Assembly (NCBI GenBank): GCA_025060015.1
Contig: JANXDB010000037.1
Location: 1-49,883, forward strand
Direction: 5' to 3'
DNA length: 49,883 nt
From: Caldimicrobium sp.
GTDB taxonomy: Bacteria > Desulfobacterota > Thermodesulfobacteria > Thermodesulfobacteriales > Thermodesulfobacteriaceae
This document shows positions 1 to 49,883 of the stretch, piece after piece. Position 1 is the stretch's first letter. Every line of letters begins with the position of its first letter. Position numbers and translations under genes: made by a program. The notes under the pieces are model-generated. The model searched no databases. It saw nothing but the letters and a program-made list of their open reading frames with translations, and was not told the DNA's origin.

Positions 1-997
1 AATCTGCAAGAGCCGTTGAAGTAAAATTTGAAGTTGTAGAAGTATCACCAGACGCTGTTCCAGCGACACTGCCAAGGTTTACCGTAAAAGTTTTTTGACC
101 ATCACCAATGTAAAACCTTAAATCTATTGTTGCGGTAAAACTTGCTGAATCACTGGTCTCAGAACCAGTGTAACTAAAGGTTCCTGTAATTACATTGCTG
201 TACTGCTTTGCTAGACTTATGTTTTTAGCCTTAGCCTCTATTTGAAGTTTCTTCATCTGCTCATTTTCATTTATGTTTTTGGCTAAGGTTGCCGCATCTA
301 CTAGTGTGTTAGTTGATCCACCCTGATAAACAGTAATGTCTGCAATTCTGACATACTCATTTACGGAAAGGATGTGATTAGTGGCTCCATTAAGTGAACC
401 ATTTGTTCCTATAAGAGCTGATAAGGTTCCACCTGTGGTTGAACTTACGCCTGTTGCGGTGCCACCGTTACCTGAGGCAAGATAGGCACCAAGGCTTTGT
501 GCTCTGACATCTGATACGGATAAACTAACAGTTTGATCCATTCTGGGACCATAATGAATGTACTTTCCTGCAAAGGACCCATCAAGAAGCTTAATACCGT
601 TATACTCGGTGTCAGTTCCAATCTTCTGAATAGCATCGACAAAGTTCATAATCTCTCTTTGTAGGGCCTGTCTAGCATTAGGGTCATTAACGTCGTTGGC
701 TGCATTTTGAGCCCTCACATAGATCTCCTGCAGTTTGTCAAAGATTTGTCCAGCACTGGCCTCGGCAATCTGTAAAGCTGAAAAACCAGTTTGAATGTTT
801 CTGTTACCCTGCTCATAGGCCTTGGCCACTGTGGAAAGCATGTCGGCAATGAACATACCAGCAGAGTCATCAGCGGCGTTGAGAATTCTCATACCTGTTG
901 ACATCCTCAACAAACTCTTGTTCATCGCTCGCTCATTACGGATGAGCGAGGTGTGGGTTTGGGCTGCTGCTTCGTTAAAATTGATTTTTACTGCCAT
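1..997 (-). CDS. fliC: Flagellin, 3' end cut off by the window edge
   Basis: Structural protein of the flagellar filament, exported through the flagellar type III apparatus. The open frame runs from ATG at 997 to the window edge, about 332 codons with no stop. The N-terminal D0/D1 helices are recognisable (MAVKINFNEAAAQT at the start, then RILNAADDSAGMFIAD near residues 33-48 and NGIKLLDGSF near 133). The later part is rich in Ser/Thr/Gly, as in the variable surface domain. The conserved C-terminal D0 helix lies outside the window. A strong ribosome binding site (AAGGAGGTG) precedes the ATG, and a sigma-28 promoter lies just upstream. The seen part contains N-x-S/T triplets (NGS, NIS, NFT), but I saw none with the acidic residue two places before the Asn that bacterial PglB usually prefers. 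Family identity is sure; the symbol is generic. Confidence 0.95.
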   Translation of the reverse strand, partial: MAVKINFNEAAAQTHTSLIRNERAMNKSLLRMSTGMRILNAADDSAGMFIADMLSTVAKAYEQGNRNIQTGFSALQIAEASAGQIFDKLQEIYVRAQNAANDVNDPNARQALQREIMNFVDAIQKIGTDTEYNGIKLLDGSFAGKYIHYGPRMDQTVSLSVSDVRAQSLGAYLASGNGGTATGVSSTTGGTLSALIGTNGSLNGATNHILSVNEYVRIADITVYQGGSTNTLVDAATLAKNINENEQMKKLQIEAKAKNISLAKQYSNVITGTFSYTGSETSDSASFTATIDLRFYIGDGQKTFTVNLGSVAGTASGDTSTTSNFTSTALAD

Positions 998-1040
998 GGC
1001 TGCACCTCCTTAAGGTTTTGTGTTCTTGTTTTGGTATTAT

Positions 1041-1067
1041 TTATCGGATAGTCACTGAAAAACTTTA
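1041..1067 (-). promoter_or_regulatory. Sigma-28 (FliA) promoter of the flagellin gene
   Basis: On the minus strand the sequence reads TAAAGTTT (1060-1067), 11 bases, then TCCGATAA (1041-1048). This matches the FliA consensus TAAAGTTT-N11-GCCGATAA at 15 of 16 positions with the exact spacing. It lies 44 bp upstream of the flagellin ATG and begins only 7 bp after the cbiET stop codon, so flagellin is probably transcribed separately from the cobalamin genes. Confidence 0.9.
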
Positions 1068-1074
1068 AATGAAA

Positions 1075-2313
1075 TTACAAAATAGATTTCCTGTGTGCAC
1101 AGAAAATAAAAATGGGGTTTTCCGCCTTGAGGTAGAGGTTGTCTCTAAGGGATCTTGCACGATTTATCTGAAGTTGAGTTACCTCAGTAAGAAAGTCCTC
1201 TTTGAGGAGCTTAAGGGTTCTCTGGAGGTTATTGAAACATACAAAGGTGGCTACAATTCTCTCCAAAGAGGGCAAAGCCCTTAGGAATCCCAAAATTTCA
1301 TCCAGTTTTCCACCACTTCCGCCGAGAAATACTCTCTGAGGATATGGAAGCCCGTTAAGAGAAGATGGTGCCTCGCCTTGAACTATCTCCAAGTTGCTTA
1401 CATAGAATTTTCTTTTGTTTCTATTTATCGTCTCACAGGCGGAAGGGTCCTTCTCAATGGCATAGGTTCTTACCAGAGGAAAAAGCCTTGCAACTTCTAA
1501 GCTAATTGACCCTGAACCAGCACCTATGTCCCAAAAAATGCCTCCCTGCGGTATCTTTAGCCTATGAACTACCACTGCTCTGATTTCATCCTTGGTTATC
1601 ATCCCATCTCGATGCTCAATATCAACTTCCGTTAATCCAAACCTTGCTTCCTGCCACCACTTAGGGTTTTCCACTAAAAGGCAGTTTGGCTCAAAAATGG
1701 TCTCTTTGATAAAATCATTAGGTTTTCCTTCAAGGATTCTCTCCTGATCTGTCCCAAGTCTTTCACCGATGTATATCTTCAAGTGACCCTGATCTACCTC
1801 TAACAGTGCCTCTGCGATTTTATTAGGAGGATTGTTGCTGTCAGTAAAGATAAATAGGTAGGGACTCTCTTTTACCGCCTTTAAAAGAGCATCTACATCG
1901 AAGCTTCTTCCGTGAAAGGAAAGAACCCTAACATCCTGGGTGGGAACCTTCAGACGAGCACAGAGGACCTGCATTGTGGAGAGGTCTGGATGGACCTCTA
2001 TATACTCCTTTGGAAAATGCTTAAGCAAGGTCTCTCCAAGGCCAAAAAATAGAGGATCTCCGGTTACTAAAATGGCTACCTCTTTTCTCTCAGACTGAAT
2101 AGAAGAAATAAGACTAGAGAGCTTTTTAACCTCAGTTAATTTAGATAGAATTTCAAAAGGTAACTTCTCAATTTTATCAAGGGCTGAGGAAAAGAGGTAA
2201 ACCTTAGAACATCTCTTTAAAACTGATACTTCTCTTTCAGAAAAGGGTCTGTAGCTAAAACCAATAAGATGAATCTTTGGTGCATTTAGAAGACCTACCT
2301 CTTGTTTGAGCAT
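1075..2313 (-). CDS. cbiET: CbiET: precorrin C5,C15-methyltransferase / C12-decarboxylase
   Basis: Corrin-ring methylation at C5 and C15 with decarboxylation of the C12 side chain. It is a fusion of CbiE (about residues 12-205; TGDPLFFGLG is the tetrapyrrole methylase signature) and CbiT (about 230-412; FWDIGAGSGSISLE is the SAM-binding loop), the same arrangement as CobL. I chose ATG at 2313 (412 aa) because AGGA sits 7 bases before it; a GTG at 2319 adds two residues. The first dozen residues (MLKQEVGLLNAPK) do not look like CbiE and continue in frame from a decayed upstream gene. The real methylase core starts at KIHLIGFS. Last gene of the cobalamin cluster. High confidence in function, moderate in start. 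Confidence 0.93.
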   Translation of the reverse strand: MLKQEVGLLNAPKIHLIGFSYRPFSEREVSVLKRCSKVYLFSSALDKIEKLPFEILSKLTEVKKLSSLISSIQSERKEVAILVTGDPLFFGLGETLLKHFPKEYIEVHPDLSTMQVLCARLKVPTQDVRVLSFHGRSFDVDALLKAVKESPYLFIFTDSNNPPNKIAEALLEVDQGHLKIYIGERLGTDQERILEGKPNDFIKETIFEPNCLLVENPKWWQEARFGLTEVDIEHRDGMITKDEIRAVVVHRLKIPQGGIFWDIGAGSGSISLEVARLFPLVRTYAIEKDPSACETINRNKRKFYVSNLEIVQGEAPSSLNGLPYPQRVFLGGSGGKLDEILGFLRALPSLERIVATFVCFNNLQRTLKLLKEDFLTEVTQLQINRARSLRDNLYLKAENPIFIFCAHRKSIL

Positions 2314-2464
2314 TGCCACATCCTGTGAGAGGGGAAGCTTGCTAAGCTCAAGTGCCCACCTGGATGGATCCTTAACGCCCTAATAATATCTGCAAAGGTT
2401 CTTACAACGAAGGCCTCCCACTCCTGCTCAGCCCTTTGAGAGGTTCAATAATTTCAGGCTTCAT
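2314..2464 (-). pseudogene. Decayed small protein gene fused in frame to the cbiET start
   Basis: A good ribosome binding site (GGAGGAG, 10 bases before ATG at 2464) starts a frame MKPEIIEPLKGL that soon stops. Shifting frame gives EQEWEAFVVRTFADIIRAL, and another shift gives DPSRWALELSKLPLSQDVA, which runs straight into cbiET. Together they look like one small helical protein gene with two frameshifts. The string EQEWE and its DNA (CCTCCCACTCCTGCTC on the plus strand, near 2415-2430) recur in the 42-bp repeats at 40301 and 49747. I do not recognise the family. Confidence 0.55.
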
Positions 2465-2502
2465 AAATCGATTACTCCTCCAAGGGCTACCCTTCAGAAT
2501 CT

Positions 2503-2530
2503 ATGATAATTCTTCGCAACCAAATGTCAA
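2503..2530 (-). promoter_or_regulatory. Probable sigma-70 promoter ahead of the broken gene and cbiET
   Basis: Minus-strand TTGACA (2525-2530), 16 bases, TATCAT (2503-2508). The -35 box is consensus. It lies in the 235-bp gap between cobF and the broken small gene, about 40 bp before that gene's ATG, so it now probably also drives cbiET. A small hairpin (AAGGG-TAG-CCCTT, 2482-2494) lies between it and the ribosome binding site. Nothing else was recognised in 2465-2563. Confidence 0.55.
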
Positions 2531-2563
2531 CTGAGATTAGCACCAAAGAGACAGGGCTTTTTG

Positions 2564-3328
2564 TTAAGTTTCAGTGCTATTTCCAGCTCCTCTTTTCATA
2601 TAGTATATTTCCATTATGACTCCCATCTCTTTTCTAATCTCTCTTCTTAGACTTTTCAATCTTTCACAGATCTCGCTTAATCTTCCTGAAAACAATACCT
2701 CCCTCTCTGTCCCCACAAAGGCACCCCAGTGTATTATTACATTTTCGTCATCCTTGAATTTTTGAAAGGTCTCATAGTTATCAAGAAAGACTAACACTGG
2801 ATGAGAAATTCTCTCCAAGTAACGAAGGCTCCTTGGTGTATGAAAGGCTAAAGGAGTTGAAACCTCCGTTAGAGATATCTTCTGTTTGGCACTTAAGACC
2901 TGAAAGGAGGATAAACCAGGAATCACCTCCCATTTAACGGGAAGATCTTTTTCCACTTCCCTCATGATATCAATATGGCCATCGTAGAGCGATGGATCAC
3001 CCCAGATGAGAAGACCCGCCTCACTCTCCTCACTGTCAAGCAAAGCTCTTTTAAGAATTCTAGCCTTCTCCCTTCGCCACTCTTTGACCTTTTCTTTATA
3101 ATTTGGCCCTTTCCTTCTCTCTGGAAAACTAAGCCCAACGATTGTAAAGTTATCATTGCCCTTTACAGTTTTAACCAAGTTTAATCTTATTTCAGTTAGA
3201 ATTTCCTTCTTTCCGGACTTATCCGGCACAAAGAAGAGATTGAGCTTTTGGATTAAATCCCTGGCTTCGAGAGTTAAGTACTTGGGATCACCAGGGCCGA
3301 TACCGATAAGATACAATTTAGTTATCAT
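2564..3328 (-). CDS. cobF: CobF-type precorrin-6A synthase (C1 methyltransferase/deacetylase)
   Basis: In the aerobic pathway CobF methylates precorrin-5 at C1 and releases acetate. The 254-aa protein has the SAM-methylase start IGIGPGDPKYLTLEA and matches CobF-specific segments along its length: ERRKGPNYKEKVKEW (about 70-84), LLIWGDPSLYDGHI (about 107-120), WEVIPGLSSFQVL (about 133), HWGAFVGTEREVLFSGR (about 200-216) and MGVIMEIYYMKRG at the end. These fit CobF, not CbiL/CobI or CbiH. Its ATG overlaps the cbiX-cbiC stop by four bases. It is odd to find CobF beside CbiX and other early-cobalt genes in a probable anaerobe; it may replace CbiD. The actual substrate, with or without cobalt, cannot be read from the sequence. 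Confidence 0.85.
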   Translation of the reverse strand: MITKLYLIGIGPGDPKYLTLEARDLIQKLNLFFVPDKSGKKEILTEIRLNLVKTVKGNDNFTIVGLSFPERRKGPNYKEKVKEWRREKARILKRALLDSEESEAGLLIWGDPSLYDGHIDIMREVEKDLPVKWEVIPGLSSFQVLSAKQKISLTEVSTPLAFHTPRSLRYLERISHPVLVFLDNYETFQKFKDDENVIIHWGAFVGTEREVLFSGRLSEICERLKSLRREIRKEMGVIMEIYYMKRGAGNSTET

Positions 3329-4284
3329 TCTATGGCATGAGCTAACTTAAGCAGAGCATTGACCACAGCCACACAAGCTGGAGTTCCCCCTTTTCGGCTA
3401 AGATTGGTAATGAAAGGAAAATCCTGTTGAGAAAGCATAAGCTTTGACTCATAGGCCCTTACAAAGCCAACTGGCAAACCAACAACCACAATGTCTTTGC
3501 GATTATCTCTGTTGATGAGCTCAATAGTTCGTATTAAAGCCGTTGGGGCATTTCCAATGGCTACAAGCCCAATGTTTTCTTCTATCTCAAAGGCGAGCTC
3601 AATAGCCCTTTCAGCCCTCGTGCCTTCCCCTTCCTCTACCTCGCTCATAAAACAAAGCACCCTATTTTTACCATACCTCTTAGTTATCCCAGCCCGAACC
3701 ATCTCCACATCAACAAGGATATCTTTACCTGCCCTTAAAAGATCTACAGCCCTTGAGATAGCCTCGCCATGAAAAAGCATGGTATCCTTGAATTCAAAGT
3801 CAGCGGTAGCATGGATAACTCTCTTCAAAACTACTTGCTCCTCAGGCGAAAAAGAACCCAAGTCCACCTCGTCCTCAATAATCTCAAAGCTCTTCTCCTC
3901 GATCTCCTTGCCTTTAAGAGAGCCTATCTCAAGTATTCTCTCTCTAACGATATCAGCCAAGGACTCATGAACACCTAAAGGTTTAGTGTAGAGAATCTCC
4001 ACTTCAGGATTATTCACTTTGTATCTATCTAAGATTTTCGGAATATCATGAGTTACATGATGACCGTTACTGAGAAAAAAGGGGTGGACAATGATTTTGT
4101 TTGCTCCTTGTGAAATGAGCTTTTCCAGAACCTCTTCCAAAGATGGGCTTTCAAATTGAAGATAAGCGATGGTGAGATCTTCAACCGGTTTGCTTAGTTT
4201 TCTTGAAAGAATTTTCAAAAATGGTTGCCATCTGTTGGCTTCCCTTCTGGGACTACCATGCAAGATAAGAACTATTTTCTCCAT
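3325..4284 (-). CDS. cbiXC: CbiX-CbiC fusion: cobaltochelatase plus (cobalt-)precorrin-8 methylmutase
   Basis: Two cobalamin enzymes in one 319-aa chain. Residues about 1-120 are a short-form CbiX sirohydrochlorin cobaltochelatase, with the metal-binding histidines in HGSPRR (near residue 9) and HPFFLSNGHHVTHDIP (near 71-86). Residues about 130-319 are CbiC/CobH precorrin-8X methylmutase: HATADFEF holds the catalytic His, and AIGNAPTAL and GLPVGFVRAYESK are family motifs. The two reactions are not consecutive steps. AAAGGAG precedes ATG 4284 by about 6 bases. An 87-bp gap with a palindrome separates it from cbiA, so it probably starts a second transcription unit with cobF. Confidence 0.92.
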   Translation of the reverse strand: MEKIVLILHGSPRREANRWQPFLKILSRKLSKPVEDLTIAYLQFESPSLEEVLEKLISQGANKIIVHPFFLSNGHHVTHDIPKILDRYKVNNPEVEILYTKPLGVHESLADIVRERILEIGSLKGKEIEEKSFEIIEDEVDLGSFSPEEQVVLKRVIHATADFEFKDTMLFHGEAISRAVDLLRAGKDILVDVEMVRAGITKRYGKNRVLCFMSEVEEGEGTRAERAIELAFEIEENIGLVAIGNAPTALIRTIELINRDNRKDIVVVGLPVGFVRAYESKLMLSQQDFPFITNLSRKGGTPACVAVVNALLKLAHAIE

Positions 4285-4298
4285 GGATATCTCCTTTT

Positions 4299-4314
4299 GG
4301 TAAAATTACTTACC
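4299..4314. promoter_or_regulatory. Palindromic putative operator of the cbiXC unit
   Basis: GGTAA-AATTAC-TTACC, a 5-6-5 palindrome 14 bp upstream of the cbiXC start. On the minus strand it follows a -10-like TATATT (4319-4324) after 4 bases and directly precedes the ribosome binding site; no clear -35 was seen. The same palindrome sits in the same place before cobT (10995-11010), which suggests a shared regulator. The rest of the 4285-4371 gap shows nothing recognisable. Confidence 0.5.
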
Positions 4315-4371
4315 ATCAAATATAGCCCATTTTCCTGATAAAAAAAGGTATATTGACTATTATCTTATACT

Positions 4372-5652
4372 TTACTTAAAAGCTAGGAGATGAAGATAGG
4401 AGGCTAAAGCATTTTTGTATTTGAAACCCTCTGTAAAAGTGGCTCCCTCAGGAGTACTTACTTTATAGATCAACTTTATCCTGCTGCAAGGGGATTCAAC
4501 TATTCGGGTGTAGTGAAATTCATGGGCAAAAAAAGGGGCCCTGCTTTTGAAAAATGGGATTTCTTCCATTGGTGTAACGTAACGATATCCGAGTGTGAGT
4601 TTGCTATGGCAAATTGTGAAAGGAAAGCCACCTGTCATGGAATACTCTCTGTCCTCCCACTTCAAAAGCTTGCTTAGATAGATTAGTCCCCCACACTCTG
4701 CATAAAGAGGTAGCCCATCTTCAATCCACTGTCTAAGGTTCTCTGCCATTTTTCTATTACCTGATAATGCCTCAGCATAAAGCTCAGGATACCCCCCTCC
4801 AATGTAAATAGCCTCGGTGCCGGAGGGGATGGTTTCATCTCTTAGAGGACTAAAGGTATGAATAACCGCTCTGGTTTTCATTTCATCTAAGATATGCTGA
4901 TAGTAGAAGTTAAAAGCCTCATCATAGGCTATTGATATGTTTTTTTGAGGAAGCTCTGGGATAAAGGAGTATGCATTTAAATTCTTGGGTGTGTCCATGA
5001 TAAAGCTATTTAATATCTCCGGATTTAAAGACCTGTCTAAGGCATTTGCCACTCTCTCTATGACTTCTGTTTTGAAGGATAGGTGCTCAGGAAGAACCAA
5101 GCCCAGATGTCTTGAAGGGAGGGCCAAAGTTTGGTCCCTGTAAAGATAGCCTAAAATGGGGTGTTTTCTCAGGACCTTTAATAGCCTTAAGAGGTGCCTC
5201 TCAGAAGAGACTCTATTAAGGAAAAGAGCATAAGTAAGGCTTGCTCTTTTGATTCTTTCAGTGAAACCCTTTACCAAAGGCGCCACACTTTCAGCTACTC
5301 CGTAGGTATCAATTATCAGTACAAGTGGTATCTTTAGAACCTTAGCCACATCGAAGGTAGAGGATCTTCCATCGAAGAGACCCATCACCCCTTCAACAAT
5401 CGCCACATCAGACAAGGTAGCCTTTGAGTAAAAGAGAGACCTCACTCGCTCCTTTCCCATGGAAAACAGATCAAGATTATAGGAAGGCTTGCCAGAGGCA
5501 AACATGTGCCACTTGGGATCAATATAGTCTGGCCCTACTTTAAAGGGCTGAACTCGATAACCCCTGGAACTAAAGTACTTCAGTAGGGAGAGGGTGATCA
5601 GGGTTTTGCCCTCCCCACTCTTTGGAGCACAGATCAAAAGCCCTTTAGCCAT
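4372..5652 (-). CDS. cbiA: Cobyrinic acid a,c-diamide synthase CbiA
   Basis: ATP- and glutamine-dependent amidation of the a and c carboxylates of (cobalt-)cobyrinate. The 426-aa protein has an N-terminal dethiobiotin-synthase-like P-loop domain (APKSGEGKTLIT, about residues 9-20; GPDYIDPKWH near 40; EGVMGLFDG near 86) and a C-terminal class I glutamine amidotransferase-like domain (GGGYPELYAEAL near 285, and the nucleophile Cys in YAECGGLIYLSK near 323). The start overlaps the cobD end by 19 bases. Normal length. Confidence 0.95.
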   Translation of the reverse strand: MAKGLLICAPKSGEGKTLITLSLLKYFSSRGYRVQPFKVGPDYIDPKWHMFASGKPSYNLDLFSMGKERVRSLFYSKATLSDVAIVEGVMGLFDGRSSTFDVAKVLKIPLVLIIDTYGVAESVAPLVKGFTERIKRASLTYALFLNRVSSERHLLRLLKVLRKHPILGYLYRDQTLALPSRHLGLVLPEHLSFKTEVIERVANALDRSLNPEILNSFIMDTPKNLNAYSFIPELPQKNISIAYDEAFNFYYQHILDEMKTRAVIHTFSPLRDETIPSGTEAIYIGGGYPELYAEALSGNRKMAENLRQWIEDGLPLYAECGGLIYLSKLLKWEDREYSMTGGFPFTICHSKLTLGYRYVTPMEEIPFFKSRAPFFAHEFHYTRIVESPCSRIKLIYKVSTPEGATFTEGFKYKNALASYLHLLAFK

Positions 5653-6707
5653 TTCTCCAAGGCCTCAAAAAAAATCTTATTACTCTCTTCATCCTTTATG
5701 GACACACGCAAGTAATCCGAGGATAGACCGTAGAAATTTTCACAGGTCCTAATAAGAACCTTCCTCTCTCTCAGTAACCACTCTACAAAAGGCTTAGCCG
5801 TAGGAAGATAAAATAGGTAAAAGTTTGTTACACTGGGAAAAAAATTAATCTTAAGTCTCAAAAAATGTTCCTCAAACCTCTTCTTCTCTTTTAAGAAAAA
5901 TTCTAAGCTTTTCTTTTTAAAGTCTTCATTAATCAAAACATATTTTGATAATATCTGAGAGATAGTGCTTACATTCCAAGGAGAGGTCAATCTCTTTAAG
6001 AGATCAATGTATTTATGATGGGAGACCATGTATCCTGATCTTGCACCAGCAAGGCCATAAAACTTAGTTAGAGATCTAAAGACCAAGAGATTATCCAGTT
6101 GAGTAGCTTCGTAGACAAGGGAATCCTCTTCACAAAAATCTATAAAGGCTTCATCTACAAAAAATAGAGTGTCTCCCTCTCTTGATATGATCTCTCTCAG
6201 TCTACTTTTTAAAAGAAGCCACCCTGTGGGATTATTTGGATTACAGATGATAACTACCTTTTTACAACCTGTCTCTTTTTTTAAGAAATTTTCTATAAAT
6301 TCAAACCAATCATTAGTATTCAACGAAAAAAACAAAGTTTTATGGTGTAAATCTTTTAATATCCTTCTATAGGCGATAAAAGTGGGCTCAAGAAGGAGCA
6401 CCTTTGATCCCCTCGGAATGAGATGATAGAGTGCCAAAGTTATCAGCTCAATAGAACCATTGCCAAATAAAATCTTCTCCTTTGGTATTCTGAGTTTTTC
6501 TGCCAGTATCTCTTTTAATTCCTCTGAGTAAGGTTCTGGATAAAACTCAAGATAACTGAGAAGATCACCAAGTTTATCCCTGATGAAGGCTGAAAAGAGG
6601 GGATTTACCGAGGAGCTGAGATCTCTGATAGCTGCAGGGGAAACCCCTAAAATCCTTGCCACACGATAAACGTTACCACCGTGATCGAATTCACTAAAAT
6701 AGCCCAT
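5634..6707 (-). CDS. cobD: Threonine-phosphate decarboxylase CobD (PLP enzyme)
   Basis: Makes (R)-1-amino-2-propanol O-2-phosphate, the linker attached by CbiB to adenosylcobyric acid. It is a 357-aa class I/II aminotransferase-fold protein. The N-terminal FDHGGNVYRVAR is typical of CobD rather than HisC, and RSLTKFYGLAGARSGYM (about residues 211-227) carries the PLP lysine. CNPNNPTG (near 153) is the usual cofactor-loop motif. It sits between cbiB (14-base overlap) and cbiA, which supports CobD over histidinol-phosphate aminotransferase. Confidence 0.92.
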   Translation of the reverse strand: MGYFSEFDHGGNVYRVARILGVSPAAIRDLSSSVNPLFSAFIRDKLGDLLSYLEFYPEPYSEELKEILAEKLRIPKEKILFGNGSIELITLALYHLIPRGSKVLLLEPTFIAYRRILKDLHHKTLFFSLNTNDWFEFIENFLKKETGCKKVVIICNPNNPTGWLLLKSRLREIISREGDTLFFVDEAFIDFCEEDSLVYEATQLDNLLVFRSLTKFYGLAGARSGYMVSHHKYIDLLKRLTSPWNVSTISQILSKYVLINEDFKKKSLEFFLKEKKRFEEHFLRLKINFFPSVTNFYLFYLPTAKPFVEWLLRERKVLIRTCENFYGLSSDYLRVSIKDEESNKIFFEALEKWLKGF

Positions 6708-7665
6708 ATTCGATAAGAATTAGAAAGAGGATAAATACATAAGTAGATGAGTAGAGAATTTTTCTTGCTATCTTGATTGCTGGCTCTAAGTGGAGTATTT
6801 GGTCCCTACCGATGGTTGGTTTATTAACCAACTTACCCTCGTAGTAAGCAGGTCCAAGCAGTCTGACACCTAAGGCACCAGCAAGGGCAGCCTCAGGATA
6901 ACCTGCATTGGGTGATGGATGTAAGGAGGCATATCTTAACACCCATAAAAGGGATCTCCTTGCAACTTCCAGTCCCAGACAGAGAAAGGAAGACTGCACT
7001 ATCAACAAAGCTGTTATTCTTGCGGGAATATAGTTCAACAGATCATCCATCTTGGCTGAAAACCACCCAAAATGAAGATATCTCTCGTTTTTGTATCCCA
7101 CCATGGAGTCTAGTGTGCTCACTGTTTTGAAAAGGACAAGCCCAGGTAATCCTAGGACAAACAGCCAAAAAAGAGGAGAAATCACAGCATCGTTGAGATT
7201 CTCGGCATAGCTTTCTAACACAGCCCTCCGTATTTCTTTAGGTGATAGATTAGTGGTATCTCTCCCAACCAGGGATTTAAGAGAGTCTCTTGCTCTATTT
7301 ATGTCCCCTATTTTTAGGTAATCATCTACCACTTTTCCTGCATCTACCAGTCCCCTCAAGGCAATAAACTGGGAAGCTAAAAAGACAAGAATAATCTCAC
7401 CCCAAAAATAGTTCTCCTGTTGCTTAACAAGATAGGTAAGCACACTGTAAGGAATAACGGAGACGGCAACCACAGCAAAGAAGAAGAGAACTCCCTGAAG
7501 TTTGTCCGATATAGGTTTTATAGTTCTAAACTTAGGCTCAAGAGTTGAAATTAACTTTCCTATGGCGGATATGGGATGTGGCACAAAGGGTGGATCTCCC
7601 AAAATCAGATCAATCAGGACTGCAAGGACTAGAAGATGAACTCCGAAGTTGAATATCTCAAACAT
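6694..7665 (-). CDS. cbiB: Adenosylcobinamide-phosphate synthase CbiB
   Basis: Integral membrane enzyme that joins the aminopropanol phosphate linker to adenosylcobyric acid. The 323-aa protein has several hydrophobic segments and the conserved family strings LIDLILGDPPFVPHPISAIGKLI (given here as its position, about residues 18-40), YAENLNDAVISPLF (about 151-164), DSMVGYKNERY and PNAGYPEAALAGALGVRL near the C terminus. It starts directly after the cbiP stop and overlaps cobD by 14 bases. Confidence 0.96.
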   Translation of the reverse strand: MFEIFNFGVHLLVLAVLIDLILGDPPFVPHPISAIGKLISTLEPKFRTIKPISDKLQGVLFFFAVVAVSVIPYSVLTYLVKQQENYFWGEIILVFLASQFIALRGLVDAGKVVDDYLKIGDINRARDSLKSLVGRDTTNLSPKEIRRAVLESYAENLNDAVISPLFWLFVLGLPGLVLFKTVSTLDSMVGYKNERYLHFGWFSAKMDDLLNYIPARITALLIVQSSFLCLGLEVARRSLLWVLRYASLHPSPNAGYPEAALAGALGVRLLGPAYYEGKLVNKPTIGRDQILHLEPAIKIARKILYSSTYVFILFLILIEYGLF

Positions 7666-9159
7666 CTAAAGACCGAGGATTTCGTGAACCTTCTCAAGTC
7701 TCAAGTGTCTCTCAACGAGAGCTGCTAGTCTATTGATGGAACAATCTACTGCATCTTTATAGCGAATTTTTACCTCAAGGGGTTTTAGTCCCTTCTTTTG
7801 GCGATGTCTGTTTATCAGTTCTCTTCGCAAGGCATCGTTGGTAAATACACCGTGAAGATAGGTCCCCCAGACCCTTCCTTGACATCTACCATCTCTCAAA
7901 ATCTCTCCTGTTGCCAATCTCTGGATCTCAAATAGATTCATATCACCAAAGCTCACACCCTTGTGAATTTCAAAACCCCAGAGGTCCTCTCTAGTCTCAA
8001 AGAGAGACAGGGCCTTTGCTTTGACCTGAGTGGTTACCTTTTCTGGAAAAAAGGTGGTGGTTATATCAAGTAACCCAAGACCTTCTAGTTCCCGCTCTTC
8101 TCCTTCAATCTGATAAGGATTAAGAAGTCTTTCTCCCAACATCTGGAAACCACCACAAATTCCTATAATCTCAGCACCTCTCTCCATGGCTTTTTTAAGA
8201 AGATTTTTAAAGTCCATATCCTGAAGTCGCTTTAAATCTGAAAGGGTGTTTTTACTTCCTGGAAGAATGATAATATCCGCATCCAAGAGATCACCTTCAT
8301 TTAGAGAATACCGAAGTTCTACATCTTCTTCAAGATAGAAGGGGTCAAAATCGGAAAAATTGGATATGTGCTGAAGTGTTACTATTACGATTTTTACTGC
8401 AGCCTCCCTTCTTTGAAGGTGTCCTTTATTAAAAAAAGAAAAACCATCCTCATCAGATAGAGAGATATCAAAATAGGGTAACACCCCAAGACAGGGAAGT
8501 CCTGAGAGTGCACTAAATCTCTCTAAACCTGGCTTTAAAATGTCCAAGTCTCCGCGAAATTTATTTATCACGTAACCTTTGACCAAAGAAGCATAGTCTC
8601 TTTGAAATATCTTCAATAACTCTAAAGTTCCGTAGAGGGAAGCAAAGGCACCACCCTTGTCTATGTCACCCACCATAATAACTGGTGCCCTAAAAAAGAG
8701 TGGTGGTTTAATGTTGACAAGATCCACATCAAGTAAATTTATCTCCGCAGGGCTTCCAGCCCCTTCCATAATTATAAGTTCGAACCTCTCTTGAAGGTTT
8801 CTCAATGTTTCACTTACCTCTCTCCAAAGAGAGTCCTTTTCCTTGTAATAGTCTTTTGCAGTAAGTCTCTTGTAAAGACGCCCCTTGACAATAACCTGAG
8901 ACTTACCATTACCCTCTGGTTTAAGTAGTATTGGATTGAAAGTGTATTCAGGTTCAAGCCCACAGGCCATAGCCTGAATAGCCTGAGCAAGTCCAATCTC
9001 TGATCCGTCCTGACAGATGTAACTTTGAAGACTCATATTCTGAGCTTTAAAAGGTGCCACCTTTAGTCCTCTTCTATGCAGAATCCTACATAAAGCAGTA
9101 ACCAGGAGAGATTTGCCAGCAGAGGAGTGTGTTCCAGTTATCATCAAAGCTTTGGCCAT
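7666..9159 (-). CDS. cbiP: Cobyric acid synthase CbiP/CobQ
   Basis: Amidates carboxylates b, d, e and g of adenosylcobyrinic acid a,c-diamide with ATP and glutamine. The 497-aa length is normal. The N-terminal MITGTHSSAGKSLLVTALCR is the P-loop segment, FKAQNMSLQSY (near 38) and EGAGSPAEINL (near 135) are CobQ-specific, and GICGGFQMLG (about 337-346) is the amidotransferase nucleophile elbow, with YLHGVF near 438 as the catalytic His region. It overlaps the cobS end by 16 bases and abuts cbiB. Confidence 0.96.
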   Translation of the reverse strand: MAKALMITGTHSSAGKSLLVTALCRILHRRGLKVAPFKAQNMSLQSYICQDGSEIGLAQAIQAMACGLEPEYTFNPILLKPEGNGKSQVIVKGRLYKRLTAKDYYKEKDSLWREVSETLRNLQERFELIIMEGAGSPAEINLLDVDLVNIKPPLFFRAPVIMVGDIDKGGAFASLYGTLELLKIFQRDYASLVKGYVINKFRGDLDILKPGLERFSALSGLPCLGVLPYFDISLSDEDGFSFFNKGHLQRREAAVKIVIVTLQHISNFSDFDPFYLEEDVELRYSLNEGDLLDADIIILPGSKNTLSDLKRLQDMDFKNLLKKAMERGAEIIGICGGFQMLGERLLNPYQIEGEERELEGLGLLDITTTFFPEKVTTQVKAKALSLFETREDLWGFEIHKGVSFGDMNLFEIQRLATGEILRDGRCQGRVWGTYLHGVFTNDALRRELINRHRQKKGLKPLEVKIRYKDAVDCSINRLAALVERHLRLEKVHEILGL

Positions 9160-9923
9160 ATTATCACCAGATAAAGGAGGGTTATGATCTCTGAGAGAAT
9201 TACAAGGGCGCCTAAATTATCTCCGGTTAGCCCTACAAAGGCCTTGTCAAAAAGCCTTTTAGAATAAAACAGTATCGAAAAATTCAACAACAGTAGGAGA
9301 AGCGTGTCCCTCAAACTCAGGGAAGTAAGTTTCATAATCAAGCTTAAGAGGATAAAACTTATAACTATGGCCAAGGTAAAAACCCCTTTGTTCGTATGCG
9401 TAATCATGATGTAGCCAAGCCCTTCAGCTCTTGCTGGTTTTCCAAGAAAAAGCCAGAGGTTGAGAAACATCCTTGAAATAAAATACGGTAAGATCAAAAA
9501 AGGACCTTGATTCATCTGCAAGATTTCCTTGAAAAGTTGAAACTTTCCCAGTATCACCAACGTAACGGCGGTCATTCCAGCAACGCCTACCGTTGAGTCT
9601 TTCATTATGCTCAACCTCTTCTCCACATCTCTCGTCTTATCCCCACATCCCTTATATGACAGAGCATCAAAGGTGTCAGAAAGCCCATCTAAATGAAAGA
9701 TACCTCTCAGGAAGAAGAGAAGAGCAATCAATATCAAGGCAAGGAGGGGGCTTGGGACAAAGTTAGTAAGTAGTTTAGCCACCAAAAAGAGGATAAAACC
9801 TTCAAGAAAGCCCACAAGAGGAAAGAAAGGTATTCCTACTTGAAAGTCCTTCTCAGACTTTGGATAGATACCTAGGGGTAGCCTCCAGAGAAAGCTAATA
9901 GCATAGAAAGGCCCACAAAGCAT
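9144..9923 (-). CDS. cobS: Adenosylcobinamide-GDP ribazoletransferase CobS
   Basis: Membrane enzyme that joins adenosylcobinamide-GDP and alpha-ribazole(-phosphate) to give cobalamin (phosphate). The start was set at ATG 9923 (259 aa), which gives the family-like beginning MLCGPFYAISFLWRLPLG and lies one base after the cobT stop; an upstream ATG at 9959 inside cobT has no ribosome binding site. Motifs: GIFHLDGLSDTFDAL (about 74-88) with metal-binding Asp residues, and KDSTVGVAGMTAV after it. Several hydrophobic helices follow. No CobU/CobP or CobY gene is seen in the window. Confidence 0.93.
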   Translation of the reverse strand: MLCGPFYAISFLWRLPLGIYPKSEKDFQVGIPFFPLVGFLEGFILFLVAKLLTNFVPSPLLALILIALLFFLRGIFHLDGLSDTFDALSYKGCGDKTRDVEKRLSIMKDSTVGVAGMTAVTLVILGKFQLFKEILQMNQGPFLILPYFISRMFLNLWLFLGKPARAEGLGYIMITHTNKGVFTLAIVISFILLSLIMKLTSLSLRDTLLLLLLNFSILFYSKRLFDKAFVGLTGDNLGALVILSEIITLLYLVIIWPKL

Positions 9924-9924
9924 C

Positions 9925-10974
9925 CTAAACAATGGCTGTGGAAACCCCTGCTGACTCAAAGGTTGCCATTTCTCTGTAAATGCGAAGAGCGGCTTCTATA
10001 ACGAGCATAGCTAGGGCTCCACCTGTTCCCTCCCCTAAGCGAAGGTTTAGATCAAGTAGAGGCTCAAGTCCCATATAATTTAGCTGAAACTGATGTCCAC
10101 TCTCCTGGGAACGGTGCGAGGCTATGAGGTAATCTCTCACCAGCGGATTTATTTTATAGGCAATTAAAGCTCCAGCAGTGGTTATAAAGCCATCTGTCAC
10201 AACTGGGATACCACTTTCGGCGCAGGCAAGGAAAACTCCTGCACAGGCTCCGATTTCTGTTCCTCCCACCTTGGATAGCACATCAATGGGATCCTCTGGA
10301 TTTGGATGGTGAAGTCTAATGGCTCTTTTGATAACCTCTATTTTCCTATTAAGGGTCTTTTCATCAATCCCTGTTCCTCTACCTGTAACCTCTTCCACAG
10401 GTTTTCCGGTAATAACTGCCGTTATGGCAGAAGATGGGGTGGTGTTGCCTATGCCCATGTCCCCTACCCCGATGAGGTTGTAACCCTGGGATATGGCCTC
10501 TTTGGCCAGTTCATATCCCACTTTTATGGTTTTTAAAGCCTCCTCTCTGGTCAAGGCAGGTTCTTTGGTAAAGTTCCTTGTTCCATAACAGACCTTTTTG
10601 GAATATAAGCCATCAATCTTGCTAAAGTTGTAATCCACACCCACATCCACAACTCTAACCTCTGCACCTGCATATCTTGCAAGAACATTTATTCCCGCAC
10701 CCCCTCTTAGAAAGTTAAAGACCATCTGGGCCGTAACCTCCTTAGGATAGGCAGAAATGCCCTCTTCCACAACTCCATGATCACCGGCAAAGACAAAAAA
10801 AAGTTTTCCTCTAATGGTGGGATTGAAATCCTTGTATATGGCCACAAGTTGAGCTGCTAACTCCTCTAATCTTCCTAAACTGCCTCTTGGCTTGGTAAGG
10901 TTATTTAATCTCTCCCAAGCCCTATCCAGATAATCCCTTTCAATAGGGTTGATTTTAATCTCTGATAAATCCAT
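9925..10974 (-). CDS. cobT: Nicotinate-nucleotide-dimethylbenzimidazole phosphoribosyltransferase CobT
   Basis: Activates the lower-ligand base to alpha-ribazole phosphate. 349 aa, normal length. Family motifs: LTKPRGSLGRLEELA (about 27-41), FAGDHGVVEEGISAYP (about 63-78), GVGDMGIGNTTPSSA (about 169-183), KVGGTEIGACAGVF near 240 and GEGTGGALA (about 315-323). It is the first gene of the cobT-cobS-cbiP-cbiB-cobD-cbiA operon. AAGGAGG lies 13 bases before the ATG, and a sigma-70-like promoter plus a palindrome lie upstream. Which base it uses cannot be predicted from the sequence. Confidence 0.96.
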   Translation of the reverse strand: MDLSEIKINPIERDYLDRAWERLNNLTKPRGSLGRLEELAAQLVAIYKDFNPTIRGKLFFVFAGDHGVVEEGISAYPKEVTAQMVFNFLRGGAGINVLARYAGAEVRVVDVGVDYNFSKIDGLYSKKVCYGTRNFTKEPALTREEALKTIKVGYELAKEAISQGYNLIGVGDMGIGNTTPSSAITAVITGKPVEEVTGRGTGIDEKTLNRKIEVIKRAIRLHHPNPEDPIDVLSKVGGTEIGACAGVFLACAESGIPVVTDGFITTAGALIAYKINPLVRDYLIASHRSQESGHQFQLNYMGLEPLLDLNLRLGEGTGGALAMLVIEAALRIYREMATFESAGVSTAIV

Positions 10975-10994
10975 GATTAAAGCTAATCCTCCTT

Positions 10995-11010
10995 GGTAAA
11001 AAACATTACC
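10995..11010. promoter_or_regulatory. Palindromic putative operator of the cobT operon
   Basis: GGTAA-AAAACA-TTACC, the same half-sites and spacing as at 4299-4314. On the minus strand it begins 5 bases after the -10 TATACT and ends just before AAGGAGG, so a bound protein would cover the transcription start. No long structured leader of cobalamin-riboswitch size fits in the 111-bp gap. Confidence 0.5.
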
Positions 11011-11015
11011 ATTTT

Positions 11016-11043
11016 AGTATAGCGGATCTCCCATTTTTTTCAA
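11016..11043 (-). promoter_or_regulatory. Sigma-70-type promoter of the cobT operon
   Basis: Minus-strand TTGAAA (11038-11043), 16 bases, TATACT (11016-11021), about 42 bp upstream of the cobT ATG. The predicted transcription start falls at the edge of the GGTAA-N6-TTACC palindrome. Confidence 0.6.
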
Positions 11044-11085
11044 CCATAAGTTTTCTTTTTACAAACCACTAACGCAGATATGCCT

Positions 11086-12180
11086 TCACCAAACCTTTTT
11101 CGCACCTGACAGGTGCGAAGAGTTGCCACGGATTAAAAAATGAGTGTGAAAATTAACCAATAGTGTAATGAGAAAAATGATAAGGGATGCCAAAGGATAG
11201 GCTGGAGAGAGGGTTTGACTTAAGAGATATAGAAAAGATAGGAAAAAGAAGGAAAAAAAACCTTTAATCACAGCTGATTTAAAGTTATGAGGAGAATAAT
11301 ATTTTAAAAAAACAAAAATAGGAATTAGCCCCAAAAGGTAACCAGAAAAGAGATACATGATGCGGTTTATGAATTCCGCAAAGATCTCTTTTTGAGGTTT
11401 ATCAACCTTCCTTAAAAAGAGCCACCTCTGATACAACTCCTTAAGACTTAAATATTTTATGGGCTTTTCCACCAGCACAAAGGTCTTTGGTTTAAAAGGA
11501 AGTGTTTCAGAAAAACGTTCCATAAAAATAGGTTTAAATTCCTGTGATCTGTCCTGCAAAACAACCCTTTCCAGATGCCAAGTTTTTTCTCGGTATATGG
11601 CATATTCAGCCCATAGGACTTTACTTGGCTGATCCTCTTCCAAGTATATGAGGGTTAGATCCTTTAAATATTCACCTTTGGGCTCTAAGGGTTTGGCTAT
11701 CAGCAAGAAATTCTCTCCTTCAAAGAAAAACTCTCCTTTAAAAATCAGATGTTGGACCTTTCTTTCCTCTATATCAATGTCCCAGGTTTTGTGAGCTTCA
11801 TAATAGGCCTTAGGGCTGATGATAATCAATATCAAGGACCCAAAAAGGGTCATGAATAAAAGCAAATTGGCGAGTTTGCTAAGTATCTCCTCTTGCTTAA
11901 TACCTAAGCATATCAATGCTAGGAGTTCCTGCGATCTACTTAAAATGATGAGGGTAACTATCCCAGAAAGGCCTACCACATAGGGATAAATTTGAAAAAT
12001 GTTAAGTTGAATCTTCCAAAGGAGATATTTAAGAAAAAAAAGAAGCGGTTTTTTGGCAGTTAAAAAGGAAGGTAACCTTTCAAAAAAATCCATAACTAAG
12101 TAAAATGCAAGAAAAATCAGGAGTAAAATGAAAAAGATCTTTCCAGCTTCTTGCCAGATGAAACGACTGAAAAGTTTCAT
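11086..12180 (-). CDS. lptG: LPS export permease, LptG-type
   Basis: Inner-membrane half of the LptB2FG transporter that extracts lipopolysaccharide for transfer to LptC. The start was set at ATG 12180 (364 aa), which overlaps the lptF stop (TAATG); a longer frame from 12216 lacks a ribosome binding site. About three N-terminal and three C-terminal hydrophobic helices flank a periplasmic domain. VMDFFERLPSF near residues 29-39 and SRSQELLALICLGI near 82-95 fit LptG. The last residues (NSSHLSGAKKVW) are encoded by a perfect DNA palindrome and may have been added by an inserted repeat. The F/G assignment rests on order and the DFFE motif. Confidence 0.88.
   Translation of the reverse strand: MKLFSRFIWQEAGKIFFILLLIFLAFYLVMDFFERLPSFLTAKKPLLFFLKYLLWKIQLNIFQIYPYVVGLSGIVTLIILSRSQELLALICLGIKQEEILSKLANLLLFMTLFGSLILIIISPKAYYEAHKTWDIDIEERKVQHLIFKGEFFFEGENFLLIAKPLEPKGEYLKDLTLIYLEEDQPSKVLWAEYAIYREKTWHLERVVLQDRSQEFKPIFMERFSETLPFKPKTFVLVEKPIKYLSLKELYQRWLFLRKVDKPQKEIFAEFINRIMYLFSGYLLGLIPIFVFLKYYSPHNFKSAVIKGFFSFFFLSFLYLLSQTLSPAYPLASLIIFLITLLVNFHTHFLIRGNSSHLSGAKKVW
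11099..11119. repeat. 21-bp perfect palindrome in the end of lptG
   Basis: Arms TTCGCACCTG and CAGGTGCGAA around one central base, lying inside the last codons of lptG. Neither side is followed by a proper T-run in its own direction of transcription, so it is not an obvious terminator. It is GC-rich against its surroundings and looks like a REP-type element or a protein-binding site. Confidence 0.6.
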
Positions 12181-13277
12181 TAGAACTGAAAACCTCTTTT
12201 CTTGAGAAATTGCCATTGAAGTAGCAGCGAGATATAAAAAAGACCATTAAAAATCAGATGAGAGTGAAGAGGATAAATGCTGCCCTTCTCACCAAGGGAA
12301 ATCAAAAAGGCATAACCCAGATAATATGAGGTATAAACTAAAGCACCTATGATAAAGAGTATAAATCTGTTGTGGGATTTTAGATATAAGCCTAAAAAAA
12401 AAGCCTGAATCAGGAGTGGGATGATGGAAAAGCTGTATAGAAGTCTTTGATAGTACTCAGAAAGATATCGATGGTAGCGATCACTATCTTTGGAGAGTTC
12501 TTTTATCTTGGATCTAAGCTCGCTAAAGGTCATTTCTCCCCTTTTTATGTACAGATCCTCCCTTTTTAGGGCTTCCTGAGAAAGTTGAAGAGAATATTCT
12601 TTAAAGGAGAGAATTTCAAATTCCTGATAATTCTTCTGATAAAAGGCTGAACCACTTTTGAGAAGGATGTTGGTAACCTCGGGATCCCAGAGGGCCTCTC
12701 TTGCTATATATATCCCTCTCTCCATTTCACCCCTTTTCTCGAGTAGCAAAACTCCCTGGAGATGATGCTTTTTGTCAACCCTTTGAAAGGCCTTTACATA
12801 AAGGTAAAAATCCTCAGAGAGGATAACCGGCTTTTTTATGGGAAGCTCGCTCTCTGCTATTCCTTTTAATAGATCAATTTGGGTCTCCTTTAAAATTCTT
12901 TTGGAATGGGGCAGCAGAATGAAATGACTTAAAAAAATAAGTAAAACTATAATCAGGATAAAAACAAAGAGGGGTTTTATAAAATCTCTAATAGTATACC
13001 CAAGGGATAATAGAGCCAGAAATTCCCTCTCTTCCTTAAGCTTTTGAAAAGCAAAAAGCAACCCTAAAAAGGAGGCCATGGAGAGAACAAAGGAAAAAAG
13101 CTGAACCAGGGTGAGGAGGTATACTTTGAAGATGATGAATATTGAAGGAGTTAAAGAGAGAAACTCTCTAAGATTTAACGTTCCAACAATTATGGTAAAG
13201 AGAAAAGTTAGAATTAAAAAGAAAAAACCACCAAAAAAGGAAAATTCCCTCCAAAGATATATGGTAAAAAGCCTCAT
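12180..13277 (-). CDS. lptF: LPS export permease, LptF-type
   Basis: Partner of the downstream lptG in the LPS export ABC transporter. The start was set at ATG 13277 (365 aa; MRLFTIYLWREF, family-like); a TTG at 13295 would add six residues, and neither has a clear ribosome binding site. Hydrophobic segments lie at about residues 12-33, 48-80 and 95-120, then a periplasmic beta domain with conserved-looking GVLLLEKRG, then three C-terminal helices. LKEEREFLALLSLGY near 80-94 is the cytoplasmic coupling helix motif. It diverges from hemW across about 43 bp. Confidence 0.87.
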   Translation of the reverse strand: MRLFTIYLWREFSFFGGFFFLILTFLFTIIVGTLNLREFLSLTPSIFIIFKVYLLTLVQLFSFVLSMASFLGLLFAFQKLKEEREFLALLSLGYTIRDFIKPLFVFILIIVLLIFLSHFILLPHSKRILKETQIDLLKGIAESELPIKKPVILSEDFYLYVKAFQRVDKKHHLQGVLLLEKRGEMERGIYIAREALWDPEVTNILLKSGSAFYQKNYQEFEILSFKEYSLQLSQEALKREDLYIKRGEMTFSELRSKIKELSKDSDRYHRYLSEYYQRLLYSFSIIPLLIQAFFLGLYLKSHNRFILFIIGALVYTSYYLGYAFLISLGEKGSIYPLHSHLIFNGLFYISLLLQWQFLKKRGFQF

Positions 13278-13320
13278 CCCTGTTATTTTAATCAATGATG
13301 TTTATTTTTAAAGATTAACC

Positions 13321-14469
13321 ATGGAACTTGCTTTGTATCTGCACATTCCCTTTTGCACAAAAAAATGCCCTTATTGTGATTTTTACTCTGTGCCTGAGAT
13401 CCCTGATGAGAGGCTATATCTTCAGGCTTTGTTGAAAGAAATTGATTTAATTAAATATCATCACGAAGAGTTATTTTCAGAGGGTCCTCCAAGGATAAAG
13501 ACCTTCTATGTGGGGGGCGGTACTCCTAGTCTGTTTTCACCGATCTTTTATGAAAAACTCCTTGACAAATTGATTCAAACTCTTTTATTCCAACCGATAG
13601 AATTAAGCATTGAGGCAAATCCAGAAAGCCTAACCTTTGAAAAGGCAAAAGGGTATAAAGATCTTGGCTTTAACAGAATGAGTTTAGGTATACAGAGCTT
13701 TAACCCAAAGGGATTGGAATTTTTGCAAAGGAGACACTCTCTTCATGAGGCACTTCTGGCCATAGAGAACGTTCATAAGGCTGGGTTTGAAAATATTTCC
13801 TTTGATCTAATCTACGGTTGGAGAGGTCAGGGAGTAAAGACCTTACAAAAGGAACTACAGTTAGCCTTATTCCTCAGCCCCTCTCATCTCTCCCTCTATG
13901 AACTAACACTATACCCAAAGACACCCTTTTTCAAAAAATACTCAGGATTGAACTTTCTAAGAGAAAAAAGACTCCTAATGCTTGCCAACTTAATTGAAAA
14001 CGAGCTCCTCTCCAACGGATATCTTCACTATGAGATATCAAACTACGCTAAGGAAGGCTTTGAGTGTAAGCACAACCTTAGCTATTGGAAAGTGGAACCA
14101 TATCTCGGTCTTGGGGCTGGAGCGGTGTCAAGGATATCCAAATATCGTTTCAAAAACCCTGAGAGTATTAGGAAATACTACGAATACATACTCGATAAAG
14201 GCACACTTCCTGTCATCATTACAGAAAACTTGAACTCCAGGGAATTAATCAAGGAGAAAATCTTTATGAACCTAAGACTGACTGAAGGTCTAAATCTATC
14301 AGAGATTAGAGGTTACTCCTTCAGATTAAAAGAAGAGGCACTTGAAAAACTCTGTAAAAAGGGTTTACTAAGTATAGATAAGGATAATTTAAGGCTCACT
14401 CCAAAGGGTAGATTTTTACATCAGAGAGTGGTCGCCTATCTGTGGGATAATCTTGAGGTGATGAAATGA
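13321..14469 (+). CDS. hemW: HemW-type radical SAM protein
   Basis: Radical SAM protein related to oxygen-independent coproporphyrinogen oxidase; HemW members act as heme chaperones. In the 382-aa protein, PFCTKKCPYCDFYS gives Cys12, Cys16 and Cys19 for the 4Fe-4S cluster. The residue after CxxxCxxC is Asp-Phe rather than HemN's further Cys. GGGTPSLF (about 66-73) is the SAM-binding GGGTP, and HNLSYWKVEPYLGLGAGA (near 250) is the HNxxYW motif typical of HemW. There is no clear ribosome binding site before the ATG, so it may be leaderless or weakly translated. It overlaps mpl by 4 bases. Confidence 0.9.
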   Translation: MELALYLHIPFCTKKCPYCDFYSVPEIPDERLYLQALLKEIDLIKYHHEELFSEGPPRIKTFYVGGGTPSLFSPIFYEKLLDKLIQTLLFQPIELSIEANPESLTFEKAKGYKDLGFNRMSLGIQSFNPKGLEFLQRRHSLHEALLAIENVHKAGFENISFDLIYGWRGQGVKTLQKELQLALFLSPSHLSLYELTLYPKTPFFKKYSGLNFLREKRLLMLANLIENELLSNGYLHYEISNYAKEGFECKHNLSYWKVEPYLGLGAGAVSRISKYRFKNPESIRKYYEYILDKGTLPVIITENLNSRELIKEKIFMNLRLTEGLNLSEIRGYSFRLKEEALEKLCKKGLLSIDKDNLRLTPKGRFLHQRVVAYLWDNLEVMK

Positions 14470-15869
14470 GAGCCTACTTTGTTGGTATTTGTGGTATTGG
14501 TATGTCTGGAGTGGCTGGTTTAGCCAAAGGCCTGGGTTTCGAGGTTTTTGGATCGGAAATCGGTCAACTATATCCTCCTGCCTCAGATCTTCTGAAAGAT
14601 CTTGGCATTGAGATATTGGCTCCAAAAGTTGAAAATTTACGAAATCTCAAACCTGATATCTTAGTTGTGGGGAATACCATTAGCTCAGATCATCCTGAAG
14701 TTGTGGAAGCAAGAAAATTAGGAATACCCCTTCTCTCCTTTCCTGAATTTATAGAGCATTACACTTTATCAGAGAAAAAGAGTCTCGTTGTTGCCGGAAC
14801 ACACGGGAAAACAACCACCACTGCCCTTTTAGCCTACTTGTTAGAAGTGCTAGGTCAGTCTCCATCTTTTCTTGTAGGAGGCATAGTTAATAACTTTCAA
14901 AAAAACTATCATCTGGGACATGGTAACTGGTTAGTCATTGAAGGAGATGAATACCCCTCTGCATTTTTCAATAGAAGAGCAAAGTTTTTTCATTACAAAC
15001 CCTATGGTCTTATATTGACAAGCTTAGAATTTGACCACGGGGATGTTTACAAAGACCTTGATGCTCTTAAAGAAACCTTTAGAGAACTCCTCTCCAAGAT
15101 GGACAAAGATGGCTTTTTAGTATACCATGCAGATGATCCCAATATTGTTAATATCATATCAGACCTTCCTAATAGTGTAAAAAGAATATCCTACGGCAGA
15201 GATAAAGGTGATTATAGGCTACTGGAGCATAAAAGCACCTTCAGTAAGGGACTATTTCTCTCCCACTGCCATTGTGTGGACAGAAATGGTAAAAACCTTT
15301 CCTTTTGTCACAGTCTTTTAGGTATCCACAATTCCCTAAACATCCTCTCTGTGCTTGCTCTTTTGGAGAACCTTGGCTTCCGTAGAGAAGATATCCTGCA
15401 GAAACTTAGATCATTCAAAGGTGTTAAGAGAAGACAGGAGATAATCTTCTCTGATGAGAGAAACTGCCTCATAGACGACTTTGCGCATCATCCTACGGCA
15501 GTAGAGGTTACTCTGAGGGAATTGAAGGAGACCTACAGACCCTCAAAGACAATTCTTTTTTTTGAACCTAGAACAAATACCAGTAAGAGAAAGATCTTTC
15601 AAGAGGCCTATATCAAAGCCCTGAGTTTAGCGGATGTCATTGCTCTCAAAGAACCACCAAATCTTGAAAAAATTCCAGAAAGTGAAAGGATAGATCTCTC
15701 ACATATTGTAAAAACATTAAAAAATTTAGGAAAAGAGGCCCTTATTCTTGATGGGAATCACTCCCTATCCTTTGTCAAAGGACCTATGCCGAGGAATCTC
15801 ATTGTTTTTATGTCAAGTGCCTACATGGAAAAGGAGATAAAAGAGGTGTCAAAGCTCATTAAACTATGA
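14466..15869 (+). CDS. mpl: UDP-MurNAc:L-Ala-gamma-D-Glu-meso-DAP ligase Mpl
   Basis: Recycles the cell-wall tripeptide by ligating it to UDP-MurNAc. The 467-aa Mur ligase has an N-terminal Rossmann start YFVGICGIGMSGVAGLAKG, the ATP loop GTHGKTTTTALLAY (about residues 111-124) and the EGDEYPSAFFNRRAKFFHY segment (about 159-177) that separates Mpl from MurC. FDHGDVYKDLD and DDFAHHPTAV are further Mur-family sites. MurC is the main alternative but fits less well. It sits between hemW and the sensor kinase with 4-base overlaps on both sides. Confidence 0.88.
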   Translation: MRAYFVGICGIGMSGVAGLAKGLGFEVFGSEIGQLYPPASDLLKDLGIEILAPKVENLRNLKPDILVVGNTISSDHPEVVEARKLGIPLLSFPEFIEHYTLSEKKSLVVAGTHGKTTTTALLAYLLEVLGQSPSFLVGGIVNNFQKNYHLGHGNWLVIEGDEYPSAFFNRRAKFFHYKPYGLILTSLEFDHGDVYKDLDALKETFRELLSKMDKDGFLVYHADDPNIVNIISDLPNSVKRISYGRDKGDYRLLEHKSTFSKGLFLSHCHCVDRNGKNLSFCHSLLGIHNSLNILSVLALLENLGFRREDILQKLRSFKGVKRRQEIIFSDERNCLIDDFAHHPTAVEVTLRELKETYRPSKTILFFEPRTNTSKRKIFQEAYIKALSLADVIALKEPPNLEKIPESERIDLSHIVKTLKNLGKEALILDGNHSLSFVKGPMPRNLIVFMSSAYMEKEIKEVSKLIKL

Positions 15870-16876
15870 GTTTAAGCCAAAAGAGTTGGGATGAATTTCC
15901 CTATCCCTTGGTCATATCCCTATATTCACCCAAATTACGAAAACACAAAATCAAAGCCTTGAATCAATCTTTTTGCCAACTTCTTAAGCTTTCAGAAAAA
16001 GACCTACTCAAATACCATTTAGAGGATATCTTCGGAAATCATTTCAATAACTTCGGCCTTCATTACCTAAATCATCTTGGTAATACCTATTACCTAATAA
16101 ATGTCCCTTGGGGTGAAAAGAGAAAACTTCATATAATCATTGCAGAGAGAGTCTGGTTAAGATTTCCTCAGTGGTTTCACACGGAAAGACTTGCAAGCTT
16201 AGGAAAACTGGCTGGGGAGATATCTCATGAGCTGAAAAATCCTTTAGGGGGTATTCTCCTCTATTCCAATATGCTCAAAGAGGAATTAGGATCAAATCAG
16301 CGTTTACAGGAGATTTTAGACAAAATCATAGCCCTAACGACACGTTGTAAAATCATCTCCAAGGCTTTACTTGATTTTGGAAAGCCTGAGAGGGGTAAAA
16401 AAGAGTGGGTTAATTTAAATGATATAATCTCAACCATCTACAACTTGGTTGCTGACTATCAAATCTTTAAGAATATCAAGTTCATCTTTAATCTTGATGA
16501 CAAACTTCCACTGTTCTATGCCAATCCCACACAGATGGAACAGGTTATCTTGAATCTTTACACAAATGCTGCAGAGGCTATGAAGGGAGTGGGAGAGATA
16601 AAAACCGAGACCAAAGGCAAAGATGATAGAATAGTCATCAGAGTAGCTGATAGCGGACCAGGAATTCCAGATGAAATTCTCCCATATATTTTCGATCCCT
16701 TTTTCACAACGAAAAAGACTGGTAAGGGAACAGGGCTTGGTTTATCCATTTGTCACAGTATAATAAAAAGACACGGCGGGATGATGAAAGTGGATAACCT
16801 ACCAACTGGGGGAGCATCCTTTGAAATTCTGTTACCACTAGCCACAAGGGAGGCCCTGAGAGAAGATGAATTTTAA
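15866..16876 (+). CDS. Soluble NtrB-like sensor histidine kinase
   Basis: Two-component sensor, 336 aa, with no transmembrane segment, so probably cytoplasmic. The N-terminal ~100 residues look PAS-like ([18 protein letters not shown]). The dimerisation/phosphorylation helix has His121 in [16 protein letters not shown]-binding motifs follow: N box [10 protein letters not shown] (near 228), G1 DSGPGIPDE and the GTGLGLSI glycine loop (near 290). It overlaps mpl by 4 and the regulator gene by 11 bases, so it pairs with that regulator. The signal is unknown. Confidence 0.92.
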
Positions 16877-18257
16877 AGCCAAAGTCCTAATAATAGATGA
16901 TGAGATGGCCATAAGGGAGAGCCTCTATCAATTTTTCACTAAAGAGGGATATGAGGTAGATCTTGCCCCTGATGGGAAAATAGCCCGTGAACTTCTCTCA
17001 AAATATGAGTATGATGTCTGTTTTTTAGATTTGAAGCTTCCAGATGTCAGTGGGCTGGATCTCCTCAGAGAAATCGTTGACAATTCCTTAGATACGCAGG
17101 TCATCGTAATCTCTGCCTATGGTAACATTGAGACAGCTGTTTCTGCCATAAAGATGGGTGCCTTTGATTTCCTTGAAAAACCCTTTTCCATCTATGAGGC
17201 CAAGCTTAACTTGGAAAAGGCCCTGGAGAAAAAGAGGCTTGCCCTGGAGAATCTTTACCTGAAAATGAATCTTTACGAGAGGGAGGGTAAAGTTCCCTTA
17301 ATAGGTAAAAGCAAAGCCATAAAGGCTTTACTTGAAAAGGCTAAGGTCTTGGCCCAGACAGATTCCACCATCCTCATAACCGGTGAATCCGGCACAGGTA
17401 AAGGGCTTTTAGCTAAGAAAATTCATGAATTCGATCGCCTCTATCCAGGTCCTTTTGTCTGCGTGGACTGCAGCTGTATTGTCCCTACTCTTTTTGAAAG
17501 TGAACTCTTTGGACATGTGAAAGGTGCCTTCACAGGGGCTCATTCTTCGAAAATCGGGAAAATTGAGCTTGCTCAAGGCGGATGTCTTTTCTTGGATGAG
17601 ATAGGAAACATCCCCCTTGATCTTCAAGCAAAGCTTCTCAAAGTGGTTGAGGAAAAGGAATTCTCACCTGTTGGTAGTCTAAAAATCGTAAAGGCAAATG
17701 TTAGAATAATCACTGCCACCAACAAAAATCTAAAAGAGGAGGTTAAAAGGGGATCCTTTAGGGAAGATCTTTATTATCGCCTTAATGTAGTCCATCTCCA
17801 TTTGCCCCCACTCAGGGAGAGAAAGGAGGATCTTCCTCTTCTATGTGATTATTTTCTCAATTTCTACGGAGAAAAATACAAGTGCACACCTAAAAAACTC
17901 AGTCCAAGGGTTTTGGAGATCTTCTTTCAATACCCTTGGCCTGGTAATGTGAGAGAGCTTAAGCATCTCATTGAGCGATTGGTGATCTTCAGTAAGGGGT
18001 CAGAAATCACCGAAAAAGATCTACACTTTGCTGGTTTTGAGCGATCTGAAGATGAACAGGGGATTAAATCTGAGAGTGAATTGATCCAGGAGGTTTTGCC
18101 AAAAGATGACACCATCTTACCACTAGAAGAGATAGAAAAAAACTACATCTTAAGGGTCTTAGATGAACTTAAATGGAACAGGAGCTTAGCGGCAAAGAAA
18201 CTAGGTATTGACCGGAAAACTCTCAGAGATAAATTAAAAAGGTGGGGCAAAGCTTGA
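16866..18257 (+). CDS. NtrC-family sigma-54 response regulator
   Basis: Activates sigma-54 promoters after phosphorylation by the adjacent kinase. In the 463-aa protein the receiver domain has acidic Asp11-Asp12 and phosphoacceptor Asp55 (CFLDLKLPD). The AAA+ domain has the Walker A loop GESGTGKG (173-180), the sigma-54 contact loop GAFTGA (220-225) and LFLDEIGNI as Walker B. The C-terminal Fis-type helix-turn-helix reads WNRSLAAKKLGIDRKTLRDK. I found no clear sigma-54 promoter in the window's intergenic regions, so its targets may lie elsewhere. Confidence 0.94.
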   Translation: MNFKAKVLIIDDEMAIRESLYQFFTKEGYEVDLAPDGKIARELLSKYEYDVCFLDLKLPDVSGLDLLREIVDNSLDTQVIVISAYGNIETAVSAIKMGAFDFLEKPFSIYEAKLNLEKALEKKRLALENLYLKMNLYEREGKVPLIGKSKAIKALLEKAKVLAQTDSTILITGESGTGKGLLAKKIHEFDRLYPGPFVCVDCSCIVPTLFESELFGHVKGAFTGAHSSKIGKIELAQGGCLFLDEIGNIPLDLQAKLLKVVEEKEFSPVGSLKIVKANVRIITATNKNLKEEVKRGSFREDLYYRLNVVHLHLPPLRERKEDLPLLCDYFLNFYGEKYKCTPKKLSPRVLEIFFQYPWPGNVRELKHLIERLVIFSKGSEITEKDLHFAGFERSEDEQGIKSESELIQEVLPKDDTILPLEEIEKNYILRVLDELKWNRSLAAKKLGIDRKTLRDKLKRWGKA

Positions 18258-18270
18258 TTAGATTAACTTC

Positions 18271-19776
18271 ATGAGAGTGTTATTAGTTTATCCAGCCTAT
18301 CCAAATACCTTTTGGAGTTTCAGATATGCCTTAAGGCTTGTTAACAAAAGAGCTTCGCACCCTCCTCTTGGATTACTCACTGTAGCTAGTTTATTGCCCA
18401 CAGATTGGAAGCTCAGACTTGTGGATCTCAATGTAGAACCTTTGATGGATAACGATTTAAAGTGGGCTGATCTTATATTGATCAGTGCTATGTCTGTTCA
18501 AAGGGAATCTGCAGAGGAGGTCATTAAAAGGTCTAGAGTCTATAAAAAGAAAATAGTAGCAGGAGGTCCCCTATTTACAGCCTTTTGGCAGGATTTTGAG
18601 GGAAGTGTTGATCATCTCATCTTAGGTGAGGCTGAGGTCAACTTTCCCCAGTTCCTAGCTGACTGGGAAGAGGGAAAGCCTAAAAGCATCTATCAGACCA
18701 AAGACTTTGCCGATCTTACCAAAAGCCCAGCTCCAGCTTATCATCTCATCAACCTCTCTCATTACTCCAGTATGTGTATCCAATACTCTAGAGGTTGTCC
18801 CTTCAATTGCGAATTCTGTGACGTGACCAACTTATTTGGCCACAGGGTTCGAACAAAAAGTGTTGATCAGATCCTTACAGAATTGGAAAATCTTTTCAAA
18901 CTCGGTTGGAGAGGATCTCTTTTCTTTGTTGATGATAATTTCATCGGAGGAAAGAGGAAAGTCAAGGAGGAGGTATTACCCGCCATTGTTAAGTGGCAAG
19001 AAGAACACCACTATCCCTTCTACTTCTACACCCAAGTTTCTGTAAATTTGGCCGATGATAAAGAACTTATAGATCTAATGGTGAAAGCGGGATTTACCGC
19101 CGTTTTTATCGGTATTGAAACTCCCTCTGAACAAGGCCTAGCAGAGGCTAATAAAGGCCAAAATAGAAATAGAAATCTTGTTGAAGATATTCGCAAGATA
19201 CAGAGAACTGGTTTAGAGGTTATGGGAGGTTTTATTCTGGGTTTCGACAGTGATCCACCAGATATATTTGAAAAACTAATTTCCTTTATCAAAGAGAGTA
19301 GAATTGTTATTGCTATGGTTGGCTTACTGAACGCACCCCCGGGAACGAAACTCTATCAAAAATTACTATTTGAAAACCGGATTAAACCCTTTTTTAAAGG
19401 GGACAATACCGATATGTCAACTAATATCATACCTAAAATAGGCTATACCGAGCTTATAGAGGGCTACAAGAGGGTCATAAAAAGTCTTTACAACAGGAAA
19501 TCGTACTACGAAAGGATCGGCAGTTTTTTAGAGGACTTTACCTGGAAAAGCCCTTTCAAACCAGATAAACACTATTTAAAGGTAAACTACGGAAACCTTC
19601 TTGGCCTATTTAAAATTCTATTCAGGTTCGGCTTGCTTGAAGGAAATAGACTGGATTTTTGGAATCTGATCCTAAAAACCCTGAGAAAAAAACCACAGAA
19701 TTTTTCTGTTATCCTGGCACAGGTTGCCAGTGGCTATCACTTCAGGTCTATTTTCAAGGAAGCTTTTTCAGATTAG
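18271..19776 (+). CDS. B12-binding radical SAM protein, HpnP-like (DUF4070 type)
   Basis: Predicted cobalamin-dependent radical SAM enzyme, 501 aa. An N-terminal B12-binding fold (about 1-135; PPLGLLTVASLLP and GGPLFT) precedes a radical SAM domain with Cys176, Cys180 and Cys183 in SRGCPFNCEFCDV, then a C-terminal region with the VGLLNAPPGTKLYQKL segment seen in the DUF4070/HpnP group. Members include hopanoid C2-methylase HpnP, but many relatives have unknown substrates and no hopanoid gene is seen here. It begins 13 bp after the regulator stop, so it may share that operon. Confidence 0.85.
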   Translation: MRVLLVYPAYPNTFWSFRYALRLVNKRASHPPLGLLTVASLLPTDWKLRLVDLNVEPLMDNDLKWADLILISAMSVQRESAEEVIKRSRVYKKKIVAGGPLFTAFWQDFEGSVDHLILGEAEVNFPQFLADWEEGKPKSIYQTKDFADLTKSPAPAYHLINLSHYSSMCIQYSRGCPFNCEFCDVTNLFGHRVRTKSVDQILTELENLFKLGWRGSLFFVDDNFIGGKRKVKEEVLPAIVKWQEEHHYPFYFYTQVSVNLADDKELIDLMVKAGFTAVFIGIETPSEQGLAEANKGQNRNRNLVEDIRKIQRTGLEVMGGFILGFDSDPPDIFEKLISFIKESRIVIAMVGLLNAPPGTKLYQKLLFENRIKPFFKGDNTDMSTNIIPKIGYTELIEGYKRVIKSLYNRKSYYERIGSFLEDFTWKSPFKPDKHYLKVNYGNLLGLFKILFRFGLLEGNRLDFWNLILKTLRKKPQNFSVILAQVASGYHFRSIFKEAFSD

Positions 19777-19795
19777 TTAAATTTTTCACTTTTAG

Positions 19796-19821
19796 TGTAA
19801 TTTTTTTTATGTAGGATTACA
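19796..19821. promoter_or_regulatory. Inverted repeat upstream of thi4
   Basis: TGTAAT, 14 bases, ATTACA, about 34 bp before the thi4 start and inside an AT-rich tract. The half-sites and spacing could bind a dimeric regulator, but AT-rich sequence makes chance likely. I could not see a TPP riboswitch in the 78-bp gap. Confidence 0.25.
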
Positions 19822-19854
19822 TTAAATTAAAATAACTGAGAGGGGGTAAACTTC

Positions 19855-20655
19855 ATGGAGTTTGATATCAATCGCGCTATTATCATTGCGGGTATGAAGG
19901 ACATGGAGGAGTATAGTTCAGTAGATGTTCTCATTGCTGGTGCAGGCCCATCGGGTTTAACTGCTGCTAAGTATTTAGCAGATAAGGGGCTTAAAGTTTT
20001 GATATATGAAAGAAGGCTTTCCTTTGGTGGTGGTATTGGTGGTGGTGGTAATATGATACCGAAAATTGTAGTCCAAAGGGAAGCTTTACCAATAGTAGAG
20101 GATTTTAATATCAAATACCAAAAATTTGAAAAGGATCTATACACTATAGATCCGGCGGAACTTATTGCCAAACTTTCCGCAGGGGCCCTTGATGCCGGGG
20201 CTAAAATCATCCTTGGGGTCAATGTTGATGATGTTATTGTAAGAGATAATCCACCAAGGGTGGTTGGGGTTCTCTGGCATTGGACCGCCATACAACTCTC
20301 TGGACTCCATGTGGATCCTCTTTACACTCAATGCAAAGCCCTTGTGGATGCCACTGGACATGACGCAGAACTTGTGGCCATAGCAGGTAGAAAAAATCCC
20401 GAACTTGGTATTGAAATTGCAGGGGAGAGATCAAACTGGACAGAGGTTTCAGAGCGTGTGGTAGTAGAACACACCGGTAGAGTTGCCCCAGGGCTATATG
20501 TGACGGGCATTGCAGTCTGTGCAGTCTTTGGACTACCTAGGATGGGACCGATCTTTGGTGGTATGCTACTTAGCGGGAAAAAATTAGCTGATATTATAGA
20601 GGAGGATATAAAAGGTGCCACTAAAGGTAAAAAAGGAAAAAAGAAGGCTTCATAA
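19855..20655 (+). CDS. thi4: Thiazole synthase Thi4, sulfide-dependent type
   Basis: Makes the thiamine thiazole precursor from NAD and glycine. The 266-aa protein has the dinucleotide-binding loop DVLIAGAGPSGLTAAKYL (about 24-41), GGGIGGGGNMIPK (58-70) and the C-terminal PRMGPIFGGMLLSGK. The position that is the sulfur-donating Cys in yeast Thi4 is His152 here (SGLHVDP), as in archaeal enzymes that use free sulfide with iron; that fits an anaerobe. GAGAGGGGGT is the ribosome binding site. The lysine-rich tail overlaps a small zinc-finger gene. thiL lies at 41 kb. Confidence 0.93.
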   Translation: MEFDINRAIIIAGMKDMEEYSSVDVLIAGAGPSGLTAAKYLADKGLKVLIYERRLSFGGGIGGGGNMIPKIVVQREALPIVEDFNIKYQKFEKDLYTIDPAELIAKLSAGALDAGAKIILGVNVDDVIVRDNPPRVVGVLWHWTAIQLSGLHVDPLYTQCKALVDATGHDAELVAIAGRKNPELGIEIAGERSNWTEVSERVVVEHTGRVAPGLYVTGIAVCAVFGLPRMGPIFGGMLLSGKKLADIIEEDIKGATKGKKGKKKAS

Positions 20656-20833
20656 TTGCTCCTGGTGCGGCAAGATAATCAGCGGTGAACCATTGGCTGT
20701 AAAAACCTGCTGTGTAAATAAGCCATGGTATTTTTGCGGCACGACTTGTTATCAACAATTCGTAATCAAGTGGACTAAGAATCAGGATGCTCTATCTAAA
20801 AAAAGGAACACCTTAAGAAAGGGTATGTTTTAA
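20615..20833 (+). CDS. Small cysteine-rich zinc-finger-like protein
   Basis: 72-aa basic protein starting at GTG 20615, inside the last codons of thi4 and in another frame. GGAGG lies 9 bases before it. Cys15, Cys18, Cys32, Cys33, Cys41 and Cys45 (CSWC, then TCC, then FCGTTC) suggest a treble-clef or TRASH/YHS-like metal site. The overlap with thi4 suggests co-translation and perhaps a role in metal or sulfur handling, which is inference. It meets uvrC tail to tail with a 4-base overlap. No named family was recognised. Confidence 0.7.
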   Translation: MPLKVKKEKRRLHNCSWCGKIISGEPLAVKTCCVNKPWYFCGTTCYQQFVIKWTKNQDALSKKRNTLRKGMF

Positions 20834-22650
20834 CCCTGATCCTGAAGGACTGACTCCCTCTGGAGGAATTCCTTTAGGGTCTCAGCTACCCTTTTGTTAA
20901 AGCCAGGGAGTTTTGACAATTCCTCCAAAGGTGCCTTGACGATATCCTGAAGACCCTGGTATCTGGTTAAAAGGATCTCCTTTCTTTTCAAACCAATACC
21001 AGGCACCTTGTCCAGAAGAGAGGTCAAGGTCTCCTTATTTAACCTCTTTTCTGCAAAGGACAAGGCAAAGCGATGAGCTTCGACCATGACTCTGCCAATG
21101 AAATGATAGACCTCTTTGTATTTCGGCAGAAATAAAGGATTTTTTCTTCCAGGCAGATAGACCTTTTCAGGTTCTCTTTTTTCGTTCTTGGCAATGCTTC
21201 TTACTTCCACATCCCTCAAGTCAAGATCTTCAAGAACTCTCAAAGCTGTCTCCAAATGTCCCTTCCCTCCATCAATAAGTATCAGATGAGGAAGGTTTTT
21301 GTCAACCATTCCCCTTTGAAGCCTTCTTGTTAAGACCTCATAGAGCATGGAGAAATCATCTCTTGCCTCGGTCTTTACTTTGAAATATCTATAGCGACTC
21401 TTTTCTGGTTCGCCCTCAAAGAAGCACACTATAGCTCCGACCCTAGCTTGCCCATAGTATTGAGAGAGGTCAATGGCCTCAATGTATCTTGGCTCCTCAG
21501 CTAAACGAAAGACCTTTTTAACCTCTTCTGCTAAGCCGCTATACCAAGGACTCTCCTTTCTTTTAGAGATTATCATAAAGTTTTGCAGGTTTCTTTGTGC
21601 TATGTTCTTTAGGTGTTTAATTTCCTCTGTCTCATTAAAGGTCTCCAATATAACCTCTTTTCCAGCCTGCTCCCTTAAAATTTCCTCCTCCTGATGAAAA
21701 TTCTTCCACAGTTCAGGTAAGATAATTCTATCGGGTATAATCTTTCCCTCTAAGTAAAACTGCAAAATGACATCTCTTAGCGGAGATTCCTCAGTAAGAT
21801 TTTTTTTGACTTTAAAGGTCTGATATCCGTATAGATAACCGTAGCGCACATACAAAACAATGAGGTAAAGGTTGTCCCTATCCTCTGTCCACTGCCAGAG
21901 ATCAAGATCCACAGGATCACTGAGAACTACGGCCTGTTTTTCAAGGATAACTTCAATATCTCTGATTCTATCCCTTAAAAAGGCTGCCTTTTCAAATTCC
22001 AGATTTTCTGATAGCTCTTCCATTTCCCTTTTCATTCTTTCTAATAGTTCAGATCCCTTTCCTTGAAAAAAGTCTATTACACCTCGGACCATGGTATGAT
22101 ATCTTTCTTTGGGGATCGAATATATACATGGGGCAAGACATTGACCGATTTGATAGTAAACACAGGACGTCTTTCTTCGCCGCATTTCAGAAAGGCTACA
22201 CTTTCTAAGAGGAAAGGTCTTAGATAGAAGTTTCAGGATTTCTCTTAAAGATCTAGCTGAAGTAAAGGGGCCGAAGTAAAGGGCTTGATCTCCTCTTCTT
22301 CTCTTCCTTACAATTTGCAGGGCTGGATAGTCCTCGTCAAGAGATAACCTAAGAAGGGGATAATTTTTGTCATCTCTAAGTAGCACATTGTATTTTGGGC
22401 GATATTTCTTTATAAAAGTGGCTTCAAGAAGAAGGGCCTCCTTTTCGGTCTCCGTCAGAAAATATTCCAAAGTGGTGGCCTGTTCTAAGAGAACCTGAAT
22501 CTTCGGTGAAAGTAGAGGTCCTCTTATATAATTTGTAATTCTTGCCCTTAAGTCTTTGGCCTTTCCGACATAGAGGACCTCTCCTTTGACATTCTTAAAG
22601 AGATAGACTCCTGATCCCTTTGGAATCTCTTCCAGATTAATGTTTAGCAT
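20830..22650 (-). CDS. uvrC: Excinuclease ABC subunit C
   Basis: Makes both incisions in nucleotide excision repair. The 606-aa protein has the N-terminal GIY-YIG nuclease (GVYLFKNVKGEVLYVGKA, about 14-31), a UVR motif region near 200-235 (LEFEKAAFLRDRIRDIE), the RNase H-like 5' nuclease domain (YIEAIDLSQYYGQA near 385, LILIDGGKGHLE near 450) and tandem helix-hairpin-helix repeats at the end (VPGIGLKRKEILL, LPGFNKRVAETL). Length is normal. Confidence 0.96.
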   Translation of the reverse strand: MLNINLEEIPKGSGVYLFKNVKGEVLYVGKAKDLRARITNYIRGPLLSPKIQVLLEQATTLEYFLTETEKEALLLEATFIKKYRPKYNVLLRDDKNYPLLRLSLDEDYPALQIVRKRRRGDQALYFGPFTSARSLREILKLLSKTFPLRKCSLSEMRRRKTSCVYYQIGQCLAPCIYSIPKERYHTMVRGVIDFFQGKGSELLERMKREMEELSENLEFEKAAFLRDRIRDIEVILEKQAVVLSDPVDLDLWQWTEDRDNLYLIVLYVRYGYLYGYQTFKVKKNLTEESPLRDVILQFYLEGKIIPDRIILPELWKNFHQEEEILREQAGKEVILETFNETEEIKHLKNIAQRNLQNFMIISKRKESPWYSGLAEEVKKVFRLAEEPRYIEAIDLSQYYGQARVGAIVCFFEGEPEKSRYRYFKVKTEARDDFSMLYEVLTRRLQRGMVDKNLPHLILIDGGKGHLETALRVLEDLDLRDVEVRSIAKNEKREPEKVYLPGRKNPLFLPKYKEVYHFIGRVMVEAHRFALSFAEKRLNKETLTSLLDKVPGIGLKRKEILLTRYQGLQDIVKAPLEELSKLPGFNKRVAETLKEFLQRESVLQDQG

Positions 22651-22761
22651 ATTAAATTTTAATTTTAATCACCTTTTAACATAATTTCCACATAACTTAA
22701 ATCCCAGCTCGAAAAGGCAGATCATGTGCTTCCTCTATAGGTGTGTTTTTTCACTAAAATC

Positions 22762-22790
22762 TTGGTAAGGAGAATTTTTCATTTTATAAT
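22762..22790 (+). promoter_or_regulatory. Promoter of the ABC exporter operon
   Basis: TTGGTA (22762-22767), 17 bases, TATAAT (22785-22790). The -10 is exact consensus. The expected start point falls at or just before GTG 22798, so the mRNA would be nearly or fully leaderless. This rules out translation from upstream in-frame codons such as GTG 22741. Confidence 0.7.
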
Positions 22791-22797
22791 AGGATTT

Positions 22798-23655
22798 GTG
22801 AGTGATATAGCTCTTCAGGTAAGGAATCTTCATAAAACTTATGGCAAAATTAAGGCCCTAAAGGGTATATCCTTTGAGATCAGTATGGGGGAACTCTTTG
22901 CCCTCCTTGGGCCAAATGGAGCAGGTAAAACCACTACCCTAAGAATTCTCTCAGGGTTGACCACCCCTGATTCCGGTGAGATATTTCTCTTTGGAAAATC
23001 TCTTCTGAAAAATGAAATCTATGCTAAAACTAAGATCGGTTTTGTCCCTCAACACCTCAATCTTGACTTAGACCTCACCGTGGAGGAAAACCTTCTAATT
23101 CATGGTCTTCTATACAATCTCTCCCTTCGAGAGATAAGAAAAAGATCATTTCAACTCCTTGAGCTTGCCTCCCTTAGTGATCGAAGAAAAGCGAAGGTAA
23201 AAGAGTTGTCTGGAGGGTTAAGAAGAAGACTTCTTATAATCAGGGCACTTTTGCACCATCCAGCGTTACTTCTTCTCGATGAACCAACTGTGGGTTTAGA
23301 CCCACATATAAGAAGAAAAATATGGAGCTTCATAAAACAGATACAGGCCAAGGGCACTACCATCCTCCTGACCACCCACTACATGGAGGAGGCTGAAATA
23401 TTAGCTGATAGGGTGGCCTTCATATTTTCAGGAAATATCATTGATACTGATACTCCCACGAATTTTATAAAGAAATTGGGCCAGATAGCCATAGATATCT
23501 TTTTCGATGGTGAAATGCATACAAAATACTTTCATTCCAAAGAAGAGGCAGAAAAAGCCCTCTTGGAGTACAGCCAGAAATACAATGCCATAACCTTAAG
23601 AAAGGTATCCCTAGAGGATGTATTCATAAAATACACCTCATCTCAAAACCAATGA
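22798..23655 (+). CDS. ABC transporter ATP-binding protein (ABC-2 export type)
   Basis: ATPase of a two-gene ABC-2 exporter, 285 aa from GTG 22798. Walker A is GPNGAGKTTTLRIL (near residue 38), the Q-loop is FVPQHLNLDLDLTVEEN, the ABC signature is LSGGLRRRLLIIRAL and Walker B is LLLLDEPTVGLDP, followed by the His-switch TTHYMEEAE. The C-terminal ~70 residues resemble the extension of DrrA/NatA-like ATPases. The substrate is unknown. Start chosen from promoter position; the gene overlaps the permease by 4 bases (ATGA). Confidence 0.92.
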   Translation: MSDIALQVRNLHKTYGKIKALKGISFEISMGELFALLGPNGAGKTTTLRILSGLTTPDSGEIFLFGKSLLKNEIYAKTKIGFVPQHLNLDLDLTVEENLLIHGLLYNLSLREIRKRSFQLLELASLSDRRKAKVKELSGGLRRRLLIIRALLHHPALLLLDEPTVGLDPHIRRKIWSFIKQIQAKGTTILLTTHYMEEAEILADRVAFIFSGNIIDTDTPTNFIKKLGQIAIDIFFDGEMHTKYFHSKEEAEKALLEYSQKYNAITLRKVSLEDVFIKYTSSQNQ

Positions 23656-24389
23656 AGGGATTCTTAGCCACCTATCTTAGAGAGATTCTCCTTTTAAAAA
23701 AGAGATTTTTCAGAGTTTTACTATCTCTATCAATAAATCCCATTCTTTATATCCTAGCCTTTGGAATTGGATTGGGAAAAGGGCTTTATTTAGAGGGAAG
23801 GCCTTACTTAGAATTTTTGATTCCGGGACTGATTTCGGCCAGTAGTATGTTACAGGCCTTTGCCATTAATGTAGAAATCAATGTGGCAAGGTTTTATCTC
23901 AAGGTTTTCGAGGAATTTCAGGGTGCTCCAATCTCCCCTCTGAGTTATGCCTTAGGCGAAGTGTTGTCTGGTATCACTAAGGCCTTTTTATCAACCTCTG
24001 TGATCCTGGGCATAACCTTCTTACTTGGCGGTGTCTCTATTAAGATAAACCTTCTTTTTTGGATTGTGGTTTTTATCAATGCTTTCATATTCGCCTCCCT
24101 CGGTCTTGCCTCTGCTATGACCATAAAAGCCCATGCGGATCAAACGCTTATCACCAACTTTATCATTACACCTATGATGTTTCTCGGTGGTACTTTTTTT
24201 CCTACAAGCAATCTGCCTGCCTTCATCCAGCCTTTAGTTGAAATTCTACCGCTAACCCTTGTTTCCAAGACTCTAAGAGATATAGCATGGAACAAACCCT
24301 TAGATTATTCAGACCTTGTTCTATTAATCACCTTGGCTATTTTTGCCTTCCTTCTTGCTCTATACACCATTAACAAGGCCAAAGACTAG
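23652..24389 (+). CDS. ABC-2 type transporter permease
   Basis: Membrane partner of the preceding ATPase, 245 aa with about six hydrophobic helices. The central segment TNFIITPMMFLGGTFFPTSNLPAFIQPLVEILPLT (given as its position, about residues 173-207) is the ABC-2 family signature region. The small size and single permease fit the DrrB/NodJ group of exporters (drugs, lipids or polysaccharides). The sequence gives no substrate. Confidence 0.92.
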   Translation: MKGFLATYLREILLLKKRFFRVLLSLSINPILYILAFGIGLGKGLYLEGRPYLEFLIPGLISASSMLQAFAINVEINVARFYLKVFEEFQGAPISPLSYALGEVLSGITKAFLSTSVILGITFLLGGVSIKINLLFWIVVFINAFIFASLGLASAMTIKAHADQTLITNFIITPMMFLGGTFFPTSNLPAFIQPLVEILPLTLVSKTLRDIAWNKPLDYSDLVLLITLAIFAFLLALYTINKAKD

Positions 24390-24390
24390 A

Positions 24391-25299
24391 ATGAAAAATC
24401 CTTATTCCCCGATAAAATCTAAGGCTAAACTTCTGACCTTACTTAGTTTTATTTTCAGTATATTCATCTGTCTTCTAAAATTTTTGGCCTATTACTTAAC
24501 CCAGTCTGTGGCTATTTACTCTGATGCTATGGAATCCATTGTGAACATCTTTTCTGCTTTTCTGGCTATGATAGGAACCAAAATAGCCTTGAAGCCCTCA
24601 GATGCGGAGCATCCCTATGGACACACCAAAGTAGAGTATATCATTGCCATTGTGGAGAGTCTTTTCATACTACTAGCCTCCATCTCCATCTTTTGGGAGG
24701 CTTGGCAAAGTTTTTCACAAAAAAGGATACCAGAAAATCTCGATCTTGGCACCCTCTTTCTTCTTCTCGGAACAATCATAAATCTATCTTTAGCCTATGC
24801 TATTTACAGACAAGGGAAAATCGAGGCCTCCCCAATTCTCATATCCCATGCAAGCCATCTCTTCACCGATGTGATCACCACCTTTGGAATCCTAATAGGA
24901 ATAATCTTAGCGACGTTAACTGGTTTTTGGTATCTCGACCCCCTTTTGGCAGTGATAATAAGCTTTAACATACTTTACCTGGGTTATAAAATCCTAAAAG
25001 ATGCTCTAAACTCTCTCATGGACGTTAGCCTTAGTAAAGAAAAGATCGATGATATCCACCGAATCATTGAGGAAAGTCTAAGAAATTATCCTTATAAAAA
25101 CATTTACATTTTTGATTTTAAAAGCAGAAAAGCAGGAAGAAAGAATTTTGTTGAATTCAACCTAGCCTTACCAGGAGAGCTCACCGTTAGGACGGCTCAT
25201 GAACTCTGCGATAAATTAGAACAGAGGATTCTAGAGAACTATCCTGAAGTCCACGTTATAATTCATGTGGAGCCAAATAAGATCGAGGAAATCACTTAA
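24391..25299 (+). CDS. Cation diffusion facilitator (metal efflux)
   Basis: Metal-proton antiporter of the CDF family, 302 aa. I placed the start at ATG 24391, one base after the permease stop; an in-frame codon at 24343 lies inside the permease gene. Six hydrophobic helices include metal-site motifs YSDAMESIVN (about residues 46-55) and HASHLFTDVITT (about 152-163), with HPYGHTKVEYI in the loop after helix 2. The cytoplasmic C-terminal domain contains EVHVIIHVEP. The metal (Zn, Fe or Mn) cannot be told. The end overlaps resB by 8 bases, tail to tail. Confidence 0.9.
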   Translation: MKNPYSPIKSKAKLLTLLSFIFSIFICLLKFLAYYLTQSVAIYSDAMESIVNIFSAFLAMIGTKIALKPSDAEHPYGHTKVEYIIAIVESLFILLASISIFWEAWQSFSQKRIPENLDLGTLFLLLGTIINLSLAYAIYRQGKIEASPILISHASHLFTDVITTFGILIGIILATLTGFWYLDPLLAVIISFNILYLGYKILKDALNSLMDVSLSKEKIDDIHRIIEESLRNYPYKNIYIFDFKSRKAGRKNFVEFNLALPGELTVRTAHELCDKLEQRILENYPEVHVIIHVEPNKIEEIT

Positions 25300-26602
25300 C
25301 CTCTGAAAGATCCCTTTTAATCTCCTCAAGAAGGGTTTCAAGTTTTAATCTCAAAGACTCTCTCTCCCTCTTGGCATATCCACCTAACATGATTTCCCAA
25401 GTATCACTATCTCTCCTCTTGATAAAAAGCCAATAGGTTTTGGGATCAAAGTAATAGACAAAAAATAAACCCAACATCATGATGATAAATCCGAGGTAAA
25501 CGACCACATTACCAGGATCTTCTTTAGCTTGCAAACCTGTCATATAGTAAAGCTTTGCTAGATCTACATACTCCAAAGAGAGATTGTCCTCGGAAAAGCT
25601 TACTTCCAAAGGAGGGAAACCACTGATTATCAGGCCCTCTTTAGATTCACCATTTTCTTCATTCACAATCCAGAGTTTCATAAATATAAGGCCGTGTGCT
25701 TCTCCGTAATCCTGCAAAGCTATGGAGTATTTATCTTCTATGTTTATGGGTTGAAATGGAGATATCCTAAAGTCTTCACTCTTTTTATTGTGGATCACCT
25801 TGATGGTAAATTCTGGTATGATGTTATAGCTTGCCTGGTAAAAGGTTACATCTTTATACTTGAGTGGCTCATTGACTTTTATGATGGCATCAAAGGTTTT
25901 ATTTTTATCATAGATGGTAACATTGGAAATATATTCCTTTGGCATCCCGTTGGGATAGGTTTCTAAGATGAATTTATTCAATTTCACGGTAAAGTCTAAA
26001 TAAACAGGTTCTCTCTTCCTAAAGGGTTGCACTACATTGGAGCTTTCACCCTCAAGAATGCTCATGTTTCCCCTGTAACCCCAAAAGGCACCGATCAATG
26101 CCCCTATAATAATGATAACCAAAGAGAAGTGGACAACATAAACGGAAAAGAAAAAGGGTTTATTAACAGATTTATAAAAAAATTCCCCGTTGTCAAAATT
26201 TTTATCTATCCTTTTAAAACCGTATTTTTTGGCTATAAGTTCTCCCAATTGCTCAGATGTTACCCTCACCTGTTCAACTAATTTATTAGGAAGCTTTTCT
26301 GGATGCAATTCCCCTGGATCTTTTTGATAGAGTTTTATGGTAAAGGGTAATCTATTTATAGAGCAAACTATGAGGTTAAAGAGAAACAAAAAGAGTGTGG
26401 TTATGTACCACCAGGAATGATAGGCATCATTGATCTGAAAGAAGAGTATGAGTTTTCCTAAAACCTGTCCATATTTACCTAAATAAAAACTTCCAGGTTG
26501 CCCCTGAGGGATAAGAGTTCCCAATATTGAGATCCCTGCGAGCAGAAAGAAGAGCACAATAGCTAGTTTAGCAGAGCCTAATTTATTTAATAAATCCCTC
26601 AT
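25292..26602 (-). CDS. resB: Cytochrome c biogenesis protein ResB
   Basis: Part of the system II (Ccs) heme delivery and ligation machinery at the membrane. The 436-aa protein has N-terminal helices (KLAIVLFFLLAGISILGTLIPQ region, about 10-31, and FLFLFNLIVCSINRLP near 71-86), a third near 150-170, a large extracytoplasmic domain (YKDVTFYQASYN near 255 is typical) and a final helix near 385. The partner ResA/CcsA genes are not in the window. GGAGG lies 8 bases before ATG 26602. Confidence 0.9.
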   Translation of the reverse strand: MRDLLNKLGSAKLAIVLFFLLAGISILGTLIPQGQPGSFYLGKYGQVLGKLILFFQINDAYHSWWYITTLFLFLFNLIVCSINRLPFTIKLYQKDPGELHPEKLPNKLVEQVRVTSEQLGELIAKKYGFKRIDKNFDNGEFFYKSVNKPFFFSVYVVHFSLVIIIIGALIGAFWGYRGNMSILEGESSNVVQPFRKREPVYLDFTVKLNKFILETYPNGMPKEYISNVTIYDKNKTFDAIIKVNEPLKYKDVTFYQASYNIIPEFTIKVIHNKKSEDFRISPFQPINIEDKYSIALQDYGEAHGLIFMKLWIVNEENGESKEGLIISGFPPLEVSFSEDNLSLEYVDLAKLYYMTGLQAKEDPGNVVVYLGFIIMMLGLFFVYYFDPKTYWLFIKRRDSDTWEIMLGGYAKRERESLRLKLETLLEEIKRDLSEVK

Positions 26603-26631
26603 TCATAGATCCTCCAAAGAAAGATTATCTT

Positions 26632-26660
26632 ATATTAATACCAAATAGACAAAATAACAA
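26632..26660 (-). promoter_or_regulatory. Probable promoter of resB
   Basis: Minus-strand TTGTTA (26655-26660), 17 bases, TAATAT (26632-26637), 30 bp upstream of the resB ATG. Confidence 0.4.
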
Positions 26661-26828
26661 CCTCTAAGTTCAAAAGTAAAAGAAGGTCTTGTGAAAATTA
26701 ATAAAAAATTAACAAAAGATCAGATGAATGTCTTTCTTCTCTTGCTGAGACACCTAGATCCCTCTTCAATTTTTAAAATGATATTATATATTTGAAATAA
26801 AAACTATTTCCCTTTTTTTTGGAATTCC
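26661..26828. other. Divergent resB-smc spacer, remainder
   Basis: AT-rich DNA with no gene seen. TTCAAT (26765-26770), 16 bases and TATATT form a possible plus-strand promoter for smc. No structured RNA or repeat was recognised. Confidence 0.3.
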
Positions 26829-29800
26829 TTGCATATAAAGAAACTAGAAATATACGGTTTCAAATCCTTCCCTTATAAGATCACTCTTCCCTTTTCAAAG
26901 GGAGTTACTGCCATTGTAGGCCCTAATGGATCGGGTAAGAGTAATATCCTCGATGCCATCAAATGGGTTTTGGGAGAGCAAAGTCCAAAAAGACTTAGAG
27001 TAAAGGAGATCTCTGATCTGATCTATTCCGGAAATAATGATAAAAAAATTGACTTTGCAGAGGTTAAAATAGTATTTACCCATGATCCGCCTCTCATTGA
27101 AAAATATAAGGATTATGAAGAGATAACTGTTATTCGAAGATTCTACAGAGATGGTGAAGGTGAGTTCTTCATTAACAACAAACCCTGCAGATTAAAGGAC
27201 ATACATTTTCTCTTCTTGGGCTTAGGAGTGAACCCTCAGAGCTATGGGGTTATTGATCAGGGTGAGGTTAATAAATTTTTAGAAGTCACCTCCAAAGAGC
27301 GAAAGAGATTCTTGGAGGATCTAGCAGGAGTTTCAAAGATCAGGGTAACTGAAGAAGAAACTTTAAAAAACCTTCAAAATGCCAAGCAAAATTTGATTAG
27401 AATAGAAGATCTACTAAGAGAAGTAGGAAATCAATACATACATCTTCAAAAACAAGCAGAGATTGCCAAAAGATATCTCTATTTAAGAGAAAACTTAAAA
27501 AAACTTAGCATAAAAAAAATATTGATTATTAAAAAGAAAGAAGAAAAAGAATTAGAAATGATAATAGAAAAATTAAAAGATTTAAAGAATCAAAAAGAAA
27601 ATTTAAATATAAGTCATGTTGAACTGGAAGAGAGAGAAAAATTGATTTTAAAAAATTTGATAATAAAAGAAAGGGAATACAAAGATAAAAAGAGAGAAAA
27701 GGAAGAAATAGAATTAGAAATAGAAAATACAAATAAAAAGTTAGGTGATCTTTATCAAGAAGAGAGAAACATTATGCAAAAACTCGATAGAGAAAAAATC
27801 AAGTATGAAACAGATGAAGAGAGGAGAAAAACCAGTTCTGAAGAATTAGATAGGATCAAGGGGAGATTGAATTCCATAGAGTTGCAAAAAAAAGAGATAG
27901 AGGAAGAAAGGGAAAAGATAAAGATAGAGGCTAAAAAGTGGGAGGATGAATATATAAAGACCAGTAAAGAGTTTGAGATCAGTAAAAACAAATATAATCA
28001 TGTAAAAAATAAAAGGGAACAGATTAAAGAGAGGATAGATCATCTCAGCAGTGAGAAAAATCTCTTGGAAAAAGAGGCAGATCGAATAAAAAGAGAATTA
28101 AGCGATTATGAAAAAACACTAGCTGAATTGGATAGTGAAAAGAGTATCTTGGAAAAAAGGTTAGAAGAGCTTCAGAGTCTAATCAACAAGGCGGAAGAAG
28201 ATCTAAAAAACCTAAAAAGTGAAGAAGAGAACCTGAAAGAGGAAATACAGACTCTCAAGGATAAGAAGATTAATTTACTCTCTGACATAAAGAACAAAGA
28301 GGATAACATCAGCCTTTTGGAAAAGGTTCTAAAGGAGGAAAAAGGCACCATTCCAGAGGCCTATATCTCAAAGACCTTAGGAACAAAGCTTGAATTGGAC
28401 TTAGAAAAACTAAGTCTCTTAGAATCATTTTATGGAGAATTTCTAAAAGCTATCGTTGTTGAAAATTGGGAGGAACTGAATTGCTTACTAAGGGACACTG
28501 AACATCACCTCTTTATCTTTTCAAAGGATATCTCCAGGCTTCCTCTGGAACTTAGATATCTAAAAGAACCAATGAGAGAATTGGAAGTTGAAAATAGAGC
28601 TTACTTTGGCTACTTTACAGAAAAAAAACTATTGTTTACTCCCCTTGGACTCATAGTAAGATTAGTGGAGAGCAAAAAGGGATATTTCACTATTACAAAG
28701 GAAAAAAGGTTAATGGAAACTCTTTTGGGAAGACTAAAAGAAGAACTTAAAAAGGTAACTGCTCTGGAAAAGGAGCGATTCCAAAGTTTAAATGATATAA
28801 GTGGTAAAATTAACAAAGCTATGGAAGATATAAAAAAATACAAGACAGATTCAGATAAGCTCTCTGAACATCTATTAAAAATAGAAAAACAGAAAATAAG
28901 GATAGCTGAGGCAGAAAGGCTAATAAAAGAAAAATTAACAAATTACTCAGAGCGTATCCAAAGTTATAATTCACAAATTCAAAGTCTAAGGGACGAACTA
29001 CAAAGAATGGACATTGAAACAGCCACATTGTCAGCTACTCTAAACCTTTTGAAAGAAAAACTAAGCATTACAGAGAGGGAAATGGTTACCCTGGGGCATA
29101 GAGTAAACGATCTTGACAAGGCATTTGTCAAGGTTAAAACCGAAGAAGAGCAACTTATAATGAGAAAGAATGAACTACAGGGGTTCTTAGAGAGAATAGA
29201 CAAAGCTCTAAGAGAGTCAAAATACAAACTGGCAACAATGACAGAGGAGCAGGGCTATATCAAAAGCAAAATTCAAGAACTAAAGTTAAAAAAAGGTGAA
29301 CAGGAAAAGATCAGAAAAGATATATTGGAAGCTTTGGCTGAATTGGAAAATCAAATAAAGGAGGAGAGTGATAGACGAGAGGAGATTCACCAAAAGAAGA
29401 GGGAGATAGAAAAAAACAAAAGTTCAATAGAGAACAAAATACACAACTTAGAAATTACTCTTATGGAAAAGAAGATGATTCTCGAGAATCTTCAGAGGGA
29501 GTTGAAAAATTGGTTAGATGAAAATGAGCCTTTTTATGTAGGTGACATCTTTGAGGATAATCCCGAAGCCCTGGACTATGAAATCCGAAAAATCAAGGAA
29601 GAGCTTAAGAATTATGAAGAGGTGAACCTGGCAAGCATTAAAGAGTTTGAAATAGTCAAAGAGCGGTATGAAAGCCTTTGCTCGCAAAAGGATGATATAG
29701 AGAGAGCCATAAGAGAGATAGAACTCCTACTGGAAGACTTACAAAAAAAGGCTACCGAACAGATTCTTACTACCCTAAAGGAAGTTAATTTGAAGTTAAG

Positions 29801-30224
29801 AGAGATTTTTCCCCTTATCTTTACCAAGGGACAGGCAGAATTATATCTCACAGAAGAGGACCCTTTAACCTCTGGCTTAGATCTCAGAATAGAGCTTCCA
29901 CAGAGGGAGATCAAACATCTTAACATGCTTTCTGGAGGGGAGAAAGCCCTATGTGTAATAGCCTTACTTATATCTTTTTATCTCACTAAACCTGGCCCCT
30001 TTTGTATCTTAGATGAAGTGGATGCTCCACTTGATGATAAAAACTCCCTTAAATTCATAAGGTTATTGCATAAAATTAAGGAACATTCTCAAATCATTTT
30101 AGTAACTCATAATCACAATGTTATAAAAGAAGTTGATAACCTTATCGGGGTGACAATGGAAGAAAGGGGAGTATCAAAGGTAGTTCGATTAAAATTGGAG
30201 AGTATTTATAATGATATCAAATAA
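26829..30224 (+). CDS. smc: Chromosome segregation protein SMC
   Basis: Large ATPase that compacts and organises the chromosome. The 1131-aa protein has N-terminal head Walker [21 protein letters not shown] (about 32-51), a long Lys/Glu-rich coiled coil to about 500, a globular hinge (about 505-640, starting near [16 protein letters not shown]), a second coiled coil, and a C-terminal head with signature [15 protein letters not shown] and Walker [16 protein letters not shown]. The start codon is TTG 26829, giving the family-like [14 protein letters not shown], with little ribosome binding site. The coiled-coil coding section is extremely A-rich. Somewhat shorter than many bacterial SMCs (about 1180) but complete. 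Confidence 0.95.
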
Positions 30225-30374
30225 AAATTTGCTAATGCTATATTTGACCTCTCCCTTCAATTCAGAGGCCTTTTAGCTTTTTAATAATCAAATAACTCTC
30301 CTTGAAGGTTATAACCTTTTTCGCGGGCTGCTATGGATTGAATTAAAAGCGGGTATCTGGTTTAAAATCTTTTG
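30225..30374. other. smc-valS convergent spacer with weak hairpins
   Basis: 150 bp between two converging genes. For the plus strand, a 5-bp stem CCTCT/AGAGG (30248-30268) is followed by CCTTTTAGCTTTTT, and AAGGTTATAACCTT (30305-30318) is followed by TTT. Either could be a weak terminator for smc. No terminator is clear for valS. Confidence 0.3.
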
Positions 30375-33029
30375 TCAACTTCCATACTCTAATCCTTTAA
30401 TCAGTTCTTCAATCCTTCTAAGTCTATGGCTTAACTCTTTGTAAGATTCTTTCTCTTTGTCAACAATGTCAGCTGGTGCTCTTTCTAAAAATTGGGAATT
30501 ATTTAGTTTTCTCTCAATCATATGGACCTTATCTACTATTTTGCTTTTCTCTTTAATTAACCTCTGCTTTTCCCTCTCAAAATCAATGAAATCCTTTAAA
30601 TTAAAATACAATTCACCAGAACTCAAAATGGCAACAACTTCTCCTAATTCTCTTTTGTGTTCTTCTTTAAAAACAATTTCATTCAATCGTGCTAAGAATT
30701 TAATAATTTCTACCTCAGTTTTTATTTTATCTAAAATAACCCTTTTATTCTTATAATATATAGGAATATTTTTTTGTGAAGAGAGATTGTATTCAGCCTT
30801 GATGTTTCTGATAACACTGATTATTTCCATAACAAGTGATGTCAAAAACTTTTCTTCCACTGAAAGTTCTAGTCCTTTATGCTGGGGAAAGATCTCTCTC
30901 AGGAGGTAAATTTCTTTCTTAAATGGCAGATAACTCCAGAGTTCCTGAGTTATGAAAGGGATAAAGGGATGAAGAAGTTTTAAAGTTTCGCTAAATACTG
31001 TATACAAAAGTGCCATAGTCTCAGCTTTTTTGTCATCTCTTTTAAGATAAACCTTGGATATCTCCAGATACCAATCACAAAGATCGTCCCAAAGGAAATG
31101 ATAGGCACTCATCGCAGCTTGATCAAATTCAAATTCCTCTAATTTTTCTCTTACTTTTTTGATAGTTTGATCTAGCCTTGTCAATATCCATTTAGAGAAA
31201 GGTAACAAATTATCAAAATTTATGTCAGCAAGGTCTTTTTCTTTGAGATCCTGTATGTTCATTAAGATGAATCTCCCTGCGTTCCATATCTTGTTGATAA
31301 AGTGTTTATAGCCCTCTATTCGAGATTCAGATAGTTTAATATCTCTTCCCTGAGCAGCTAAGGCAAGAAGTGTAAACCTAAGGGCATCACATCCGTATTT
31401 ATCTATCATATCCAATGGATCTATTACATTTCCTTTGCTTTTACTCATCTTCTGCCCTTTTTCATCTCTCACCAAGGCATGGATATAAACCTTTTCAAAG
31501 GGTATAGCTCCCATGAAATGTTCACCCATCATAATCATTCGGGCGACCCAGAAAAAGATGATATCAAAGCTTGTCACTAAAACAGAAGTGGGATAGAACC
31601 TTTTCAGTGTTTCGGTCTTTTCAGGCCAACCCATGGTTGAAAAGGGCCAGAGTGCTGATGAAAACCAGGTATCAAGCACATCCTCATCAGGTCTAAGATT
31701 GCTGGTTTGACACCGAGGGCAGTTCTCAACCTCATCTTCCCTACTTACGATTATCTCTCCGCAGGATTCACAGTACCAGACAGGAATCCTATGTCCCCAC
31801 CAGATCTGCCTGGAAATACACCAATCACGAAGGTTTTTCATCCAATCAAAGTAAAGATTTTTCCAGGATTCAGGATAAAATTTGATAAATCCGTAATCAA
31901 CACAGGCAATCGCAGGCTGAGCCAACGGCTTCATCTTCAAAAACCATTGTTTTGATAAAAGGGGCTCAATGATGGTGGCACAGCGATAACAATGACCAAG
32001 AATGATCTGGTAATCCTCTTCTTTCAGTATAAGATCCTGTAAAGAAAGATCCTCAACGACTCTCCTTCTGGCTACAAAACGATCAAGCCCCTTATATGGT
32101 CCAGCTTCATCTGTCATCTTTCCAAATTCATCTATAACTTTTATAATGGACAGATTGTGTCTCTTGGCTATTTCAAAATCATTGAAATCATGAGCAGGAG
32201 TCACCTTGACAGCACCTGTTCCAAATTGAGGATCCACTTGAAGATCTCCTATAATCGGAATTGCTCTATTAACAAGAGGAAGAATCACTCTTTTACCAAT
32301 TAAAGCCTTGTATCTTTCATCCTCTGGATGAACGGCTACCGCTGTATCACCGAGCATGGTCTCAGGACGAGTCGTCGCTACCACGATGAAATGTGAACCA
32401 TCTTCAAGGGGATATTTTATATACCAGAGCTTCCCAGCTTTGGGTTCAAATTCAACTTCTATATCTGCTAAAGCTGTATTGCATCTAGGACACCAGTTGA
32501 TTATGTAATCACCCCTGTATATAAGGCCCTCTTCCCAGAGTCTACAAAAAACCTCCCTTACTGCCTTTGAGAGGCCTTCATCCATGGTAAATCGTTCATA
32601 TTTCCAACTACAACTGGCACCTAACTTTTTTAGTTGATTGATTATTCGGCTACCATATTGAGCTTTCCACTCCCAGACCTTTTCAAGAAATTTGGCTCTA
32701 CCCAGTTGTTCACGGCTTAAACCTTCTTTAGCTAACTCCCTTTCAACCACATTTTGAGTAGCAATACCTGCATGATCTGTGCCGGGAATCCAAAGAACGT
32801 CATAGTTATCCATTCTCTTGTAACGGGCTAATACATCTTGGATAGTGTTATTTAGAGCATGCCCAATGTGGAGTGACCCGGTAACATTAGGGGGTGGAAT
32901 TACCATGGAAAATTTTGGTTTTCCTGGATCATTTAGAGGCTCAAAGAGACCCTCCTTTTCCCAAAGATCATACCATTTATCTTCCACCTTTTTTGGATCA
33001 TAACTGGAATCAAGCTTGATTTCCCTCAT
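30375..33029 (-). CDS. valS: Valyl-tRNA synthetase
   Basis: Charges tRNA-Val; 884 aa, normal bacterial length. Class I signatures: PPPNVTGSLHIGHALN (about 46-61, HIGH) and GQKMSKSKGNVIDPLD (about 525-540, KMSKS). DHAGIATQNVVERELAKEG near 83 and the editing domain with ATTRPETMLGDTAVAVHPED near 216 identify ValRS rather than IleRS or LeuRS. The last ~70 residues form the C-terminal coiled coil. It starts 6 bp after argB, an uncommon pairing that suggests co-transcription. Confidence 0.97.
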   Translation of the reverse strand: MREIKLDSSYDPKKVEDKWYDLWEKEGLFEPLNDPGKPKFSMVIPPPNVTGSLHIGHALNNTIQDVLARYKRMDNYDVLWIPGTDHAGIATQNVVERELAKEGLSREQLGRAKFLEKVWEWKAQYGSRIINQLKKLGASCSWKYERFTMDEGLSKAVREVFCRLWEEGLIYRGDYIINWCPRCNTALADIEVEFEPKAGKLWYIKYPLEDGSHFIVVATTRPETMLGDTAVAVHPEDERYKALIGKRVILPLVNRAIPIIGDLQVDPQFGTGAVKVTPAHDFNDFEIAKRHNLSIIKVIDEFGKMTDEAGPYKGLDRFVARRRVVEDLSLQDLILKEEDYQIILGHCYRCATIIEPLLSKQWFLKMKPLAQPAIACVDYGFIKFYPESWKNLYFDWMKNLRDWCISRQIWWGHRIPVWYCESCGEIIVSREDEVENCPRCQTSNLRPDEDVLDTWFSSALWPFSTMGWPEKTETLKRFYPTSVLVTSFDIIFFWVARMIMMGEHFMGAIPFEKVYIHALVRDEKGQKMSKSKGNVIDPLDMIDKYGCDALRFTLLALAAQGRDIKLSESRIEGYKHFINKIWNAGRFILMNIQDLKEKDLADINFDNLLPFSKWILTRLDQTIKKVREKLEEFEFDQAAMSAYHFLWDDLCDWYLEISKVYLKRDDKKAETMALLYTVFSETLKLLHPFIPFITQELWSYLPFKKEIYLLREIFPQHKGLELSVEEKFLTSLVMEIISVIRNIKAEYNLSSQKNIPIYYKNKRVILDKIKTEVEIIKFLARLNEIVFKEEHKRELGEVVAILSSGELYFNLKDFIDFEREKQRLIKEKSKIVDKVHMIERKLNNSQFLERAPADIVDKEKESYKELSHRLRRIEELIKGLEYGS

Positions 33030-33035
33030 GAGTGA

Positions 33036-33923
33036 TTACCCCTGTTTGACAAGAATCTGTGTCCCTAAGCCCTCATCGGTAAAGAGTTCAATAATGACAC
33101 TATGAGGCACTCTACCATCTATGATGTGAACCTTGTTAACTCCAGCTTGAATTGCTTTTCTTGCACTTTTTAATTTTGGTATCATACCCCCCTTGGCGAC
33201 ACCCATCTCTACAAGATTATCAATTTCATCGACAGAAAGAGTTGAAATCAGCTCCCCCATTTCACCTTTCACTCCCTCCACATCAGTTAGATATATCAGT
33301 TTTTCTGCCTGCAAGCTTGCCGCCACAGCACCGGCCACTAAATCAGCATTGACGTTGTAAGCCTCTCCCTCTGGTCCCACGCCAACAGGAGCGATAACAG
33401 GTATAAAATCGCTATCAATAAGGGTGTATAACACTTCAGGATTAACCTTTTTTACCTTCCCTACCCTGCCAATATCAATGATCTCAGGTGGTCTATCTTC
33501 ACCGGTGTATTTATAAATACTCATCTTCTCAACCTCAATTAGATCACCATCCCGTCCAGAAAGCCCCACCGCCTTTCCACCTACTTGATTAATCAGGCTA
33601 ACGATTTGCTTATTAACCGTCCCTACTAAAACCATCTCCACCACATTCATGGTCTCTTCATCAGTAACCCTTTGACCCTCTACAAAGACCGGCTTTAACC
33701 CCATCTTTTCCATGACCTGACTTATCTGTGGTCCCCCACCATGAACGATAATTGGCTTAAGCCCCACATACTTCATTAAGACGACGTCCTTTGCAAAGGC
33801 CTCTTTTAATTCCTCATGGATCATGGCGTGACCACCGTACTTTATAACGACAATTTTACCATAGAACTTTCTGAAGTATGGTAGGGCAGATATCAAAATC
33901 TTGGCTTTTTCTACAATTTCCAT
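33036..33923 (-). CDS. argB: Acetylglutamate kinase
   Basis: Second step of arginine synthesis, phosphorylating N-acetylglutamate. 295 aa. Amino acid kinase motifs: GKIVVIKYGGHAM (about 19-31), VHGGGPQISQVM (about 60-71) for substrate phosphate positioning, NVNADLVAGAVAASLQAEKLIYLTD (position about 192-216) and GGMIPKLKSA (near 244). The protein has an N-terminal helix as in hexameric arginine-inhibited forms. No other arginine gene is adjacent. Confidence 0.96.
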   Translation of the reverse strand: MEIVEKAKILISALPYFRKFYGKIVVIKYGGHAMIHEELKEAFAKDVVLMKYVGLKPIIVHGGGPQISQVMEKMGLKPVFVEGQRVTDEETMNVVEMVLVGTVNKQIVSLINQVGGKAVGLSGRDGDLIEVEKMSIYKYTGEDRPPEIIDIGRVGKVKKVNPEVLYTLIDSDFIPVIAPVGVGPEGEAYNVNADLVAGAVAASLQAEKLIYLTDVEGVKGEMGELISTLSVDEIDNLVEMGVAKGGMIPKLKSARKAIQAGVNKVHIIDGRVPHSVIIELFTDEGLGTQILVKQG

Positions 33924-33944
33924 AGCAAATCTTAGACTTTATTA

Positions 33945-34280
33945 TTACCAAAGAGCAGGAGCATGAACGATATAACATTTGAGAGGAAATTTGCCGTTGT
34001 TCTTCACACCATGTCTCTCTCCGGGAGACACTACAATAGAATCAAATGGTTTGACTGTTATCCAGTTATCCTTCAGATACACCTCTCCCTCACCAGAGAT
34101 GACTAATATGGTATCAACCTCTCGTTCATGGGTGTGGATGGGTATCTCTACTCCTGGTTCTATCTCTAATATGGTAATGCTGAGCTCAGGGTGCTTTTCT
34201 TTGGTTAAAATAAAACCAATTTTAACTCCATTAAACTTAGGATGAGGTTTCAGCTCAACCTCAGCTATACTTTGAATCAT
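33945..34280 (-). CDS. Small cupin-domain protein
   Basis: 111-aa single-domain cupin, function unknown. Metal-site residues are visible in IPIHTHEREVDTILVISGEGEVYL (position about 48-71: His, His, Glu pattern) and SPGERHGVKNNG (about 85-96: second cupin box His). The start was set at ATG 34280 because AGGAGG sits 8 bases ahead; a GTG three codons earlier is too close to it. It lies in the long minus-strand series between the oligosaccharyltransferase and argB. Confidence 0.85.
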   Translation of the reverse strand: MIQSIAEVELKPHPKFNGVKIGFILTKEKHPELSITILEIEPGVEIPIHTHEREVDTILVISGEGEVYLKDNWITVKPFDSIVVSPGERHGVKNNGKFPLKCYIVHAPALW

Positions 34281-34303
34281 GTAAAACACCTCCTAATTGG
34301 TAT

Positions 34304-36427
34304 TTACTTTGATTTTACCTTATAAATAACGGTCGTGGGAAAATTATCATACACCAACTCAAAGTATTTGGGATCGTATTCTCTCAGGATAAACATTTGG
34401 AAAAAGAGACTGCTATCAGAAGGAGGCTCTGCAATAAAAAGTCCTGTTTGATTACCAACTCTTACAAAAGCTAAGGTATAACCCTGAGGAAGGTGGCTTC
34501 TCTTGTTCAATACCTTAGAATCCACTTCATAGATATCCTTTATGGGCACGATTTGATCTTTCACACGTATTACTCCTATATTGAGATCAATTACCGCATC
34601 TTCAAGGTCAGGACATTGTATCACATTGGGAGAAATCAACCTACAGATAGGCGCCATAATTTTACCAAATTGTCCTTCTTTTTTATTAAAATCATAGGAA
34701 CCGAAGTAATGGATCCAGCCGAATTTGTCAATCAGATCCTCTGTAAAGACCCAATAAACTGGATTTGGAAGACTTTTATCGAATTCTCCCCTTTGGATTC
34801 TCTGAAGAATCTCCTTAGCAGTTGCATTTTCCTTGCGCATGATCTGAGCTAAGCCAGTGATTCCATAATTACTCACAAAGGAGGTCAAAAGCCAAGCCTC
34901 TCTAGGATCAGAGGTTGCAAAGGAACGGGCAATGAGATAGGTTTTGGGGCTTACTTGAGATCCCCCATCATGAAAGACAGCTCTTCTGGCATATAGCTGA
35001 AAGGCATAGCCGTAATCCCACCAGGTCCAAATAACGGAATCCTTGGGAGTTTTCTCCTTTATCCAAACCATATCCTTCACCAGTGGAGAAAAAATCTTAG
35101 GAGCACTAACCATAGAAATAGCCTCTCTCTGAGCACGGATTGTAGATATAAAAACTATGATTCCAATTAATGTTGATACCAACTCCTGTTTTGACTTCTC
35201 TTTAAATATATCAAGAGCTGGAAATATCCTTCCAAGAGCTGGAAATATCCTTCCAAAAAGTAGATGAACCAAATAACCTAAACCAAGTCCAACAAAAGGA
35301 GCAAGATACATGGCAAAACGAGCTCCTGAGATGAAGGTGAGAAGACCTATACCAAAGAAGGGCAAGAGAAAGATTAGATTTCTAAAGTTCAAGATGAATA
35401 GAATAAAAGCACCGAAAAGCCCAATTACCCCCAACTCCTTACTATAAACTACAGCATTGATTGCCTCCCAAAAGGTCAACTTTTGAAGCTCTGAAATAGA
35501 CATAAAAATGTTTGGAAAATCTTTGAACAAAAGATCAACGGCCGTAGGGCTCTTTATGTTGAATACCAGAGTTTTAACCTGTAAAAAAAGGTGATAAGGT
35601 CCATGGTAGATATACCAAGCTTGAGGAAGGATGAGGATAATTAAGTAGATACAGTCCTCCCTCTTAAGGGACAAGGCAAGCTTTCGCTTTTTAAGGAACT
35701 CTCCAAACTGATTCCAGAATAAGGCAACTAAAAAGGTTACAATAAGCACAAAATTAAGATTTGGATGGGCATACCAAAGTTGGTATAGAATAAGCCCTAT
35801 GCTTGCCAATGATATCCAGAGGTATTTTGCCTTGGAAGTTTTACTTTGGAAAAAATTTAAAAACAAAAAAGATATTAAAAAGGGAAAGGTTAGGTTGAAG
35901 ACATCATGGTCAAGTCTCATAATCCCTGTTCTTCCAAGATACATCGGTGCTGAAATTGCAGTAACACTACCAATGAGACCAGCCCAGGGAAGATTTAGTT
36001 TTTTCATATAGAAGAACAGTGGAAAGGCAACCGAGATGGCAAAAATGGGTATTAGATAAAAGCTTAACGAGGCAACATCCTTTCCTGTGAGACTTGACAA
36101 AATGTGGAAAAGAAAGCTGATTAGCGAACCTGAAAGACTGTACGTTGGGGCAAAGTTTTCCCCTTCTTTAGCATTGGTCCTGTTGTCTGGGTAAAATCTA
36201 AATCTATCCACCTCACCGCTTTTAAATATTCCCTCCTTCATATCTAAAGCCAATCTCGCAAAGAAAAATGAGTCATATTCTGCATAGAGAGGTTCACCTT
36301 GATAATAAAACCAATTTTTGTTCTCTTCCCAAATCTTCACATCATCAAAGCGCACATAGACCCCGAAAAAAAGCACTACAAGAAACAGAAAGAAGTATAT
36401 CAATCTGTAACTTAGGTTTACAGCCAT
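34304..36427 (-). CDS. STT3/PglB-type oligosaccharyltransferase
   Basis: Predicted single-subunit oligosaccharyltransferase that moves a lipid-linked glycan to Asn of exported proteins. In the 707-aa protein about 12-13 hydrophobic helices fill residues 8-430. Acidic catalytic/metal residues are seen in AEYDSFFFARLA (near 49) and in the D-x-D of MRLDHDVFNLTFP (near 170). The periplasmic C-terminal domain starts with TWWDYGYAF (about 465), the sequon-binding WWDYG. The coding region contains a perfect 21-bp tandem duplication (35214-35255) giving GRIFPAL twice in a loop near residue 400. It starts 10 bp after fixX. No glycan-synthesis genes are adjacent. Confidence 0.9.
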   Translation of the reverse strand: MAVNLSYRLIYFFLFLVVLFFGVYVRFDDVKIWEENKNWFYYQGEPLYAEYDSFFFARLALDMKEGIFKSGEVDRFRFYPDNRTNAKEGENFAPTYSLSGSLISFLFHILSSLTGKDVASLSFYLIPIFAISVAFPLFFYMKKLNLPWAGLIGSVTAISAPMYLGRTGIMRLDHDVFNLTFPFLISFLFLNFFQSKTSKAKYLWISLASIGLILYQLWYAHPNLNFVLIVTFLVALFWNQFGEFLKKRKLALSLKREDCIYLIILILPQAWYIYHGPYHLFLQVKTLVFNIKSPTAVDLLFKDFPNIFMSISELQKLTFWEAINAVVYSKELGVIGLFGAFILFILNFRNLIFLLPFFGIGLLTFISGARFAMYLAPFVGLGLGYLVHLLFGRIFPALGRIFPALDIFKEKSKQELVSTLIGIIVFISTIRAQREAISMVSAPKIFSPLVKDMVWIKEKTPKDSVIWTWWDYGYAFQLYARRAVFHDGGSQVSPKTYLIARSFATSDPREAWLLTSFVSNYGITGLAQIMRKENATAKEILQRIQRGEFDKSLPNPVYWVFTEDLIDKFGWIHYFGSYDFNKKEGQFGKIMAPICRLISPNVIQCPDLEDAVIDLNIGVIRVKDQIVPIKDIYEVDSKVLNKRSHLPQGYTLAFVRVGNQTGLFIAEPPSDSSLFFQMFILREYDPKYFELVYDNFPTTVIYKVKSK
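35214..35255 (-). repeat. 21-bp perfect tandem duplication inside the oligosaccharyltransferase gene
   Basis: Two identical 21-bp units (35214-35234 and 35235-35255) add seven residues in frame. It looks like a recent slippage or unequal-exchange event, or a variable site. Confidence 0.9.
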
Positions 36428-36437
36428 AATCTAACCC

Positions 36438-36734
36438 CTAACCAAATTTATAATTCACACCAAATCCCCCTCTTGGATAGGACCAATCGATATTCTTCGA
36501 GGGGCAGCCTATTCTACAGGACCCACACTCTAAACAGGCTTGATAATTGATAAGTATCTTATTCTGATGATCAAGCCTGTAAACGCCTGCTGGGCAGAAA
36601 TTCAGACAGAATTTTGCCTTACACTGGTTACAGACTCGCTGATCTTTGATTTTTAAGTGCTGAAACTCCTCATCAACAAAGAATTTCACACTGGAGATCT
36701 TTTCATCAATATTAACCTTGAACTCCTTTACCAA
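36438..36734 (-). CDS. fixX: FixX ferredoxin-like protein
   Basis: Iron-sulfur subunit of the FixABCX complex, passing electrons to or from FixC. 98 aa, normal length. Cysteines lie in CNQCKAKFCLNFCPAGVY (about 36-53) and CLECGSCRIGCPSKNIDW (about 68-85), with the typical ending YPRGGFGVNYKFG. One cysteine set supports a 4Fe-4S cluster. It overlaps the fixC stop by 7 bases. Confidence 0.93.
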   Translation of the reverse strand: MVKEFKVNIDEKISSVKFFVDEEFQHLKIKDQRVCNQCKAKFCLNFCPAGVYRLDHQNKILINYQACLECGSCRIGCPSKNIDWSYPRGGFGVNYKFG

Positions 36735-38044
36735 AGGATCCTCCCAAGCTTAAGAAAATCCCTCACTAATCCCAACAAGCCTCTCTTCCTTCTTATTATA
36801 GCCAATATTTCTCTGATTACATCTCTTTTGGCTCGACCCTGAGCTGAAAAATAAAGATGGCAGATCTGATACATCAATTCGGGATAAACCTGAAATAGCT
36901 GTGAATTTGAAAGCAAAATAGCCTTCAAGTCCTTAATCATAAGCATATCTTTGTAAATGTAACTCTCTTTAAAAAGTTCTTCATATCTTTTCAAGGCCTT
37001 TTCTGTGAAATCGCCCTTTTCAAAGGCAAATTTTATGGCCTCGCTTGCCATTAGTCCTGAGTAGATTGCAAGATTTGTTCCCTCCCTAAAGAGAGGATTA
37101 ACCAAACCGGCGGCATCTCCTACCACAAGCACCCCATTTCCAAATAACTTAGGGAAGGCCTTTATTCCCCACTCTGGTATCAAATGAGCCCCATATTCCA
37201 AGGTTTCTGCTCCATTAAAAAGTTCCCTCAAATAAGATAGAGCTTTGGCTCTCTCCAAGATCTCATAGGGTTTGAGGTTTAAATCCATTAATTTGTTTAG
37301 AAATATACCTACACCGAAGGAAAGAGTATTTTTATTGGTGTAGAGAAAACCCGTGCCAGGTAACCCTAAGGTTACTTCACCCATCAACTCAATGGCTAAG
37401 CCTCTGTTCTCCCCAAGCCCTAAACGGGCTTCCATTTCTCCCTTTGGCAACTGTAAGACCTCTTTAACAGCCAAGACGACCTCACTAGGTTCAACAGTTC
37501 TATCAACAAGGCCTGCCCTTTCTGTCAGAACCCTATTGACTCCCTCAGCAAGAACTACCACTTTAGCTTCTATAGAAGCTGGAGTTTTGTCTTCAAGGCT
37601 GGTAGGTCTATCAACTATAACCCCACATACTTTGTTTGCCTCCCAGATTAGATCTAAAACTCTCGTCTTTACAGCAATATCTAAGCCTTTTTTAATAGCA
37701 TAGTCAGATAGAAAGGCATCGAATTTTGCTCTTAGCGCCGTGTAGGATTCCTTTGGATCTCTCTTTGTGTGAAGTATCTTCACCACACCATCCTTAGATA
37801 TGAAGAAATAGCCCTCTTCAGTTACAGGGCGTTCTGCTGGGAAGTTATCGACCTCTGGAAATTCTGGGACTATCTCCTTAATGGAGGAGGTGTAGATAAT
37901 CCCTCCAAAGAGATTTTTTGCGCCGCAAAAGCGACCCCTCTCAATAAGGAGGGTTTTAAATCCCTTTTCGACGAGTTTTATTCCAGCAGATAGCCCTGCT
38001 GGTCCGCCACCAACAATAACTACATCATATTTGTATTTACCCAT
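36728..38044 (-). CDS. fixC: FixC flavoprotein-quinone oxidoreductase
   Basis: FAD protein related to ETF-quinone oxidoreductase; in the Fix complex it takes electrons from FixAB and sends them to quinone. The start was set at ATG 38044 (438 aa; MGKYKYDVVIVGGGPAGLS), which overlaps the etfA/fixB stop; codons further upstream lie inside that gene. FAD motifs: VVIVGGGPAGLSAGIKLVEKG (position about 8-28) and GNGVLVVGDAAGLVNPLFREG (position near 310). Order fixA-B-C-X on one strand supports the assignment. Confidence 0.94.
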   Translation of the reverse strand: MGKYKYDVVIVGGGPAGLSAGIKLVEKGFKTLLIERGRFCGAKNLFGGIIYTSSIKEIVPEFPEVDNFPAERPVTEEGYFFISKDGVVKILHTKRDPKESYTALRAKFDAFLSDYAIKKGLDIAVKTRVLDLIWEANKVCGVIVDRPTSLEDKTPASIEAKVVVLAEGVNRVLTERAGLVDRTVEPSEVVLAVKEVLQLPKGEMEARLGLGENRGLAIELMGEVTLGLPGTGFLYTNKNTLSFGVGIFLNKLMDLNLKPYEILERAKALSYLRELFNGAETLEYGAHLIPEWGIKAFPKLFGNGVLVVGDAAGLVNPLFREGTNLAIYSGLMASEAIKFAFEKGDFTEKALKRYEELFKESYIYKDMLMIKDLKAILLSNSQLFQVYPELMYQICHLYFSAQGRAKRDVIREILAIIRRKRGLLGLVRDFLKLGRILW

Positions 38045-39032
38045 CGGTTGACCTTTCTTTTCTAATGGCAAAGAGCAAGGCCTCGGCTACCTTTTTCCAA
38101 TCACCAACTATGCCTAAGTTGGCGATCTGAAAGATAGGTGCCTCAGGATCGGTGTTCACCGCTACAATGAAATCAGAATTTTGCATCCCAGCTCGATGCT
38201 GAATAGCCCCTGAAATGCCAAAGGCTAGATAAACTTTGGGCCTGACGGTCTTTCCAGTTTGACCTACCTGATGTTCGTACCCTATCCAATGAGCTTCAAC
38301 AGCAAGCCTTGAAGCCCCAAGCTCTCCCTTTAATTCTTTAGCAAGTTCAGCAAGCAAACTGAAACCATCCTTACTACCAATACCCTTACCCCCAGCAACT
38401 ATAACTTCAGCATATTCAAGGTTAACGGCTTTTTCCTTTGGTATGAAGGCTAATCGCTTCACTTTGGCTTCATCTTCATGTAACTCGACAGATTCTCTAA
38501 TAAGCTCTCCCTTAATAGAGCTTTTCCTTTCAGGCACAGGGAATATTCGTGGTCGAACGGTAGCCATCTGCGGTCTATGATGAGGACACACAATGGTAGC
38601 CATTATGTTCCCTCCATAGGCTGGTCTTGTCATAAGAAGTTGCCCAGTTTCACTATCAATGGATAACTCGGTGACGTCGGCGGTTAAACCGGTCTCAAGG
38701 TGTGTTGCTACGCCTCCAGCTAAATCTCTCCCTAAAGGGGTTGCTCCTATGAGAAAAATCTCCGGTTTGTATTTTTTAGCAAGTTCAGAGGCACCCTTCA
38801 CATAGGGGATGTGTCGATAATAGGACAAAACCTGGTGGTCAAGATAGTATATCTTTTCTGCACCGTAAGCAAAGATCTCATCAATTATATCTTCCACCTT
38901 ATAACCAAGAAGAAGTGCTGACACTCTGCCTGATAGATCAGAAGCCAATCTCTGGGCAACACCCAGGAGCTCAAAGGATACGGGGTGAATCTTACCTTCT
39001 TCCTGCTCAATATAGACCCAAACCTCTTTCAT
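38037..39032 (-). CDS. fixB: Electron transfer flavoprotein alpha subunit FixB
   Basis: Alpha subunit of the Fix electron-transfer flavoprotein, 331 aa. The C-terminal FAD domain shows VGQTGKTVRPKVYLAFGIS (about 255-273), IQHRAGMQNSDFIVAVNTD (about 277-295) and PIFQIANLGIVGDW. With FixA it forms the bifurcating flavin heterodimer predicted to oxidise NADH and send electrons to ferredoxin/flavodoxin and quinone; this is family knowledge, not visible directly. The start overlaps the fixA stop by 4 bases. Confidence 0.94.
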   Translation of the reverse strand: MKEVWVYIEQEEGKIHPVSFELLGVAQRLASDLSGRVSALLLGYKVEDIIDEIFAYGAEKIYYLDHQVLSYYRHIPYVKGASELAKKYKPEIFLIGATPLGRDLAGGVATHLETGLTADVTELSIDSETGQLLMTRPAYGGNIMATIVCPHHRPQMATVRPRIFPVPERKSSIKGELIRESVELHEDEAKVKRLAFIPKEKAVNLEYAEVIVAGGKGIGSKDGFSLLAELAKELKGELGASRLAVEAHWIGYEHQVGQTGKTVRPKVYLAFGISGAIQHRAGMQNSDFIVAVNTDPEAPIFQIANLGIVGDWKKVAEALLFAIRKERSTDG

Positions 39033-39844
39033 AAGAGATCCCTTTCTCTTAAAACATCTAGAATCTTTGAAACAACATCATCCAATGAAACATCATCTAA
39101 GTTATAAATCTTTCCGATTCTTTTTAGCTCTGGGGTATAGACCTTTTTGACCTGAGTTGGAGATCCTTTGAGCCCTAACTTATCTCTCTGAAAAGAAAGA
39201 GGCCCTTCTGCATTAAAAGTCTCTGGTTCTGCTCTTTGAGCTTTTAGTATGTTTTCTAAAGGAACAAAAGGTAGAGGGGAGAGATCCTTTTCGCATGTAA
39301 GCAATATTGGGAAAGGAGCCTCAAGGACCTCAATGCCTTTCTCAGTTTTTCTGTGAACTACTATTTTCCTGTGAATGGGATCAAGGTTTTCTATCTTTAC
39401 AACATATGTAATAACTGGAATTCCTAATCGGTTTGCCACACCTGGTCCCACCTGAGCCGTATCTCCATCTATAGCCTGTTTTCCGAAGAGGAAAAGATCA
39501 AATAGTTCCTCTCTTTGCAAAAATCTGATAGCCTCAGCTAAAGTATAACTTGTGGCTAAAGTGTCTGCTCCGGCAAATTTTCTATCGCAGAGAAGAATAA
39601 TTCTATCGGCACCAAACTCTACAGCCTCTTTAAGAGCATTTTTTGCCTGTGGTGGTCCCATGGTGATTACCGTAACTTTCGCCTTAAATCTCAGTTTTAA
39701 TTGGTATGCTAGACTTAGAGCAACGATATCATAGGGGTTTATGATAGAGGGAACTCCTTCTCGAATCAAGGTTCCTGTGTCAGGGTTGATTCTTATATTA
39801 GTAGTATCTGGAACCTGCTTTATGGAGACAAGGATATTTAGCAT
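39029..39844 (-). CDS. fixA: Electron transfer flavoprotein beta subunit FixA
   Basis: Beta subunit partner of FixB, 271 aa. IKQVPDTTNIRINPDTGTL (about 8-26) is the usual start, TVITMGPPQAKNALKEAVEFGADR (position about 57-80) and FLFGKQAIDGDTAQVGPGVA (position about 117-136) are ETF-beta motifs. First of the fix genes, 9 bp after the fmdB-like gene; no obvious ribosome binding site in that short gap, so translation may be coupled. Confidence 0.94.
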   Translation of the reverse strand: MLNILVSIKQVPDTTNIRINPDTGTLIREGVPSIINPYDIVALSLAYQLKLRFKAKVTVITMGPPQAKNALKEAVEFGADRIILLCDRKFAGADTLATSYTLAEAIRFLQREELFDLFLFGKQAIDGDTAQVGPGVANRLGIPVITYVVKIENLDPIHRKIVVHRKTEKGIEVLEAPFPILLTCEKDLSPLPFVPLENILKAQRAEPETFNAEGPLSFQRDKLGLKGSPTQVKKVYTPELKRIGKIYNLDDVSLDDVVSKILDVLRERDLL

Positions 39845-39853
39845 GGATGAGGA

Positions 39854-40108
39854 TTATTTGGTGTGACCTGGTAACTCTAGGTGAGTACAGGTGCCTGAAG
39901 GACAAGTGTGCGATTCCGCTATCCTTGGTTTATCACCACCACTGCCTTTGGATGAACTTCCAATGATAGAGTTAACTACGCTCATTAGTCTCTCAATTTT
40001 AGTGGAGCCACATACTTTACAGGTGACCCCACTGACTTCCTCCTTACTTTTTAGTAGCACTTCGAAAACCTCTTCACAATCCGAGCATCTAAACTCAAAA
40101 ATTGGCAT
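39854..40108 (-). CDS. FmdB-type small zinc ribbon protein
   Basis: 84-aa protein of the FmdB/CxxC family, named after a putative regulator of formamidase; real role unclear. Start at ATG 40108 giving MPIFEFRCSDCEEVFEV; zinc ligands Cys8, Cys11, Cys30 and Cys33. A Ser/Gly-rich middle and a C-terminal CPSGTC follow. A longer in-frame reading to 40246 runs through the tRNA gene and is rejected. It lies 30 bp after tRNA-Leu and 9 bp before fixA. Confidence 0.88.
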   Translation of the reverse strand: MPIFEFRCSDCEEVFEVLLKSKEEVSGVTCKVCGSTKIERLMSVVNSIIGSSSKGSGGDKPRIAESHTCPSGTCTHLELPGHTK

Positions 40109-40138
40109 AGGGCACACCCCTTTTGGAGCCTCTGAGAG

Positions 40139-40224
40139 TGCCCGGGGCCGGACTCGAACCGGCACGGAGGCGGTCCTCCAGTGGATTTTAAGTCCACAGC
40201 GTCTACCTATTCCGCCACCCGGGC
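40139..40224 (-). tRNA. tRNA-Leu (anticodon UAA)
   Basis: 86-nt class II tRNA. The acceptor stem GCCCGGG/CCCGGGC pairs perfectly, with discriminator A. The anticodon arm is GTGGA-CTTAAAA-TCCAC, placing UAA at the anticodon. The T arm reads GCCGG-TTCGAGT-CCGGC. A long variable arm precedes it (about TGGAGGACCGCCTCC). The 3' CCA is not encoded (CTC follows the discriminator). High GC compared with surroundings, as expected in a thermophile. Confidence 0.96.
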
Positions 40225-40234
40225 TCCAGAGACT

Positions 40235-40262
40235 AAAATAACACAAATGTATTAAAAATCAA
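40235..40262 (-). promoter_or_regulatory. Probable promoter of tRNA-Leu
   Basis: Minus-strand TTGATT (40257-40262), 16 bases, TATTTT (40235-40240), ending 10 bp before the mature tRNA. It could also feed the fmdB-fix-valS series. Confidence 0.5.
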
Positions 40263-40300
40263 GTTAAAAAAAATGTATGAGTCCAACGCAAGCTCAAAAC

Positions 40301-40342
40301 TTACTCCAAAAGTCCCTCCCACTCCTGCTCGATAAATGACTA
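40301..40342 (-). repeat. 42-bp dispersed repeat, copy 1
   Basis: Identical at all 42 bases to 49747-49788. On the minus strand both read SFIEQEWEGLLE then TAA, and both have an in-frame TAG just before, so they look like the decayed C-terminal end of a small protein gene. Confidence 0.85.
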
Positions 40343-40525
40343 TACCCATAGTAGTCTAAAGACCACTTCTTTTCCTTGGAATGTATCTTTAATTGCTTCA
40401 AGTCTTTGCAACGTTTTTAAGTCTTTGATGGGAGATGGGGTTAGTGAAAAGTTAAACCATTGATTTTCAATTTTAACACCTTTTTTCTTCTAAAAAAGGC
40501 TTTAAACTTATACATTTATTCTATT

Positions 40526-40615
40526 GTGGAGGGGTTGCTTTACCAAATCAGGAAGAACAGAGAAATGAAACAATTCTTTGAGACACGAAGTGGCACTTTG
40601 AAGGTCATCTTTTAA
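40526..40615 (+). pseudogene. Possible C-terminal gene relic
   Basis: A 29-codon frame from GTG 40526 ending in KQFFETRSGTLKVIF and a stop. It has protein-like composition but is far too short, with no clear ribosome binding site, so it may be the tail of a lost gene or chance. Confidence 0.25.
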
Positions 40616-40676
40616 AAATCAAAAAAGCTGCTATCATATAACACCTTGAAATCAGCTTTATTAAGAGGAGGTTTTC

Positions 40677-41102
40677 ATGACCGAGAGGACCCTTGTTATG
40701 ATCAAACCAGATGGTGTGGAGAGAAATCTCATTGGCAAGGTTATCAGCATCTTTGAAGAAAGAGGATTAAGAGTGGTTGCTCTTAAGAAAACAAGATTGA
40801 CAAAGGATCAGGCCAAGGCCTTTTACATCGTTCACAAGGATCGACCTTTCTATGAAGACCTTACCACCTATATGAGCTCTGGGCCAATTGTTGCCATGGT
40901 CCTCGAGGGAGAGAATGCCATAAAGAGGGTAAGAGAGATCATGGGAGCTACTGATCCAAAGGAGGCCCAAGAGGGGACAATCAGAAAACTCTTTGCCCTT
41001 GACAAAGAGAAAAATACTGTTCATGGCTCAGACAGCCCTGAATCAGCAATGAAAGAAATCCCCTTTTTCTTCAGTGAACAGGAATTAATTGCCCAATCCT
41101 GA
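40677..41102 (+). CDS. ndk: Nucleoside diphosphate kinase
   Basis: Balances NTP pools by phosphate transfer through a phosphohistidine. 141 aa, normal length. Start motif TERTLVMIKPDGVERNLIG; catalytic His116 in NTVHGSDS. A strong ribosome binding site (GAGGAGG) lies 7 bases before the ATG. The stop overlaps the thiL start (TGATG). Confidence 0.97.
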   Translation: MTERTLVMIKPDGVERNLIGKVISIFEERGLRVVALKKTRLTKDQAKAFYIVHKDRPFYEDLTTYMSSGPIVAMVLEGENAIKRVREIMGATDPKEAQEGTIRKLFALDKEKNTVHGSDSPESAMKEIPFFFSEQELIAQS

Positions 41103-42055
41103 TGACTGAGAACGAATGGATAATCTATCTTAAAAAATATCTTCACCAGAATGATGAAGTTTTAGCTACGCACAACGAGGATTGTGCAGTTATTAGAGTT
41201 GATGATAGAAAATATCTTCTCTTGACCACGGATGCCCTAGTGGAAAACGTTCATTTCAAATTACAATACACCGATTACTATTCCCTTGGCGTAAAACTTG
41301 CTTCCAGTAATTTAAGCGACATTGCTGCCATGGGTGGGAAGCCCCTTTGGGCTCTTCTTACCCTTGGATCAAAGGAGCCCCTTGATTACTCCTGGCTTGA
41401 TCCCCTAATGGAAGGCCTGATCTCCACTTTAGAACTATACGGTGCAAAGCTCGTCGGTGGTGATACTGTAAGAAGCGAGACTTTTTTTCTAAATCTCTCC
41501 CTTATCGGTGAAACCCCAAAGCCAATCCTTAGAAGCGGAGCAAGACCTGGTGATTCCATCTTTGTATCTAAGGAACTGGGATTAAGTTCTGCCTTCTTGA
41601 GGTATATTGTAGATACGCCCTTGGAAAAGGTCCCTGCACCTGTGAGAGAAGCTCATCTGAGACCCATTCCTCAAGTGGACCTTGGCTTGGCCTTAAGAGA
41701 GGTGGCCAATGCCGCCATTGATATCTCCGATGGACTCCTTCTTGACCTCTACAGAATCTGCTTAGCATCTAATGTTTCAGCTGAAATCGAACTAGATCAA
41801 ATTCCCAAAAGCCCCTATGCCAACATAGAAGAAGCTCTTTCAGGTGGGGAAGACTATGCCCTACTCTTTACGGTAAGCGATGATAATATTGAAAAATTAA
41901 AGAAAGTTTCTTCAGAACTTAATACAACAGTATATTACATTGGGAAAATTATTGAACATGAAAACAAACTCTTTTTGATTGATGAAAGGGGAGAGAGAAA
42001 ACCCCTCTCTCCCCAAGGGTATGATCACTTTACTTTTCCACTTCAACCTTTATGA
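41102..42055 (+). CDS. thiL: Thiamine-monophosphate kinase
   Basis: Makes thiamine diphosphate from the monophosphate. The 317-aa protein has early NEDCAVIRVDDRKYLLLTTDALVENVHF (position about 20-47), SNLSDIAAMGGKP (about 69-81), GGDTVRS and the ISDGLLLDL segment (near 202), all characteristic of ThiL in the PurM fold. It is translationally coupled to ndk and ends over the hsp20 stop by 26 bases, tail to tail. It complements thi4 at 19.9 kb. Confidence 0.95.
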   Translation: MTENEWIIYLKKYLHQNDEVLATHNEDCAVIRVDDRKYLLLTTDALVENVHFKLQYTDYYSLGVKLASSNLSDIAAMGGKPLWALLTLGSKEPLDYSWLDPLMEGLISTLELYGAKLVGGDTVRSETFFLNLSLIGETPKPILRSGARPGDSIFVSKELGLSSAFLRYIVDTPLEKVPAPVREAHLRPIPQVDLGLALREVANAAIDISDGLLLDLYRICLASNVSAEIELDQIPKSPYANIEEALSGGEDYALLFTVSDDNIEKLKKVSSELNTTVYYIGKIIEHENKLFLIDERGERKPLSPQGYDHFTFPLQPL

Positions 42056-42482
42056 CCTTTTTCTTTTCCTCTGGTTTCTTGGGTAAGCAGACTTTCAACA
42101 CTCCATCTTTATATTGAGCTTTAACCTTTTCAATTTCTACCTCAGTAGGCAACTGAATGGCTCTCATGAAGCTTCCATAAAATCTCTCAACTCTGTAGAA
42201 ATTTTCCTTTTTCTCCTCTACTTCTCTCTTTTTTTCACCCTTTAGTGTTAAAACATTGTCAACTATGTTAATTTCAATATCCTCTGGTTTTACACCTGGT
42301 AGATCTGCTTTTACTATTATTGCATCTTCAGTTTCTGATACATCTACAGCAGGTGCCCATTCGACTACTTCAAATCTTTCCGGTAAATAAGTTTTACCAA
42401 AAAACTCTTGCCAAATACGATCCATTTCTTTTCTTAATTCTTGTAGTGGACGCCAAATAGTTAGTTCAGGCATATCCTCCAC
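42030..42482 (-). CDS. Small heat shock protein, Hsp20 family
   Basis: ATP-independent holdase chaperone, 150 aa. The alpha-crystallin domain spans about residues 42-145: WAPAVDVSETEDAIIVKADLPGVKPEDI (position about 42-69), GEKKREVEEKKENFYRVER and YKDGVLKVCLPKK. The N-terminal WRPLQELRKEMDRIWQEFF is the usual helix. A strong ribosome binding site (AAGGAGGTGGAGG) precedes the ATG. It diverges from clpB across 150 bp, suggesting shared heat control. Confidence 0.95.
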   Translation of the reverse strand: MEDMPELTIWRPLQELRKEMDRIWQEFFGKTYLPERFEVVEWAPAVDVSETEDAIIVKADLPGVKPEDIEINIVDNVLTLKGEKKREVEEKKENFYRVERFYGSFMRAIQLPTEVEIEKVKAQYKDGVLKVCLPKKPEEKKKVIKVEVEK

Positions 42483-42632
42483 CTCCTTTATGTTTTTTTT
42501 AATAAAAATAATAACTTTTTTTTAAATTTCAAGTATCTTTACTGTTGAATATTGTTAAATAAAAGTTAACACCTTGAAAAGGCAATATAAGAATTTAACT
42601 TTTTTAAATAAATCTCTATAGGAGGTTTACTT
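42483..42632. promoter_or_regulatory. Divergent hsp20/clpB control region
   Basis: Very AT-rich 150 bp. CTTGAAA occurs once for each direction: plus strand 42573-42579 (toward clpB) and minus strand 42527-42533 (toward hsp20). CTTGAAA is the sigma-32 -35 box, but no good CCCCAT-type -10 follows either. No CIRCE element (TTAGCACTC-N9-GAGTGCTAA) was seen. Confidence 0.35.
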
Positions 42633-45224
42633 ATGAGACTTGAAAGGTTTACTTTTAAAGCACAGGAAGCTTTACAGAGTGCACAGAAGTTGGCCGAATC
42701 CCTTAACCACAATCAACTTGAAACTGAACACATACTTAAAGCTTTGATAGATCAAGAGGGCGGGATTATACCCATAATTCTCGACCGCTTAGGTATCAAT
42801 TCCAAGATCCTAGCTTCAGAGCTTGAGGAAATCCTTAGCAACTATCCCAAGGTTTCAGGTGGAGCCTATCAGCTTTACCTCTCTATGGGTGCTAAACAGG
42901 TCCTTGATAGATCTGAGGCACTTGCCAGGGAAATGAAAGATGAATTCATCTCAACGGAACACCTTTTTCTTAGCATTCTTGATAGCTCAACTAAAGCCGG
43001 AGACCTTCTAAGAAGAAGAGGGGCAACTTTTAGTTCAGCTAAAGAGGTGATAAATCAGATAAGAAAAGGAAGAAGAATAACCGATCAAAACCCAGAGGAA
43101 CAATATCAGGCCTTGGAAAAATTTGGAAGAGACCTAACAAGTTTAGCCAAGGCTGGAAAGCTTGATCCGGTGATTGGAAGGGATGAAGAGATCCGTAGGG
43201 TTATGCACATCTTGAGCAGAAGAACAAAGAACAACCCCGTATTAGTGGGAGAACCTGGGGTAGGTAAAACAGCCATTGTGGAGGGCCTGGCTCAAAGAAT
43301 CGTTGCTGGCGATGTTCCTGAGATCTTAAAGAACAAAAGACTGATACAACTTGATCTTGGTGCTTTAATTGCTGGCACTAAATACCGAGGGGAGTTTGAA
43401 GACAGGCTCAAAGGAGTGATAAGAGAAGTTCAGAGCAGTGAAGGTGAGATAATTCTCTTCATTGATGAAATCCATACCATTGTTGGAGCTGGTTCTGCTG
43501 AGGGGGCAATGGATGCTGCCAATATGCTTAAACCTGCCCTAGCCAGAGGTGAACTCCGCTGTATCGGAGCTACAACCATTGAGGAGTATAGAAAATATAT
43601 CGAAAAGGATCCTGCTTTAGAGAGAAGATTTCAACCGGTTTATGTGGATGAGCCTACTCCGGAGCAGGCTATTGCCATCCTTAGAGGATTGAAGGAAAAA
43701 TATGAGGTCCATCACGGAACTCGCATAACCGACAACGCCATAGTTGCCTCAGTTACCCTCTCTCATCGATACATAATCGATAGGTTTTTGCCTGATAAAG
43801 CCATAGATCTCATCGATGAAGCCTGTGCTAAACTACGCATTGAGATCGACTCTATGCCCACAGAAATAGATGAAATAGAGAGGAAAATAAAACAGCTGGA
43901 GATTGAAAGGGTTGCCTTAGAAAAGGAAACAGATCCTAAGGCAAAGGAGAGACTGCAAAAGATCATCGAACAGCTGAATGATCTAAAGGCCCAAGTTGAA
44001 AACTTAAAAGCCCAGTGGTTAAAGGAGAAAGAGATCATTCAAAACATAAGAAGATTAAAGGAAAAGATAGATCAACTCAAGATTGAAGCACAGCAGGCAG
44101 AAAGACAGGGAGATTTGACAAGAGTTGCAGAGATCATCTACGGACAGATACCTCAACTTGAGAAGGAATTAGCAACCGAAAACCAGAGGCTTTCAGAGCT
44201 TCAGAGGGAGAAGAGTTTTCTAAAGGAGGAGGTGGATGAGGAAGATGTTGCTGAGATCATCTCTAAGTGGACTGGTATACCTGTGAAAAGACTCCTGGAG
44301 AGTGAAAGAGAAAAGCTTTTAAGGATTGAGGATAAGCTAAAGGAAAGGGTAGTGGGCCAGGATCATGCTATCTCTTCCATTGCAAACGCTATCAGAAGGG
44401 CAAGGGCTGGCCTTAAAGATCCCAATCGACCCATTGGTTCCTTTCTCTTCATAGGTCCTACAGGTGTGGGGAAAACAGAGCTTGCAAAGGCCTTGGCTGA
44501 GTTTATGTTTGATACAGAGCAGGCAATGATAAGAATTGACATGAGTGAATATATGGAAAAACACTCGGTAGCAAGACTTATCGGTGCACCCCCAGGTTAT
44601 GTGGGCTACGAGGAAGGTGGTCAACTGACAGAGGCTGTTAGGAGAAGGCCCTATTCCGTTATCCTCTTTGATGAAATTGAGAAGGCTCACCATGATGTCT
44701 TCAACATTCTCCTACAGGTCTTAGATGACGGAAGGCTTACCGATGGAAAGGGTAGGACCGTTGACTTTAAAAACACTATAATTATAATGACCTCCAATGT
44801 GGGTAGTCACTACTTCCAGGAAACCTATTGGGACAGAAAGGAAATTGAGAGTAGGATTTTTGATCTCTTGAAAAGCACCTTCAGGCCAGAATTTCTAAAC
44901 CGTATTGATGAGATAATCATCTTTAACAACCTTACCAAAGAAGACATAATGAAGATAGTAGAGATTCAGATCAGGAATTTAAACAGGAGATTGGAGGAAA
45001 AGGGCATATATATTGAACTAAATGATAAGGCAAAAGAACTTCTGTCTCAAGTGGGCTTTGATCCCCTCTTTGGAGCTAGGCCCCTTAAGAGAAGCATTCA
45101 GCGCTACATCGAAAACCCCTTAGCTTTGAAAATGCTTGAAGGAGGATTTATAGAAGGAGACAAAGTCATAGTTGATGTTAACGAAGCAGGTGAGTTTGAG
45201 TTCAGAAAGGCTACCTTGCAATGA
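42633..45224 (+). CDS. clpB: ClpB disaggregase
   Basis: Hexameric AAA+ chaperone that rescues aggregated proteins with DnaK. The 863-aa length is normal. A Clp N domain (1-145), first AAA module with [15 protein letters not shown] (about 205-219) and [22 protein letters not shown] (position about 279-300), the middle coiled coil (about 410-525) that separates ClpB from ClpA/ClpC, and the second AAA module with [14 protein letters not shown] (about 608-621) and [16 protein letters not shown] lies before the ATG. Overlaps fmt by 4 bases. Confidence 0.97.
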
Positions 45225-46159
45225 GAAAGAGATTTAGAACCATCTTTTTTGGCACTCCACAATTTGTTATTCCCGTTGTAGAACTTCTTTTCAAGGAAGA
45301 AGACCTTTTGGCAGTGGTCACCCAACCTGATAAACCAAGGGGAAGGGGGTTAAAGAGCACTCCTTCTCCTGTCAAGATATGGGCCATGGGAAAGGGCCTT
45401 CCTGTCCTTGAACCATTGAAATTAAAAGACGATGGTTTTCTTAAGGATATCAAGTCCCTCGCACCAGACCTGATAGTGGTCTTTGCCTATGGTAAGATCC
45501 TGCCAAGGGAGTTGCTTGAAATCCCAAAGGAGGGTTGTTGGAACATTCACCTATCCTTACTTCCCAAGTATAGAGGGGCTTCTCCAGTGCAATGGGCTCT
45601 CCTCAATGGAGAGGAGGAAACAGGGGTTACCATTATGCTCATGGATGAAGGTATGGATACTGGACCAATCCTCCTACAAAAGGCTTTGACTATAGAACCT
45701 TCGGAAAACAGTGCCACCTTGACGGAGAGACTTTCAATCCTCTCAGTGGATGCCTTAAGAGAGGCCATATCACTCTATAAAGAGGGTAAACTCCAAGCAA
45801 AACCACAGGAAAATGAGAAAGCAAGCTTTGCCACTTTGATCAAGAAAGAGGATGGCTTGGTAACCTTTGAGGATAAGGCTATTCAACTTGAGAGAAAAAT
45901 CAGGGCTTTTTATCCCTGGCCTGGCACCTTCACCATGTTTAGAAATAAAATACTAAAGATTCACAGAGCAAAGGCAGTCTCTGTAGCAGAGGAACAGCCG
46001 CCAGGGAAAATCCTCAAAATTGATAGAGATGGGATCCTGGTCTCTACCTCCCAGGGAGCTTTACTCTTGGAGGAGGTTCAGCTTGAGGGGAAGCAAAGGG
46101 TCTCTGCCTATGAATTTGCTATAGGACAGAGACTAAAGGCAGGGGAAAATCTTTTATAA
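45221..46159 (+). CDS. fmt: Methionyl-tRNA formyltransferase
   Basis: Formylates initiator Met-tRNA. 312 aa. Motifs: [15 protein letters not shown] (near 8), [21 protein letters not shown] (position about 110-130, holding the SLLPxYRG signature) and [17 protein letters not shown]. The C-terminal OB-like domain starts near 205 ([12 protein letters not shown]). Unusually placed after clpB with a 4-base overlap rather than beside def; tail-to-tail 6-base overlap with secDF. Confidence 0.96.
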
Positions 46160-48754
46160 CATCTCTTCAGCTCTTTTGAGCTCAGGAATCCTTCCCTTGT
46201 GAAGGAGCTTCAAAAGAGGTGAAGCGATAAAAATTGAACTATAAGTGCCAAGGATAAATCCTAAGGTTAAAGCCAAGGCAAAATCCCTGATTACTATTCC
46301 TCCAAAAAGAAGAATAGCCACGGAACCAAAGAGAGTGGTGATGGTTGTTATTATAGTCCTTGAAAAGACCTCGTTTAGACTTCTATTTATCAAGCTATCA
46401 AAGTCTCCAGGGTGTTCATCCCTGAGTATCACCTCTCTTATGCGATCAAAGATCACCACCGTATCAGTGAGAGAATACCCAGCTATGGTCAACAGGGCAG
46501 TGATGAATAGCAGATTGATTTCAAGTCCTAGGAGATAGAAGATAGCAAAGACCCCAATGACATCGTGAAAGGTGGCAAGCCCTGCTGCTATTCCAAAGTA
46601 AAAGTTAAATCTAAAGCTTAGATAGAGTATGATCCCTACCATAGCCCCTAAAATGGCAAAGATTGCCTTTTTCTGTAACTCTTGACTTATGATGCCACCT
46701 ATTTCCTCTTTGGCTATCACTTGAAACTTTAGATCAGGAAGTCTATTAGAAAGGGTCGTCAAAAGACGGTTTACCTCCTCTGTAAGGGTCTCCTTTTCAC
46801 TTTTCATCTTTAAAAGAACAAGATTTTCTCCCTTGACATCCTGTAATACCACCTCTGGAAAACCAGCCTCTTTCAAAGTTTTCCTAATATCCTCCAACAC
46901 AGGAGGTTTTTCACTTTTCAAGTAAAGTATGGTACCTCCGGTAAAGTCTATGCCTAAGTTAGCTCTTCCCATCATGGTAAAGAGAAAACCTGTGATACCC
47001 ACAAAGGTTAAAAATATAGATACAATAGCAAAAGATCTCTTGTATCTCATGAAATCAAAGTTTGGTTTTTCAAGGATGGTCACAAAGGAGATCTTTAGGT
47101 CTTTTCCACGCTGATAGAGGTATTCATAAAAGATTTTGGTTACGAAGATTGCGGTAAAAAGGTTAACAAGAATTGAAATTGAGAGAGTCACGGCAAAGCC
47201 CCTTATAGGACCAGTTCCAAAGATGAAAAGTATAAGAGAGGTGATTAATACAGTGATGTGGGCATCAAAGATGGTCCAGAAGGCTTTACCATAGCCCTGA
47301 AATACAGCCGAATAGGCAGTTCTTCCTATGCGTAGCTCCTCCCTAATCCTCTCAAAAATAAGAACATTTGAATCAATGCCCATACCAATACTGAGGATAA
47401 TTCCTGCAATGCCTGGTAGGGTAAGGGTTGCCTGAAAGGCAGAGAGAAGGGCTATGAGGTAGTAGATGTTTAAGATAAGTGCTATGACAGCCACAAAGCC
47501 TGAGACCTTGTAATAAAGTATGGCAAAGAGAACAACGGCTAAGGCACCGATAAGACCAGCTTTTATACCCTTTTCTATGGAATCCTTGCCGAGGGAGGGC
47601 CCGATGGTGATATTTTGAAGTATTTTAACCGGAGCTGGCAAAGCACCAGCCCTGAGAACCAAAGCCAAATCCTGTGCCTCCTCAATGGTAAAGGACCCTG
47701 TGATTTGAGCCTCCCCTCCGGCTATCTTCTCTCTGATAACAGGGGCTGATCTTACCACTTCGTCAAGAACTATGGCAAGCCTTTTCCCCACGTTAACTGA
47801 GGTTATAGCTTCAAAGATCTTTGCCCCTCTGTCATTGAACTGTATCCACACGTAGGGTTCATTGAAATTGGGATCTATTCTGACTTGGGCGTTTTTCAGA
47901 TATTCTCCTGTGAGCAGAGATTCCCTCTTAAGGAGAATGGGGCTTCTTGCGATTTGTCCGGTATTTCTGTCCTTTTCCACCAAAAAGTAAAATTCCGTAT
48001 CTGGTGGTAAATATGGTCGTAGAGCTGCTCTCCATTCATCGATATTGTTTACATCCTTAATTCGCCCCTCCTTAGTAAGGGCACTTATGATAGTATCAAG
48101 ATTAATGCGAGCCTGGGTTTCTTCGTCAACTAATTTGAATTCAAGCTGGGCAGTCTGTCCAATAAGCCTTAAGGCTCTCTCTGGATCCTTAATACCAGGT
48201 AGTTGGACAACCACCTTGTCCTTTCCCTGTTTAGTTATAATAGGCTCTGCCACACCAAACTGGTCAATCCTATTTCTCAAAACTTCAAGAAGCTGATTTA
48301 CTAGATTATCCTTGATAAAGGTCTCTCTTTCTGAGGATAAGCCAAGGGTGACAACCAAGGCATCTCTTTCCTTCTTTTCATCAAGGAGAGAGAGTTCTTT
48401 GAAACCACCAAAGATCTCTCTCTTAAAGACATTCAAATCACCTTCTTTGAAGAGTCTTAGCCTTGCCTGATAATCCTCCCGTTGAAGCTCAAAGTTTATA
48501 CCCCTTTTCTCTAAGTTTTGTCTCAAATCACGAAGATAGTTTTCGAATTGATTTTGAAGGGCCTTGTCTAAATCGGGTTTTAATACTAAGTGGACTCCTC
48601 CCTTAAGATCAAGGCCAAGCTTCAGTTGTCCTCTGTAGATGTATTTGGTGAACCACGGTGGTAGATCAGGGACAAAGGTTGGCAAGAGTAAAATAGCTGC
48701 AACAAGAGTCAAAAAAATCACTAAAAGAATTTTAAACTTTAGCATCCCTCTCAT
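46154..48754 (-). CDS. secDF: SecD-SecF fusion protein translocase subunit
   Basis: Proton-driven helper of the SecYEG channel. One 866-aa chain joins SecD (about 1-545) and SecF (about 560-866). SecD features: a first helix near 10-30, LGLDLKGGVHLVLKPD (about 47-62), the P1 periplasmic domain, and a membrane block with GMGIDSNVLIFERIREELR near 460. SecF features: NLGIDFTGGTILYL near 605 and AGYSLTDTVVIFDRIRE near 765. Fused forms are known in several bacteria. Starts 10 bp after the metal-binding protein gene. Confidence 0.96.
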   Translation of the reverse strand: MRGMLKFKILLVIFLTLVAAILLLPTFVPDLPPWFTKYIYRGQLKLGLDLKGGVHLVLKPDLDKALQNQFENYLRDLRQNLEKRGINFELQREDYQARLRLFKEGDLNVFKREIFGGFKELSLLDEKKERDALVVTLGLSSERETFIKDNLVNQLLEVLRNRIDQFGVAEPIITKQGKDKVVVQLPGIKDPERALRLIGQTAQLEFKLVDEETQARINLDTIISALTKEGRIKDVNNIDEWRAALRPYLPPDTEFYFLVEKDRNTGQIARSPILLKRESLLTGEYLKNAQVRIDPNFNEPYVWIQFNDRGAKIFEAITSVNVGKRLAIVLDEVVRSAPVIREKIAGGEAQITGSFTIEEAQDLALVLRAGALPAPVKILQNITIGPSLGKDSIEKGIKAGLIGALAVVLFAILYYKVSGFVAVIALILNIYYLIALLSAFQATLTLPGIAGIILSIGMGIDSNVLIFERIREELRIGRTAYSAVFQGYGKAFWTIFDAHITVLITSLILFIFGTGPIRGFAVTLSISILVNLFTAIFVTKIFYEYLYQRGKDLKISFVTILEKPNFDFMRYKRSFAIVSIFLTFVGITGFLFTMMGRANLGIDFTGGTILYLKSEKPPVLEDIRKTLKEAGFPEVVLQDVKGENLVLLKMKSEKETLTEEVNRLLTTLSNRLPDLKFQVIAKEEIGGIISQELQKKAIFAILGAMVGIILYLSFRFNFYFGIAAGLATFHDVIGVFAIFYLLGLEINLLFITALLTIAGYSLTDTVVIFDRIREVILRDEHPGDFDSLINRSLNEVFSRTIITTITTLFGSVAILLFGGIVIRDFALALTLGFILGTYSSIFIASPLLKLLHKGRIPELKRAEEML

Positions 48755-48764
48755 GGTCTCTCCT

Positions 48765-49589
48765 TCACTGGCAGTTAAGGATCTTCTTAAAAACCTTTAA
48801 GTTATCCTCTAAGAGACTGAGATAGTCCCCTGGTATGTCAAAATCACCAGTCCAAGCTTCTAAAACCTCAACTCCCTCGTTCTCAAAGGTCCTTTTATAT
48901 CTGATAAACTCTCTCTCTGTTAGGAGAATAGCCTTTATCCTCTTCTCCTTTATGGATTGTAAAACCTCCCTTAACTTTTTTGAACTTATCTCTCCGTGAT
49001 GATGCCCTTTTATAAGCGGGATTTCTTTGATAGAGGCCTCCTTAGAAAGATAGTAAAACGCTCCATGTCCCAAACTGTAAAACTCCCTTTGAGGACAATT
49101 TTTAAGACTTTGATAGACCTTCTTTACTTCCCTAAGTTTTAGGAGAAAGTCTTCCAGGCGTTTCTTATAGGTGGAAAAGAGGGGCTTAGCCTTGACAACC
49201 TGCAATTCTGTTAACTCCCTTAGGGCCCTTTCTAGCCTATCAAAATCAAACCAGAGGTGGGGGTCAGGATACTTCTCTCCTGTTTTCGTAAGCGAAAAGA
49301 TCTTCCCTGAAGGAAGGATCTTAGAAACCTTTTTAGCCCAGGGTTCTGTGCCAACTATGATTAGAAGCTCTGCTTCCCTTACCCTTTGCCAATCTTTAGG
49401 AGTGGGATCAGCAAAGTGAAACTCACCCTTTGGTGGTTGGATGAGATGAAGTCTTTCCTCTTTGAAGATCTCCTGCATGATCTTAAATAGAGGATAGGAG
49501 GAAATAACCCACTCTCCGGCAAAAAGAATCTTAGGCACCAAAATTAAAAAAAGTGTAAGAATACTTAACACTAAAGGGATAAACTTCAT
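48765..49589 (-). CDS. Zinc/manganese ABC transporter substrate-binding protein (ZnuA-like)
   Basis: Periplasmic metal-binding protein of the cluster A-I family, 274 aa. A signal peptide occupies about residues 1-25 (hydrophobic core, cut after LFAG). Predicted ligands: His58 (GEFHFADPTP), His111 (PDPHLWFDF) and His175 (SLGHGAFYYL). KGHHHGEIS near 195 is a short His cluster. No ZnuB or ZnuC gene lies next to it in the window; downstream is secDF, 10 bp away, so the pair is probably co-transcribed. Metal could be Zn or Mn. Confidence 0.85.
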   Translation of the reverse strand: MKFIPLVLSILTLFLILVPKILFAGEWVISSYPLFKIMQEIFKEERLHLIQPPKGEFHFADPTPKDWQRVREAELLIIVGTEPWAKKVSKILPSGKIFSLTKTGEKYPDPHLWFDFDRLERALRELTELQVVKAKPLFSTYKKRLEDFLLKLREVKKVYQSLKNCPQREFYSLGHGAFYYLSKEASIKEIPLIKGHHHGEISSKKLREVLQSIKEKRIKAILLTEREFIRYKRTFENEGVEVLEAWTGDFDIPGDYLSLLEDNLKVFKKILNCQ

Positions 49590-49746
49590 ACTTTGTCACC
49601 AAGGTCTGGGCTTTCACCTCAATTTTACTCAAAAATCCCACCCTTACAAGCGGGTGTATGAGTCCATAGGATTTTAGACTGAGGTGAATTCTCGTTAAAT
49701 TTGTAACAAATCCACTCCAAAGGCGATACCTTCCCAAGACCAAAAT
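49590..49746. other. Spacer before the ZnuA-like gene
   Basis: Non-coding. It contains the imperfect inverted-repeat element at 49613-49688 and, after it, AT-rich DNA with no recognised gene. No clear promoter for the metal-binding protein gene could be fixed. Confidence 0.5.
49613..49688. repeat. 76-bp imperfect inverted-repeat element (MITE- or REP-like)
   Basis: Ends are TTCACCTCA (49613-49621) and TGAGGTGAA (49680-49688), a perfect 9-bp inverted pair; pairing resumes inward (AAAATCC at 49631-49638 against GGATTTT near 49669-49675). The centre holds a second hairpin, CACCC/GGGTG type (49638-49655), then GTATGAGTCCA (about 49655-49665), which recurs near 40274. Confidence 0.5.
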
Positions 49747-49883
49747 TTACTCCAAAAGTCCCTCCCACTCCTGCTCGATAAATGACTACTCTTCATAGGC
49801 AAATCTACTTGCCACATCCTTCGCCCCCTCTTCTCCCTCTCAATAAACCTTCCCGTCTTTTCATAATAACTAAAGCTTCTTCA
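49747..49883 (-). pseudogene. Decayed 3' end of a small protein gene, with 42-bp repeat copy 2
   Basis: On the minus strand, pieces in three frames fit one tail: EEALVIMK, then GRFIEREKRG, then AKDVASRFAYEE, an in-frame TAG, SFIEQEWEGLLE and TAA (ending 49747). Bases 49747-49788 are identical to 40301-40342. The upstream part lies outside the window. At least two frameshifts and a stop show decay. Family not recognised. Confidence 0.55.

Follow-up and report, generated by a model that had tools for sequence, protein, structure and literature searches.

A CobF-family methyltransferase probably takes the place of CbiD in an early-cobalt corrin pathway of Caldimicrobium and other anaerobes

The window analyzed here is a stretch of 49,883 nucleotides from Caldimicrobium sp. 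(GenBank assembly GCA_025060015.1, contig JANXDB010000037.1, positions 1 to 49,883), and between positions 1075 and 10974 it carries nine cobalamin genes in one run, all on the minus strand. In the direction of transcription, the order is cobT, cobS, cbiP, cbiB, cobD-like, cbiA, cbiX-cbiC, cobF, and cbiE-cbiT, with the following assignments:

9925..10974, minus strand: CobT, nicotinate-nucleotide dimethylbenzimidazole phosphoribosyltransferase (TIGR03160, 466.9 bits)
9144..9959, minus strand: CobS, adenosylcobinamide-GDP ribazoletransferase (PF02654, 135 bits)
7666..9159, minus strand: CbiP/CobQ, cobyric acid synthase (TIGR00313, 515.4 bits)
6694..7665, minus strand: CbiB, adenosylcobinamide-phosphate synthase (TIGR00380, 250.6 bits)
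5634..6707, minus strand: CobD-like L-threonine-O-3-phosphate decarboxylase or HisC-like aminotransferase (TIGR01140, 251.5 bits, under the cut-off of 290.55)
4372..5652, minus strand: CbiA, cobyrinate a,c-diamide synthase (NF002204, 400.3 bits)
3325..4284, minus strand: CbiX-CbiC fusion, sirohydrochlorin cobaltochelatase and precorrin-8 methylmutase (PF01903, 89.1 bits; PF02570, 199.6 bits)
2564..3328, minus strand: CobF-family methyltransferase of the GDPSLYD-GH subtype, proposed C1 methyltransferase replacing CbiD (TIGR02434, 3nd1 fold, tree, subtype residues)
1075..2319, minus strand: CbiE-CbiT fusion directly downstream of cobF, assigned to C5 and C15 methylation and C12 decarboxylation (TIGR02467 CbiE, 142.7 bits; TIGR02469 CbiT, 109.5 bits)

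The cobF gene overlaps cbiX-cbiC by 4 bases and is separated from the cbiE-cbiT reading frame by about 245 bases, and in the 319-residue CbiX-CbiC fusion the Pfam domains lie at residues 9-115 (CbiX) and 127-313 (CbiC). No cobalamin riboswitch was found in the window or in locus L046, while two were found in L114. The corrin cluster is adjoined by a flagellin-like reading frame, named by reading its sequence (2-997, minus strand), that is cut by the window start.

The 254-residue protein encoded at 2564-3328 is a member of the CobF family, and the match is far beyond chance. It scores 216.6 bits against the NCBIfam CobF model TIGR02434 (cut-off 195.8), and residues 4-246 align to model positions 2-250 of 250, which, with the overlapping CbiX-domain gene, bears out the first-pass annotation of a full-length CobF match at this site. 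Closest among solved structures are 2npn from C. diphtheriae and 3nd1, the CobF of R. capsulatus, and an AlphaFold model (pLDDT 88.6) has 3nd1 as its top PDB match with a TM-score of 0.85 and 2npn as its third. A misnamed CbiL/CobI was considered and rejected, as this second-best model gives only 76 bits against its cut-off of 163, and a separate CbiL is encoded elsewhere in the genome. The tree keeps the protein inside CobF, which answers the earlier question of whether the phylogeny might place it outside: 45 CobF rows are split from four CbiL/CbiF outgroup rows with a support of 100/99, the window protein belongs to a group of ten rows (92/100), and it is about 60% identical to the CobF of Caldimicrobium and other Thermodesulfobacteriaceae. 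Plasmid-borne aerobic-type CobFs, the CobF of genome G090, and those of Chromatiaceae form one clade (99/98), and the root that the outgroup provisionally gives lies among sequences from anaerobes.

Residues that are invariant across the family are kept in the window protein, e.g., G110, P112, D116, R166, D183, and W201. The two positions after the GDPxLYD motif differ between groups: G117 is found in 27 of 27 and H118 in 26 of 27 of the CobF genomes defined below, the Chromatiaceae proteins have Q-T (11/11), and the aerobic-type proteins have S-T/S in all six cases, a sample that consists of six plasmid records only, two of them away from other cob genes. Lone plasmid cobF genes were seen beside metF and metE in Streptomyces clavuligerus (L051) and beside a methionine synthase gene and DUF1852 in Robbsia (L049).

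The first-pass annotation had asked whether the genome holds CbiD, CbiG, CbiF, and CbiH, and also CbiJ/CobK, CobG, and CobN. In the window's own genome (G000; 1.60 Mb in 67 contigs, 99% complete), a second contig, C57, carries cobU, a 423-residue reading frame, a cbiG-cbiH fusion, cbiF, and cbiL, of which CbiG-CbiH and CbiL were named by family scores, and CobU and CbiF from their sequences and from BLAST comparisons with relatives. The corrin enzymes found in the genome thus are CbiX, CbiL, CbiH, CbiF, CbiG, CbiE/T, CbiC, and CbiA. CbiD gave no match, also when searched with PF01888, and neither did CobG or CbiJ/CobK, while CobN is present, split in two. The genome-wide search therefore rejects a cbiD elsewhere in the genome, and of the pairing that the first-pass annotation had set against its own reading, a cbiD gene together with a complete CobNST set, the first half is missing and the second is partly present. 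All seven searched genomes of the genus lack CbiD, as do the single-contig genome G001 and the 10-contig, 100%-complete G017. CobG did not exceed the cut-off in any of 44 genomes; CobZ is another enzyme for the CobG step, according to a section of PMC7242693.

Seven proteins of the genome match the TP-methylase family: CbiL, CbiF, CbiH, CbiE, CobF, and two further proteins whose sequences read as a CobA-HemD fusion (506 residues) and as RsmI (276 residues). As the six others already have roles, CobF is the sole methylase left for C1. The 423-residue protein beside cbiG-cbiH (L046:8863-10134, minus strand) is without an NCBIfam match, reads as amidotransferase-like at its N-terminus, and recurs in L057, L062, L077, L079, L080, and L108; it may be a candidate to fill the CbiJ gap.

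The distribution of the two methyltransferases was analyzed at several scales. Among 41 genomes, namely the own genome and 40 relatives, 19 have CbiD, eight have CobF over the cut-off, none has both, and 14 have neither, and the exclusion has a Fisher p of 0.004, which is uncorrected for relatedness and counts the 14 genomes with neither regardless of corrin synthesis. In a sample of 395 genomes of the phylum, CbiD occurs in 195 and CobF in six, five of which are without CbiD, and exclusion at this scale is not significant (Fisher p 0.22). Genome G090 has both, CbiD in a full operon and a lone CobF (L112) outside any B12 operon, which carries the motif YDGT and lies outside the window's lineage in the tree; that the window CobF is such a lone paralogue was rejected.

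A scan of GTDB species genomes by two short peptide patterns gave 49 loci with 36 full CobF-family genes. The remaining 13 were dropped, L094 and L098 as truncated CobF-like genes at contig ends, and 11 others (L090, L092, L093, L095-L097, L099-L103) for low identity or partial query coverage. Eleven Chromatiaceae loci (L078, L081-L089, L091) were counted apart, and the other 25 make up, together with G000 and G001, a set of 27 CobF genomes that is not a census and consists mostly of metagenome-assembled genomes. It covers Thermodesulfobacteriota, including T. hydrogeniphilum DSM 14290, SeepSRB2, Eth-SRB1, and Desulfaltia, as well as Nitrospirota and Nitrospinota; duplicates were counted once (G041/G002, G042/G006, G043/G005, G044/G003, G046/G023, G048/G017, G061/G146).

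In this set, 25 genomes have no CbiD, G052 has an intact one, and G054 has a fragment; CbiD is present in each of the three comparators that lack CobF. All 27 genomes retain CbiG, in many cases as a fusion with CbiH like that of G000, and CobG is over the cut-off in none. Cobalt chelatases are represented by CbiX (at least 73 bits) in 16 and CbiK (at least 125 bits) in nine, and two genomes have neither. CbiJ was found in none of the 27; it is also absent from two CbiD genomes, G079 and G090, and parts of PMC545781 describe it as missing from most of the delta-proteobacteria studied, CbiD users among them. In G052, CbiK is duplicated and CbiE/T sets lie on two different contigs, and because of these duplications it may be a mixed assembly. 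The genomes of L094 and L098, which have CobN and gave no match to CbiD, CbiG, CbiX, or CbiK, are misfits to the pattern and may be incomplete. The 11 Chromatiaceae have CobF and CbiJ and no CbiD, with a strong CbiG_N match in only two.

The gene order places cobF where other operons have cbiD. The order cbiC, cobF, cbiE/T is found in 16 of the 27 CobF loci, including L070 with a CobF-CbiT fusion, and cbiE/T directly follows cobF in 24 (exceptions: L069, L071, and L072). The corresponding order cbiC, cbiD, cbiE/T occurs in seven of the 11 CbiD genomes that were looked at (G008, G009, G010, G012, G014, G025, G027, G028, G033, G052, G090; G012 was not scored as a success, as one of three CbiD reference reading frames, taken from L004, lay on the wrong strand). 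Four of these, G008, G009, G010, and G014, belong to the window's own family and have CbiX-CbiC, CbiD, and CbiE-CbiT with the same fusions as the window. This shared order indicates that cobF stands in the former place of cbiD.

One locus, L068 of Deltaproteobacteria bacterium B60_G16, contains remnants of the earlier arrangement. Its operon starts with cbiK, cbiA, cbiC, and cbiL; just upstream of cobF lies a cbiD stub, an 81-residue reading frame that corresponds to positions 1-52 of 346 in TIGR00312, followed in another frame by the 3' end of cobI/cbiL (positions 134-230 of 230 in TIGR01467), and then by an intact cobF, cbiE-cbiT, cbiF, cbiG, and cbiH. The genome-wide CbiD search in G054 gave nothing beyond the cbiD fragment. 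This looks like a replacement of cbiD by cobF caught midway, on a single contig in which a misassembly is possible.

Identities at these loci also set cobF apart from its neighbors. Between L068 and L075, CobF is 93% identical, as compared to 47-61% for CbiC, CbiL, CbiE/T, CbiF, CbiG, and CbiH, 45% for the permease, and 76% for CbiK; between L068 and L069 the values are 89% for CobF and 42-58% for the other genes, and between L068 and L063 they are 82% and 39-54%. For L063 and L065, CobF (75%) is within the range of the other genes (61-84%), and a transfer is therefore not seen between that pair. In most genomes the block of high DNA identity hardly extends beyond cobF, with no more than about 50 flanking bases in L069, L072, L063, L066, and L067, and the GC content of cobF is 0.37-0.39 versus 0.47-0.52 in the neighboring genes of L063, L066, L067, L068, and L075 (0.50-0.52 in the first four). 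High identity amid divergent operons and the AT-rich composition together show that the desulfobacterial cobF entered the slot by single-gene transfer, whereas in Thermodesulfobacteriaceae the GC content of cobF is close to that of its neighbors, which makes the gene older there. From these sequence comparisons, the replacement of CbiD by CobF looks real and looks repeated in heat-loving and other oxygen-shunning bacteria. The proposal of the first-pass annotation that this CobF homologue replaces CbiD has thus gained support from the cbiD slot in sister genomes, the L068 stub, and the single-gene transfers.

We consider it probable that corrin synthesis in these organisms follows the anaerobic, early-cobalt route, with CbiD replaced by a CobF subtype that methylates C1 of cobalt-precorrin-5B. 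CbiX, here fused to CbiC, would insert cobalt into sirohydrochlorin; CbiL, CbiH, and CbiF would add the C20, C17, and C11 methyl groups; and CbiG would open the lactone, with C20 leaving as acetaldehyde. Next, the CobF subtype would carry out the CbiD step without the deacetylation of aerobic CobF, and a reductase, CbiE/T, CbiC, and CbiA would follow. Sections of PMC7242693 describe the two known routes: CbiG opens the lactone of cobalt-precorrin-5A with release of acetaldehyde and CbiD methylates C1, while the CobF of aerobes methylates C1, with loss of the extruded C20. As CbiG is present in every genome of the set, methylation would be all that CobF has to do, and we infer that its substrate contains cobalt and that deacetylation is not needed.

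It has to be asked whether CobF could instead do both jobs, deacylating and C1-methylating cobalt-precorrin-5A directly, with CbiG as a helper or relic. Aerobic CobF does methylate and deacetylate, according to portions of PMC8123684 and PMC7242693, and the window protein keeps the family-wide invariant residues, but the retention of CbiG in all 27 genomes, often as a fusion to CbiH, and a motif beside GDPxLYD that is unlike the aerobic one make this unlikely. The CobN genes raise another issue, as they would suit a metal-free, late-cobalt route without oxygen, in which CobF acts on precorrin-5, a CobN-ChlI-ChlD-like complex inserts the cobalt, and CbiX serves siroheme synthesis or nothing. 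Contig C49 of the own genome (L104:4185-12783) indeed encodes a split CobN of 802 and 504 residues with ChlI-like, VWA ChlD-like, ABC ATPase, and FecCD genes. A gene run of similar layout occurs in T. hydrogeniphilum, which also has a full-length CobN beside its B12 operon; there, a radical-SAM gene followed by the full-length CobN lies just upstream of the operon (L105:1139-5868). However, a CobN-family gene is present in 13 of the 27 CobF genomes and in none of the other 14, so that CobF does not depend on CobN. Also against such a route are the lack of a CobG over the cut-off, the presence of CbiG throughout, the fusion of CbiX to CbiC within the own operon, and the position of the C49 genes away from the cob genes and with the FecCD importer; they look like a set of class I chelatase genes next to an importer for a metal or a tetrapyrrole. 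We thus regard a late-cobalt route as quite improbable; with its split CobN, the own genome may still have a metal-free branch.

That CobF performs another methylation, leaving C1 unmethylated so that a 1-desmethyl corrinoid is made, has a precedent in a 1-desmethylcobyrinic product that was reportedly obtained by Roessner in 2005 in engineered E. coli. This is very unlikely, as the enzymes for C20, C17, C11, C5, and C15 are all present and cobF sits in the cbiD slot. Finally, an own assembly of 67 contigs could in principle have lost cbiD in gaps, but its absence from single-contig G001, from 10-contig, 100%-complete G017, and from the seven genomes of the genus leaves this with hardly any probability. 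C1 methylation of cobalt-precorrin-5B by CobF remains the preferred reading.

By score, fold, tree, and invariant residues, the window protein resembles aerobic CobF, the deacetylating precorrin-6A synthase (3nd1, TIGR02434), from which it differs by lying in an early-cobalt cbi operon that is accompanied by CbiG but not by CobG, and by G117-H118 instead of S-T/S. With CbiD, the cobalt-precorrin-5B C1-methyltransferase, it would share the reaction and the slot between cbiC and cbiE/T, although it comes from an unrelated protein family. An exchange of CobF and CbiD in the opposite direction was only suggested in PMC3621897, a report on pCMU01 that cites Streptomyces work, a passage of which proposes CbiD as a stand-in for CobF in aerobic pathways. 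The PubSEED B12 rule "(CobF or CbiD)" in Table 2 of PMC4403557 formally permits CobF in a route with CbiK/X and CbiG, but none of the human-gut genomes in that study had CobF, and passages of it describe no such case; a haloarchaeal pathway gap was named cbiD/cobF in a section of PMC3403918. In the available portions of the open-access literature, no description was found of an anaerobic route in which CobF occupies the place of CbiD, and a search there for the mechanism of CobF deacetylation led nowhere. The Caldimicrobium medium contains a vitamin mixture according to a passage of PMC6543001, and no account of vitamin-free growth of Caldimicrobium was found in the open-access text that was available.

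Excerpts of PMC545781, PMC6593275, and PMC4303638 use CobF as a marker of the aerobic and CbiD as a marker of the anaerobic B12 route. If CobF works in an early-cobalt operon, as we infer, marker-based surveys would misread such organisms, either calling them aerobic or scoring them as lacking an anaerobic route. It is also possible, and we propose it only tentatively, that the GH-type CobF is specialized for C1 methylation of cobalt-precorrin-5B and is a single-gene module that has repeatedly displaced cbiD in place, and that the aerobic CobF descends from it by gaining deacetylation, positions 117-118 acting as the switch. The repeated single-gene swap would be a natural experiment, which predicts that, at an intermediate containing cobalt, one methyltransferase can take over from another of an unrelated family, and the window CobF could provide B12 engineering with a heat-stable enzyme for C1 methylation.
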